From assembly GCA_948442255.1 (NCBI GenBank), contig CAOJRT010000009.1, positions 1-50,282 on the forward strand: DNA of 50,282 nucleotides, in the 5' to 3' direction. Position numbers and translations under genes: made by a program. The DNA comes from an uncultured Caryophanales bacterium (GTDB taxonomy: Bacteria; Bacillota_I; Bacilli_A; RF39; UBA660). Every line of letters starts with the position of its first letter. The stretch's first letter is position 1. Below the pieces are notes generated by a model, which made no database searches, had not been told where the DNA came from, and saw only the letters and a list, made by a program, of their open reading frames with translations. Below, piece after piece: positions 1 to 50,282 of this stretch.

Positions 1-57
1 ATTTTATTCATAAGAAAACCTCTAGAAAAATCTAGGGGTTTGTCTACACTCTGTTTA

Positions 58-80
58 AAATAGGATGTTACATCCTATTT
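58..80 (-). terminator. Hairpin terminator of the minus-strand operon
   Basis: A perfect inverted repeat with 10-base arms (AAATAGGATG / CATCCTATTT) around a 3-base loop overlaps the TAG stop of the lipoprotein gene. A second hairpin at 17-40 (AACCTCTAGA / TCTAGGGGTT, loop AAAA) follows, with TTTTCTTA after it on the minus strand. Together they probably end the transcript that includes addB and addA. Confidence 0.65.
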
Positions 81-761
81 TATTGTGATTGTATTTTTTA
101 TTGTGTTAATTTGGTCCCCTATTTGTTCATATTCATCTTTAAATTCTTCTTTATATTCATTGGATGTTGGGTAAATAATAACAATTGTCTTTTTTGAATC
201 TGATTTTACCTTTTCCATTTGAATATTTGTATTTTGTAGCTCTTTGAAATCGGAAGACGTAACTGCTTTTATTGTCATAATTTCTCCTCCCACTTCTAAA
301 TTGCTTTTACTATAAATGATAAACCCATTTTCAATTTCTCTTACTGTACATATTTTAATTAAATTAGCAGGTATAGAAAAGGAAAAAGATCCATTCGTAA
401 AACTATTGACATAAGAAAGAACGTTATCAATGTCAGTTACACTAAATATATAGTCCAAATCTAGAACAGATAAATTCCCACTATCTTCTATTTTTCCTTT
501 TATTGTAGCTTTCGTATCATTTTTTAATTCTTGTTCAGTATTTAATTCAATCTTACTAATTGTTTTGTCATTGATTGTGATGGCTTTTTCTAATTCTAAA
601 TAAGTTACTTTCGCTTTTTTTCCTTCTTTGATGATTTCTTTTACTTGAATTGTTCCTGTAAGCAAAATATCTTCATTTATTTTGTATTCTTCTTTTTTAT
701 TACAAGCACATAAGAATAGTATGACTAAAATTAAAATTGTAAACTTCTTTGTTTTCTTCAT
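75..761 (-). CDS. Predicted lipoprotein of unknown function
   Basis: A 228-residue exported protein with no family I recognise. The N terminus is a lipoprotein signal: Lys-rich start (MKKTKK), a hydrophobic run, then the lipobox LCAC with the lipidated Cys at about residue 20, so the mature protein should sit on the outer face of the membrane. The rest is rich in Lys, Glu and beta-prone segments. A longer frame begins at 839, but the ATG at 761 is preceded by AGGTGA at good spacing and starts exactly at the signal peptide, so I chose it. It is the last gene of the minus-strand run below addA; its stop lies inside a terminator hairpin. Confidence 0.75.
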   Translation of the reverse strand: MKKTKKFTILILVILFLCACNKKEEYKINEDILLTGTIQVKEIIKEGKKAKVTYLELEKAITINDKTISKIELNTEQELKNDTKATIKGKIEDSGNLSVLDLDYIFSVTDIDNVLSYVNSFTNGSFSFSIPANLIKICTVREIENGFIIYSKSNLEVGGEIMTIKAVTSSDFKELQNTNIQMEKVKSDSKKTIVIIYPTSNEYKEEFKDEYEQIGDQINTIKNTITIK

Positions 762-835
762 ACTATCACCTATTTTGATTATAGCATTAAAAAACTTTTC
801 TATACTGTAAAATATAAAAAAGTTTACAATTATTT

Positions 836-1297
836 TCAAAAATCTTTGACATTTACATTAGATTCGTTCATTATGTCTGTAAAGTAATTTAGTAAATTGT
901 TGACATTTTTTGTGTAAACACCACATTTTGCTTCATACTGAAAAGTTTCATCTACAGGTGTTACTTTCGTTATTTTCTCTTTTGTATAACTACAATTGTA
1001 TTTTTCGTTTTTTAATTTAAGATTATGACTATCTATACTATAAGAATAAGAATATTCTAGTGTCTCTACTTTGATGGTAGCTTCTTTATAATTAATGGAA
1101 TAAATAGTACTATCTATTTTTTTATTACAAATATCTTTTATACAGGTGTATTCTTGCTTTTTTAGCGTTTTTTTTAACTTTGCACTAGGAGTATTGCTTA
1201 CTAAAAGAAAAATGAGAATTCCTATTAACAAAAGAGATATTAGTAAAATACTTATTAGCAGTATTCTTTTTTTCTTATTTACTATTTTCTTTATCAT
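836..1297 (-). CDS. Membrane-anchored protein, unknown function
   Basis: A 153-residue protein, not recognised. It has a basic start (MIKKIVNKKKR), one strong transmembrane helix at about residues 12-33, and an extracytoplasmic remainder with four Cys, two of them close together (CIKDIC, residues 51-56), which may form disulfides outside the cell. It lies 7 bases after the upstream membrane gene and 74 bases before the lipoprotein, so the three are probably co-transcribed. An N-terminal anchor with a small secreted domain is a frequent plan for envelope proteins in this group; the function stays open. Confidence 0.65.
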   Translation of the reverse strand: MIKKIVNKKKRILLISILLISLLLIGILIFLLVSNTPSAKLKKTLKKQEYTCIKDICNKKIDSTIYSINYKEATIKVETLEYSYSYSIDSHNLKLKNEKYNCSYTKEKITKVTPVDETFQYEAKCGVYTKNVNNLLNYFTDIMNESNVNVKDF

Positions 1298-1304
1298 ATA
1301 ATCC

Positions 1305-1724
1305 CTACTTTATTACTCCGTTATTTTTCTTTTTTGCTTGTTTAATTTTTTCTAATTCTTCGTCTTTTTCTTTTCTATTCTCCCCTAAATAAACAATGCC
1401 ATTCAAAATATGTAAAACACTTAGTATAGAATAAAGAATAATTGGATAGATAAAAGAACGATTAAATATCATCATGAGATATGATAAGATGATAAAGCAC
1501 AGAATAAGACTTAAAACATTGGAATAAAAAGTTAACTTTTTATGACTATTATTGAGAAATGTTATTCCGCTTATAATATTTACTAAAAAGGGAACTAGCC
1601 AACCTACCACTAAAGTGAGTGTGACAATGTCAATAAAATAATCATTAATCTCAAAGAATTCCATTAAAATAAATAAAATAATGGGTAAAACAATGTTTAC
1701 AATGGCTATAATTTTCTTGTTCAT
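1305..1724 (-). CDS. Small integral membrane protein
   Basis: About 139 residues with four hydrophobic helices (near residues 5-20, 30-50, 70-88 and 92-110) and a charged, Lys/Glu-rich cytoplasmic-looking tail. No family recognised. The open frame starts at a TTG at 1733, but the ATG at 1724 has GAAGG nine bases upstream and is the better start. The TTG overlaps the addA stop, so translation is probably coupled to addA. It is followed at once by another membrane protein. Confidence 0.65.
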   Translation of the reverse strand: MNKKIIAIVNIVLPIILFILMEFFEINDYFIDIVTLTLVVGWLVPFLVNIISGITFLNNSHKKLTFYSNVLSLILCFIILSYLMMIFNRSFIYPIILYSILSVLHILNGIVYLGENRKEKDEELEKIKQAKKKNNGVIK

Positions 1725-1725
1725 A

Positions 1726-4700
1726 TTAATCAACCTTCTCTATTGTTCCTTTTAAAATGGAGAATAAGTAAATATTTACTTTCTTTTTACTAATTGTTTC
1801 TATATACTCTTTATAGCCGTTTAATTGATTTACATAAGCTTCTTCTTTTGTGTTACTTAGTTTGTAATCAATGATGTCTATAGAGTCTTCATACTCCATC
1901 ATTAAATCTATTATACCATGATATTCTATCTTATTCTTTTCATATAGGAATTCATATTCCTTATAAATCGTTGCTTGCTCTTTATTTTCTAATAATTTGG
2001 AAGCAAGAAATTGTCTCACTTTCTCTTTTAAGAACGCATTTTCTATATCTTCATAATTAGGATTTATAAAATCAATATGTTCTAATATTTCATGTACTTT
2101 TAAACCTAGTTCTATATTTTTATAAGTTTCTTTATCTATAAGTTGGTTTATTTCTTTAGAGAAGTGCTTTTTCTCTACTTTTACTTTTGCTTCTAAAAAG
2201 GTTGGGAATTCTTTTATTTCAAGAGGTACTTTCTTATTGACTTCCACCTTATTTAGTTTACTTTTATTATAAAGATACTCTTTTGTAAGATTTAAGTCTT
2301 CTAAATTAACATCTTCATAATAAGGCAGTAGTTCTTCTTTTATAGAATTTAGAATGGAACTGAAAGACTTATAATTTCTTCGTGAAGCGATTTCAATGGT
2401 ATGGTTTTCTTCTTTATTAGTTTTTTTGGCATCTACTTTGGGAGTTATTAAAATCATTTGTTCTTTTGCTCTTGTAAGAGCAACATAGAATAGGCGAATT
2501 TTTTCTGCTACTTCTTCTTCTAAATAATGGTATTTTACTAAGTATTTTGTGATTGTTTCTTCTATTCCATTTTCCACGATTGGCGTTATGATTCCATAAA
2601 TATTACTATATAAGACTCTTTCTTTTAAGTCACTGATGTTAAATACTTTATAAAGGCCACTATAGTAACAAATAGGAAATTCTAGTCCTTTTGATTTATG
2701 GATTGTCATAATTTTCACAGAGTTTCCACTCGTATAAGAAGGCGTATATTTCATATCATAAGATTCTTCTTGAAGGTCTTTCAAATACGTATTAAAATCA
2801 TAAATATCATAACCAATTTCTTCTAAATTTTTTGCCGTATCTAATAATTTGGATAAACGTATAATGGATTCATTTATATTCCCAACTGTGATTAATTTTT
2901 CATATATATTCGTTACCTTCATTATTTCTTCTAAAATAACAGAGATGCTACTACTATCTACTTTTTGACTGAGAGAATAGAAAGTACTATATAGTTCTGT
3001 TTCTTTGAAACAATTTTCTTTTATTGTCATAAAGATATCTTGATCAGACATATGGTATAAATAACTTCTTGCTAAAGAAATAAAATCATACTTAAATGCA
3101 TTATCTAAGGTATTTTCTTTTACTTTTAAAAGTAAATCTACGCTATTTTTGATGATATTTATGTCATCACTATCATTTAATTTATCATCTTTATAAAGCG
3201 TTAAGGGTATTCCTACATAAGCAAATATTTTTTTATATAAATCAAAGGATGATGTTCTATCCATTAAAATTACAAAATCATTATAGGTAATTGGTTTTAA
3301 GAGCTTTTTATCTTTATCAAATACTTGGTATTTGCTATTTATTTTATCTTTTATATCTTTAGCAATTGTAAATATTTCAATTTCTTCTTTTGTATATTTT
3401 TTTTCTTCTTTTTCTTCATATTCTAGAATACGCATTTTATAATTATACTCTGTATAACCTTCTTCTGTATAAGAAGTATTTCCATATACCATTTGATGAG
3501 ATTCGTGGTACTCTGCTCCACCAATTCTATTATCCATAATTAAATTAAATACTTCATTAATATTTTCTAATACTTCTTTTCTAGAACGAAAATTTTTTAC
3601 TAGGTCTATTTTCATTCCCTTTTGTTTTTTTGTATAGCAATCATATTTACTTTTAAATAGATAAGGATTGGCATTTCTAAAGCGATAAATACTTTGTTTA
3701 ATATCTCCTACCATATATACATTTTGATTTTCTATGTAGGAGATAAAGGTTTCTTGGATATCATTGGTATCTTGGTATTCATCAATCATGATTTCTTTAA
3801 ATGTCTCTTTTATTTCTTCTCTAACTTCGATAAAATTTTTTACTATTTTTATAGCTAGTAAGGCAACGTCTTCGAAATCATAGATTGCTTTTTCCTTTTT
3901 ATATGTATGGAGGCGAGTTAGGTACTCTCTTATAATAGAGATGATTATTTCTGTATGCGATTTTGTTTTTTGCAGTTTTTTTCGAACTTCTTCTTTTGTT
4001 CCATAAGTTAGAATTGTATTTTTTATATCTTCGATAATTGCTTTTAATTTTTCTTTTTCTTGTTTTACTTCCTCATCGCTCCCATTCGGTAAGTTAGGTA
4101 AGCGATCAATAAAGCAATGTGCATAGACTTCTTCTAAACTAGTTGCACAGCAAAGGGATCTTATAACAGCATCTAGTTTGGGCAAATAAGAATCTACATA
4201 AAAAGAAAGTTGTTCTCTTTGTTTATTTAAATCTTCTATCTTTTGTAATACTATTGTTTCATATTCATCTGCTAAAGAATCTAAGTGTTCTTCACTAAAG
4301 AAATTTCTACTATAGTTTTCTAAGTATTCTTCTTTATTTGGAAGTCCATCTATCTTAGAAGCTATTTTGATAAGACTCTTTTTCAAATCTTTATCATCTT
4401 TCATACAGAAGTCTAGGATTAATTTTTGGAAGTCTTTTTGTTTTTCTTTATAAAAAAGAGCAAATACTTCTTCCATCGTTTTTTTCTTTAAAAGTTCTAT
4501 CATAGAAGCATCTGTTATTTTTATATCTCTATCTATGTTAAGGTGATAGTGATATTTTTTTACAATGGATAAGGCGAAAGAGTCGAATGTTGTTATATAG
4601 GCTTGATCAATTAATTCTAGTTCTTCTTTTAAGTCTTCTTTGTTTTCCATCTCTTTTATAATATTTTTGCGTATTCTTTCTTTCATTTCCGCAGCTGCAG

Positions 4701-4869
4701 ATGAAGTAAAAGTTAAGATTAAAAGTTCATTAATATGAATACCACTTTTTAAAATACGCATTGTTCGTGCTGTTAAAACAGCTGTTTTTCCAGAACCAGC
4801 TCCTGCGGAGACAATAATGTTGGTTCCTTTTTCATGAATGGCAATCTCTTGTTCTTTCGTCCAAGCCAT
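1726..4869 (-). CDS. addA: ATP-dependent helicase/nuclease subunit A (AddA)
   Basis: A 1047-residue UvrD-like SF1 helicase with a C-terminal RecB-type nuclease. With AddB it resects double-strand breaks to a Chi-like site for RecA loading, and degrades linear foreign DNA. Visible motifs: Walker A SAGAGSGKT near residue 24; DEYQDTND (motif II); GDIKQSIYRFR (motif III); TIHKSKGLEFP (motif V); YVALTRAKEQ (motif VI); nuclease residues in the C-terminal GIIDLM...IDYKLSN stretch. It is somewhat shorter than the Bacillus protein (about 1230). The ATG at 4869 has AGGAGG eight bases upstream; the GTG nine bases before it touches that site and is unlikely. Its start overlaps the end of addB by 38 bases, so the pair is translationally linked. 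Confidence 0.95.
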   Translation of the reverse strand: MAWTKEQEIAIHEKGTNIIVSAGAGSGKTAVLTARTMRILKSGIHINELLILTFTSSAAAEMKERIRKNIIKEMENKEDLKEELELIDQAYITTFDSFALSIVKKYHYHLNIDRDIKITDASMIELLKKKTMEEVFALFYKEKQKDFQKLILDFCMKDDKDLKKSLIKIASKIDGLPNKEEYLENYSRNFFSEEHLDSLADEYETIVLQKIEDLNKQREQLSFYVDSYLPKLDAVIRSLCCATSLEEVYAHCFIDRLPNLPNGSDEEVKQEKEKLKAIIEDIKNTILTYGTKEEVRKKLQKTKSHTEIIISIIREYLTRLHTYKKEKAIYDFEDVALLAIKIVKNFIEVREEIKETFKEIMIDEYQDTNDIQETFISYIENQNVYMVGDIKQSIYRFRNANPYLFKSKYDCYTKKQKGMKIDLVKNFRSRKEVLENINEVFNLIMDNRIGGAEYHESHQMVYGNTSYTEEGYTEYNYKMRILEYEEKEEKKYTKEEIEIFTIAKDIKDKINSKYQVFDKDKKLLKPITYNDFVILMDRTSSFDLYKKIFAYVGIPLTLYKDDKLNDSDDINIIKNSVDLLLKVKENTLDNAFKYDFISLARSYLYHMSDQDIFMTIKENCFKETELYSTFYSLSQKVDSSSISVILEEIMKVTNIYEKLITVGNINESIIRLSKLLDTAKNLEEIGYDIYDFNTYLKDLQEESYDMKYTPSYTSGNSVKIMTIHKSKGLEFPICYYSGLYKVFNISDLKERVLYSNIYGIITPIVENGIEETITKYLVKYHYLEEEVAEKIRLFYVALTRAKEQMILITPKVDAKKTNKEENHTIEIASRRNYKSFSSILNSIKEELLPYYEDVNLEDLNLTKEYLYNKSKLNKVEVNKKVPLEIKEFPTFLEAKVKVEKKHFSKEINQLIDKETYKNIELGLKVHEILEHIDFINPNYEDIENAFLKEKVRQFLASKLLENKEQATIYKEYEFLYEKNKIEYHGIIDLMMEYEDSIDIIDYKLSNTKEEAYVNQLNGYKEYIETISKKKVNIYLFSILKGTIEKVD

Positions 4870-7204
4870 CTTCTTCACCTCCTAAAACTTCTTTTAAACT
4901 GCGTTCTTCTAATTCTAAAGTGTTTTCTCTTCTATGAAAACAAATATCTTTTAGATTGCAAAACATACAGCCATCAAATTTATTGCCTACTTTTTTTGAT
5001 TCTATTTTAAAATTTGCTTCTTGAATGTTTCGAGCGGCTTCCTCAATCTTAGTCATTGCAATGCTTTCTAATTTATCTAATTCCTTCTTACTTAGTACTT
5101 TTGTATAAGAAGAAAAATCGCCACTTTTTACAACTTTCATACTCTGTATTAAGTTACTTTCCATATAAGATGTGTCAAAAAGGGAGAGGGTATTTATATC
5201 ACTACAAGAATAACCTTGTAAAAATAGTTTTTTCTTTTTTAACTCTTCATAACTATGTTTATTATCTAATATTACTTCTGTATTTAATATTTTTTGTAAA
5301 TAAATGCCAGCTATTTCTAGGTTTTCTAACCTTTTTATTTGTTTGGCTAAATAAACATATATGGGCAATTGCAAATGAAGACCATGTTCTATAAGACCTA
5401 GGTCATAATCTGTATTTCCTGTTTTATAATCGATAATAGATGCAATTGTTTTATCACCTATTTTTTTGTATTTTATTTTATCTATTTTCCCACTAAAAAT
5501 AATCTTTCCGTTTCCCTTTATAGACGTAACGACTTTTTCTTCATATAGCTCATCATGTAGTTCAGTAAAGTTTTCTTGTTCATGAATGCGATTCACTACA
5601 AAACGAAGTTCTTCTTTTAACTTTTCTAACAAGAGATATTCTTTCTCGCTTAGTAGGTATTTTATTTTTTTCACTTCTTGTTCCCAAAGAGAATCAAACT
5701 CTTCTTTATGATGTTCTAAAACCGCATGAAATAAGTTTCCAATTGTAATAGCAAATGTGTCTTCTTCATCATTTATTTTTAAAATATAGTTTATATAGTA
5801 GGAAAAAGGACAGCTAAAATAAGTATTTAATTTTGTATAAGACAGACTCAATTGATTATTGAGATAGGCTTGAAGCTCTTCTTTTTTTATCCCAGTAAAT
5901 TGGTTATTATAGGTTTTATAGGGTAAGTCTTTATAATGGTTATATAAGACTTCTAATTCCCCATTTGTAGTACCATATTTGTAGTACTCATCTAGCATAC
6001 TGGTTAGCTTTGTTTGATTATATAAATTAGAGTACTCTAAACCAACTTTTATATTTTCTATTATAGGGTATTTTACTGTTTCATTTATGTTTGAAATAGT
6101 ATATTCTTCACCATTATGCTTTAATTTGTAAGTAATCGTTAAATTCTTTATATTTTCTATGTACCCTATAGTACACTCTTTTTCTAGTATGTTTTTTTCT
6201 CTTGTCGTAGACATTGTAAGCTCTATTTTATCTTTATCCGTTAGATAATCTTCATCTTTATAGGTCTTTGGTATTATGTTTTGGTTAAATGCTACCAAAT
6301 AGACATAGTCTTCTTCGTTATAAACATCCTCTAAGGACGCTTCTTTTACCGCATTTTCTTTCTTTTCACAAGAAACAAATGTGTTTTTTAAATCATAAAC
6401 AATTAATTCCTTTACTTTTTCTTTATCGGGTTCAAAAGCGTATTTATTTAAAACCATAATTATTTGGTTATAAATTGCGTTTTCTTCTTCTGTTTTGGTT
6501 TCTATATGCGAGAGGGTATTATTAAAATCATTCTGATAGTAGCGAAGAAATTGTTTTCCGATTGGAGTACTAAATAAACTCACCTCTTCTTTTAATGAAA
6601 AAGGAATATGGAACATAGGGAATATTCTTTTTATTGCTTTTCTATATTCTTCATCTAAATTTAAGAGAAAGAAGTGATGAAAAGAAATGCCATTATATGC
6701 TTTTTTAATAATGTCATTCGCTAAAAAAACGACTTCATCCTCTAGGGTGGAAAAAGCATAGGCGCTATGAGGATATTTATTGTTTGGATTTTCTATTTTT
6801 ACTTCATTTTTTTCTTTTAATTGTTTGATTAAGTAATCTATTTCTTTGGAAATAGAGATTCTATAAAATAAAATAGTTTTATTTTCTAATGATTTTATAA
6901 ATAAATTGTTAATAAATAATAGTTTTTTTGTTAGTAAGTCTTCTTTTATTTGCTTTAAAAAGATAAGTTTTTTATTCTTATAAGGTTTATTTTCTATATA
7001 ATATAAATTGTTTATGTATATTTGGGCGATGGCTCTTTTTACTTTGTATTTTTCCATTATATAAAGAATGGTCTTTTCGTTATAGTCAAAGTAAAATAAT
7101 CTTTTAAATTCTTCATAAGTATATATTTTTCTAGCTTCTAATTGTTTTGTTTTTAGTAATTCTTTTTTTTCATTAGAAGTTGTTATTATTATTTTACTTG
7201 CCAT
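4832..7204 (-). CDS. addB: AddB-like nuclease subunit, short form
   Basis: A 790-residue partner of AddA. The C-terminal third has the RecB-family nuclease motif IDYKTGN and the four Cys that hold the AddB iron-sulfur cluster: one in SCPFSYYINYIL and three in CMFCNLKDIC (CxxC then five residues and C, as in the Bacillus protein). The N-terminal part is unusual: AddB normally runs to about 1150 residues and opens with a Walker A loop, while here the protein opens ASKIIITTSNEKKE with no P-loop and much of the helicase-like region is missing. The ATG at 7204 is preferred to the GTG at 7213. Context right next to addA makes the assignment firm despite the weak N terminus. Confidence 0.85.
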   Translation of the reverse strand: MASKIIITTSNEKKELLKTKQLEARKIYTYEEFKRLFYFDYNEKTILYIMEKYKVKRAIAQIYINNLYYIENKPYKNKKLIFLKQIKEDLLTKKLLFINNLFIKSLENKTILFYRISISKEIDYLIKQLKEKNEVKIENPNNKYPHSAYAFSTLEDEVVFLANDIIKKAYNGISFHHFFLLNLDEEYRKAIKRIFPMFHIPFSLKEEVSLFSTPIGKQFLRYYQNDFNNTLSHIETKTEEENAIYNQIIMVLNKYAFEPDKEKVKELIVYDLKNTFVSCEKKENAVKEASLEDVYNEEDYVYLVAFNQNIIPKTYKDEDYLTDKDKIELTMSTTREKNILEKECTIGYIENIKNLTITYKLKHNGEEYTISNINETVKYPIIENIKVGLEYSNLYNQTKLTSMLDEYYKYGTTNGELEVLYNHYKDLPYKTYNNQFTGIKKEELQAYLNNQLSLSYTKLNTYFSCPFSYYINYILKINDEEDTFAITIGNLFHAVLEHHKEEFDSLWEQEVKKIKYLLSEKEYLLLEKLKEELRFVVNRIHEQENFTELHDELYEEKVVTSIKGNGKIIFSGKIDKIKYKKIGDKTIASIIDYKTGNTDYDLGLIEHGLHLQLPIYVYLAKQIKRLENLEIAGIYLQKILNTEVILDNKHSYEELKKKKLFLQGYSCSDINTLSLFDTSYMESNLIQSMKVVKSGDFSSYTKVLSKKELDKLESIAMTKIEEAARNIQEANFKIESKKVGNKFDGCMFCNLKDICFHRRENTLELEERSLKEVLGGEEDGLDERTRDCHS

Positions 7205-7254
7205 ATGTACCACCGCTTTTATTTTATCATAAAAAAACAGGTATTTTCACCTCT

Positions 7255-7482
7255 TTAATCACGATTAATAATTTTCAAGCAGATAATCATAATTAAAACG
7301 ACACCTATTCCAATTAGTAATATATTCACAGCATCTGCTCCGAAACGGACGACCAATGCATCATAAGTATTTTCTTTTATCATAATAAAGAATTCTTGTA
7401 TTGTTTCAATCATGTCTTTTAGCTCAAATTGTACTTCTTCCCAAAATGTACGATGATTTTTTAAAAGTTGTATTCCAAACAT
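7255..7482 (-). CDS. Small membrane protein upstream of addB
   Basis: A 75-residue protein: an amphipathic, charged N-terminal half (about residues 10-45) and one transmembrane helix at about 52-70 ending in KIINRD. I do not recognise the family. AAGGA lies about ten bases before the ATG. It is the first gene of the addB-addA run, 50 bases ahead of addB, and has its own promoter facing away from tRNA-His. Confidence 0.6.
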   Translation of the reverse strand: MFGIQLLKNHRTFWEEVQFELKDMIETIQEFFIMIKENTYDALVVRFGADAVNILLIGIGVVLIMIICLKIINRD

Positions 7483-7503
7483 TTTTTACACTTCCTTGTT
7501 TTT

Positions 7504-7546
7504 ATTATAATATATACTTGCATTTTCTTCAATTAAATGTTATCCT
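7504..7546. promoter_or_regulatory. Overlapping divergent promoters
   Basis: Minus strand: TTGAAG (7527-7532), 17-base spacer, TATAAT (7504-7509), driving the small membrane gene and probably addBA. Plus strand: TTGCAT (7518-7523), 17-base spacer, TATCCT (7541-7546), with a start near 7553 for tRNA-His. The two interlock over 15 bases, so polymerase can occupy only one at a time. Confidence 0.6.
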
Positions 7547-7558
7547 AGGTATGCATAT

Positions 7559-7635
7559 GGCGGGACTGGTGAAGTGGTTAACACGCTAGATTGTGGCTCT
7601 AGTATGCGTGGGTTCGATTCCCACGTCTCGCCCCA
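7559..7635 (+). tRNA. tRNA-His (GTG anticodon)
   Basis: A complete cloverleaf with 3' CCA encoded. The acceptor GCGGGAC pairs with GTCTCGC (one G-T), and there is an extra G at -1 opposite C73, the identity mark of tRNA-His. The anticodon loop is TTGTGGC and the T loop is GGTTCGATTCC. It stands at the left edge of the accessory block carrying a serine recombinase, a typical integration hot spot, but I found no second copy of its 3' end to prove insertion there. Confidence 0.97.
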
Positions 7636-7736
7636 TATTGAATTTTACGCACACCTTTGTGCGAAAGTTAAAGTAAAAGTTCGTAATACTTGATATTATG
7701 GACTTTTTTTCTTTGCAAAGGTGGTGAGTTTATATA

Positions 7737-8030
7737 ATGAATGTGTCCATAGAATTTTTAGAATTTCCTTTGTGTATAAAAAATAAGATATTAAGAATTA
7801 AAGATATTACCAAACTACATATAGAATATATTGCAGGAAAGAATATTGTTTTTAATAACTCTAATTTAGGACTTAAAGAACCACATAAAATTATCATTAG
7901 TAATGGTAAAAATAAAGTAGTTTTACTTTGTTATGATAATGATACAAATTTGTATGATGAAGAGTTATCTAGAACTATCACAATAAATGAATTGACTAAT
8001 ATAATTGAGTACTTATTAAAAGAAAATTAA
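7737..8030 (+). CDS. Hypothetical protein, 97 residues
   Basis: A soluble-looking small protein with alternating beta-prone stretches (residues 1-65) and a short C-terminal helix (TITINELTNIIEYLL). No motif or family recognised. GGTGAG lies eight bases before the ATG. It stands alone between tRNA-His and the recombinase; a hairpin-forming CGCACA/TGTGCG lies upstream at 7648-7663. It may be island cargo or a host gene. Confidence 0.55.
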   Translation: MNVSIEFLEFPLCIKNKILRIKDITKLHIEYIAGKNIVFNNSNLGLKEPHKIIISNGKNKVVLLCYDNDTNLYDEELSRTITINELTNIIEYLLKEN

Positions 8031-8141
8031 AAAAATTTTTAAATTTATTTTTCCTTTATTTATAAGGGTTAAACAGCTTTTTTAACTATAATTTTCAAAA
8101 TCGTTCCGTTGCATGTCCTAAAAAAATGTGGTATTATGGTA

Positions 8142-8170
8142 ATATACGAAAATTCTAGATAATCGTATAT
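8142..8170. repeat. Inverted repeat upstream of the recombinase
   Basis: Perfect 8-base arms (ATATACGA / TCGTATAT) flank a 13-base centre containing TCTAGA. The site is 83 bases before the recombinase start, after an extended -10-like TGGTATTAT (8129-8137). It could be an operator or half of an attachment site; the sequence alone does not decide. Confidence 0.4.
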
Positions 8171-8194
8171 TTGAATTATTTTGAAGTTCTTAAC

Positions 8195-8220
8195 ACAAGG
8201 GAAATTTTTCCTTGTTTTTT
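8195..8220 (+). terminator. Terminator-like hairpin ahead of the recombinase
   Basis: ACAAGG and CCTTGT arms around a nine-base loop, followed by TTTTT. Its place between the 97-residue gene and the recombinase would stop readthrough from outside, or act as an attenuator in the recombinase leader. The rest of 8031-8252 holds only the inverted repeat and A+T-rich sequence. Confidence 0.5.
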
Positions 8221-8237
8221 GTCGTTAAAAATTATAG

Positions 8238-9962
<1,725 letters not shown>

Positions 9963-10007
9963 AATATGTTAAAATTGTAGTAACAGTTATTTAAATCACA
10001 GATTGGT

Positions 10008-10019
10008 CAGACATGTCTG
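10008..10019. promoter_or_regulatory. 12-bp palindrome before the DUF1016 gene
   Basis: CAGACATGTCTG is a perfect palindrome in the 81-base gap between recombinase and nuclease genes, 25 bases before the start codon. A related dyad (AACAGACA c TGTCTGTT, 10324-10340) lies inside the nuclease gene. A repressor site is possible; chance is not excluded. Confidence 0.3.
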
Positions 10020-10043
10020 GCTAATTAGAAAGGGGCAATATTT

Positions 10044-11054
10044 ATGCTAGAAAAAAATAATATACAAATGATTGAAGAAATTAAAAATGTAATTATTAGT
10101 AGTAGAAATAAAATCGCTTATGAAGTAAATAATACAATGATACTAGCGTATTGGAATGTTGGTAGGATTATTGTTGAAAATGAGCAAAATGGAAATATTA
10201 AAGCTGAATATGGTAAACAAGTTTTAAAGGAGCTTTCAAAAGAATTAAGAAAAATTTTAGGTTCTGGTTTTTCTGTATCAAATCTTCAATACATGCGTAG
10301 ATTTTATCTTAAATATCCAAAACAACAGACACTGTCTGTTAAATTGAGTTGGTCACATTATTGTGAGTTATTAAGTATTGAAAATGATAATGAAAGAAGT
10401 TTTTATGAAAAAGAATGTGTTAATTCAAATTGGAGCGTTAGAGAGTTAAAAAGGCAATTAGAAACCTCACTATTTGAAAGATTATTATTATCTGATGGAA
10501 AAAATAATAAAGAAAGAGTATATGAATTATCAAAAGTTGGACAGACATTAGCTAAACCTGATGACATTTTGAAAGAACCATATGTTTTTGAATTTTTGGA
10601 TATTAAAGAACCAAAACCTATTTTGGAGAAAGATTTAGAAAGAAAATTAGTTCATCATATGGAAGAATTTCTGCTTGAATTAGGTAAAGGATTTATGTTT
10701 GTGGGAACACAACAAAGAGTAACCTTGGGGAATACTCATTATTATGTAGATATGGTTTTCTATAACAAAATATTAAAATGTTATGTTTTAATAGATTTGA
10801 AAATTGGCACTATGAAACCAGAATATGCAGGACAAATGAATATGTATTTAAATTACTATAATGCTGAAGTAAATGATGAATATGATAATAAACCAATAGG
10901 AATTATTCTTTGTAAAAGTAAAAAAGAAGTGGCTATGGAATATGCTTTAGGTGGATTAGAAAATAATGTATTTGCTTCGACTTATACTTATTATATTCCA
11001 AATAAAGAGCAATTAATAAATGAGGTTGAAAAGGTTTTAAATGAAAATAAATGA
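10044..11054 (+). CDS. DUF1016/YhcG-family PD-(D/E)XK nuclease
   Basis: A 336-residue protein with the DUF1016 N-terminal helical domain (residues 10-170, including the family signature SNLQYMRRFY and QTLSVKLSWSHY) and the YhcG-type nuclease domain (195-330). The catalytic set is Asp236 (YYVDMVFY), Asp251 and Lys253 (LIDLKIG), followed by the conserved YAGQMNMYLNYY. The family is common in islands with restriction or defence genes, often beside recombinases; the true substrate is not settled. GAAAGGGG lies eight bases before the ATG. It begins a run with YbaK and pepD genes. The full-length family form appears intact. Confidence 0.92.
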   Translation: MLEKNNIQMIEEIKNVIISSRNKIAYEVNNTMILAYWNVGRIIVENEQNGNIKAEYGKQVLKELSKELRKILGSGFSVSNLQYMRRFYLKYPKQQTLSVKLSWSHYCELLSIENDNERSFYEKECVNSNWSVRELKRQLETSLFERLLLSDGKNNKERVYELSKVGQTLAKPDDILKEPYVFEFLDIKEPKPILEKDLERKLVHHMEEFLLELGKGFMFVGTQQRVTLGNTHYYVDMVFYNKILKCYVLIDLKIGTMKPEYAGQMNMYLNYYNAEVNDEYDNKPIGIILCKSKKEVAMEYALGGLENNVFASTYTYYIPNKEQLINEVEKVLNENK

Positions 11055-11072
11055 CAATGATAGGAGTGCTTT

Positions 11073-11621
11073 ATGAATAATAAACTAGAATTTAAAAGAG
11101 TAATTGATAATAAAGTTTTAGTGTCAAGGGTTACTTATACGTGTATCGATAATTTATTTACAGAAGAAGAGAAAGATAATATATTAGTAGCTGAAATAAA
11201 TCCAGAATATATGGATGGTGTTAGGTTATGTGAACATTATAATATTGATATAAAAACTGGTGCTAATTGTTTAGTTTGTGAATGCAAAAGAGGAGAAAAT
11301 AAAAGTTATGTTGCTCTTCTTGTACCAACTGGATATAAGTATAATATGTCATCTACAGTTAAAAAATATACAAATTCACGAATGGTATCTGTTGCTCCAT
11401 TAGAATATGTATTAGAACAAACAAAAATGGAATATGGTAGTATAAATCCTATTGGATTACCCCAAGAATGGAAGATTTTTATTGATCCTAAGGTAATGGA
11501 AGTAGATAGAATTATCTGTGGAAGTGGATTACAAAAGTCAAAACTTTCATTACCAAGTAAGTATTTATTAAAGTTAAATAATGTAGAAATTTTAGAAAAT
11601 TTAGCAAAGGAGGTAGATTAA
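11073..11621 (+). CDS. YbaK/EbsC-like aminoacyl-tRNA deacylase
   Basis: A 182-residue protein of the YbaK/ProX editing superfamily, which hydrolyses wrongly charged tRNAs (Cys- or Ala-tRNA-Pro and others). The C-terminal half shows the family pattern: YGSINPIGLPQEW, then a short strand IFIDPKV, then IICGSGLQKSKLSLP, matching the GSG-x(n)-K region of the fold. The N-terminal 50 residues are divergent and precise specificity cannot be read. It overlaps the pepD start by one base (TAATG), so the two are coupled; a tRNA proofreader with a dipeptidase could reflect Ala/Ser/Pro metabolism, but that is a guess. Confidence 0.8.
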   Translation: MNNKLEFKRVIDNKVLVSRVTYTCIDNLFTEEEKDNILVAEINPEYMDGVRLCEHYNIDIKTGANCLVCECKRGENKSYVALLVPTGYKYNMSSTVKKYTNSRMVSVAPLEYVLEQTKMEYGSINPIGLPQEWKIFIDPKVMEVDRIICGSGLQKSKLSLPSKYLLKLNNVEILENLAKEVD

Positions 11622-12994
11622 TGAAAAGCACTTTAGAATATTTTGAAGAAATTATGAAGATTCCAAGAGAATCTGGAAAAGAAGATAAAATAGCTAATTA
11701 TTTAATTAATTATGCCAAAGAAAACAATATTGAATATAACTTAGGAAAATATAATACAGTATTCTTAAAAAAGGATAATAATTCTAATAAAACTATTATT
11801 TTACAGGCACATTCAGATATGGTTTGTGTATCAACAGATGATTATGATTTTGAAACACAAGGAATACCATTTTATATTGATGGAGATTATTATAAATCAA
11901 AAAACACTTCATTAGGAGCAGATGATGGAATTGGAATTGCAATTATTCTCGCAATTTTACAAGAAAAAGAAGACATGCCAAATATTGAAGTAATGATTAC
12001 TACACAAGAAGAAACAACTATGTTAGGGGCAAGTAACTTTGATTATTCGTTATTAACTGGTAAAACTTTAATTAGTTTAGATGGGATAAAAGAAGCCGAT
12101 ATTGAATCTTCAAGTGCAGGTATGTGCTCTATAATATTAAATAAAAAAATTAATTATGAAACTACAAGTTGTAACACTTATAAACTATCAATAAGTGGTT
12201 TAAAGGGTGGACATTCTGGAGATGATATTGATAAAAGTAGATGTAATGCAATAAAATTAGCTATAAAACTATTAGAGAAATTAGATTATAAAGAAATAGT
12301 AGATATTCAATTTGGTAAATGTGATAATGTTATTCCAAGTGAAGGTTATGTTATATTTACTTCTAATGAAAATATAGAATTATTACAGAAAAAATTAGAT
12401 GACATTGAATTAAAATTGAGTGATGAAGATTCTAATATAATATTAAATTTAGAAAAAAGTGAGTCTTTAAATTCTATTAAAGAAAGTAAAGATATTGTTG
12501 AATTTCTATCTAAAATAAAAGATGGATTGTTAGAAACTTATCAAGATGACAACTTCCCTTTATTATCATCAAATATTGGTAAAATATCTGTTTTAAACAA
12601 TATTATTGAAATAAAATATAGTATTAGAAGTTCTGATTTGTCAAAAGAAGAAATGCTATTAAATGAGTTAGAATTGCTTGCTAATCAATATAAATTTGAT
12701 ATGATTATTGACGCAAAGAAACCATTTTTTCCATTTAAAGAAAATTCAATGATAAGAAAAATTTTAGCAGATTCTTATAAAAAATTATATGGAAAAGAAA
12801 CGATTGTTAAAAAAGTTCATGCTTGTATGGAGGGTGGAATTTTATCAAATAATATTGATAATTTAGATATATGTACAATTGCTCCTTCTATAGATAATTG
12901 CCATTCAATCAATGAGCATATAAGTATATCTTCTACCAAAAGAGTATACGATTGGTTAAAAGAAACCTTAATTGAATATAATAAAATCAAATAA
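11621..12994 (+). CDS. pepD: Aminoacyl-histidine dipeptidase (PepD-like, M20)
   Basis: A 457-residue M20-family metallopeptidase that cleaves Xaa-His and other dipeptides in the cytoplasm. Zinc ligands and catalytic residues are visible in order: HSDMV (first zinc His and Asp), LGADDGIGIA (bridging Asp), TTQEETTMLGA (catalytic Glu pair), SLDG (zinc Asp), LKGGHSGDDI (lid-domain His), and HACMEGGIL and DNCHSINEH at the C terminus. The length fits PepD (about 485). The start overlaps the stop of the deacylase gene. A terminator follows 27 bases after its stop. Intact, unlike many neighbours further right. Confidence 0.93.
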   Translation: MKSTLEYFEEIMKIPRESGKEDKIANYLINYAKENNIEYNLGKYNTVFLKKDNNSNKTIILQAHSDMVCVSTDDYDFETQGIPFYIDGDYYKSKNTSLGADDGIGIAIILAILQEKEDMPNIEVMITTQEETTMLGASNFDYSLLTGKTLISLDGIKEADIESSSAGMCSIILNKKINYETTSCNTYKLSISGLKGGHSGDDIDKSRCNAIKLAIKLLEKLDYKEIVDIQFGKCDNVIPSEGYVIFTSNENIELLQKKLDDIELKLSDEDSNIILNLEKSESLNSIKESKDIVEFLSKIKDGLLETYQDDNFPLLSSNIGKISVLNNIIEIKYSIRSSDLSKEEMLLNELELLANQYKFDMIIDAKKPFFPFKENSMIRKILADSYKKLYGKETIVKKVHACMEGGILSNNIDNLDICTIAPSIDNCHSINEHISISSTKRVYDWLKETLIEYNKIK

Positions 12995-13021
12995 TTAAAA
13001 ATTTAAATATCATAATAATTT

Positions 13022-13045
13022 GAGCAAGAAATTGCTCTTTTTTTT
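13022..13045 (+). terminator. Rho-independent terminator after pepD
   Basis: GAGCAA-GAAA-TTGCTC followed by eight T. It ends the DUF1016-deacylase-pepD transcript. A longer open frame that starts at 13020 reads straight through this hairpin, so that start is spurious. Confidence 0.88.
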
Positions 13046-13067
13046 GTTGTCTAAATTTAGAAAGGAG

Positions 13068-13259
13068 ATGAGTTTTATTAATTATTTCTTTGAAATAGTC
13101 GTGCCACAATTATTAGAGTATTTTAAAGAAAATGCAAAAGATGTGCCTTATTCTCTATTATCTGAAGTATTAATTAATAATAAGAACTATGAAAAAGAAG
13201 TAAAAGAAATGATTGAAAAATCTAAAGAAGTTAGTAAAAAATATGAAGAAAAAAAGTAA
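13068..13259 (+). CDS. Small hypothetical protein, 63 residues
   Basis: A short, highly charged protein: a hydrophobic start (MSFINYFFEIVVPQLLEYF) and a Lys/Glu-rich helical tail ending KKYEEKK. No family recognised. The strong ribosome site AAAGGAG touches the ATG directly, leaving no spacing; initiation at the ATT nine bases downstream is a possibility, so the start is uncertain. It lies just after a terminator and before a pair of inverted repeats. Confidence 0.45.
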   Translation: MSFINYFFEIVVPQLLEYFKENAKDVPYSLLSEVLINNKNYEKEVKEMIEKSKEVSKKYEEKK

Positions 13260-13285
13260 ACTGTCAGAGACTATATTAGTGGGTC

Positions 13286-13326
13286 TTAGGGATATTCCCT
13301 AACAAGTTGTAGGGTGTGTATACACC
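13286..13326. repeat. Two adjacent inverted repeats, possible operator
   Basis: TTAGGGA-TAT-TCCCTAA (13286-13302) and GGTGT-GTAT-ACACC (13313-13326) sit 10 bases apart in the leader of the two-module protein gene, ending 66 bases before its ATG. No T run follows, so they are not terminators. They could be binding sites for that protein or an RNA fold. Confidence 0.4.
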
Positions 13327-13392
13327 ATGCTTGATATATTGAATTTCTATATTACGTTACCAGTTCCCTATTATTTTGAAAGGAGAAGTTGT

Positions 13393-13944
13393 ATGAGTGA
13401 AGAATGGATGGAAAGAAAACAAGTTCAAAAGATGTTTTTATTAACAACAAAACAATTTGGTAGAGTCATGAGAAATATAAAACGAAGGCATGAATATGAT
13501 TATTATTTATGGATAAAAAGAGATAAAGACAAGAAAACAAAAATGTATGTAAATCAAGAATGTGTTGAATGGTTAAAAGAAGTTTATTTTAACAAAGAAG
13601 AACATTATTTAACTTCTGAGATAAGATTTTATAAAAAGAAAATTTTTGATTTAGAAAATGAATTAGGAATAAATCATAAAAGAAAAAAATATCAATCTTT
13701 TTCATTAAGATTTTTGCCTTACTTGTTTGGTAAAAATATAAGTGCTATTCATGTAGCACTTCATAGGATGAAAAAAGAATTTCCTTATCCTATAACATTT
13801 GAAGATGATGGTGTTATATGTGTTAAAGAAGAAGGCATTAGATGGTTATATGAAAATTATTTTAAGAGAGATTATTTAAAAGAATTAGAAGAATATAAAT
13901 GGGAATTAGAAATTAGAAAAAATAATGTGAAGGTCAAGACATGA
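13393..13944 (+). CDS. Two-module DNA-binding-like protein
   Basis: A 183-residue, very basic protein, not recognised as a known family. It seems to be an internal duplication. Module 1 (about 5-90) and module 2 (about 100-180) each have a helical, HTH-like start (TTKQFGRVMRNIKRRH; NISAIHVALHRMKKEF), a short beta hairpin, the matching helix CVEWLKEVYFNK / GIRWLYENYFKR, and a Glu/Lys coiled coil. This resembles excisionase or MerR-like winged helices. The first Met of the longer frame (13327) has no ribosome site; the ATG at 13393 has AGGAG at seven bases. It may control island genes or recombination. Confidence 0.6.
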   Translation: MSEEWMERKQVQKMFLLTTKQFGRVMRNIKRRHEYDYYLWIKRDKDKKTKMYVNQECVEWLKEVYFNKEEHYLTSEIRFYKKKIFDLENELGINHKRKKYQSFSLRFLPYLFGKNISAIHVALHRMKKEFPYPITFEDDGVICVKEEGIRWLYENYFKRDYLKELEEYKWELEIRKNNVKVKT

Positions 13945-13994
13945 TAAAATTTATTTGTTATAATAGTTAAAACTTAATGAAATGAGGTGTTATT

Positions 13995-14874
13995 GTGAAT
14001 ATTGAAAATGTCCAAAAAGTATTGTTAGAATGCTACTCAAAAGATTTATGTTATTCTAAAGTTCCAGATGATTGGGATGAGAGTAATAAATGCTTTGGTA
14101 TGTGTGCAATAACATCTCTAATCATTAATGATTATTTTGGTGGAAATATTTGTAAAATTTATGTGGATGAAATTAGTCGCTATTTCAACTTGATAGATAA
14201 TAAGATTATAGATCTAACCTCAAGTCAGTTTAATCATGAAATAGACTATAAAGACTATCAAGTTATTGGTAAACAAAAAATCTTAACTGATGATACAACG
14301 AATGAATATAACATATTAAAAGCATTATTAAAACAAGATGATGAAAAAGTATATTCTTGTAAATCTTGTATAAATTAGTTGATAAGTTTCCTAATGACGC
14401 AACAGTGTTTCTAGGTAAAGATAATGACATAATTTAGTTGGAGAAGCTTCTGCTAATAATGGTTGGAGAAAAAGTCATAAATTATGGTGTGATATAAATG
14501 CTAAAGTATTACCTAGTGGGATTGTATTGCAAAAATTATTTGATCTAATTGATAGAAATATCTTTGAAACCACATTTTTAGAATCAGTTAAGTGCTATCC
14601 ACTTGAAAGAAAAAACTTAAAAACTTGTTCGATTAATTGTAAGAATATTATGTTAGAACAATTAAGAATATTAAATCCTAAGCTGATTGTTACTCTAGGA
14701 GAATTTCCAACTAGAAATTTACTTAATTTTAAATTTAATAAGTTTGCAGATGTAGTTGGTAACAAATATGAAGTTAACGGATATAAAATCTTACCTATTT
14801 ATCATCCTAGTCCTATCTCTCCAAAAAGTTATAAAGGTAATATTCCAATCTTTGAAAAATTGATAGAAATGTAG
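13995..14874 (+). pseudogene. YunG-like/uracil-DNA glycosylase fusion, frameshifted
   Basis: The N-terminal 115 codons are YunG-like (NKCFGMCAIT; RYFNLIDNKIIDLTSSQF). The same frame continues into an SCKSC pair like the first iron-sulfur Cys of family-4 uracil-DNA glycosylases, then breaks. Restoring one A near 14370 gives KLVDKFPNDATVFLGKDND, and restoring one T near 14434 gives ILVGEASANNGWRKS and joins the rest: ESVKCYPLERKN, TCSINC, LIVTLGEFPTRNLL and the catalytic-loop-like YHPSPISPKSY. So two single-base losses, both in homopolymer runs, break one 290-residue gene. Start is GTG at 13995 with GAGGTG upstream. It sits just before the Hachiman-like genes. The fused layout is unusual; sequencing error is possible. 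Confidence 0.8.
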
Positions 14875-14977
14875 CAATTTGTAGAATTATTTGATATAAT
14901 GAATTTAGATTTAAAGGGCTAGTACAGACTTTAAAAGGTTTTGTATTGGTCTTTTTTAGTTATTTAGGGGGAAATTT

Positions 14978-15895
14978 ATGCAAAACTATGATTATAAAAA
15001 AAATACTAGGGAAATTAGTGTACCCAATGATTTAAAAAACAAAATAAAAAATATTTTTGTATCAAAAATATCTTATGATGCAAATATCAATGATATAATT
15101 GCAGAATTTTTGATAAAGAATAGGGGGATTTTGCTTGTTTTAGGAAAAAATATAATGACTTGGACAGATTGGAGACAGTTAAAAATAAGTTGTCTTCAAG
15201 CAAATACAAAAACTTTTAGTAATAATGGTATTTTGATGGAATTTTTAAGTCATTATATTTTACCAAATGTATTTAATTTGCATAGTTTACTTTGTTTTGA
15301 AATACCATCTTATGAGAATCCCGAAAGCGGTAATGATTTAATATTTTTTGATTCTAATTGTGAGTTATTTATATTTGAAGTTAAGTCAAAGGTGTCTAAT
15401 GATTTTTCAAAAAAAGAATTAAAAAATAAAATAAAAAACGCTTTTACATCGCTATTTTGTAGTAAAGAAATAAAAAATGCCAAAAAAATAAAAATAGCAC
15501 GTGATTCTGTTGAAGAAGGTTTAGATTTAACCGAAGAGGAAAAGGAAAAAATATTTTATCAGTTGGATAAGATAGAGTCGTCAGAAGGAAATATTATAGA
15601 TTTAGTAGATGATGAATATATTAAATTTAATATATGCATTATTGGTAATGGATTTGATGTAGATGATGAATCTTTAATTTATGAACTGCCAAGTTTAATC
15701 AATACTACTGTTTATTGTAAAAATGATTGTTGTTACAAAGATAAAGATAATCATATTTGTATGATAAATCAGTTGGAAAAGATGATGGTTTTAAATATAA
15801 TAAATATAGAATTTAATAGAGAATTAGATCTCGTTTCTTTAAATAGTAAAATAGCAGATTTAATTAATTTAGAAGGATTAGATAAAAGATGTTAG
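14978..15895 (+). CDS. hamA: Hachiman-like HamA nuclease (DUF1837)
   Basis: A 305-residue protein that fits HamA, the nuclease half of the Hachiman antiphage system. A PD-(D/E)XK core is visible: Glu88 (ILMEFLSHY), GND120, and Glu134-Val-Lys136 (IFEVKSK). In Hachiman, HamA is held inactive by the HamB helicase and degrades DNA when HamB meets damaged or phage DNA. AGGGGG lies eight bases before the ATG, after a promoter-like TTGATATAATG near 14890. Its last 7 bases overlap the start of the helicase gene. Assignment rests on the nuclease motif, size and the adjacent SF2 helicase; distant DUF1837 variants cannot be excluded. Confidence 0.78.
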   Translation: MQNYDYKKNTREISVPNDLKNKIKNIFVSKISYDANINDIIAEFLIKNRGILLVLGKNIMTWTDWRQLKISCLQANTKTFSNNGILMEFLSHYILPNVFNLHSLLCFEIPSYENPESGNDLIFFDSNCELFIFEVKSKVSNDFSKKELKNKIKNAFTSLFCSKEIKNAKKIKIARDSVEEGLDLTEEEKEKIFYQLDKIESSEGNIIDLVDDEYIKFNICIIGNGFDVDDESLIYELPSLINTTVYCKNDCCYKDKDNHICMINQLEKMMVLNIINIEFNRELDLVSLNSKIADLINLEGLDKRC

Positions 15896-18447
15896 ATAAA
15901 TATATGAATATTGATTATATATCAAGTATGTTTAATTATATTTCAAATGCAAAATTAAGTAAAGAAAAAAACTTAGAGAGTGGAATTTCCATAATAGAAA
16001 AATTTTTGTCACAAACTATGATTTTTATAAGCATATATGGCTTAAAAGAAATAAAAGAAAAGGTTATTTATAGCATTAATTTTATAATAGATAATGATTA
16101 TATGAATTGGTCGTTAAAAATTAAAAATCAATTGTGTGAATTGATTAAATGTTGTAATGCCTATCCATTATTAGCAAAATTAGAATTAAATGATATTGAT
16201 GAATTAAATTATATTGATTATTTGTCATTAAATGTTAGAAAATATGGAAAATACTATTATAATGATAAACAAATTTCTATATACAATAATATATATTCAC
16301 AAAATAATGACATCGTTTTTACTGCACCAACTTCTTACGGTAAAACACATTTAACGATTATGAGTATACTAGATATGATGAAAGATAATTTGATAAAGAA
16401 TGTTTTGATTATCGTTCCAATTAAAGCTATGATTAATGATTATAGGAAGACTATAAATCAAATAATAGATGGTCAAGAAGTAAATGTGTTTGAAAGCCCA
16501 TATATAAAAACTTTTGATACAAATTCAAAAAATATTTTTATTTATACTTAGGAAAGAACTTTAGTAGCCTCAAGTTATAATAGGTTTGAAAATTATATTG
16601 ATATAGTTGTTATTGATGAGGCGCAAGCACTTGCAAATGTTTTAAATGATAGAACTTTGTTGTTGATAAAAGCTCTTTCGTTGTTTACTGATGTGCAAAA
16701 AATATATTTAGCACCATTTGTGAAAAACATGTATAATAATGTAATAAACAAACTAATTTCATCTAGTAAGAATCCTTATTTATTAACCATTGATAGTAGT
16801 GATGCAATTGTTTCAAATAACAAATATATTATTGATATTACTAAACCAGGAAAAATAAGCTGGTATGATGCAACATTTGCTCAAAATGAGTCTGAATTGA
16901 AAAAAATAAAGGATTTTAGTATAAATCAGTATTATTTTCAAAGTGATTATAGTCAAGCAATAAGTATAATTTTGAATGGATTTGATGAATTTATTAATAG
17001 AAATGAAAAATCTATTATTTATATCGCTAGCAAAGTTGAAAGTATGAATGTAGCTTTATGTATATATAATATGTCTTATGATAAGGATCTAAAAGGAATG
17101 AGCCCTAGAATCAAAGCATTAATTAATCATCTAGAAAACAACATTCACAACAAATTTTTAATGATTTCATTTATAAAAAGAGGTGTTGCATATCATAATG
17201 CTTATTTAGATAATTATACTAAAAGGCAATTAGAGTATATTATTGGTTCGAATAATGTAAAGGATTCTTTTATTGATAAATTGGTTTGTACTAATACTAT
17301 TGATAGTGGCGTAAATTTAAATGCAAAAAATATATTTGTTTTAATTAAAAAGCGAATTGAGGGAAGTAATCAAGAAATTAGATATGCAAATCTTTTGGGA
17401 AGAGCAGCTAGAATAAGCAATAATACTCAAGGAAATTTATTTTATATTAAAATGAGCAATGGAAAGAAGTATGAGCGAGAGTTTTATAAAAGCAATCAGT
17501 TAAAGGAAATAACAACTGATTCAGTAACTCTAAGTGATGTAATGAAATCGGATAATACGACATATAAATCATTTTTAGAAGATAAAAACATGAATAATGT
17601 TTTTAAGGATCAGTTTTTGAAACAAAATAAATTCGAACAGGAAGGTAATACCTTAACGTCTGGTGAATTAACATTGAATATTAGGGATTCAAATGGTTTA
17701 GATTATTATATAGATTATAAAACCATTGTAGAATCGGAGGAGAAAATTAAAAAACTATCTTCAGATGATTTAAATCTTTACTTAAGATGTCTAGGAAATT
17801 ATGAGGACACTAAAAAGTTTATAGAATTTTTAAAGTATTGTTATGATTGGGAGCACAACCTTCCATATAAGATAAAAAATGCTATGAATAATAGCACTCT
17901 TATTGCAACCCTAATTACACATATGATCCAGGGGCGATCAATAAAAGAAATTGTAAACACAAGAATTAAGTCAGTAGAAAAAAGAGAATGCAAGTTATTA
18001 GTTAACTTGGATAAAAATTTTGTTATGCAAGTTGAATATTTTGATAATAATGAATATGAAGGATATGAAGTTTTTGATAAGGATAACGACAATCATATAA
18101 ATGTTCTTATAATTAACAGTTTAGAGCAAACACAAACATTAATTGAATTTTATGTAAAAAAATATATTCAAGATTTTTATTTGAGAGTAAGAAATATATT
18201 TGGTGAAATGTATTCAAGTGATGATATTGGTAGCTTTTTGGAGTTTAACTCAATTGATAATAAAAAAATTTTTCTTATAGAGAATGGAATTATAGATTCT
18301 TTTGCCTTAAATGAATTTATAAAAGAGGAATATAATCCATTTTATTTAGATAAAAAAATAAAATGGATTGAAATGATTAAATATGTTAAAAATAAATTTG
18401 GTGATACTTCCCCACTTTATTATTCAATACTTGATATTAAACAATAA
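15889..18447 (+). pseudogene. hamB: Hachiman-like HamB helicase, nonsense mutation
   Basis: An 852-codon SF2 helicase interrupted by one in-frame TAG at 16549-16551. Before it: an N-terminal helical region and Walker A APTSYGKT (residues 146-153). After it in the same frame: Walker B VVIDEAQA (240-247), CTNTIDSGVNL and NLLGRAARI (motifs V and VI), then a C-terminal domain. The stop falls in IYT*ERTLV, where relatives usually have Gln or Pro before ERL; a CAG to TAG change explains it. TAG ends normal genes nearby, including hamA, so readthrough is not expected. A 220-residue fragment with only Walker A would result, and the system should be off. Confidence 0.82.
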
Positions 18448-18818
18448 TGCTTATAAAATATAATTGAAGTTATATAAAATTCAATTAACATATGAACAAT
18501 AAATTGATTAATTGCAAATGAATCTAGTATTTGCATATACAAATTTATTTTAATTTTTAAATATCAATAATATATTGAAAAGCCAATCGAACGATGAATA
18601 AGATTTTTGAGTGATATATTTTTATGAAAACAAATAACATAATAATAATTGGATAATGATAGAATTAATAATGATCTATAAATTTTTATTAATAGGAATG
18701 TATAAAAGTATTGAAAATTATTTAAATAAGATATATAATAAATTCATCAAGTATTTACTTGAATACTTTTACTACTTGGGTGCAAAACTCGTTTGTTTAT
18801 TGCCCCATTTGAAATATG
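18448..18818. other. A+T-rich stretch without a credible gene
   Basis: About 370 bases follow the helicase gene with very high A+T and no convincing coding frame. An 80-residue open frame (18656-18898) runs through two terminator hairpins and has no ribosome site, so I reject it. A GGGTGCAAAACTCG block at 18779-18792 is less A+T-rich and could mark an old element edge. Confidence 0.5.
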
Positions 18819-18846
18819 ACTCACATTTTTATGTGAGTTTTTATTT
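18819..18846 (+). terminator. Strong terminator at right end of the defence block
   Basis: ACTCACAT-TTTT-ATGTGAGT with perfect 8-base arms, followed by TTTTATTTT. It would end plus-strand transcription from the helicase region. Confidence 0.85.
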
Positions 18847-18870
18847 TGCAGAGATAAATACTTCTTTCAA

Positions 18871-18896
18871 AAAAAGCAACATTTCTGTTGCTTTTT
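18871..18896. terminator. Bidirectional terminator
   Basis: AAAAAGCAACA-TTTC-TGTTGCTTTTT has 11-base arms with A and T runs on both sides, so it works in both directions. It separates the plus-strand defence genes from the converging DUF2000 gene whose stop is nine bases away. Confidence 0.88.
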
Positions 18897-18904
18897 AAGG
18901 TGAT

Positions 18905-19336
18905 TTACTCGTCTAGCCTCCATAATTGAAATTTCCCTGTTATTTCATTTACTTCCTCTGTATTACCATAAATCACTGCTCCAAGATATTCTAATTCGCC
19001 ATTTTCCTTTGCTTCTATAGAATTCACCAAATCTTCATCTGTTCTAGTTTCTAGCATATCTTTTGGGTAATCGGCAACTAATAAATTAGGATTTTCTTTC
19101 ACTTTAGAAATTGTGCTTTTTAATTTTGAGGATTTGACCTTTGTTATTATAAATGGAAATTTACTAATTCCTAAATGATTTATCCCTGATTTATCTGTGA
19201 TAATAGATTTTCCCATAATTTCACTATTTGCATAGTTTCCAATAGAAATAGCAAGGTGCCCTATTACATTAAGTGCTACAGCTGGCTCTACATTTGTTGC
19301 AATAATTCCTACAATTTTTTTATCTTCATATTTCAT
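18905..19336 (-). CDS. DUF2000 family protein
   Basis: A 143-residue protein of the DUF2000 family, related in fold to archaeal-type peptidyl-tRNA hydrolase but with no proven activity. The signature is at the start: VEPAVALNVIGHLAISIG (residues 16-33), then the region SGINHLGISKFPFII. The C terminus (AVIYGNTEEVNEITGKFQLW) matches the family's last strand. AAAGGAG lies seven bases before the ATG. It faces the defence genes and shares a bidirectional terminator with them. Intact. Confidence 0.8.
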   Translation of the reverse strand: MKYEDKKIVGIIATNVEPAVALNVIGHLAISIGNYANSEIMGKSIITDKSGINHLGISKFPFIITKVKSSKLKSTISKVKENPNLLVADYPKDMLETRTDEDLVNSIEAKENGELEYLGAVIYGNTEEVNEITGKFQLWRLDE

Positions 19337-19364
19337 AATTTTTCTCCTTTATTTCTTATTTTTT

Positions 19365-19451
19365 TTAAAACAAAGGAGATAACACATTCTCAAGCACTTC
19401 AATTATTGCCCATAATTCTCCACCATGCATAGTTCTTGGATATTTAAGCAT
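19365..19451 (-). other. Short ORF or gene remnant upstream of DUF2000
   Basis: A 28-codon frame (MLKYPRTMHGGELWAIIEVL and eight more residues) with GGTGAG just upstream of its ATG. The frame stays open 16 further codons upstream (including EIIWSNPMKAVRK), and the sequence looks protein-like rather than random, so it may be the tail of a lost gene or a small protein ahead of the DUF2000 gene. No family recognised. Confidence 0.3.
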
Positions 19452-19606
19452 TTTTCTCACCGCCTTCATTGGATTTGACCAAATAATCTCTAATGCTTTT
19501 TATTTTAACATATATTTACCTATTTTAAAAATTCATATTATCTTTTAATCATATACAGAATTATGATAAAATGAAATTGAAATATTTATATAAGGAAGGA
19601 AAAAAG

Positions 19607-20254
19607 ATGAAAATAACTAAATACCCTCAATCATGTTTAATGATTGAAACAAATAATAAAAGAATATTAATTGATGCAGGTAGCTTAAAGTATGAAGATA
19701 AATTTCTAGAAGCATGGAAAAAGGCTGATATCATACTTATAACACATAAACATGGAGATCATATTCATAGTAATGTCATCAAGGATTTAACGATTCCAAT
19801 TTATTCTACAGGGGAAGTGCAAAACAACTATCCAGAAATCAAATTTAATATCGTAAAAGAAAATGATGTGTTGCATTTGGAAGATATTAAAATAGAGGTT
19901 GTGAAAGCAATTCATGGATATAATCCTAATCTAAAAAATGGTGGGCAAGTATTTGAAAATGTTGGATATATTGTAGATGATGGACAGCATAGATTCTATG
20001 TAACAAGTGATACTATCTGTTTTAATAACGACTATAAAGCCGATATCGTTGCTCTTCCTGTAACAGCACACGGCCTTACTATGTCAGCATATGAAGCCTC
20101 ATTATTTGCTAAAGAATTAGGAGCAAAATTAGTATTACCCATTCATATGGATAATGAAAAGTATCCAACAAACCTAGTATATATGGAAGAAAATTTCGAG
20201 AAATTTAATATCAATTATAAAGTGTTAGATATTGGCGAAGCAATAGAAATTTAA
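19607..20254 (+). CDS. MBL-fold metallo-hydrolase (UlaG-like)
   Basis: A 215-residue beta-lactamase-fold hydrolase. The metal motif HKHGDH (His47, His49, Asp51, His52) is intact, with further ligands likely in AIHGYN, TSDTICF and LPIHMDN. The small size and the start MKITKYPQSCLMIETNNKR are typical of the UlaG-like group annotated as metal-dependent hydrolases, for which many substrates are unknown. The ATG at 19607 follows AAGGAAGG; the Met 12 codons upstream has no such site. It begins a plus-strand run that continues with closely spaced genes to 24.0 kb. Confidence 0.85.
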   Translation: MKITKYPQSCLMIETNNKRILIDAGSLKYEDKFLEAWKKADIILITHKHGDHIHSNVIKDLTIPIYSTGEVQNNYPEIKFNIVKENDVLHLEDIKIEVVKAIHGYNPNLKNGGQVFENVGYIVDDGQHRFYVTSDTICFNNDYKADIVALPVTAHGLTMSAYEASLFAKELGAKLVLPIHMDNEKYPTNLVYMEENFEKFNINYKVLDIGEAIEI

Positions 20255-20271
20255 GATTGGATGGATATTAT

Positions 20272-20904
20272 ATGATTATAACGTCAGAAATGTGGAAGCA
20301 AAAGGTTCCTAAAAAGATGATTCCTACTCGATTGGATAGTGCTTTAAATTTATATACTAATGTTCATTATAAAAATGAAAAAGGAATTATTGTCTATAAT
20401 ACAAATCCGAAAACTTGGAACTGTCTTTATTCTTTTTATGAATTGAATCACAAATTTACAGTTGATAATTGCAATTTTAACATCGAAAATCCTACTTATG
20501 GAGAATTAATTGAAGAATACAAGTCTATATATCAAAAAGTATATGAACAAGAAAAAGGATACACAAAAGAGTCAAGAATTAATACTTTAATTGACGAGTT
20601 TAAGAAGACTTTTAATTTAGATAATGTTAATATTAGTGATGAATTAGAACCGATTTTTGAATTAAAATACTCCAAATCTAAAAATGTATGGACATTATAT
20701 TATTTTGAGAATTATGTAGCAAATAAAGTAGATAATCTACATGATTTATTAAATCAATCTTTATATGAACAAAAAATATTACCTTTAGATTCATCTATTA
20801 ATGAAATTGACGGAGTAGATTTAACAAGTAACATACCATACCTTTTATCTATTGAGTCTAATATAGAAAAATTAGATAATAACCTAATTGAATGCGGAGA
20901 TTAA
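20272..20904 (+). CDS. Hypothetical protein, 210 residues
   Basis: A soluble-looking protein with many aromatic residues (WKQKVPKKMIPTRLDSALN; KTWNCLYSFYELNHKF) and a DUF-like mixed alpha/beta profile; I do not recognise the family. A longer frame starts at a TTG (20257), but the ATG at 20272 has GGATGG seven to eight bases upstream. It sits 17 bases after the metallo-hydrolase and 4 bases before a broken methyltransferase, so all are probably one transcript. Confidence 0.6.
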   Translation: MIITSEMWKQKVPKKMIPTRLDSALNLYTNVHYKNEKGIIVYNTNPKTWNCLYSFYELNHKFTVDNCNFNIENPTYGELIEEYKSIYQKVYEQEKGYTKESRINTLIDEFKKTFNLDNVNISDELEPIFELKYSKSKNVWTLYYFENYVANKVDNLHDLLNQSLYEQKILPLDSSINEIDGVDLTSNIPYLLSIESNIEKLDNNLIECGD

Positions 20905-20908
20905 ATTA

Positions 20909-21533
20909 ATGAACAATGGATATTTAGAAATGTGGGATAATTGGTCTAAAAAAAGAGCAATTGTTCCTGTTTATGACAATTGGTTGGATGATTATTATGA
21001 TATACTAACTGAAAATAAAAATACTGAAATATTAGATTTAGGTTGTGGTATTGGAGCTGATACTTTATATTTAATAGAAAGAGGATTTAACGTATTATCT
21101 TGTGATTTTTCAAATGAAGCATTAAAAAGTATTAGTAAAAATATTCCAAATAGTAGAACAAAATATTTAGATATGCTAGAAACATTTCCGTTTGCTGATG
21201 AAAGCTATTCTTTAATTATTGCAGACTTGTCCCTACATTATTTTGATAATGATACAACAAATTAAAAGAATTCTAAAAGAAAATGGTATTCTACTCGCCA
21301 GAGTTGCTTCAGTAAATGATTTTAATTTTGGTGCTGGTATTGGAGAACAATTAGAAAAAAACTTTTATTTTGAAGGAGATTATACGAAAAGATTCTTTGA
21401 CCAAGTAGATGTTAATAAATATTTTGGTATTATTGGTGAAGTAAAAAGTTTTGAAACATCAATGATTCGAAATGAAGAAGAATATTCAAAGCCTAAAATG
21501 TTATATCAAATAAAAGTTACGAAAGGAAACTAA
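20909..21533 (+). pseudogene. Class I SAM-dependent methyltransferase, frameshifted
   Basis: The first frame (to 21265) gives the Rossmann motifs ILDLGCGIGADTLYL (motif I), SCDFSNEAL and ADLSLHYFDND (motif IV). The second frame (from about 21240) gives IKRILKENGILLARV and the C-terminal KMLYQIKVTKGN. Relatives have some five more residues between HYF...TT and the IKRIL helix, so the break near 21245-21262 may be a small deletion of several bases rather than one. The start at 20909 follows GCGGAG nine bases upstream. A product ending at 21265 would lack the last strands of the fold. Confidence 0.8.
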
Positions 21534-21537
21534 TTCT

Positions 21538-21885
21538 ATGAACAAACAATTTGTAGATGAATGGTTAAATAAACTAAAAGATTATTGGTTTAATAAAGAT
21601 ATTGAACGTGCTGTTTCATTGTTTAAAAATACTCTCTTTTATCAAGAAACGCCATTTATGAAACCTTACACTACCTTAGAAGAAATAAAAGAGGAATGGC
21701 AACATATTAAAAATGAGAATATTCAATTTATAGAAATTAAGCCTTTAGCTATAGATGGATATACTATAATTGCACAATGGATTTTAAAACAAAATAATCA
21801 AAATTTTGATGGAATATATGAAATAAAATTTAACGAAAATCTTGAGTGTATTTACTTTAAAAGTTGGGAAATGAAAGATGAATAA
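21538..21885 (+). CDS. SnoaL/NTF2-like small protein
   Basis: A 115-residue protein with the NTF2-like cone fold pattern: an N-terminal helix pair (FVDEWLNKLKDYWFNKDIERAVSL), a strand with LFYQETPFMKPYT, the helix LEEIKEEWQHI, then three strands ending IYEIKFNENLECIYFKSWEM. Members bind small hydrophobic ligands or act as isomerases; many are unknown. AAGGAAAC precedes the ATG. It lies four bases after the broken methyltransferase and overlaps the PnuC-like start by eight bases. Confidence 0.75.
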   Translation: MNKQFVDEWLNKLKDYWFNKDIERAVSLFKNTLFYQETPFMKPYTTLEEIKEEWQHIKNENIQFIEIKPLAIDGYTIIAQWILKQNNQNFDGIYEIKFNENLECIYFKSWEMKDE

Positions 21886-22548
21886 GAAGTATATAATAAT
21901 TACTTGTATTTGTGCCATAATTTCATTGATTTCAGGTATAATTTCTAACGATATTATAGTTGGTGGAACTATTTTATTAACAGGATTATTATGTGCTTAT
22001 TTTGCAAGTGAAGGAAAAAGGATCAATTATATTTTAGGTTTAATTAATTATCTTTTAATGGGATATGTTTCGTTTAAGAATAATTTATATGGGATATTTT
22101 TTTTCTATATATTTATATTCTCGCCTCTTCAAGTGAAAGGCTTTGTAACTTGGAATACAAATTTAGATGATGAAAATAATGTAAAGGTTCGAAAATTTAA
22201 TAAAAAAAATTCTATAATTATTACACTATCTTTATAGTTGGAAGTTTATTACTGGGATATTTACTTACTCTAATCCCAAGTCAAAAATTAGCATTTATGG
22301 ATGCAAGCTCTAATTGTATTAACTTATGTGGAGTAATACTTATGATTCTTAGATTTAAAGAATCATGGTGGTTATGGTTAATCAACAATGTTATAGATTT
22401 AAGTATTTGGATTATAACTTTTATAAATAAAGGTGAAGGATCTACAATGATGTTATTAGTATTTATTGGATACCTACTTATTAATGTTTATGGAATAATT
22501 AAATGGCATATAGAAGCGAAGAAAGGAGCAAATAATGGAAATCAATGA
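21878..22548 (+). pseudogene. pnuC: PnuC-like nicotinamide riboside transporter, frameshifted
   Basis: A multi-span membrane protein of the PnuC family, which takes up nicotinamide riboside for NAD. The first frame (21878-22237) holds helices 1-4 and the family stretch FSPLQVKGFVTWNTNL; the second (from about 22230) holds FIVGSLLLGYLLTLIPSQ, MDASSNCINLCG and KESWWLWLINNVIDL, a core PnuC signature with the Trp-Trp and Asn residues. Adding one T in TCTTTATAG (near 22229) joins the frames perfectly, so one base in a T run is missing. The 3' end overlaps the next gene by 14 bases. Confidence 0.82.
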
Positions 22549-23392
22549 TAATGATTATAAAGAATTAAGTCCCACAGCTATTGTAACTTCTTATCCAAGA
22601 ATATTTACAGATATACCTTATGAAAAAAATATATATAACTGGCTAGAAAGTCATTGTAATACAGAAGTTTCTCTATATAAGAATTTAGCTCCTGAAATAG
22701 AAGCAAGATATAAATTAATCAATAATCTTTTAGATAAATACAATATAAAACAGATTTTGGAATTAGCAGCTGGTTATTGCTCTCGTGGCTTAATTTATGC
22801 AAAAAAAGGTTATATGTATGTTGAATTAGACTTAGAAAATGTTTCAAACAACAAAAAAGAACTCTTACACTCTATTGCATTGGACATTCCTAACAACTTA
22901 AATATTATTAGTGGTAATGCTTTAAAAAAAGAAGATTTTGAAAAGGTAGAAAATTACTTTCATGCGGATGAAGAAGTGGCTGTGATCAATGAAGGGTTAC
23001 TACGTTATTTAACTTTTGAAGAAAAAAGAATCGTAGCAAAAAACATCTATAAAATGTTGTCTAAACATGGTGGCGTTTGGATTACATCTGATTTGACTCC
23101 TAAAAAGTTTATAAAATCACAAAATGACGCACTTCCAGATTTTAATAAAAATGTATCTAATATTACTTCAAGAAATAACTTAAATGATAGGTTTGAAGAT
23201 ATAAATCATGTAAAAGAATTTTTTGGAGATATCGGTTTTGAGGTATTAGAGATTCATAAATTTAATGAAGTAAAGGATGAATTATATTCTATTAATACAT
23301 TAAAAATTATAGACGATAAAATGGAAAAAATATTAGAAGATGCTATCGTAGTAGTTTTGAAAGTGGAAACAGAAGGAAAATATAAAATATGA
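22535..23392 (+). CDS. Leucine carboxyl methyltransferase-like enzyme
   Basis: A 285-residue class I methyltransferase of the LCMT/PPM1 type. Visible: an N-terminal lid helix region (SPTAIVTSYPRIF; EIEARYKLINNLL), the SAM motif ILELAAGYCSRGLIYA, the acidic loop VELDLENV, and INEGLLRYLTFEEK, which is the family's conserved GLL-x-YL block. Bacterial members methylate small acids or unknown targets. The ribosome site AAAGGAG lies inside the preceding PnuC frame. Its TGA stop overlaps the ATG of the next gene (ATGA). It is the only undamaged enzyme in the 20.9-24.0 kb run. Confidence 0.78.
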   Translation: MEINDNDYKELSPTAIVTSYPRIFTDIPYEKNIYNWLESHCNTEVSLYKNLAPEIEARYKLINNLLDKYNIKQILELAAGYCSRGLIYAKKGYMYVELDLENVSNNKKELLHSIALDIPNNLNIISGNALKKEDFEKVENYFHADEEVAVINEGLLRYLTFEEKRIVAKNIYKMLSKHGGVWITSDLTPKKFIKSQNDALPDFNKNVSNITSRNNLNDRFEDINHVKEFFGDIGFEVLEIHKFNEVKDELYSINTLKIIDDKMEKILEDAIVVVLKVETEGKYKI

Positions 23393-24002
23393 TAAATGTA
23401 AATGTTGTTAATAAAAATAACCATGATTAAGAATAAATTTGCTAAGTTTGAAAAAAACACTTCTTATAGGCGAACTATATGTGCTATTTGGATTAGATAC
23501 AACGACCATTTATGCCACAAAACTTTATGATAAAGATGTTACCGTGTTACTTCTCGAATCTACTAAGGGAATAGAAGACAATTTAGATATACTACTTGCT
23601 CATGAATATACTCATTTTGTAAGAAAACAAATATTTAAACGAGATATATTTGAAAACTCCATTGGGGAGAGATTTATTACAGAAGGAATTGGTTGTAAAT
23701 ATTAAAAAGAAATTGTTCCAGATAAAGAAGACTACCAATATTGTATAGTAGGTAAAGAAATAGTGGATTGGGTAAAAAATCATATAGATAAGGTAGAAGA
23801 ACATATGACGGGAAATACTTTAAACAACTCTTTAATATATGATTATTTTTATATGTTTGCAGATGCAGAAAAAACAGGGCTTCCACCACGAACAGGTTAT
23901 GTTTATGGTTATTTAAAAATAAAAGAATATTTAGAAAAGAAACATTTAAAAATCAAAGATATCCTTTCTTTAGAATGGGAAGAAATATTCAATGATTTCT
24001 AA
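23389..24002 (+). pseudogene. Zinc-protease-like (HExxH) gene, multiply disrupted
   Basis: The start ATG overlaps the preceding stop and gives MINVNVVNKNN before a TAA; the frame then resumes near 23439 with LLIGELYVLFGLDTTTIYAT, the metal motif HEYTH (LLAHEYTHFVRKQ), and RFITEGIGCKY, stops at a TAA (23703-23705), and continues in the same frame with KEIVPDKEDYQ, GYVYGYLKIKEYLE and WEEIFNDF. This is the layout of DUF2268-like predicted metallopeptidases, of which the N-terminal third is largely missing. So at least one deletion or frameshift and one nonsense change are present. Confidence 0.72.
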
Positions 24003-24094
24003 AGGATTGTTCTTTCTTTTTTTATGATTTTTTTGTTGAAATATGCAAATAAAATGTTAAAATAGTTTTTAATAACATTTTTTGGGGGCTGGGC

Positions 24095-24940
24095 ATGGAA
24101 AAATTACAGTACGATAGCTTTTATAAATTTTTGGTTTCTTTGGGGACAATATTAATTATCTCTCCTCTTCTCGCCTTATATTTTTTAGTAAATAGCAGTA
24201 ATGCGATTTTAATGGAGAGTGATTTTTATAACGCTTTGACTTCTTCTTCCCAAAATATAGTAAATAAAAGAGAAGGCATTCTTTCTTTTGTCTTTAAATA
24301 TTCTCCGTGGTTTTTGATAGCTGTTTTTATTCTTGGTATACTCGCTTTCCTTTATGGGGGTTATAAATGGTTCTCATTACAAAAAGAACTTGATCAACAA
24401 ATTAAATTAAAAACTAAAGAGCAAAAAAACATTGTAGAAAATATGTCTCCTCCTGAAATATTCAAAAAGACTAATGCAGATGTACAAGATATTAAAACTC
24501 CTAAAGAAGCAAATAAGACTGCCCAAAGTGGTGTTTTACTGAAAGCTCTTTCATTAGAAGATACTTATTATCAAATGGTTAAGGAAAAACTAAAGAAAAA
24601 ATATTCCGTTCGCCAAAATGTTAAAATTAATCATATGGAATACGATATTGTGGCCAGATCAAAATTCGATAACTTAGATTCTCTTTATGAAATAAAATAT
24701 TGGACTAAAGTTCCATCTTGTAAAAAATTCCAGAATGTTATTAGAGCTTTAGAAGAACGCGGTATCAATTATGAAAATACCATGAAAAGAAACTTTCAAA
24801 ATTATTTAGTTATTATAACAACAGAAAGTCAATGCTCCCTTATGAAAATAAGTGCTTACAAGTGGAAACAGCAAATGGATTTGATAAAAAATATCAATAT
24901 TGAAGTCATTTCGGAAAATGACATAGAAAAAGAACTCTAA
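24095..24940 (+). CDS. Membrane protein with PD-(D/E)XK-like domain
   Basis: A 281-residue protein with two transmembrane helices (about 12-33 and 73-93), a charged linker, and a C-terminal cytoplasmic domain (150-281). That domain looks like a restriction-endonuclease fold: a helix, KINHMEYDIVARSK (Asp), then SLYEIKYW with the Glu-x-Lys pair, and later helix and strand NYLVIITT. I infer a membrane-tethered nuclease or an inactive relative; no named family fits. GGGGG lies eight bases before the ATG, and TTGAAA-16-TAAAAT (about 24036-24063) forms a promoter. Confidence 0.65.
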   Translation: MEKLQYDSFYKFLVSLGTILIISPLLALYFLVNSSNAILMESDFYNALTSSSQNIVNKREGILSFVFKYSPWFLIAVFILGILAFLYGGYKWFSLQKELDQQIKLKTKEQKNIVENMSPPEIFKKTNADVQDIKTPKEANKTAQSGVLLKALSLEDTYYQMVKEKLKKKYSVRQNVKINHMEYDIVARSKFDNLDSLYEIKYWTKVPSCKKFQNVIRALEERGINYENTMKRNFQNYLVIITTESQCSLMKISAYKWKQQMDLIKNINIEVISENDIEKEL

Positions 24941-24966
24941 TTGGAATTCCTTTTAGTGTTCTTTCT

Positions 24967-25713
24967 TCATTCTAATTCTATGAAGCCATTTCTACTCCAT
25001 AACCATAATGGGGTATGCACATCAATTGGTTTATAGGAAGAATTTTTTAATAATTCTTGCCATCTTTTTATTGTTATTTCTTGAACATTAGAAGCATGAT
25101 ATTCTTCTTCTGTTATAAGACCTAATTTATATGTGGATCGACATACATGGGTGTCTGGTGCAACTGTTAGACATTCTATATTTTTATATTTTCTGTCGGT
25201 ATATTGCCATATAACATATAACCAATAATTACATATTTTTGTTCCTGAAAGATAAGGAAATCTCTTTTTATTTTCTTTTTGAATAAAATCTCTTATTTTA
25301 TTTACGTCATTTCCTAATTGAACAAACAGCTTTCTTATATCTCCATCAAAAAGGGTTACAAATGTTTCACATAAACTTAACCATATTTCTGTTTGTTTTT
25401 CTTTTTGAAGAGCTACTTTATATTTAGTTAATGCTTTTTGGACTTCAGAGAATGGTTTTTTTAGGCATTCTTTGGGATTAAAAACAAATGTTGTTTCTTC
25501 ATCTTTGTAAGTATTTAATGCACTTTCCCATAATGTATAGGAATTTCTTTGGTAATTTAGAGCCATAGGTAAAGTAAAATATAAATAATTTTCTAAACTA
25601 TCTAAGGGAAGATAAGGGTTTTTATCTTCGGGCATTATTTCTCCTCCTAGTTTTCCCTCTTTATAATATTGTAATAACAATTCTACTTTTTTTAGTATTT
25701 CTTCTTTTTTCAT
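24967..25713 (-). CDS. HhH-GPD DNA glycosylase-like protein
   Basis: A 248-residue protein that I read as a distant HhH-GPD superfamily member. Features: FPYLSGTKICNYWLYVIW in the position of the helix-hairpin-helix with its Lys, and VAPDTHVCRSTYKLGLI, which matches the VDTHV-x-R-x(n)-LGL block holding the catalytic Asp in endonuclease III relatives. The N-terminal 120 residues are helical and unfamiliar. AAGGAG precedes the ATG. Its stop is 26 bases after the convergent membrane nuclease-like gene. If correct it removes damaged bases; the typical iron-sulfur Cys loop of endonuclease III is missing. Confidence 0.5.
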   Translation of the reverse strand: MKKEEILKKVELLLQYYKEGKLGGEIMPEDKNPYLPLDSLENYLYFTLPMALNYQRNSYTLWESALNTYKDEETTFVFNPKECLKKPFSEVQKALTKYKVALQKEKQTEIWLSLCETFVTLFDGDIRKLFVQLGNDVNKIRDFIQKENKKRFPYLSGTKICNYWLYVIWQYTDRKYKNIECLTVAPDTHVCRSTYKLGLITEEEYHASNVQEITIKRWQELLKNSSYKPIDVHTPLWLWSRNGFIELE

Positions 25714-25860
25714 ATTGTACTCCTTTTTTATAGTATATCATTATTTCCTCTTCTTTTAGAAAAAATACTCTCTACTTTGATTTGTCAAATAAGGAAAACT
25801 TTTCTATATTTTCTTTTATTATTCTACTATGTAAGTTATAATTAATATGGGTGGTAATAT

Positions 25861-26772
25861 ATGAAAATAAAAGAAGAAATTCTTACTTCCTTGTGTGACC
25901 AAGTGCCTATTTCAGTAGCTTATCTTGTACCTACAGGAAAAATAAAAGGTATCTTACAAATTGTTCATGGCATGGCTGAACATAAAGAAAGATATTACAC
26001 TTTTATGGAGTATTTAGAAAAGCTTGGGTTTGCGAGTGTTATATGTGATAATAGAGGACACGGAAAAAGTGTTTTGCAAGAGGATGATTTAGGATATTTT
26101 TATGAAGAGAAAGCAAACTTTATTATCGAAGATTTACATTCTGTAACTACTTTTATAAAGAACCTTATTCCTGAAATTCCTATCACATTATTTGGTCATA
26201 GTATGGGTTCTATGCTTGTAAGAAAATATGTCAAAACATACGATTATGAAATTGATAAATTAATTGTATGTGGCTCTCCTAGCAAAAATAGCTTTGCTTT
26301 TTTAGGGATTGCTCTTGCTAAATTTTTATCTATTTTTAAAGGTGGACATTATCGAAGTTCTTTTATTGATTTTTTAGCTTTTGGGAGTTTTAACAAATAT
26401 TTTCCTAACGAAGGAAAAAATGCATGGATATGCAGTAGTAAAAGCACAGTAGACGCTTATCAAAATGATACCTTATGTGGATTTACTTTTACTTTAAATG
26501 GTTTTTTAAATCTTTTTCATATGATGCAAGATATCTATAGTAAAAAGGGATGGCTAGTAAAAAATCCTACTCTTCCTATTTATTTTATAGCAGGAAGTGA
26601 TGATAAAGTCATTCTAAGTAAAGAAAAATGGGAAGATAGTCAAAACTTTTTAAAACAGATTGGGTATTTTGATATTTCAAACAAACTATATCCTCACTTT
26701 AGACATGAGTTATTAAATGAGGAAGGACATCTTCTTGTTTATGAAGATATTGTGAAATTTCTAGAAAAATAG
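25861..26772 (+). CDS. Alpha/beta hydrolase (S33, monoglyceride-lipase-like)
   Basis: A 303-residue serine hydrolase. It has the oxyanion start QIVHGMAEHKERY, the CDNRGHGKS block, the nucleophile elbow FGHSMGS (Ser114), the acid AGSDDKVI, and the His in HFRHELLNE. This order is typical of the serine aminopeptidase S33 / monoacylglycerol lipase group, which splits lipid esters or lysophospholipids. GGGTGG precedes the ATG; TATAAT is seen near 25841. A weak hairpin with a T run (about 26764-26791) follows the stop. Confidence 0.9.
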   Translation: MKIKEEILTSLCDQVPISVAYLVPTGKIKGILQIVHGMAEHKERYYTFMEYLEKLGFASVICDNRGHGKSVLQEDDLGYFYEEKANFIIEDLHSVTTFIKNLIPEIPITLFGHSMGSMLVRKYVKTYDYEIDKLIVCGSPSKNSFAFLGIALAKFLSIFKGGHYRSSFIDFLAFGSFNKYFPNEGKNAWICSSKSTVDAYQNDTLCGFTFTLNGFLNLFHMMQDIYSKKGWLVKNPTLPIYFIAGSDDKVILSKEKWEDSQNFLKQIGYFDISNKLYPHFRHELLNEEGHLLVYEDIVKFLEK

Positions 26773-26831
26773 CTGATTTATTAGCTTTTTTTTTGTATTT
26801 ATTGTAAAATGGTAGATGAGGAGTGACTAAC

Positions 26832-27554
26832 ATGACAAGAAGAAAACAAAATACGATTTTGCCAGATGAAGTAGAAATAAACAATAAGACAGAAATAGAG
26901 AAAGAAAAGATAGCGTTAGAAGAAGAGTTTGAGGAAGATTTTGAAGAAGTATCTATGGAAGAAAGAATACTAAATATTGAAAAAAAGACAAACGCAACTT
27001 TTATATTATTAATCATTGTAATGTTAATGGTGTTGATTTCTTTAATTTATTCAGTAAGTAATCAAAATAATAATATGGGAAATAGTACACAAACAAATAA
27101 TAATTCTTCGCAAACGAGTGATGGCTCTTATGATACAAGTATGTTTACAGAGATTACTGCACAAGACATTGCCACTTTAAGTAAAACTGATACGATTGTC
27201 ATTATGATAGGTAGGCAAGGATGTGGATGGTGTGCAGAATATGCTCCTATGTTTGTATCTGTTGCAAAAGAATTTAATGTAACACCTTATTATATCGATT
27301 TAGCTAAAATCTTAGATTTTTCTCAAGTCGAAGTTACACAACAAGTTTCTGTTGCTGATGAAACAGCTTATAATACAATTATTTCCTTAACTGGTAATGG
27401 CGAATGGGCTACATTTGCTAAAGATAAATTTGGTGCTACTCCACAAACTTTAGTTATCAAAAATAACAAAGTAGTTGGTGGATTAAGTGGATATCCAAAA
27501 GATGGAGAAAGTGCTGTTAGAGAAGCTTTCCAAAATGCTGGATTAAAAAAATAA
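26832..27554 (+). CDS. Membrane-anchored thioredoxin-like protein
   Basis: A 240-residue protein: acidic cytoplasmic N terminus, one transmembrane helix (about 56-76), a Ser/Asn/Gln-rich spacer, and an extracytoplasmic thioredoxin fold with CGWC at 131-134 (GRQGCGWCAEYAPMF). The cis-Pro is in GATPQTLVI. The domain resembles the PedC/BrcD bacteriocin accessory thioredoxins, so it may make or reduce disulfides outside the membrane. The ATG at 26832 has GAGGAG eight bases upstream; the GTG at 26823 is too close. A terminator ends this transcript. Confidence 0.85.
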   Translation: MTRRKQNTILPDEVEINNKTEIEKEKIALEEEFEEDFEEVSMEERILNIEKKTNATFILLIIVMLMVLISLIYSVSNQNNNMGNSTQTNNNSSQTSDGSYDTSMFTEITAQDIATLSKTDTIVIMIGRQGCGWCAEYAPMFVSVAKEFNVTPYYIDLAKILDFSQVEVTQQVSVADETAYNTIISLTGNGEWATFAKDKFGATPQTLVIKNNKVVGGLSGYPKDGESAVREAFQNAGLKK

Positions 27555-27576
27555 ACGACTCGTTTATTTTTTTTAT
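27549..27576 (+). terminator. Terminator after the thioredoxin-like gene
   Basis: AAATAAACG-ACT-CGTTTATTT with perfect arms and a following T run. The hairpin contains the gene's own stop codon. Confidence 0.85.
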
Positions 27577-27601
27577 GATATGATAGTTTTAGGTGATTTT
27601 T

Positions 27602-28429
27602 ATGAAGTTGCTAGATGGAAAAACTTTACAAAAAAAATTATTATTATCTTTAAAAGAAAAATATGAAAAGTTAGATAGAAAGTTAACACTTGTAGTTTTT
27701 TTAATAGGAAATTCGGAGAGTAGTTTAGCCTATATAAAACAAAAAGAAAAAGTAGCCAACTATTTAAATTGTCATTTTATTTTAAAACGATTTGATTCTA
27801 TCAGGGAAGAGGATTTTATTTTTCTTATAGAAAAGATGAATCAAGAAGAATTAATAGATGGTATTATTATTCAACTTCCTTTACCTGAATCAATAAATAA
27901 AAAAAATATATTAAATCATGTTTCTCCTTCGAAAGATATTGATGGATTGCACAAAGAAAATAGAGAAAAATTAAGTAAAGGCAAAGAATGTTTTATTCCA
28001 TGTACTCCAAAAGCTATTTTGGATCTTTTAGCTTATTACCACATTTCCATCAAGCAAAAGAAAATTGTTATTTTAGGAAGAAGCATTTTAGTTGGACAAC
28101 CACTACAAATACTTATGGAGCAAATGGGTGGGTACGTCACTCTTCTCCATTCTAAAAGCAAAAATCAAAAAGAAGTTTTAAAAGATAGTGATATTGTTAT
28201 AAGTGCTGTTGGAAAGCCTCATCTTATACAAGGACATATGTTAAAAAAGGGGGTTATCCTACTTGATGTAGGCACTAATTATGTAAATGGGAAATTGCTT
28301 GGGGATGTTGATTCTTCTACTTTACAATCGAAATGTAGTTATGCAGCAATAGTTCCTGGGGGTGTGGGACCTATGACAGTCTATGAGTTATTTTCTAATT
28401 TATATGATGCATATAAAAAAAGGCATTAG
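27602..28429 (+). CDS. folD: Bifunctional methylene-THF dehydrogenase/cyclohydrolase
   Basis: A 275-residue FolD, which interconverts 5,10-methylene-THF, methenyl-THF and 10-formyl-THF for purine and formyl-Met synthesis. Catalytic YxxxK is at Tyr44-Lys48 (AYIKQK); further motifs are IIIQLPLPESI, PSKDIDGLH, the NADP-binding ILGRSILVGQP, VISAVGKPHLI and IVPGGVGPMTVYEL. The length is typical (about 280). The GTG nine bases earlier is part of the ribosome-site region; ATG 27602 is chosen with AGGTGA upstream. It stands alone between two terminator-like hairpins. Confidence 0.96.
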   Translation: MKLLDGKTLQKKLLLSLKEKYEKLDRKLTLVVFLIGNSESSLAYIKQKEKVANYLNCHFILKRFDSIREEDFIFLIEKMNQEELIDGIIIQLPLPESINKKNILNHVSPSKDIDGLHKENREKLSKGKECFIPCTPKAILDLLAYYHISIKQKKIVILGRSILVGQPLQILMEQMGGYVTLLHSKSKNQKEVLKDSDIVISAVGKPHLIQGHMLKKGVILLDVGTNYVNGKLLGDVDSSTLQSKCSYAAIVPGGVGPMTVYELFSNLYDAYKKRH

Positions 28430-28553
28430 GTGTCTTATTTGTTTAGAGCCTTTAATTATAAAAATTACTTGTTATTTTCAATTTATTAATCATCAATAAA
28501 TTTTTCCCTTTTTTACTTTTTTTCATTTTCTCATATTCATATATTATAGGAAA

Positions 28554-28775
28554 ATGAAAAAACAGCATATCCCTAATAACGTTTTCGAATGGAAACTCTT
28601 TATGAAAAGCGTAATTTTATTCTCTTTCTTAATGTTTTATTTTCCTTTTTGCATACACTACAACAAATTACTCATTGTTCTCATTCTTTTGCCGTTAGCC
28701 TCTTTTGATAAAGTTGTGTCCTATATGAATTTTTTACTCTTTTACTTCTATATTTACCTAAAAATATTATTATAA
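28554..28775 (+). CDS. Possible small membrane protein
   Basis: A 73-residue frame with two hydrophobic helices (about 18-35 and 38-55). A TATTAT box and a weak TAGGA site lie just upstream. Family unknown, and hydrophobic frames arise easily in this T-rich stretch, so this is a tentative call. The surrounding gap between folD and the ABC-F gene (28430-28894) otherwise holds no gene I can support. Confidence 0.3.
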   Translation: MKKQHIPNNVFEWKLFMKSVILFSFLMFYFPFCIHYNKLLIVLILLPLASFDKVVSYMNFLLFYFYIYLKILL

Positions 28776-28894
28776 ATTCCAATTGATATTGTTTTTTAAA
28801 ACGATTTCACCTACTTATTTTTTTGTAATAGGTTAAAATTCACTTAAAAGCAACCTTTATTTGTGATATGATAGATGCAATTGGAGGGATTATC

Positions 28895-30538
28895 ATGTAT
28901 ATAAAAAATCTATCGATGACCTTTGGATTACAAGAAATATTTGATGATGTTTCTCTTCAAATTAAAGACAACGAAAAGGTTGGCATTATCGGGGTTAATG
29001 GAGCTGGTAAAAGTACTTTTTTTAAACTTATTATGGGAAAATTAGAACCTGATAGTGGGCGAATTATTTTAAAACCTGGCATACGTATCGGTTTTTTACC
29101 GCAAGTTATTCGTGATGAAATTCCGAGTATGGATATTTCTGTTTTTGATTTCCTATTAGAGGGAAGACCTATTAAAAAATTAGAAAATGATTTAAATGAA
29201 GCTTATCAGGAAGCTAGTATAGAACAGAATCAAAAAAAATTAAACTATATCATGAATCGGATTGGGAAGTTACAAGAAAAGTTAGAATATTATGAGGTTT
29301 ATCAAGCAGAAAATATCTTATTAAAAATAGTAACAGGAATGCATATTGACAGTGATTTACTTGATATGCAGTTAAAAGATTTGTCTGGAGGACAAAAAAG
29401 CAAAATAGCGTTTGCTAGGCTTCTATATTCTAATCCTGAGATTATCTTACTTGATGAGCCTACAAATCATTTAGATGTTGATAGTAAAGAATATATTATT
29501 GATTACTTGCGAAATTACCACGGAACTGTATTAGTCATTAGTCATGATGTTGAATTTTTAGATGCAGTTACCACCCAAACCTTGTATGTTGATAAATTAA
29601 CACATAAAATGGAATTATTTCCTGGTAATTATGAGAAGTATATGAAGATACGAAATGAAAGATTAAAAACACAAGAACGTATGCATGAAAAACAGACAAA
29701 AGAAGAAGAAAAATTAAAGAAGATTATTGCAAAATACATTGGTGGAAATGAAAAGAAAGCGAATATTGCAAAAGATAGACAAAAGAAATTGGCTCGACTA
29801 GAAGAAAATAAAATAGTCTTAGAACAAAAGCAAAAAGTAACACACTTTCAAATAAAGATTAATCATCCTTCTGGAGTTGTTCCTCTTAAAGTGGAAGATT
29901 TAACCTTCGGATATCAAGAAAACCATCTTCTGATTCAAAACTTAACTTTTGATTTGGCACGAGGCGAAAAATTCTTAGTTGTTGGAGAGAACGGAGTTGG
30001 AAAATCCACCTTATTAAAATTAATTGTTGGTTATTTAAACCCATTAGCTGGTGAAATTACAAAAGGAATAAAAACAGAAATCGGTTATTACGCACAGGAG
30101 CATGAACTTTTGGATAATGACAAAATTATTTTAGAAAATTTTAGCCAATTTCCTTTAAGTACAAAAGAGTTAAGAACTTTTTTAGGAAGTTTCTTATTTC
30201 ATGGGGATGATGTTTATAAAAAGGTAGCTTATTTATCCCCAGGAGAACGAAGTCGTGTTGCTTTAGCAAAACTTGCTTTAACAGGAGCTAATTTCTTACT
30301 ATTAGACGAACCTACAAACCATTTGGATCCAGAAACACAGAGAATCATTGCAGAGACTTTTAAAGATTATGAAGGAACAATGCTTGTCGTTTCCCATAAT
30401 ACTGAGTTTGTCGATCATTTAGGAATTGAGAGAATGCTTATGCTACCAAGTGGAGAAATACGATATTACGACAAAGATACTGTTTTATATTATCAAGAAT
30501 TGAATAATAAAAGTAAATACAAAAGAAAAGGAAACTAA
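28895..30538 (+). CDS. ABC-F family ATPase
   Basis: A 547-residue soluble protein with two ABC domains and no membrane part, as in the ABC-F proteins that act on the ribosome E site (translation factors or antibiotic protection). Domain 1: GVNGAGKST, LSGGQKSK, LDEPTNHLD. The 80-residue basic linker (about 240-320) holds a coiled coil. Domain 2: GENGVGKST, LSPGERSR, LDEPTNHLD. The longer frame from 28868 lacks a ribosome site, while ATG 28895 has GGAGGG. It cannot be told from sequence alone whether it gives resistance or is a housekeeping member like YdiF/Uup. Confidence 0.93.
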   Translation: MYIKNLSMTFGLQEIFDDVSLQIKDNEKVGIIGVNGAGKSTFFKLIMGKLEPDSGRIILKPGIRIGFLPQVIRDEIPSMDISVFDFLLEGRPIKKLENDLNEAYQEASIEQNQKKLNYIMNRIGKLQEKLEYYEVYQAENILLKIVTGMHIDSDLLDMQLKDLSGGQKSKIAFARLLYSNPEIILLDEPTNHLDVDSKEYIIDYLRNYHGTVLVISHDVEFLDAVTTQTLYVDKLTHKMELFPGNYEKYMKIRNERLKTQERMHEKQTKEEEKLKKIIAKYIGGNEKKANIAKDRQKKLARLEENKIVLEQKQKVTHFQIKINHPSGVVPLKVEDLTFGYQENHLLIQNLTFDLARGEKFLVVGENGVGKSTLLKLIVGYLNPLAGEITKGIKTEIGYYAQEHELLDNDKIILENFSQFPLSTKELRTFLGSFLFHGDDVYKKVAYLSPGERSRVALAKLALTGANFLLLDEPTNHLDPETQRIIAETFKDYEGTMLVVSHNTEFVDHLGIERMLMLPSGEIRYYDKDTVLYYQELNNKSKYKRKGN

Positions 30539-30584
30539 AGAAAGACTTTTTCTTGTGTTATAATTACACTAGTAGGTGGTATAA

Positions 30585-31466
30585 ATGCAAAAATGGAGTG
30601 GTAAACTATTTTTCACAAAACTATTTGAATTATTCTTTATTGTTGTGGGCGCTACATTCTCTGCCTTTGCAATAGAAAATTTCTTAGTTCCTAATTCTAT
30701 TTTAGATGGTGGAGTCAATGGAATTAGTATTATTTTGAATTTATTATTTGGGTGGAAATTAAGTTTAACTATTGTTTTAATTAATATTCCTTTTATGTAT
30801 ATAGGATATAAGAATCTAGGATGGAAGTTTTTAGCAAAGGCTTTATTTAGTATTATTATATTTTCTTTATTACTAGAGGTATTTCATCATTTTGAAAGTG
30901 TAACAGATAATATTTTACTCGCAACTGTTTATGGAAGTGCTTTATTGGGTGTAGGTGTTGGTTTAATTATTAAGTGTGGCGGATGTCTAGATGGGACAGA
31001 ATCCTTAGGTATAGTTATTAGCAAAAATACTAATCTATCTGTAGGACAATTTGTTTTGATTTGTAATACAATTATTTTTAGTGTAGCAGGTTTTATCTTT
31101 GGAATTGATAGAGCTCTTTATTCTCTACTAGCTTATTTTATTACATCTAAAGTGGTTGATGAAATAAGTGAGGGATTTCAAAAAGCTAAAGCAGCCATGA
31201 TTATTACGAACGAGGGAGAAAAAGTTGCTACAGAGATTTATAAAAAGATTGGAAGAACAGTAACTTCTTTAGAAGGAAATGGTCTTATTAGTGGAGAGAA
31301 AAGTGTTCTTTATTGCGTTATTACTCGTATAGAAATTCCTGAATTAAAAAATATTGTTAGTGCAACCGATATTTCTGCGTTTGTTACTATTTCAGATGTA
31401 TCCGAGGTTATAGGTGCACATATCAAATCCAATAAGGAACTTACTTCTTTAAAAAAGGAGAGATAA
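30585..31466 (+). CDS. YitT family membrane protein
   Basis: A 293-residue integral membrane protein with five or six helices in the first 200 residues (DUF161: GATFSAFAIENFLVPNSILDG; GSALLGVGVGLIIKCGG) and a soluble C-terminal DUF2179 domain (AAMIITNEGEKVATEIYKK; ITRIEIPELKNIV). The family is widespread in Bacillota with an unsettled transport role. AGGTGG precedes the ATG; it is 46 bases after the ABC-F gene and may share its transcript. Confidence 0.92.
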   Translation: MQKWSGKLFFTKLFELFFIVVGATFSAFAIENFLVPNSILDGGVNGISIILNLLFGWKLSLTIVLINIPFMYIGYKNLGWKFLAKALFSIIIFSLLLEVFHHFESVTDNILLATVYGSALLGVGVGLIIKCGGCLDGTESLGIVISKNTNLSVGQFVLICNTIIFSVAGFIFGIDRALYSLLAYFITSKVVDEISEGFQKAKAAMIITNEGEKVATEIYKKIGRTVTSLEGNGLISGEKSVLYCVITRIEIPELKNIVSATDISAFVTISDVSEVIGAHIKSNKELTSLKKER

Positions 31467-31537
31467 GTTTCTTTTTATTTGTCTTTTTTATCATTTTTTA
31501 TTAAAATGATAATATATGGTAGTGTAGGGGTGATGGT

Positions 31538-32104
31538 ATGTTTAATAAAATTGAAGAAGCAATTCATTTTTTGTACAAAGCAAATAAAGGCCAACGTTTG
31601 AAATATGAAAATATAGATCGAACTTTTCATTCTGTGGTTGTTGGAATGATGATAAAAGAGTTTACGAAAACAGAAGATGTTATTGTGGCAGCTTTTTTAC
31701 ATGACATTATTAATAAAACAAATTATGGTTATGAGGATTTAGAAAGACTTTTTGGTCCTGTAGTGGCTGATTATGTTTTTGAATTATCAGAAGATATGTC
31801 AATTGCCAAGTGGTTTTTAAGAAAAAAAGATTTTATAGAGCGAATGAAAAAAGTAACCAATGTCCATATTATAAATATAGTACTTGCTGATAAATTACAT
31901 ACTCTTATGATGTTATATGACCCCTATCAAAGAGTTGGAGATAAAATATGGAAAATGACTGACGGAACGAAAGATGAAAATTGCTACCTTTATCGTGAAA
32001 CCTATAGTATAGCTTTCCACAAGGGAGCTAATTCAAAATTATTAGAAAGATATAAAGAATTAATTGTTCTTTATTTTGGAGAAATACATGATGAAACCAT
32101 TTAA
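31538..32104 (+). CDS. HD-domain small alarmone hydrolase-like protein
   Basis: A 188-residue protein matching the hydrolase domain of RelA/SpoT: metal ligands His31 (FHSVVVG), His55-Asp56 (FLHDII) and Asp118 (LADKLHTL), with YGYEDLERLFGPVVADYV between. Small alarmone hydrolases remove pyrophosphate from (p)ppGpp or release phosphate from NADPH (MESH1 type). No synthetase or regulatory domain is present. It overlaps the next gene's start by 17 bases, so a lipid phosphatase and an alarmone hydrolase are made together. Confidence 0.85.
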   Translation: MFNKIEEAIHFLYKANKGQRLKYENIDRTFHSVVVGMMIKEFTKTEDVIVAAFLHDIINKTNYGYEDLERLFGPVVADYVFELSEDMSIAKWFLRKKDFIERMKKVTNVHIINIVLADKLHTLMMLYDPYQRVGDKIWKMTDGTKDENCYLYRETYSIAFHKGANSKLLERYKELIVLYFGEIHDETI

Positions 32105-32720
32105 ATTTTTAAATAAGTGTTGGAAGATAATCCTTTGTGCTTTCTGTGCCTTTCTTTTTTTATTTTTATTATTCTTGTTAATAAAGAATAAGTTATCAAC
32201 ACTTGATACTGTGATTTATCAATTTGTTACACTTTATAGAAACGACTCTATTACAGAATTTTATTTGTTTTTGTCTTACTTATGTAGTACCTATTTTCTT
32301 GTTATGATTCTTGTTTTCCTGTTTTTGTTTTGTAAGAATAAAAAACTTATTACTTATATTGCGTTCAATGTTCTTTTATGTTATGGGCTTAATACGATTT
32401 TTAAAGATATTATTAAAAGAGCTAGACCTACTCGTATTAATATGGTCGTAGAAAGCGGATATAGTTTTCCTTCAGGACATGCTATGATGAGTTTAGCTTT
32501 TTATGGATTTTTTATTTATTTAATATACAAAAGTAAATGGAAAAAAGTTTATAAATTTATTAGTATTTTGCTTTTATCTCTTTTAATAACTCTAATAGGA
32601 ATTAGTCGCATTTATTTGGGTGTACATTATGCAAGTGATATATTAGCTGGATTTTCTTTATCTACTATTTATCTTCTTCTTTACATATCTTTTTATCAAA
32701 GAAAAAATATCAAGAATTAG
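32088..32720 (+). CDS. PAP2-type membrane phosphatase
   Basis: A 210-residue membrane phosphatase with five or six helices. The PAP2 signature is complete: KDIIKRARP, SGYSFPSGHAMMS and SRIYLGVHYASDILAG. Likely substrates are phosphatidic acid, phosphatidylglycerol-phosphate or undecaprenyl pyrophosphate, which would feed the cell-wall carrier cycle. The frame opens at a TTG (32064), but ATG 32088 has GGAG six to seven bases upstream. It overlaps the alarmone hydrolase gene. Confidence 0.92.
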   Translation: MMKPFKFLNKCWKIILCAFCAFLFLFLLFLLIKNKLSTLDTVIYQFVTLYRNDSITEFYLFLSYLCSTYFLVMILVFLFLFCKNKKLITYIAFNVLLCYGLNTIFKDIIKRARPTRINMVVESGYSFPSGHAMMSLAFYGFFIYLIYKSKWKKVYKFISILLLSLLITLIGISRIYLGVHYASDILAGFSLSTIYLLLYISFYQRKNIKN

Positions 32721-32736
32721 TTTGCTTGATATTTTT
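32703..32736. terminator. Bidirectional terminator
   Basis: AAAAATATCAAG / CTTGATATTTTT arms around a nine-base loop, with an A run on the left and T run on the right. It ends the PAP2 transcript and lies just past the stop of the convergent surface-protein gene. Confidence 0.85.
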
Positions 32737-32741
32737 TATAT

Positions 32742-34249
32742 TTAGTTTGTGAAAATTATATAAGGTAAATCAATAGAGCCATCTCCGCTTATATAAACCA
32801 TGCCAGAGTTTAGAGATATTACAGGTCTTACTCCCCAAGGCTTAGAGACAATAGGATTACCAATAGAACCATCTCCAAGTAAAGTAATCACATTTGCACC
32901 ATTCGTTGAATGAAAGCGATAAGGTGATATCGTCCAATATACATTTCCCGTATATAAATAATAACTTTTATTCTCTCCCATGTCATTTTCATCTATTAAT
33001 CCTCGTCCGCCCCCTAATACTGCTTCGTCCGATGTGAGTAAACCAATAGGATAGGTAAGCTTTCCATTTCCCAAATTACTACTTACTGTAAAAATGTCTA
33101 TCAAGTTTGTTGCTCCTAATCTTACTGTTGTATTTGGTACATTTTGGGCAAAATCCATTCCTGTTCCCCAAATACGTACTCTTGGAGCATATAAAATTTG
33201 AGTTGTTTCGGCATAGTCTCTTTCATTATAAAATGGTGTATCTTCTAAGTATTCTTGGTAATCTAATAAATTGTTTTCAAACCATTCATCTATATTACTT
33301 TTAATAGTAGAATTCTTTGTATTATTATCATACATATATCCTACATATTTTGCATCATAAGCTTCTGTACTAAAAGCATTTTTTCCTATCTCTGTTGCAT
33401 CTCCTGTATTATCACATGTGCCATTTTTCGACATCCCGTTATAAATGAGCTTTATTCCTCCTGTAGTTGTTGTTCTTATCATTTTCCAACAAAAATTAGC
33501 AAATAAAACATTATTATTTTGTACATCTCCACGATAATAATAAATGGGATAAGCATAAGTAGCTGTCCTTGTTAATATATAGACTCCTTTTCCATTCGTG
33601 TCACTTGAAATGGCTCCAAAGTTGATTCCTACATCACTCTGTGTTTCTTTTACTATTTGCTCATATAAGGAATTTTTGTTTCTTATGGTTCCATCATTAT
33701 TTTTTTGAATATAGTTTATTCTTCCTTCTAACGTAAGATTAGTATTGATTGAAGGGTATAAACTTTCATGTAAGTCTTTTATATACACGAGTACTTTTAA
33801 TGTTTCTTTTTCTCCTGATGCTAGGACATCATTTCTCTTTATTTCTAACCCATCTTTATAAGTGATTTTATAATCAATATATTTTTCTTGTTCTGTAGTT
33901 AGAGATGTCTTAAAAATACTATCTACTTGGGCATCAATACTTCCTTTATTTACTATATCTACATAATATTCGTATTATTCATTTGGTTGATTTAATGTAA
34001 CGGATAAAGTAATACTTGTTCCATCACTTCCTATTATAGGAGGAGTTGTGCTTACACTTCCCTCTCTCACTACTATATTTTCTAAATGAACATCCCAAAT
34101 TATTTTTCCTATGTTAGCAGAAGTATTGATTTTTATTGCTTCTGAAAGATAGGCATACCCAATACTCATGCTCAACAAAAGTATTAGAAGGCTTGAAATC
34201 AGCACTCTTTTCTTAGAGGATGCTCGCCTTATTTTTAAATACTTCTCAT
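32742..34249 (-). pseudogene. Exported surface protein, frameshift and nonsense
   Basis: A surface-type protein of about 500 codons. From the ATG at 34249 the code is MR, then needs one extra A to read KYLKIRRASSKKRVLISSLL, a membrane/signal segment ending SIGYAYLSE. After beta-rich sequence a TAA (33975-33977) falls in QPNE*YEYYVDIVNKG; the same frame then continues without break to the end, where GVRPVISLNSGM and the Asp/Gly-rich repeats resemble large Ser/Thr/Asn-rich exported proteins of this group. A near-perfect promoter is retained upstream. The longest intact piece (from about 33788) lacks the signal, so no surface product is expected. Confidence 0.7.
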
Positions 34250-34282
34250 ACTGAAAACACCATACTCTTTATTATTAGTTAT

Positions 34283-34311
34283 AGTATAACTTTTTTCAGA
34301 ATAGAAGTCAA
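34283..34311 (-). promoter_or_regulatory. Strong sigma-A promoter of the surface-protein gene
   Basis: On the minus strand TTGACT (34306-34311), a 17-base spacer, and TATACT (34283-34288). The start would be near 34276, leaving a 27-base leader before the ATG at 34249. Confidence 0.75.
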
Positions 34312-34329
34312 ATAGCATAACTTTTTTTC

Positions 34330-34355
34330 AAAAAAAGGTCGTATACACGTCCTTT
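34330..34355 (-). terminator. Terminator after the DapB-like gene
   Basis: On the minus strand AAAGG(A)CGT / ACG(A)CCTTT form a hairpin with one mismatch and a long T run. It separates the dehydrogenase transcript from the surface-protein promoter. Confidence 0.65.
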
Positions 34356-34365
34356 CTTTCCTTTA

Positions 34366-35433
34366 TTATGTAAGATAAGTATCTAAATCATCGGTTCTAT
34401 AACATGGTTCAGGCATTTGTGAAGTAGGAACAACACCTGGCTTTGCATTTATAACATCTGGTATTCTGTTTACAATATCAGCACAAGTTAGTTCTACTGT
34501 AGCAGGTTGTCTTACCGTGATTGTTGTATCAGGTTCTCCTATAATTGTCCATTCGTTTGTATCAACTTCTTCTTTATTATATACTTTTCCAATACATTCT
34601 GCCTCAATTATGATGCCTTCTTTTGTTTCAGCTGTAACTACTGCACTCATTCCAGTAGCGTTACCCGCTTTAATAGTCATCCCAAGTGTAGAAGATTCTA
34701 AGTCTTCTTTGTTAGTTTTTGGAATACATATTTGGTTTGTCTTTTTAATATGTAAATGCAATTTATCTGCTAACCAACCTACTACATTCCACATATAAGA
34801 AGGGACATATTCGCCACTATTTATTATTTCTTGTCTTTCTTCATCTGTCATTCGATCTTGAGAGGCTATAACTTTTTCAAATTCTTCTAAACTTAAACCT
34901 GCTCCATGTGCCTTAGCAAGAGCGATTCCATAATCTTCAACATTGTAAGAAGAAGACCCTTTTATTTTCGTTATTTTATGGGTACTACTAGCTAAAGCAC
35001 TAATTAGACTACCCCAAAATATATCTTGATATCCGCACCCTGTCATTGTACAATTATTTGATTTTGCTATTACATCTAATTCTCTTGTAACGATGGGATT
35101 AGAATTAAAAGAATAGAATGCTTCTTCACAAGTAGTAATGACATTTACTCCATGTTCTAAGCAAGTTCTTGCTGAGTCTTTAATATCATTTAATAAAGAC
35201 ATAGTCGTAATAATAGCAATATCTGGTTTGGTACTTTCTAGGTAGTTTGCTAAATCTGTAATATTTTTTATCTTTACTCCCTTTTTTTCTAATTCCATAA
35301 CATCCCCGATGTCAGTGCCAATTAGGGAAGGATTGATGTCTACTGCTCCTACTATTTTTGCTCCATGTTCATACACATAACGCATTGTGTATTTGCTCAT
35401 TTTTCCACAACCAATTTGAAATACTTTAATCAT
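34366..35433 (-). CDS. DapB-like NAD(P)-dependent dehydrogenase
   Basis: A 355-residue enzyme with a dinucleotide fold at the start (VFQIGCGKMSKYTMRYV, then GAVDINPSLIG) and a C-terminal catalytic domain resembling 2,4-diaminopentanoate dehydrogenase and other homoserine-dehydrogenase/DapB relatives. Conserved stretches include TTCEEAFYS, GCGYQDIFWGSL, and the C-terminal Pro-rich tail (KPGVVPTSQMPEP). The substrate is not certain: it could be diaminopentanoate in ornithine fermentation, but no companion ornithine genes are visible here. Monocistronic, bounded by a terminator. GAGAG lies before the ATG. Confidence 0.7.
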   Translation of the reverse strand: MIKVFQIGCGKMSKYTMRYVYEHGAKIVGAVDINPSLIGTDIGDVMELEKKGVKIKNITDLANYLESTKPDIAIITTMSLLNDIKDSARTCLEHGVNVITTCEEAFYSFNSNPIVTRELDVIAKSNNCTMTGCGYQDIFWGSLISALASSTHKITKIKGSSSYNVEDYGIALAKAHGAGLSLEEFEKVIASQDRMTDEERQEIINSGEYVPSYMWNVVGWLADKLHLHIKKTNQICIPKTNKEDLESSTLGMTIKAGNATGMSAVVTAETKEGIIIEAECIGKVYNKEEVDTNEWTIIGEPDTTITVRQPATVELTCADIVNRIPDVINAKPGVVPTSQMPEPCYRTDDLDTYLT

Positions 35434-35532
35434 GTTTTCTCTCCTATCTATTATTTACATTATAACAAATAACATTCTTTCTCATTCGCTTTTTTCTCTT
35501 CTCTTTTCTACTTGACGTAAAAAAAGATGTTA

Positions 35533-36582
35533 TTAATTAACATCTGTTAAGTCAACTTGTTCTTCTCTAATCAAGTCAGCGAAGTCTATTTTAAATTGTT
35601 CTATCGCTTTTTTCTTGGCATCTTCATAGACATTTCTAGCATTTACTATTGCTTTATAAATATGCTTTATTCTACAGACATTTTCATTTTCAAATAAAGT
35701 ATAAGTATAGGCATTTGAAAGAATAGTTAAACAAATATCGGGATACCTAGAAGAGATTTCATATACTCTTTTATATTCATCTGTCATATCGACTATAAAA
35801 CGCATGATTCTTTCAATGACAAATTCTGTATATTCAAAATGGACATTTGTTTTCTTTTCTAATTTTGGATAAGTTCCCATAAGAACTTTTACACAGGTTT
35901 CTTGGTCTATTTCGGCAACATCTATTTTTTGGAATCTTCTTACAAAAGCACGATCTCTTAAAATATAAGCTTCGTATTCTTCATCAGTTGTAGCCCCAAT
36001 CATTTTTATTTCACCACGATCAAGTCCTGCTTTAAACATATTAGCAAAGTCAATTCCCTCTATAGCGCCCTCTTTATTTACTAGAACGTGTGTCTCATCT
36101 AAAAAGACAATCGTTTTTTCTTCTCTTGCTAATTCTTTTATTAGTAAATCTACACGATTTTCTATTTGTCCATTGGTTTCTGTTTTTCCAAGTAAAGAGG
36201 TCACATTTAGTTTGTAAATTTTATATCCTTTGATAGCATCTGGCACCATATCTTTTTGAATTCGGTAAGCAACCCCTTCGACGATAGCTGTTTTACCAGT
36301 ACCCGCTTTTCCCACAAGTAAAGCACTTTTTTCGGGGGTTAATAATGTCATAATAACTTGTTTTATTTCTTTATCTCTTCCTATAGAAGGATCAGTGATA
36401 TACTCTTTTGCTGTTAAGTCTTGTCCATATCTTTTTAAGATACTTATTTCTTCCTTACTTTCGCTTGTTATTTCTAAATTTTTAGAAGTAGAGTTTGTCT
36501 TTATTGTATGATCAATTAATACCTCTTTGTTAGTTGGTCCGACTGTATAACGAATTGGTTCTTTTTTATTTGCTTCATTCAT
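35533..36582 (-). CDS. Single-ring Clp-type AAA+ ATPase
   Basis: A 349-residue AAA+ protein equal to the first nucleotide-binding ring of ClpA/ClpB. It has LKRYGQDLT and GRDKEI just ahead of Walker A GKAGTGKT (91-98), Walker B IVFLDETH (158-165), sensor GATTDEEY, and arginine fingers in RDRAFVRRF. The second ring, the ClpP-binding loop and the Clp N-domain are absent; instead there is an unrelated 45-residue N-terminal segment. So it is not a standard ClpC or ClpB; it may be a one-ring remodelling ATPase with its own partner. AGGTGA precedes the ATG; next gene upstream is an XRE regulator. Confidence 0.8.
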
Positions 36583-36623
36583 GGTATCACCTATTTTATT
36601 ATAACACAGTATATCCTACTATT

Positions 36624-37373
36624 TTATTTTTTTTCATAAATTAAAGTTGATTCTTCCTTTAAGGAATTTAGCCTTTCTTTTGAAGCTTGTCTTATCTTCT
36701 TTAGATTGGTTTCTGTATAATATATTTGGTACGTATTCTCTTTAAATAAATTTGAAGTAATTCTTATGTATTCAGTATACTTCTCTTCGATTAAGTTATG
36801 TTTTTTCTTTTCTTGTTGCTCTTCTTGTATTTTATTTTTTAAAGATTGTTTTAAGGATATAAATATAATGATATTTTCACTTTCATCTTTTGTTACCACA
36901 TAATCTTGAATTCCATTGTATACATTTTCATATTTTATATTAATTGTATTACTTACTTCTTTTACTTCAAAGGTCGTATTTTCTTCTTTTATAGGAATTG
37001 TAATAGTATCCAGAGTAATATTTGTGAGAAGAATTACTAACAGAATAGATAGTATACTGATGACAATGTTTCCTCCTATTTGCCAATATTTATTGTTCTT
37101 TTCTACTTTATCTATTGTGTTAACAATGTTTTGCTCAAATTTCTCTTGGTATTCTTTTTTATCTACGATATAGCCACTCATTAAATCATTTACACTTACG
37201 CCTAGAATCTCACTTAATTCTTGAAATAATGATAAATCTGGTAAGTTTTTACCTGTTTCCCATCTTGATATAGTTTTATTGCTTACGTTTAATCTATAAG
37301 CTAATTCTTCTTGGGTTAATCCTTTTTCTTTCCTTTTTTGAGCGATAAATTCGCCAATTTTTTCTTGGTTCAT
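36624..37373 (-). CDS. XRE-family regulator with a membrane segment
   Basis: A 249-residue protein with a Cro/C1-type HTH at residues 5-62 (KGLTQEELAYRLNVSNKTIS, RWETGKNLPD), a linker, one transmembrane helix at about 100-122, and an extracytoplasmic region ending in a Lys/Glu-rich helix. Membrane-tethered XRE regulators of this type are common in this group; the signal sensed is unknown. AGAGG lies before the ATG. It is 41 bases upstream of the one-ring Clp gene on the same strand, so it may control it. Confidence 0.85.
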   Translation of the reverse strand: MNQEKIGEFIAQKRKEKGLTQEELAYRLNVSNKTISRWETGKNLPDLSLFQELSEILGVSVNDLMSGYIVDKKEYQEKFEQNIVNTIDKVEKNNKYWQIGGNIVISILSILLVILLTNITLDTITIPIKEENTTFEVKEVSNTINIKYENVYNGIQDYVVTKDESENIIIFISLKQSLKNKIQEEQQEKKKHNLIEEKYTEYIRITSNLFKENTYQIYYTETNLKKIRQASKERLNSLKEESTLIYEKK

Positions 37374-37443
37374 ATTCTAATCCTCTTTTCTTATCCTTAT
37401 CCTAACTTGTTTTCTTCTTTTTATAAAGGACATAAAAAAAGAA

Positions 37444-37478
37444 AAGATTATTCTCTTAAAATGAGAAAAAATAATCTT
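37444..37478 (-). terminator. Terminator after the GNAT gene
   Basis: AAGATTATT / AATAATCTT arms with an inner CTC/GAG pair; on the minus strand the hairpin is followed by TTCTTTTTTTAT. It isolates the acetyltransferase gene from the XRE regulator. Confidence 0.75.
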
Positions 37479-37483
37479 GGCGA

Positions 37484-38152
37484 TTATCTCTCTTGGTTCT
37501 TTTTGATACGTAAAGCTTTTTTATAAGCTCCTTCCTCATCTTGTAAAAAATATTTCTTAGATAATATAACTGTATCTAGTTTTTCTGTGTCTTCTTCAAG
37601 AGTATCTAGGATTTGGTAGTCATCTGTATAAAAAATTTTACTTGTCATAAACAAGTCTCTTTGGTTTTCATTTTCAAAAAATAAGAATTTAGCACTACTA
37701 TTTTCTCGTCTACATATATGAATAACATTTTTAGATTTCTCATATAATGTAGCATCCTTTAATTCAAAATAATAAGTCTTTAACAAATAAATTAAGAAAG
37801 GCTTCTTTTGTTTCTGGATTGTAGTCAATTTAATTATATCATTTTCTAGACACAATTTAATCCAAGTGGAAACTAACAAAGATGCAAGCCCTTTGCTTCT
37901 ATATTCAGTTTTTATGAAAATCCCTATAAAATCTATAGTTTTATTTTGTTCATGATAAAAGAAATATATATATCCTTGATTTATATATGTACCATCAGGT
38001 TTTACTAAATACAATGTTATAAAGTAATGGTTTCTATTATCTGGTTTACAATAAGTTTTGCTGAGAATTAATTGTTGAAAATTCCCCTCTTTATTTACGT
38101 ATTCATCAAGTACTACTTTCTTGTTATATTCTAAATTTTGTAAACTTATCAT
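37484..38152 (-). CDS. GNAT-family acetyltransferase-like protein
   Basis: A 222-residue protein with the acetyl-CoA-binding pattern of the GNAT fold at residues 76-95 (IGIFIKTEYRSKGLASLLVS, the R-x-x-G-x-A loop). Flanking strands and the second half (after 130) are unfamiliar, so the substrate is open. The frame opens 15 codons earlier at 38197, but ATG 38152 follows AAGGAG at seven bases. Transcribed away from the membrane-protein gene at 38285; a terminator follows. Confidence 0.7.
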   Translation of the reverse strand: MISLQNLEYNKKVVLDEYVNKEGNFQQLILSKTYCKPDNRNHYFITLYLVKPDGTYINQGYIYFFYHEQNKTIDFIGIFIKTEYRSKGLASLLVSTWIKLCLENDIIKLTTIQKQKKPFLIYLLKTYYFELKDATLYEKSKNVIHICRRENSSAKFLFFENENQRDLFMTSKIFYTDDYQILDTLEEDTEKLDTVILSKKYFLQDEEGAYKKALRIKKNQER

Positions 38153-38227
38153 GTTGTTTCTCCTTTTTGCTATGAGCTTTTTGATTATAGCATACATTTT
38201 TATAAAATTGTATATTTTTTATCTTTC

Positions 38228-38255
38228 TTGACTTTCTATATAAATATAATATAAT
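38228..38255 (+). promoter_or_regulatory. Promoter of the IS-interrupted membrane gene
   Basis: TTGACT (38228-38233), a 16-base spacer and TATAAT (38250-38255), 29 bases before the start codon; GGAGAG is the ribosome site. Confidence 0.7.
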
Positions 38256-38824
38256 AAATTTGATAGTATTTAAGGAGAGTTTTTATGAATAAATCCTATC
38301 TTGATAATGGAAAAGTTATTTTTGTTACAAATGAATATGGAGATATTGAAAAAAGAGAAAGAACTACTTTATTAGAAAAAATTTTTGTTCAGGAAAATGT
38401 AATTGAAGAAATACAAAGCCATTGTGAGGAAATAAATAAATCTTATGATTATTGGGATGAGATAAAAAGAAATGATATGCAATTAATTCGCTTTTTTACA
38501 ATATTTTTTTTAGTTCTTATTTTCTTTTCTATTCTTTTGCACTTTTCTTCTTTTCTTATGGGTACTGGTATAGGTACTATAATATTTGGATTTCTTGATT
38601 TAACTTTTTTTTCAGAGTATAAAAATGCTAATAAGGAACTCCATAACCTTGAGGCACTAAAATTTGTTTTGAATGATCTATTAGTTGAAGCACAAAACCA
38701 CTTAGAAAATTTAAAAATATGTGCACTTCTTGAAGAAAAGCAAAGAGAAGAAATTATCACAAAAAAAATTGATGATTCAAAACAAATCAATCAGCTAAGA
38801 AATGCTTTTCTTAAAATGAACTAC

Positions 38825-39370
38825 CTCGCGGCAGAGCCACGAGGTATCTGTGTATGCCCTATTCAAAGAGTTTTAACTGTCCTTGATATAATTTAGTATA
38901 CTCCTTGCCTTGATTACGAACGTAATTTTTGATTTGATTTTCATTGTTATTTTTTCCTACTGTACTAACAAAATATCCTGCGCTCCAAATGTTGCCTCCC
39001 CACAATTTCTTTTTCACCATTGGGCATAATCTATATATTTCTTTTGCTGTTATACTTTTTATAATTCTAGCAACTTCTGTGGGAGCCAACATTGGTACTG
39101 TTTGTATCAAAAAGTGAACATGATCATCATCTGTTCCAATCTCCATTATATTTATATCATATCGCTTGGATATTTCTTTACATGTCTGGATCAATATCTT
39201 ATCTACCGAATCATCAAAAATTACTCTTCTATATTTTGCTAGGCATACATAGTGGTACAATAGTATAGATACATTATGTGCTTTATGAATATATTCACTC
39301 ATATTTCTTCTCTCCTTATATCTATTATTGTACCACACTTTTCTCCGAGGCAGAGCCTCGGGGAATTTAC
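38825..39370 (-). mobile_element. IS200-type insertion sequence
   Basis: A 546-base element with one Y1 transposase gene and imperfect subterminal hairpins instead of inverted ends: ACCTCG(C)GGC-AGA-GCC(A)CGAGGT at 38823-38845 and TTCTCCGAGGC-AGA-GCCTCGGGGAA at 39341-39365. IS200/IS605 elements move as single-strand circles and leave no target duplication; here TAC appears at both joints, compatible with a TAC-ending target. No TnpB gene is present. It lies inside the two-helix membrane-protein gene. Confidence 0.85.
38859..39302 (-). CDS. tnpA: IS200-family Y1 transposase
   Basis: A 147-residue HUH single-strand transposase. The HUH motif is HVHFLIQ (His61, His63) and the catalytic Tyr is Tyr127 in IKNYVRNQG. 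The length (about 150) and WGGNIWSAGYFVSTVG are typical of IS200. A 12-codon longer frame exists, but ATG 39302 has AGGAGAG eight bases upstream. All residues needed look intact, so the element may be active. It is transcribed opposite to the host gene. Confidence 0.95.
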   Translation of the reverse strand: MSEYIHKAHNVSILLYHYVCLAKYRRVIFDDSVDKILIQTCKEISKRYDINIMEIGTDDDHVHFLIQTVPMLAPTEVARIIKSITAKEIYRLCPMVKKKLWGGNIWSAGYFVSTVGKNNNENQIKNYVRNQGKEYTKLYQGQLKLFE

Positions 39371-39558
39371 ATCCCGCTTAGATTAAAAGAATATTTGCAA
39401 AAATCAAAAAGATTGATTCCAAAAAGAGTATTAACTCACGAAGAAAAAAGCTTATTAACAGAAGAAGGTATTCCTGTTGCATCATTAGAAACTTATTTAT
39501 TGACTTTTTCTAAAAAAAGTAACAACAAAACGAATCGTAATATATAACTTATTAAAAA

Positions 39559-39588
39559 ACTCTTAAGGATTTATTTCCTTAAGAGTTT
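39559..39588. terminator. Bidirectional terminator before tRNA-Asn
   Basis: AACTCTTAAGGA / TCCTTAAGAGTT with 12-base perfect arms and A/T tracts on both sides. It ends the interrupted membrane gene in one direction and tRNA-Asn in the other. Confidence 0.88.
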
Positions 39589-39598
39589 TATTTTTCAA

Positions 39599-39674
39599 TG
39601 GCGCCTGATGTAGGACTCGAACCTACGACCTAACGGTTAACAGCCGTGCGCTCTACCGACTGAGCTAATCAGGC
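39599..39674 (-). tRNA. tRNA-Asn (GTT anticodon)
   Basis: A 76-base cloverleaf with 3' CCA: acceptor GCCTGAT pairs with ATCAGGC, D arm GCTC...GAGC, anticodon loop CTGTTAA and T arm GTAGGTTCGAGTCCTAC. It lies between the two insertion sequences. Confidence 0.97.
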
Positions 39675-39740
39675 ATTGCTCTTTAATTATAGCAAAGTTA
39701 TAATTAAAGTCAATACTAAAAATTGTTTTTTCCTTAAATT

Positions 39741-40277
39741 TTATGCATTATTTGGGATTTCAATTGCTTTTACAATATAGCCTTTCTGTTTCCCTGATTT
39801 TAATATATTAAAAGTAAGAGTAATTACAGTGTAATCTTCCTTACTAAGAAGTTCATTCTTACTTGTTGGTATATCTATATTATTCCCAGTTATTTTTATA
39901 TTCACTTTATAAGCATAGTAGTAATCTATAATTTGTCTTTCATATATAGTATCTAAAACTTCATAGGTATTCCAAGTTCTAATCATATTATATGTAATTA
40001 CTTCATCTTTTATGACTCTATCGGCTATTTCATCTAAATATTTTTTTACAATGCTATTTTTATCTGCGTTTTTTAGTTCTAATGGTTCTTCTATGTCTTG
40101 ATTTTCTAATACACTATCTGTTGGTATAGAGGGGGAATCTATTTCGTCTTTAGGTACTTCTTTAAAATCAATTTCTCCCGCATTACTATTGTCAATTATA
40201 CTTATTATGACACAGATAAATGCTAATATTAAGGATATATATATAACTAAATCATATCTTTTACTTCTTTTTTTCAT
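39741..40277 (-). CDS. Membrane-anchored exported protein, unknown
   Basis: About 178 residues with a basic start (MKKRSKRYD), one transmembrane helix (about 10-28), and an acidic extracytoplasmic part (Asp/Glu/Pro-rich to about residue 75), then a small folded domain with alternating strands (YYAYKVNIKITGNNIDI; YTVITLTFNILKSG). No family recognised. The start is not clear: AAAGGA directly abuts the ATG at 40289 and is 12 bases from the one at 40277. The IS110 element begins about 30 bases upstream, so its native promoter has probably been displaced. Confidence 0.6.
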   Translation of the reverse strand: MKKRSKRYDLVIYISLILAFICVIISIIDNSNAGEIDFKEVPKDEIDSPSIPTDSVLENQDIEEPLELKNADKNSIVKKYLDEIADRVIKDEVITYNMIRTWNTYEVLDTIYERQIIDYYYAYKVNIKITGNNIDIPTSKNELLSKEDYTVITLTFNILKSGKQKGYIVKAIEIPNNA

Positions 40278-40330
40278 TTTAAGCTTCATTCCTTTCACTT
40301 CGTTCAAGGCACACATAGGAATTAAAAACC

Positions 40331-40358
40331 TTGAACTAAATTTATTTTTCTATATAAT
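40331..40358 (+). promoter_or_regulatory. Promoter of the IS110 leader RNA
   Basis: TTGAAC (40331-40336), a 16-base spacer and TATAAT (40353-40358). The predicted start (about 40365) coincides with the first base of the closing stem of the candidate RNA. Confidence 0.6.
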
Positions 40359-40364
40359 ATCAAC

Positions 40365-40561
40365 CTTGAAAGAGTGTGTACTACAAAGCACGGTAGGAGG
40401 AGTTGCAGACTTCCTGTAACTCTTAGGATTAAATCAGTATTTTAAGCAGTGCAAATGCAGTTATTTCAAGCACACATAAGTAGTTCTTTTAAGGCTGTAG
40501 GTTAATTATTGACTTTAGTTAATTCTTAGTGTTAACTACATAGACAACTCACTCTTTCAAT
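40365..40561 (+). ncRNA. Candidate IS110 bridge RNA
   Basis: A roughly 195-base noncoding stretch closed by a perfect 11-base stem, TTGAAAGAGTG (40366-40376) with CACTCTTTCAA (40550-40560). Inside are a 9-bp hairpin GAGTTGCAG/CTGTAACTC (40400-40422) and a GTAGTT/AACTAC stem (40480-40539). GCACACATA at 40470-40478 matches exactly the 9 bases of host sequence on the left of the element (40309-40317), as a left target guide should. Size, place and promoter agree with IS110 bridge RNAs, which pair with target and donor DNA to direct the recombinase. Confidence 0.6.
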
Positions 40562-40590
40562 AATTTCATTTTGAAAGGAAAGATTTATTT

Positions 40591-41877
40591 ATGGAAGTTA
40601 TTTAACCTAAAGCATGTGGTGTTGATGTGCACAAAACATTTATTGTTGCTGTCATTTGTGACTCAACTTCCATCACACCTAAATACTCACGAAAACGTTT
40701 TTCTACCTTTAATAATGATTTAATACGTTTTAGAAATTGGCTACTTGAAAACGATTGTCAAAATGTATGCATGGAATCTACTGGAAAGTATTATATTCCT
40801 GTATACAATGCATTAGAAAATCATATTTCTAATGTCGTCGTTGCTAATCCTATATGGGTTAAATGCATTAATGGTGAGAAAGACGATAACAAGGATGCAA
40901 AATGGATTGCAGACTTGTTTAAGTTAGGTATTGTTCGTAGTTCTTTTATTCCAATAAAAGCTTTTCGTATCTTACGTGAATTTACTAGATATCGTTACAA
41001 ACTTACCTGTAATAGAACTTCTGAGAAAAATAGATTTACTAACGCTCTTACTGTTGGTAATTGTAAAGTTGATATGGTTTTCTCTGATATTTTTGGAAAA
41101 TCATCACAATCTATCATTGATATTATTTTAAACAATGATTCTTTCTCAGATGAGGATATTATAGGTTGTTTACGTAAAAATTGCAAATCTTCTCATGAAG
41201 ATATACTTTCCTCTGTTAATGGAATTCAATTTACTACTGAACAAAAACTAAGAATTAAAATTGTCAATGAACATATTGATTATCTCAATAATCAAATCGA
41301 TAAATTAAATGAAATAATTGATATCTTAGTTGAACCTTATGAAGACTATATATCTTTACTTTGTACTATTCCAGGTGTTGATAGAAATTCTGCTATTACT
41401 ATTCTCTCTGAAATTGGTACTGATATGTCTCAATTCTCTTCTCATTATAGACTTACTTCTTGGGCTGGGCTTGCTCCTGGTTGTAATGAATCTGCTGGCA
41501 AAAAGAAATCTGTTAAAATTTCTCGTGCTGGTGTTTATCTTAAACCTTGCCTTGTTGAAGTTGCCCACTCTGCTGTTAAAGATAAATCTAACACCTATTA
41601 TGTTAAGAAATTTGAGAAGCTTTGTAAACGTCGCGGTAAAAAGCGTTCAACTGTTGCGATTGCTAGAAAAATTTTAGTCGCTATTTATCATATGTTTTCT
41701 ACTGGTGAAGTTTGGAATCCAGTTGATCTATCAACTATTGAAACACCTATTGAAGACAAAATTAAATATACCAAAAATAATTTCAATCAATCTCTTAAAC
41801 AATTATTTTCCTTAGGTCTTACATCTGAAGAACTTATAAATTTAGTTAATCAAAATACCAATAATTTATCCACTTAA
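40591..41877 (+). pseudogene. IS110-family DEDD transposase, nonsense at codon 5
   Basis: The reading from ATG 40591 (GAAAGG upstream) is MEVI, then TAA (40603-40605), then PKACGVDVHKTFIVAV, which is the family's N terminus; the stop probably replaced Tyr. The catalytic Asp of GVDVHK lies after the stop and before the first possible restart (GTG 40627), so a restarted 416-residue product would lack it. The rest is intact: CMESTGKYY (Glu), KDDNKDAKWIAD (Asp pair), the transposase_20 domain LLCTIPGVDRNSAITILSEIG, and SWAGLAPGCNESAGK with the C-terminal Ser. This copy is therefore likely dead as a source of recombinase. Confidence 0.85.
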
Positions 41878-41971
41878 ATTTTGACTTTAACTTGGGGTAA
41901 GGGGAAGTCTGCCCTTTTTTAGATAATTTTCTAAAATAAATTTATTTCTTTTTTTCAGGTTACTTTTCTCC

Positions 41972-42712
41972 TTATTCCTTTTTTTCTACTGAGTCTATAT
42001 TTATACTTGGTTTTATTATATTGTTTGTGTAGTCTCTTTTTAAGGGGATTTGTTCTTCTTTTCTTTCAGGAAAACCTTCTTGTAAATTTAAATTGGTTTG
42101 CGTATGTAATAGTTCTTCTTTATCCTGTAATGTTTCTATAGATTGATTTTGCGTTATATTATTTGTTTGATTAAATATAACATAGTTTGGATTTAATTTT
42201 ACTATTTTAGTTAAATATTGCATTAGAAAAGAAGATGCTTTTTCATTATAAAGTAATGCTTCTTTATTATAAGCTATTCTAGCTAATTTTACGCCATTAT
42301 CTAAAGAGTTTATATCTTCTTCAGTAAATGTACCAATATACTCTAATTCGCTTAATTTTGGGTACTTTTCTAAGTCTAATTGTTTACTTAATTTATATTT
42401 ATTTAAAGCGTTACTTGTTTCTACTTTTTCATTTATGGAACCAGTTTCTCCCTTTTGTAATATAATGAGTAGTCTAGCTAGTTCTGTTTTTATTGTATCT
42501 TCCTCATTGTATTCTATTAAAAGCATTTCTACTATTTGTTTTGCTTCTTGCACTTTTTTCATTAAGTAAGCATCTAATGTTTCGCTAAATTGCTTATGTA
42601 TATTATTTATTCTATCTTTTAAATACTTATACTCTTTTATAATATAAATAATAATAAGTATTATAATAATCCATATTATATTGTTAAAAATAAATTCCAT
42701 TATATTGTACAT
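41972..42712 (-). CDS. LemA-like membrane protein
   Basis: A 246-residue protein with an N-terminal transmembrane helix (about 8-26), an alpha-helical region, and the LemA-like block YPKLSELEYIGTFTEEDINS...LARIAYNKEALLYNEKASSF (residues 124-170), where LemA proteins have YP-x-L and the YN-x(n)-YN helix. The C-terminal 70 residues are Asn/Gln/Glu-rich and unlike LemA. Function of LemA proteins is unknown. AGGTGA lies before the ATG. It is 34 bases downstream of the pseudouridine synthase gene, same strand. Confidence 0.65.
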   Translation of the reverse strand: MYNIMEFIFNNIIWIIIILIIIYIIKEYKYLKDRINNIHKQFSETLDAYLMKKVQEAKQIVEMLLIEYNEEDTIKTELARLLIILQKGETGSINEKVETSNALNKYKLSKQLDLEKYPKLSELEYIGTFTEEDINSLDNGVKLARIAYNKEALLYNEKASSFLMQYLTKIVKLNPNYVIFNQTNNITQNQSIETLQDKEELLHTQTNLNLQEGFPERKEEQIPLKRDYTNNIIKPSINIDSVEKKE

Positions 42713-42746
42713 ATAATCACCTATTATAAGTATATAAAAAAAATGT

Positions 42747-43394
42747 TTATATTGTAAATATCTTTTTAAAATCTTCTGGGTATGAAGTCGTGAAACAGAT
42801 TTGTTTGTCTTTCTCTTTATATTCTATTAAATAGGCATGAAGACCTAATCTTTTTAATGGGTTTGTTTTACTATTATATTTTTTATCTCCTATGATAGGA
42901 TGGCCAATATCACTTAGTTGTACTCTAATTTGATTTTTTCTTCCTGTCTTTATTTTTATTTTTAATAAACTATACTTAGTTGTTTCTTTTAGTACTTCGT
43001 ACTCTGTAACTGCTAATACACCTTTTCTTTTATCTTTTGTACTATATACTTTTAAGCTCTTATCTTCTATTAAATAACTTTTTAATACATCGTTCTTTTT
43101 AGGCATTTTTCCTTGTACAATACAATAGTATTCTCTTTTGGTATTTTCCCAATTATATTGTAGTTTTCTTTTCTTTTGTTCTGTTTTTGCAAAAATGACA
43201 AGTCCAGATGTATCTTTATCTAGTCTGTGGACAACAAATATTTTATTTTTGGGGTATTGTTTTTTTACATAAGTACTTGCTTCATGATAGAGCGTTCTTA
43301 CTTTTTCTTTATCAGTAGCAATTGTTAACATTCCAGCTTCTTTATTTACTACTAGGATTTCTTTATCTTCATAAACGATATTCATTTTTTTCAT
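42747..43394 (-). CDS. RluA-family pseudouridine synthase
   Basis: A 215-residue RluA-type enzyme that makes pseudouridine in rRNA or tRNA. The catalytic block HRLDKDTSGLVIFAKT carries the Asp at residue 59; KTGRKNQIRVQLSDIGHPIIGD and the C-terminal LGLHAYLIEY are the other family motifs. There is no S4 domain, so it is a short form; the target site cannot be told. GAGGT precedes the ATG. It begins a two-gene minus-strand run with the LemA-like gene and faces away from the small gene at 43488. Confidence 0.92.
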   Translation of the reverse strand: MKKMNIVYEDKEILVVNKEAGMLTIATDKEKVRTLYHEASTYVKKQYPKNKIFVVHRLDKDTSGLVIFAKTEQKKRKLQYNWENTKREYYCIVQGKMPKKNDVLKSYLIEDKSLKVYSTKDKRKGVLAVTEYEVLKETTKYSLLKIKIKTGRKNQIRVQLSDIGHPIIGDKKYNSKTNPLKRLGLHAYLIEYKEKDKQICFTTSYPEDFKKIFTI

Positions 43395-43429
43395 TTTTTA
43401 CCTCTTTTTTTTATTATAACATAAGATAT

Positions 43430-43458
43430 TTGTAGTTTTATTTTATTTATACTATAAT
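43430..43458 (+). promoter_or_regulatory. Promoter of the small gene pair
   Basis: TTGTAG (43430-43435), a 17-base spacer and TATAAT (43453-43458), 30 bases before the first start codon. Confidence 0.55.
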
Positions 43459-43487
43459 ACTTTTATCAAGAAGAAAGAAGGATATTT

Positions 43488-43658
43488 ATGGGATTATCTA
43501 TGAAAGAAAAAGAAAAATATCGTAAAGAATACGAACGTATTATACAAAATTATCACGAACTATCGATGATGAAGATTGAACGAGAACTATTGGAACAATT
43601 ACTATTTGAAGACATATATGTACATGGCTATATTAATCCTATTTATGCAAAAAAATGA
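43488..43658 (+). CDS. Small coupled protein, 56 residues
   Basis: A short, charged, helical protein (starts MGLSMKEKEKYRKEYERI; tail HGYINPIYAKK) with AAGGA six bases before its ATG. Its TGA overlaps the ATG of the pentapeptide-like gene (ATGA), so the two are translated together. No family recognised. The good ribosome site, the promoter and the coupling support a real gene. Confidence 0.65.
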   Translation: MGLSMKEKEKYRKEYERIIQNYHELSMMKIERELLEQLLFEDIYVHGYINPIYAKK

Positions 43659-44467
43659 AGGAACTACTAGAGGAGATGCGTATCCAATTAAGAGGAATAA
43701 TAGACAAAGATTGCATTAATTCTATACAAAATACATATATGCTTAAATTGGATGCTCTAACTAAAAAGTACAGGACTTATTTGACTCCATATTCTTGCAT
43801 AGAAAACATGTCTCCAAACTCATATGATTTTAAAGGTAAGATACTTGTTTGGTCTGGAGACTTTTTAAGTAAAGTTGATTTAAGCGAAATTGATTTTAGG
43901 AATGTCGCTTGGAGTCCTAAGGACTTTATTTCAATTGTTATTCTTTCTTCTACTTATAGTCACTATATTAAGCGTTTTATTAATGGAACTCTTCCTGTCA
44001 AATTAAAGAATACAAATGCTAAAATTGACTTTTCTACTTCTTTGGCTTCCTCTCTTTTTATAAATAAAAATAGTTTATACAATTGTGATTTTAGTGGAAC
44101 TGATTTGAGTTTTTCTCATGGAGAAACTATTACTACTATAAGTGTTTCCGACTTATCTAATACAAATTTTAAAGTAAATCCTTATTTCTTAGTTGCCAGC
44201 CAAACAAATTTTACAGGAGTAGATTTATCTTCAGTTACCATTTATTATGCTAAAAGAAGAGACAAAAGACAATATCCTCATATTATAGTATGTTGCGATG
44301 TAAAGGATACTGGTCTATGTATTGATGTCAATATGCGAGATCCCCAAGTTGAAATACTCGAAAAAATGATTTTTCATCAAAGGTTAGATAATCACACATT
44401 TGATGGATGCAAGCTACGTTTACTACCTTCTACTTTCAAAAATAATAGTGAATCTTCAAATAAATAA
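43655..44467 (+). CDS. Degenerate pentapeptide-repeat-like protein
   Basis: A 270-residue protein with scattered A(D/N)LxX-like repeats: VDLSEIDFRNVAW, NCDFSGTDLSFS, VSDLSNTNFKVN and QTNFTGVDLSSV, the pattern of a right-handed quadrilateral helix. The repeats are irregular, and the ends (residues 1-55; 210-270, with Cys-rich IIVCCDVKDTGLCIDV) are unlike any family I know. Some pentapeptide proteins mimic DNA on gyrase; nothing here proves that. It starts four bases inside the preceding small gene. A bidirectional terminator separates it from the nrdD operon. Confidence 0.65.
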   Translation: MKELLEEMRIQLRGIIDKDCINSIQNTYMLKLDALTKKYRTYLTPYSCIENMSPNSYDFKGKILVWSGDFLSKVDLSEIDFRNVAWSPKDFISIVILSSTYSHYIKRFINGTLPVKLKNTNAKIDFSTSLASSLFINKNSLYNCDFSGTDLSFSHGETITTISVSDLSNTNFKVNPYFLVASQTNFTGVDLSSVTIYYAKRRDKRQYPHIIVCCDVKDTGLCIDVNMRDPQVEILEKMIFHQRLDNHTFDGCKLRLLPSTFKNNSESSNK

Positions 44468-44583
44468 TAGTGATACTGAGAACTATTACATAAAGAAAAA
44501 TTTTGTTTAGAACTTAGAAAAGTAATTCTTTTTTTTAGAAATAAAATAAGACTATTGTTTATTTCTATTTCAACTCTAAAAAA

Positions 44584-44607
44584 ATTCACTTCATTAAGAA
44601 GTGATAT
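44584..44607. terminator. Bidirectional terminator
   Basis: ATTCACTTC-ATTAA-GAAGTGATAT with A and T tracts on either side, three bases past the stop of the nrdD radical-loop gene on the minus strand and downstream of the pentapeptide-like gene on the plus strand. Confidence 0.8.
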
Positions 44608-44609
44608 TT

Positions 44610-44795
44610 TTATTTTTCAAAAGTGTGTTTTACTCTTTCTTTTTCTTCGGCACGTTTTCCATCATTGAATCTATCAATTGTGCCTACTAAATAGCCAGTG
44701 ATTCTTCTAATTCTTTCAAATCCTATACCTTCTCCTACCATTTTTTTACTCTCTACTTTTGTTTCAGCTACTTTTTCAATATTTTCTTTTTTCAT
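44610..44795 (-). CDS. Separate glycyl-radical domain of NrdD
   Basis: A 61-residue protein that is the C-terminal radical loop of class III ribonucleotide reductase. The region GFERIRRITGYLVG followed by DRFNDGKRAEEKERVKH matches the tail of full-length NrdD proteins, where the Gly in the R-x-x-GYL block carries the catalytic radical. The first 20 residues are a new Lys/Glu-rich leader. It has its own ribosome site (GAGG nine bases before the ATG), starts 28 bases after the nrdD stop and is in a different frame. I infer that it binds the NrdD protein as the radical subunit, analogous to GrcA for pyruvate formate-lyase. Confidence 0.8.
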   Translation of the reverse strand: MKKENIEKVAETKVESKKMVGEGIGFERIRRITGYLVGTIDRFNDGKRAEEKERVKHTFEK

Positions 44796-44823
44796 AATTC
44801 TCTACCTCTTTCTTTTTATTTCT

Positions 44824-47139
44824 TTATTTTTCTAAATTTTTTAGTAATTCTGCTGGGATTGGGTCTCCTTCGCGACGACCACATCCAGGGCATATATCTT
44901 TAATAACTCCAACATATCCACAAACAGGATCTCTATCTACAGGGTGATTAATTGCACCATATCCAATTCCTGCTTCTTTCATTAAACGGATGACAGATTC
45001 GAATGCTTCAACATTCTCTGTTACGTCTCCATCTAATTCAATATAACTTATATGTCCTGCATTTGTTAGGGCATGATAAGGAGCTTCTGTTTTAATTTTT
45101 TTAGCTATGCTAATATCGTAATAAACTGGAACATGGAAGGAATTTGTATAGTAAGGGCGATCTGTCACTCCTTCAATTTTTCCATATATTGCTTTATCTA
45201 TTCTTGTAAATCTACCACTTAACCCCTCAGCAGGTGTTGCTAGTAAAGAGAAATTTAGTTTATATTGCTTACAATATTCATCCATTTTTTCTCTCATATG
45301 ACCGATAATTTCTTGTCCTAATTTTTGAGCTTTTGCCGATTCCCCATGATGTTCGCCAATTAACGCTTTTAAGCACTCTGCAAGTCCTATGAAGCCGATT
45401 GATAAAGTTCCATGTTTTAATACTTTTTTAAGTTTGTCATTTGGTCTTAAGCGTTCAGAATCCATCCAGTTTCCTTGCCCCATTAGGAAAGGGAAATTAT
45501 ATACTCTTTTGCTTGCTTGAATTTCAAATCTTTCTAATAGTTGGTCTTTACATAGTTCGATTAATTCGTCAAGCTCTTTGTAGAAACCTTCCATATCTGC
45601 TTTTTTGTGAGCATTTTCTCCTACGATTCCATGTTTTATACCTAATCTTGGAAGATTAATTGTTGTAAAAGATAAATTTCCACGTCCTACACATATTTGT
45701 CTATCTGGATCTACTACATTTCCCATAACTCTAGTACGGCATCCCATTGTTGCTACTTCTGTTTCAGGGTGACCTGGAACATAATATTGTAAATTAAATG
45801 GAGCATCAATAAATTCAAAGTTTGGAAATAATCTTTTAGCAGATACCTTACAAGATAATTTAAATAAATCATAGTTTGGATCTTCTGGATTGTAGTTAAT
45901 TCCCTCTTTCACTTTAAATATAGAGATAGGGAAAATTGGTGTTTCACTATGTCCAAGTCCTTTATCAATTGCAAGTAAATAATTCTTTGTGACCATTCTT
46001 CCTTCTGGAGTAGTATCTGTTCCAAAGTTTATGCTTGAGAAAGGTACTTGTGCTCCAGCTCTTGAGTGCATTGTATTTAGATTATGGACAAATGCTTCCA
46101 TTGCTTGGAATGTTATTCTATCTGTTTTTTTAACAGACTTTTCCAGTGCCATTGTGAATAATCTTTTTAGTGTTTTATTATCTTTATAGAACTTTTCAAA
46201 AATAATAGGATCATTTTCGATTGTTGTACATTTTGCAATGACATCTTCGACACTTTTTATATTAATGAATGATGCAAAATCTGAGAAATCCAACAAATCT
46301 CTAATCGTCATTTTTAATTGCTTTTTATACGTTTTTACAACTCCATGTGCTAAATAATAATCAAACAAAGGAATGGATTGCCCACCATGTTGGTCATTTT
46401 GATTAGACTGGATAGCTATAGCAGCTAAAGCAGCATAACTAATTATGTCATTTGGTTCTCTTACGTATCCGTGCCCTGTTGAGAAGCCTCCTTTAAATAG
46501 TTTATCTAAATCTATTTGTAAACAAGTGGTTGTTCCCATAGCTTCAAAGTCCATATCATGAATATGAATATCTCCTTCGTCATGAGCATCTGCAAATTTC
46601 TTTTTCATTAAATATGTTTTTGAAAATTCCTTTGATACATTAGAACCAAATTGTAACATAGTTCCCATTGCTGAGTTCCCATCTATATTTCCATTTTCTC
46701 TTTTCGTATCATCTTCTGAAGCGCTTTTTAAGGCTAGTCCTTCTAATGTTTTTAAAAATTTATGTAATCTTTTGTTTTCTGTAAACACATCTCTTGATTG
46801 TGCTCTTTTTTCTCTATAACTCGCAAATGCTTCATATACTTCTTGGTATTTATTATCTTTTAAGGATGTTTCGATTAATTCTTGAATTTCTTCTATTTTT
46901 ATTTTATCTTTATCTTGATAATCCTTTTCTATTTTATCTAGAACATCATGAAAGACTTTTTGCATATCCTTTTCTGAGTAGACTTTTTTTTCTATTTCCT
47001 CTTCAGAGGAATGGTCTATGATTTCGTCAAATCCTTTTTTAATTGCTATTGCAATTTTTGTTGCATTAAAATCAACTTTTTTTCCGTTTCTTTTTACTAC
47101 TTGTAAATGAGCAAAAAGTTCGTCTTCTTTTTTTGCCAT
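44824..47139 (-). CDS. nrdD: Anaerobic ribonucleoside-triphosphate reductase, core
   Basis: A 771-residue class III reductase that makes dNTPs without oxygen using formate. An N-terminal ATP-cone (about 10-105, LQVVKRNGKKVDFNATKIA) is followed by the barrel; the finger-loop Cys is in ATMGCRTRVMGN, with CVGRGNLSFTTINLPRL nearby. The C terminus ends in the zinc-site sequence DPVCGYVGVIKDICPGCGR and a short tail, and the glycyl-radical loop that should follow is absent; it is in the next gene. AGAAGGAG is its ribosome site. NrdG, the radical activase, is not in this window. Confidence 0.93.
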   Translation of the reverse strand: MAKKEDELFAHLQVVKRNGKKVDFNATKIAIAIKKGFDEIIDHSSEEEIEKKVYSEKDMQKVFHDVLDKIEKDYQDKDKIKIEEIQELIETSLKDNKYQEVYEAFASYREKRAQSRDVFTENKRLHKFLKTLEGLALKSASEDDTKRENGNIDGNSAMGTMLQFGSNVSKEFSKTYLMKKKFADAHDEGDIHIHDMDFEAMGTTTCLQIDLDKLFKGGFSTGHGYVREPNDIISYAALAAIAIQSNQNDQHGGQSIPLFDYYLAHGVVKTYKKQLKMTIRDLLDFSDFASFINIKSVEDVIAKCTTIENDPIIFEKFYKDNKTLKRLFTMALEKSVKKTDRITFQAMEAFVHNLNTMHSRAGAQVPFSSINFGTDTTPEGRMVTKNYLLAIDKGLGHSETPIFPISIFKVKEGINYNPEDPNYDLFKLSCKVSAKRLFPNFEFIDAPFNLQYYVPGHPETEVATMGCRTRVMGNVVDPDRQICVGRGNLSFTTINLPRLGIKHGIVGENAHKKADMEGFYKELDELIELCKDQLLERFEIQASKRVYNFPFLMGQGNWMDSERLRPNDKLKKVLKHGTLSIGFIGLAECLKALIGEHHGESAKAQKLGQEIIGHMREKMDEYCKQYKLNFSLLATPAEGLSGRFTRIDKAIYGKIEGVTDRPYYTNSFHVPVYYDISIAKKIKTEAPYHALTNAGHISYIELDGDVTENVEAFESVIRLMKEAGIGYGAINHPVDRDPVCGYVGVIKDICPGCGRREGDPIPAELLKNLEK

Positions 47140-47175
47140 CTTTATAAACTCTCCTTCTACCTTTTCCTTAATCTA

Positions 47176-47204
47176 ATTGTATGATAGCTCCTCTCAATTG
47201 TAAA
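47176..47204 (-). promoter_or_regulatory. Promoter of nrdD
   Basis: On the minus strand TTTACA (47199-47204), a 17-base spacer and TACAAT (47176-47181), with AGAAGGAG before the ATG. No NrdR-type box was recognised next to it. Confidence 0.6.
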
Positions 47205-47453
47205 GATTTTATTTTTCTTTTTTTCTAGAAAATCCATTTTTTCATTTTTTTCATTTTTGCCTATTTTTTCGGTTTTTTTCATTTCCATCTTTTTCACTTT
47301 TTGTTTTGGCAATCAGCATTTTTCCCTTTATTTATAAGGTTTTAGAATGTTTTATAAATTTTTATTGTTCGATTTACACATTTTTACTTTTTCTTTATTT
47401 TTTCATTTTCACAAATTTTACATTTTTTATTTTTGGCATTTTTTCAAAAAAAT
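47205..47453. repeat. T-rich low-complexity leader, no gene
   Basis: About 250 bases of strand-biased T tracts with recurring TTTTTCATTTTT units (A-rich on the minus strand), between the aldehyde dehydrogenase terminator and the nrdD promoter. I see no gene, operator or RNA fold in it beyond that bias. Confidence 0.5.
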
Positions 47454-47480
47454 AAAAAGCTTATTTGTCAAGCTTTTTTT
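47454..47480. terminator. Terminator after the aldehyde dehydrogenase gene
   Basis: AAAAAGCTT-ATTTGTC-AAGCTTTTT with runs on both sides, 35 bases past the dehydrogenase stop. Confidence 0.85.
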
Positions 47481-47514
47481 ACTTTTTTTAATATAATTTT
47501 TTGTTATTGATAAT

Positions 47515-48954
47515 CTATTTTAAGATGTTTTTTAATATAACTGTTTTTGTTCTAGACATTTCTTTTAACGTACTCATTACTCCCTCGTTACCTATTCCAG
47601 AATGTTTCCATCCACCAAATGGCATTTCAAATGATCTAAAGAAGGAAGCTCCATTAATAATTACACCACCACATTCTAATTGGTTAGCAATTTTAATTGC
47701 ATTTGCTACATTCTTGGATATAATATTGCCACATAGTCCGAAAGAAGATTGGTTGGCGATTTTTACTGCTTCATTAATATCATCAAAGCCAATTACGGAT
47801 ACGACTGGGCCAAAAATTTCCATATCCTTTGCAACAGCCATTGTTTTCGTTACATTATCAATAATTGTAGGTTCATAGAAAGCTCCATTTCTTTTTCCCC
47901 CTAAAACAAGAGTTGCTCCTTCTTTAAGAGTACTTTTTACTTGTTCTTCCACTTTCATAGCGGCTTCTTCACTAATCAAACAACCTAAATCCGTTTGGGG
48001 GTCACTTGGCATACCTAGATGTAATCTCTCGATTCTCTCTTTTAACTTTCTTATGTATTCTTTTTTTACTGCATTGTGAATTAAGAAACGTTTAGAAGCA
48101 CAACATACTTGTCCTGTGTTATAAAATCTACCCCAAATTGTTTCTTCTACAGCTAAATCAACATCTCCATCTCTATTTAATATAAAGGCATCATTTCCAC
48201 CTAATTCAAGCATTACATGGGTTAGATTATGGCTACAAGTTTTCATCGTTTCCATTCCCGATTTTGTTGCTCCAGTTAAACTGACTAAAGCTACATTAGG
48301 ATTTGCTGCTAGCGTTTGTGCTGCAAATCCCCCAGTTCCATTAATGACATTAATTGCTCCTTCATCTATGCCTGCTTCTAATAATAATTCAGCATATTTA
48401 TTAAGGGTTAATGGGTTATGAGGAGATGGTTTCATAATAACCGAATTTCCCATTAATAAAGCAGGAGGAATTTTTTGACAGAATAAGTCACTTGGGAAAT
48501 TAAAAGGGATAATAGCTACAACAACTCCTAAAGGGACTTGTATAGTATATTGAAGAGTATTTTCATTCCCCTTTTCTTGTCCTGCTGGAATCATTTGTCC
48601 ATATTCATGTTTTGCTTTTTCACAAAAAGCAGATATTCCAATAGAAACATTAGCGATTTCTCCATAGGCTTCTTTAATCGTTTTTCCTGTTTCGTCACTC
48701 AGCAATTTAGCTAAATCCTCTTTGTTTCTTTCTACTAAAGAAACGAAATTCATTAGAATAGTTACACGTTCATGTAAAGGTCTACGCGCCCAAATCTTTT
48801 GGCCTTTTTTTGCAGCAGAAACAGCTTCGTCGCAGTCTTTTTTTGTACTTTCTGGTACAGTGTCTATTACTTCTTTCGTTGCTGGGTTTGTGATGGTAAT
48901 TACGCCTCCATCCGAAGCATTTAACCATTTATTACCTATTAAATTCTTTGCCAT
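47515..48954 (-). CDS. NAD(P)-dependent aldehyde dehydrogenase
   Basis: A 479-residue enzyme of the aldehyde dehydrogenase superfamily. The NAD(P)-binding part has IIPFNFPSD and MKPSPHNPLTL; the catalytic Glu250 is in LELGGNDA, and the nucleophile Cys284 in GQVCCASKR. The C-terminal oligomerization stretch includes EMPFGGWKHSG. It resembles succinate-semialdehyde or lactaldehyde dehydrogenases; substrate not decidable. It starts eight bases after the FIST gene, so both form one operon; the FIST protein could sense its substrate. A terminator follows. Confidence 0.93.
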   Translation of the reverse strand: MAKNLIGNKWLNASDGGVITITNPATKEVIDTVPESTKKDCDEAVSAAKKGQKIWARRPLHERVTILMNFVSLVERNKEDLAKLLSDETGKTIKEAYGEIANVSIGISAFCEKAKHEYGQMIPAGQEKGNENTLQYTIQVPLGVVVAIIPFNFPSDLFCQKIPPALLMGNSVIMKPSPHNPLTLNKYAELLLEAGIDEGAINVINGTGGFAAQTLAANPNVALVSLTGATKSGMETMKTCSHNLTHVMLELGGNDAFILNRDGDVDLAVEETIWGRFYNTGQVCCASKRFLIHNAVKKEYIRKLKERIERLHLGMPSDPQTDLGCLISEEAAMKVEEQVKSTLKEGATLVLGGKRNGAFYEPTIIDNVTKTMAVAKDMEIFGPVVSVIGFDDINEAVKIANQSSFGLCGNIISKNVANAIKIANQLECGGVIINGASFFRSFEMPFGGWKHSGIGNEGVMSTLKEMSRTKTVILKNILK

Positions 48955-48962
48955 ATTATCCT

Positions 48963-50120
48963 CTACTTAGCAAATCCAGTGAAGGATAAAGATAATCCGC
49001 CTATAGTAGCTCCCGAATGATTATTTTGACCATATTCTCCAAAGGTGAAAGCAACAATAAATGGAATATCTCCTACAGCATTTTTGATTGCTACAAAATC
49101 TTCATCTATACGATTACCGATATATAGTTTTCTTCCACCACAATGCACTAAGAACATAGCAGCAGGTTCAAATTCTCTTCTTACTTTTCTTATTGTATCA
49201 ACAGCTCCATTGATTAGTCCATCCACATTCGTTTCTAATTGAATAATTGCTGTTTTTTCTGCTACTTTCGCACCAACATTAAAAGAATAGTCCGGGTTTC
49301 CTACCATTGGATGACGGACAGCTAATACGTCTCCTTGAATGGATTTAACTCCTAGTGCCATTGGTATCGATGCAACTAATAAGTTTTGTCCCATTAGTTC
49401 GTCAGCATTTAACCCTGTCCATTCTGCATACTTTCTTAAAGCGGGAACATGGTCAATTTCGACAATACGACGATCATTTTCTACTTTTGTTATAATGCCA
49501 ACATTATTTGTTTCTTCATAAGCACCTGTAAATATAGTTTTAATATCTTTTGTTGTGTAAAATAAAGCGATAGCACACCCATCAGAGAAAGATTTTTCTT
49601 CACAGAATACTTTCCAGTCTCCTACAACAGCATCATCTGCAGCACTACCTCCAAACATAGGCACTTCGCCAATAACATCCTGAATTCCCTTTAAATAGTA
49701 TTCTTCCTCGGCTGGAGAAGCAATCATAAGAAAAGCAACAGGAGCAAACTTTTTGCCTGCATTTTCCATTGCTTCTCTCGCAATTCTTCTTCCTGTCTCT
49801 CTTGGGTTTATTCCTCTTTCTGAGGAAGCGACACCAATGGTTAATTCGTTATCATCTAATACCATCATTCCTGCAAACCCATTTTCACTGGCAATAATTC
49901 CTTCTGGAGTCATAATAGCTCCTGAAGAAGTACAACCAATCACTTTTATTTCTGGATTAACAGTCTTAATTCCTCTTATCACTTGGTCTTGAGCATATTT
50001 TACGGAAGTAAATAAAAGCCCTACTTTTGGATTTTTAATTCCTTTTGTTGCTTTTTTAGCTGTTTCTATACCAGCTTCAAAACTATTTACTTGGACACTT
50101 GATCCCACCATTGCTTTCAA
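48963..50120 (-). CDS. FIST-domain sensor protein
   Basis: A 385-residue protein with both FIST N and FIST C domains, a ligand-sensing module usually fused or linked to signalling or metabolic genes. Family blocks are visible: VGLLFTSVKYAQDQVIRG, VIGCTSSGAI, MFGGSAADD, and the C-terminal FLVHCGGRKLYIG and VAFTFGEYGQ. No extra kinase or MCP domain is present. It uses a TTG start at 50120 with AGGAGG seven bases upstream; the ATG nine bases later would be too far from that site. It heads the operon with the aldehyde dehydrogenase. Confidence 0.9.
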   Translation of the reverse strand: MKAMVGSSVQVNSFEAGIETAKKATKGIKNPKVGLLFTSVKYAQDQVIRGIKTVNPEIKVIGCTSSGAIMTPEGIIASENGFAGMMVLDDNELTIGVASSERGINPRETGRRIAREAMENAGKKFAPVAFLMIASPAEEEYYLKGIQDVIGEVPMFGGSAADDAVVGDWKVFCEEKSFSDGCAIALFYTTKDIKTIFTGAYEETNNVGIITKVENDRRIVEIDHVPALRKYAEWTGLNADELMGQNLLVASIPMALGVKSIQGDVLAVRHPMVGNPDYSFNVGAKVAEKTAIIQLETNVDGLINGAVDTIRKVRREFEPAAMFLVHCGGRKLYIGNRIDEDFVAIKNAVGDIPFIVAFTFGEYGQNNHSGATIGGLSLSFTGFAK

Positions 50121-50194
50121 AATAATTCCTCCTTTTATTCCTTTGTATTTTAGAATGCAATACTACTGGATTCTATCTAATCCTCTATGTTTTC

Positions 50195-50223
50195 ATTTTA
50201 TAACTTTTTAGTCTAATAATCAA
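50195..50223 (-). promoter_or_regulatory. Promoter of the FIST-dehydrogenase operon
   Basis: TTGATT (50218-50223), a 17-base spacer and TAAAAT (50195-50200) on the minus strand, about 75 bases before the TTG start. Confidence 0.55.
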
Positions 50224-50282
50224 GTATGTGTTAATTTAAATCTGAAGTGCAACAAAGATGCATTGAAAAAGACACATGAATA

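What the first reader, a model, noticed from the sequence alone, without database searches (positions are those of the whole stretch)
40302..40590. IS110 element with a well-defined candidate bridge RNA
The left end has a promoter (TTGAAC-16-TATAAT) whose start falls on an 11-base closing stem spanning about 195 bases. GCACACATA inside this RNA (40470-40478) is identical to the host sequence left of the element (40309-40317), as the left target guide of IS621-type bridge RNAs requires. A further 10-base inverted match pairs the RNA with the element's right end.
Basis: partly seen in the sequence, partly recalled or inferred. Interest (0 to 1): 0.7.

Follow-up and report, generated by a model that had tools for sequence, protein, structure and literature searches.

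The report
Transposon guided to gene start sites
This is a jumping gene of the IS110 family whose own small guide RNA appears to send it to the ribosome-binding site and start codon of bacterial genes, where it lands between the two and brings a replacement ribosome-binding site with it.

Summary
More than 60 relatives show that the element runs from 40282 to 41962, so GCACACATA (40309-40317) lies inside it and is not host target. The true left flank is CAT (40275-40277), the start codon of a divergent host gene. The right flank is that gene's Shine-Dalgarno (SD) sequence. All but 2 of 41 relatives with a left flank sit the same way, between SD and start codon of unrelated genes (GAPDH, LDH, ybaB, kdpD, deoC and others).

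The RNA's target loop carries two guides. A 3' guide (CATNNNAA) copies the start codon and the three bases before it (102/108 variable bases match, 55 expected). A hypervariable 5' guide is SD-like. A donor guide matches the right end. The structure covaries strongly. The guide order is that of IS1111, though the RNA lies upstream of tnp as in IS110. The left end also carries an outward SD (GAAAGGA) 12-13 nt from the host ATG. Targeting of translation starts is known for IS900; the guide RNA explanation appears new. The window copy itself has a stop at transposase codon 5.

The parts
39741..40277 (-). host gene 1 (178 aa, MKKRSKRYDL...); its start codon is 40275-40277
   Evidence: orthologues with the same start and own SD, and the same neighbours, in about 10 congeners that lack the element
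41968..41973 (-). original Shine-Dalgarno (AAGGAG) of host gene 1, now 1.7 kb from its start codon
   Evidence: rejoined flank AATAAGGAGAAAAGTAAA-ATG
40282..41962 (+). IS110 element, about 1.68 kb (ends exact to about 1-2 nt; an A is shared by both joints)
   Evidence: alignment of relatives with unrelated flanks; paralogue spanning the joint of relative L010
40287..40296 (-). conserved outward ribosome-binding site GAAAGGAATG, 12 nt from AAAGGA to the host ATG
   Evidence: present in all but a few relatives at 12 (31 loci) or 13 (10 loci) nt; transposase's own RBS AAAGGA at 9-12 nt
40309..40317 (+). GCACACATA of the finding: subterminal, inside the element
40331..40358 (+). bridge RNA promoter TTGAAC-16-TATAAT
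   Evidence: TATAAT conserved in relatives
40368..40558 (+). bridge RNA (predicted extent)
   Evidence: covariation 17 of 35 pairs, 98 cells against 27.7 in shuffles
40388..40452 (+). target-binding loop, closed by GCAC (40388-40391) and GTGC (40449-40452)
   Evidence: GCAC/GTGC to GCAT/ATGC in L052
40392..40402 (+). 5' target guide GGTAGGAGGAG, Shine-Dalgarno-like, hypervariable; [quoted passage not shown]
   Evidence: entropy 0.86 bit against 0.19 for the rest of the RNA; own-target match only marginal
40400..40422 (+). hairpin between the two target guides
40438..40447 (+). 3' target guide TATTTTAAGC = left junction CATTTTAAGC (start codon, three variable bases, AA); would pair with the bottom strand
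   Evidence: variable bases match own target 102/108, permuted mean 55, 0 of 10000
40469..40533 (+). donor-binding loop, closed by AGCAC (40469-40473) and GTGTT (40529-40533)
40498..40504 (+). donor guide TAGGTTA = right end CAGGTTA (41956-41962), U:G at the first base
   Evidence: variable bases 56/58 match, permuted mean 40, maximum 50
40591..41877 (+). transposase gene (DEDD RuvC PF01548 + PF02371), interrupted by TAA at codon 5 (40603-40605), upstream of the first catalytic Asp
41899..41916 (+). terminator-like hairpin behind the transposase gene
41956..41962 (+). right terminus CAGGTTA

Best explanation
An IS110-family insertion sequence makes a bridge RNA from its left end whose target loop reads a translation start. 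A 3' guide of the form CAT-NNN-AA pairs with the start codon and the bases just before it, and a 5' SD-like guide pairs with the Shine-Dalgarno. The donor loop pairs with the right terminus of the circular element. The recombinase then joins the two, so the element always lands between SD and ATG, its transposase gene pointing away from the host gene. The left end carries its own GAAAGGA, which comes to lie 12-13 nt from the host ATG and probably keeps the host gene translated. Shown by sequence: site, orientation, RNA structure, 3' guide and donor guide covariation, conserved outward RBS. Inferred: that the RNA is made and guides recombination, that the 5' guide reads the SD, and that the outward RBS works.
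For: 39 of 41 left flanks start with CAT at the fixed place. ORF of 60 aa or more from that ATG in 34/39 against 17% of control CATNNNA sites; SD of 5 nt or more in 23/26 rejoined sites against 6.9% of 1975 controls. Pfam domains of host genes begin at residues 1-7 in many cases: GAPDH, LDH, His_Phos, KdpD, DeoC, response regulator, YbaB, Cons_hypoth95. 3' guide covariation 102/108, donor guide 56/58, RNA covariation. A paralogue of one host gene in the same genome spans the joint uninterrupted: CACACTATCACC against the inferred CATACTATCACC. The same design at 41-59% protein identity on finished, independent records: Roseburia sp. 831b, Enterococcus faecalis and E. raffinosus, Lactococcus lactis; in E. 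raffinosus the annotated CDS start is exactly the CAT. Multi-copy cases with one guide and several gene starts: L026/L027, E. faecalis L184/L185/L187.
Against: No RNA or transposition data. Copy-by-copy agreement of the 5' guide with its own SD is only slightly better than shuffled (about p 0.02-0.06), so SD reading may be loose. The right donor guide and the exact core were not resolved. Permutations do not remove relatedness among elements. One E. faecalis copy (L182) and one Roseburia copy (L186) lack an SD on the right.
Confidence: 0.9

Rival explanations
1. One reading: an IS621-type bridge RNA whose left target guide is GCACACATA, identical to the host flank at 40309-40317.
For: The 9-base identity is real.
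Against: Both copies are inside the element and conserved in relatives with unrelated flanks; LE variants of this block (L030, L080, L082) are not followed by the bRNA; empty-site-like sequences lack it.
Confidence: 0.02
2. The SD/start-codon placement comes from selection, not targeting: insertions elsewhere are lost and those upstream of genes survive.
For: The outward RBS would make such insertions mild; purifying selection against gene disruption is general.
Against: Insertions sit at one exact base relative to the start codon, in one orientation; the RNA guide holds CAT and tracks the next three bases of each site; selection alone would not produce this. Retargeted members L028/L049 changed guide and site together (CAGGATA).
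Confidence: 0.05
3. The recombinase protein reads SD and start codon, and the RNA only resembles them.
For: The 5' guide match to its own SD is weak.
Against: The three bases next to the start codon vary between sites and are matched by the RNA of the same copy; the protein is conserved.
Confidence: 0.05
4. The conserved outward GAAAGGAATG is a recombinase or RNA contact site of the left end, not a ribosome-binding site.
For: It lies within about 15 nt of the terminus, where donor recognition occurs; the right donor guide was not found.
Against: 29 of 31 bRNAs contain no 6-mer that could pair with the block; its sequence and spacing resemble the transposase's own RBS.
Confidence: 0.3

Closest known systems
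IS900 of Mycobacterium avium subsp. paratuberculosis (IS110 family)
   Same: Targets translation initiation signals: motif CATGNNNNNNTCTCCTT, i.e. start codon on one side and reverse SD on the other, same orientation (PMC8141618; Doran et al. 1997 cited there).
   Different: Mycobacterial. The explanation given is expression of the hed ORF; no bridge RNA for IS900 was found in the papers searched. The element here has no hed-like open frame entering at the right end (by eye) and carries its own outward SD.
IS621 bridge RNA system (PMC11208160, PMC11208158)
   Same: DEDD recombinase, RNA in the left end, two loops for target and donor, guide covariation with target and donor.
   Different: [quoted passage not shown] Here the 3' side of the target loop holds the left guide and the 5' side the right (SD) guide; the donor guide found is also 3' of the loop's hairpin. 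Protein similarity is weak (phmmer 1.6e-7).
IS1111-group seekRNA (PMC11187229)
   Same: Guide order: top-strand complement precedes bottom-strand match.
   Different: IS1111 RNAs lie downstream of tnp and the elements have subterminal inverted repeats; here the RNA is upstream of tnp.

Membership tests
IS110 family (DEDD transposases) | N-terminal RuvC-like DEDD domain and C-terminal Transposase_20 domain | tested here: met
   PF01548 1e-22, PF02371 8.8e-17; NF033542 5.4e-62 above cut-off
IS110 family (DEDD transposases) | structured non-coding RNA in an element end | tested here: met
IS110 group (IS621-like) | RNA in the left end, upstream of tnp; short right end | tested here: met
   RNA 40368-40558, tnp from 40591; right end about 85 nt
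IS110 group (IS621-like) | guide order: bottom-strand (left) match 5' of top-strand (right) match | tested here: not met
   left guide is 3', SD-like right guide is 5'
IS110 group (IS621-like) | both guides of each loop covary with target and donor | tested here: inconclusive
   left target guide and one donor guide yes; right target guide marginal; right donor guide not found
IS1111 group | RNA downstream of tnp | tested here: not met
IS1111 group | subterminal inverted repeats of 7-17 bp | not tested
   no systematic search for them was run
IS1111 group | top-strand match precedes bottom-strand match | tested here: met
   rule from PMC11187229
IS900-like start-site targeting | insertion between SD and start codon, one orientation | tested here: met
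IS900-like start-site targeting | common descent with IS900 | not tested

The most novel reading that the evidence does not exclude
A clade of IS110 elements in Bacillota carries a bridge RNA that is a portable detector of translation starts (SD-like guide plus start-codon guide, hypervariable at both), with guide order swapped relative to IS621, and an outward RBS set at the right distance so that any gene can be entered without being silenced. The same RNA logic would explain the start-site targeting known for IS900.
Probability: 0.6. Interest if true: 0.75.

Novelty: new variant of a known kind. Interest (0 to 1): 0.62.

Why it matters
It gives an RNA-guide explanation for why some IS110 elements land on translation starts, a habit described for IS900 and, in the papers I could search, not tied to a guide RNA. 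It shows a natural bridge RNA aimed at a signal shared by nearly all genes rather than at one sequence, with natural examples of reprogramming. It joins an IS110-type RNA location to an IS1111-type guide order, which bears on how the two groups are related. The outward ribosome-binding site suggests how a mobile element can enter even genes such as GAPDH and still be tolerated.

Tried and rejected
GCACACATA as target guide: rejected (inside the element). The 10-base RNA/right-end match: real, but lost in diverged relatives. N-terminal fusion MCALNEVKGM onto host proteins: in frame and stop-free in 25 of 39 loci, with stops or a shifted frame in the others, so not a conserved function. An outward promoter in the left end: none found within 300 nt by consensus scan. 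SD guide matching per copy: only marginal. A hed-like frame at the right end: closed in all frames by eye. Exact empty sites at species level: not available; congeners of G377 gave no spanning match and no other congener of G025 is held; a paralogue spanning the joint was found in G367. Rfam: no bridge RNA family hit in the region. Phage records: no relative.

Full report
Observation. The window is a whole contig of a 1.6 Mb gut-type Bacilli MAG. The promoter, the closing stem, the two GCACACATA copies and the 10-base inverted match are all there. Relatives at 83-92% DNA identity stay alike to about 40282 on the left and 41962 on the right, and only beyond these points do the flanks differ. 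The left GCACACATA is therefore 28-36 nt inside the element.

What flanks it. Just left of the joint stands CAT (40275-40277), start codon of gene 39741-40277 on the minus strand. Just right stands the reverse complement of AAGGAG, the SD of that gene. Rejoining the flanks gives AATAAGGAGAAAAGTAAAATG. About ten congeners lacking the element keep the gene order (LemA-like gene, this gene, tRNA) and have the gene's own SD and ATG together. In relatives the same holds at unrelated genes: 39 of 41 left flanks have CAT at the fixed place. An open frame of 60 aa or more follows in 34 of 39 against 17% of control CATNNNA sites. An SD match of 5 nt or more is present in 23 of 26 rejoined sites against 6.9% of 1975 control sites. 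The genes hit include GAPDH, lactate dehydrogenase, YbaB, KdpD, DeoC, a response regulator, a ClpB/C-type ATPase, LysR and CsoR regulators, with Pfam domains often starting at residues 1-7. In one genome a paralogue of the host gene spans the joint without the element.

The RNA. An alignment of 31 relatives supports five helices: 97.7% of cells paired, 17 of 35 pairs with changes on both sides, 98 such cells against 27.7 in shuffles, and no slid version comes near. Two loops result, each closed by a GCAC/GTG(C/T) stem. In the first loop the 3' side holds a ten-base stretch that equals the left junction of the same copy. The three variable bases after CAT agree in 102 of 108 cases; shuffling guides among copies gives 55 on average and at most 76. 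Where the host C is read by U, a U:G pair is possible. The 5' side holds a hypervariable SD-like stretch (GGTAGGAGGAG, GGTGAGGTGAG, GGGGAGGAGAG and others). All four GGTGA-type sites belong to copies with a GGTG guide, but the association is not significant, and the overall own-site match exceeds shuffles only slightly. In the second loop TAG[AG][CT]TA equals the right end CAG[AG][CT]TA (56 of 58 variable bases, mean 40 in shuffles). Two copies whose guide changed from CAT to CAG (L028, L049) sit at CAGGATA, not at a start codon: natural reprogramming.

Geometry. [quoted passage not shown] Here it is on the 3' side. This is the order reported for IS1111 RNAs (PMC11187229), although the RNA lies upstream of tnp as in IS110. 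So the element works like a bridge RNA system and belongs to the IS110 family by protein, but it fails one defining trait of the IS621-like group and one of the IS1111 group.

Outward RBS. GAAAGGAATG lies 12 nt (31 loci) or 13 nt (10 loci) from the host ATG; the transposase's own RBS is AAAGGA at 9-12 nt. Because the guide fixes the distance to the start codon, each insertion brings an RBS into place. That it works is inference. No outward promoter was seen by consensus scan, so transcription may come from the old promoter through the element or from inside it.

Breadth. A subfamily at 44-48% identity, including a second element in the same genome (C34), and elements on finished plasmids of Roseburia sp. 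831b, Enterococcus faecalis, E. raffinosus and Lactococcus lactis show the same plan. In E. raffinosus the annotated start of an SDR gene is the CAT itself. At 32-37% identity (M. avium plasmid, Peribacillus) the plan was not seen.

Known. IS900 has long been said to target translation initiation signals, with motif CATGNNNNNNTCTCCTT (PMC8141618). The site preference is therefore not new. A guide RNA basis for it was not found in the papers searched; the library lacks most subscription papers and preprints.

This copy. The window's transposase has TAA at codon 5 where every aligned relative has TAT. No in-frame start lies between this stop and the first catalytic Asp, so the copy is probably inactive, unless the stop is read through or is an assembly error.

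Noticed in passing
window 40603-40605: Premature TAA at codon 5 of the transposase; every aligned relative has TAT there.
   Followed up: yes
L001 (G000:C34:12040-13206): Second IS110 element of another subfamily (44% identity) in the same genome, with the same start-codon/SD flanks and a matching guide (CATAAATA).
   Followed up: partly
L028 and L049, left junction: Two relatives whose guide and target both changed to CAGGATA, away from a start codon; apparent natural reprogramming (in L028 upstream of a GatC-like reading frame).
   Followed up: partly
L182, L184, L185, L187, L189 (Enterococcus faecalis plasmid LR962562.1): Five near-identical IS110 copies on one conjugative plasmid, each with CAT on the left, four with reverse SD on the right.
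   Followed up: partly
window 38859-39338, minus strand: Reading frame resembling an IS200/IS605 TnpA, between two frames that share an AEPRGI-coding stretch; not tested.
   Followed up: no
L013, right flank: CIRCE-like inverted repeat (TTAGCACTT...GAGTGCTAA) upstream of a Clp ATPase gene, separated from the gene by the element; read by eye.
   Followed up: no
window 40470-40478 and 40309-40317: The GCACACATA identity between the donor loop and the left end is kept in most close relatives but does not covary; its role is unexplained.
   Followed up: partly
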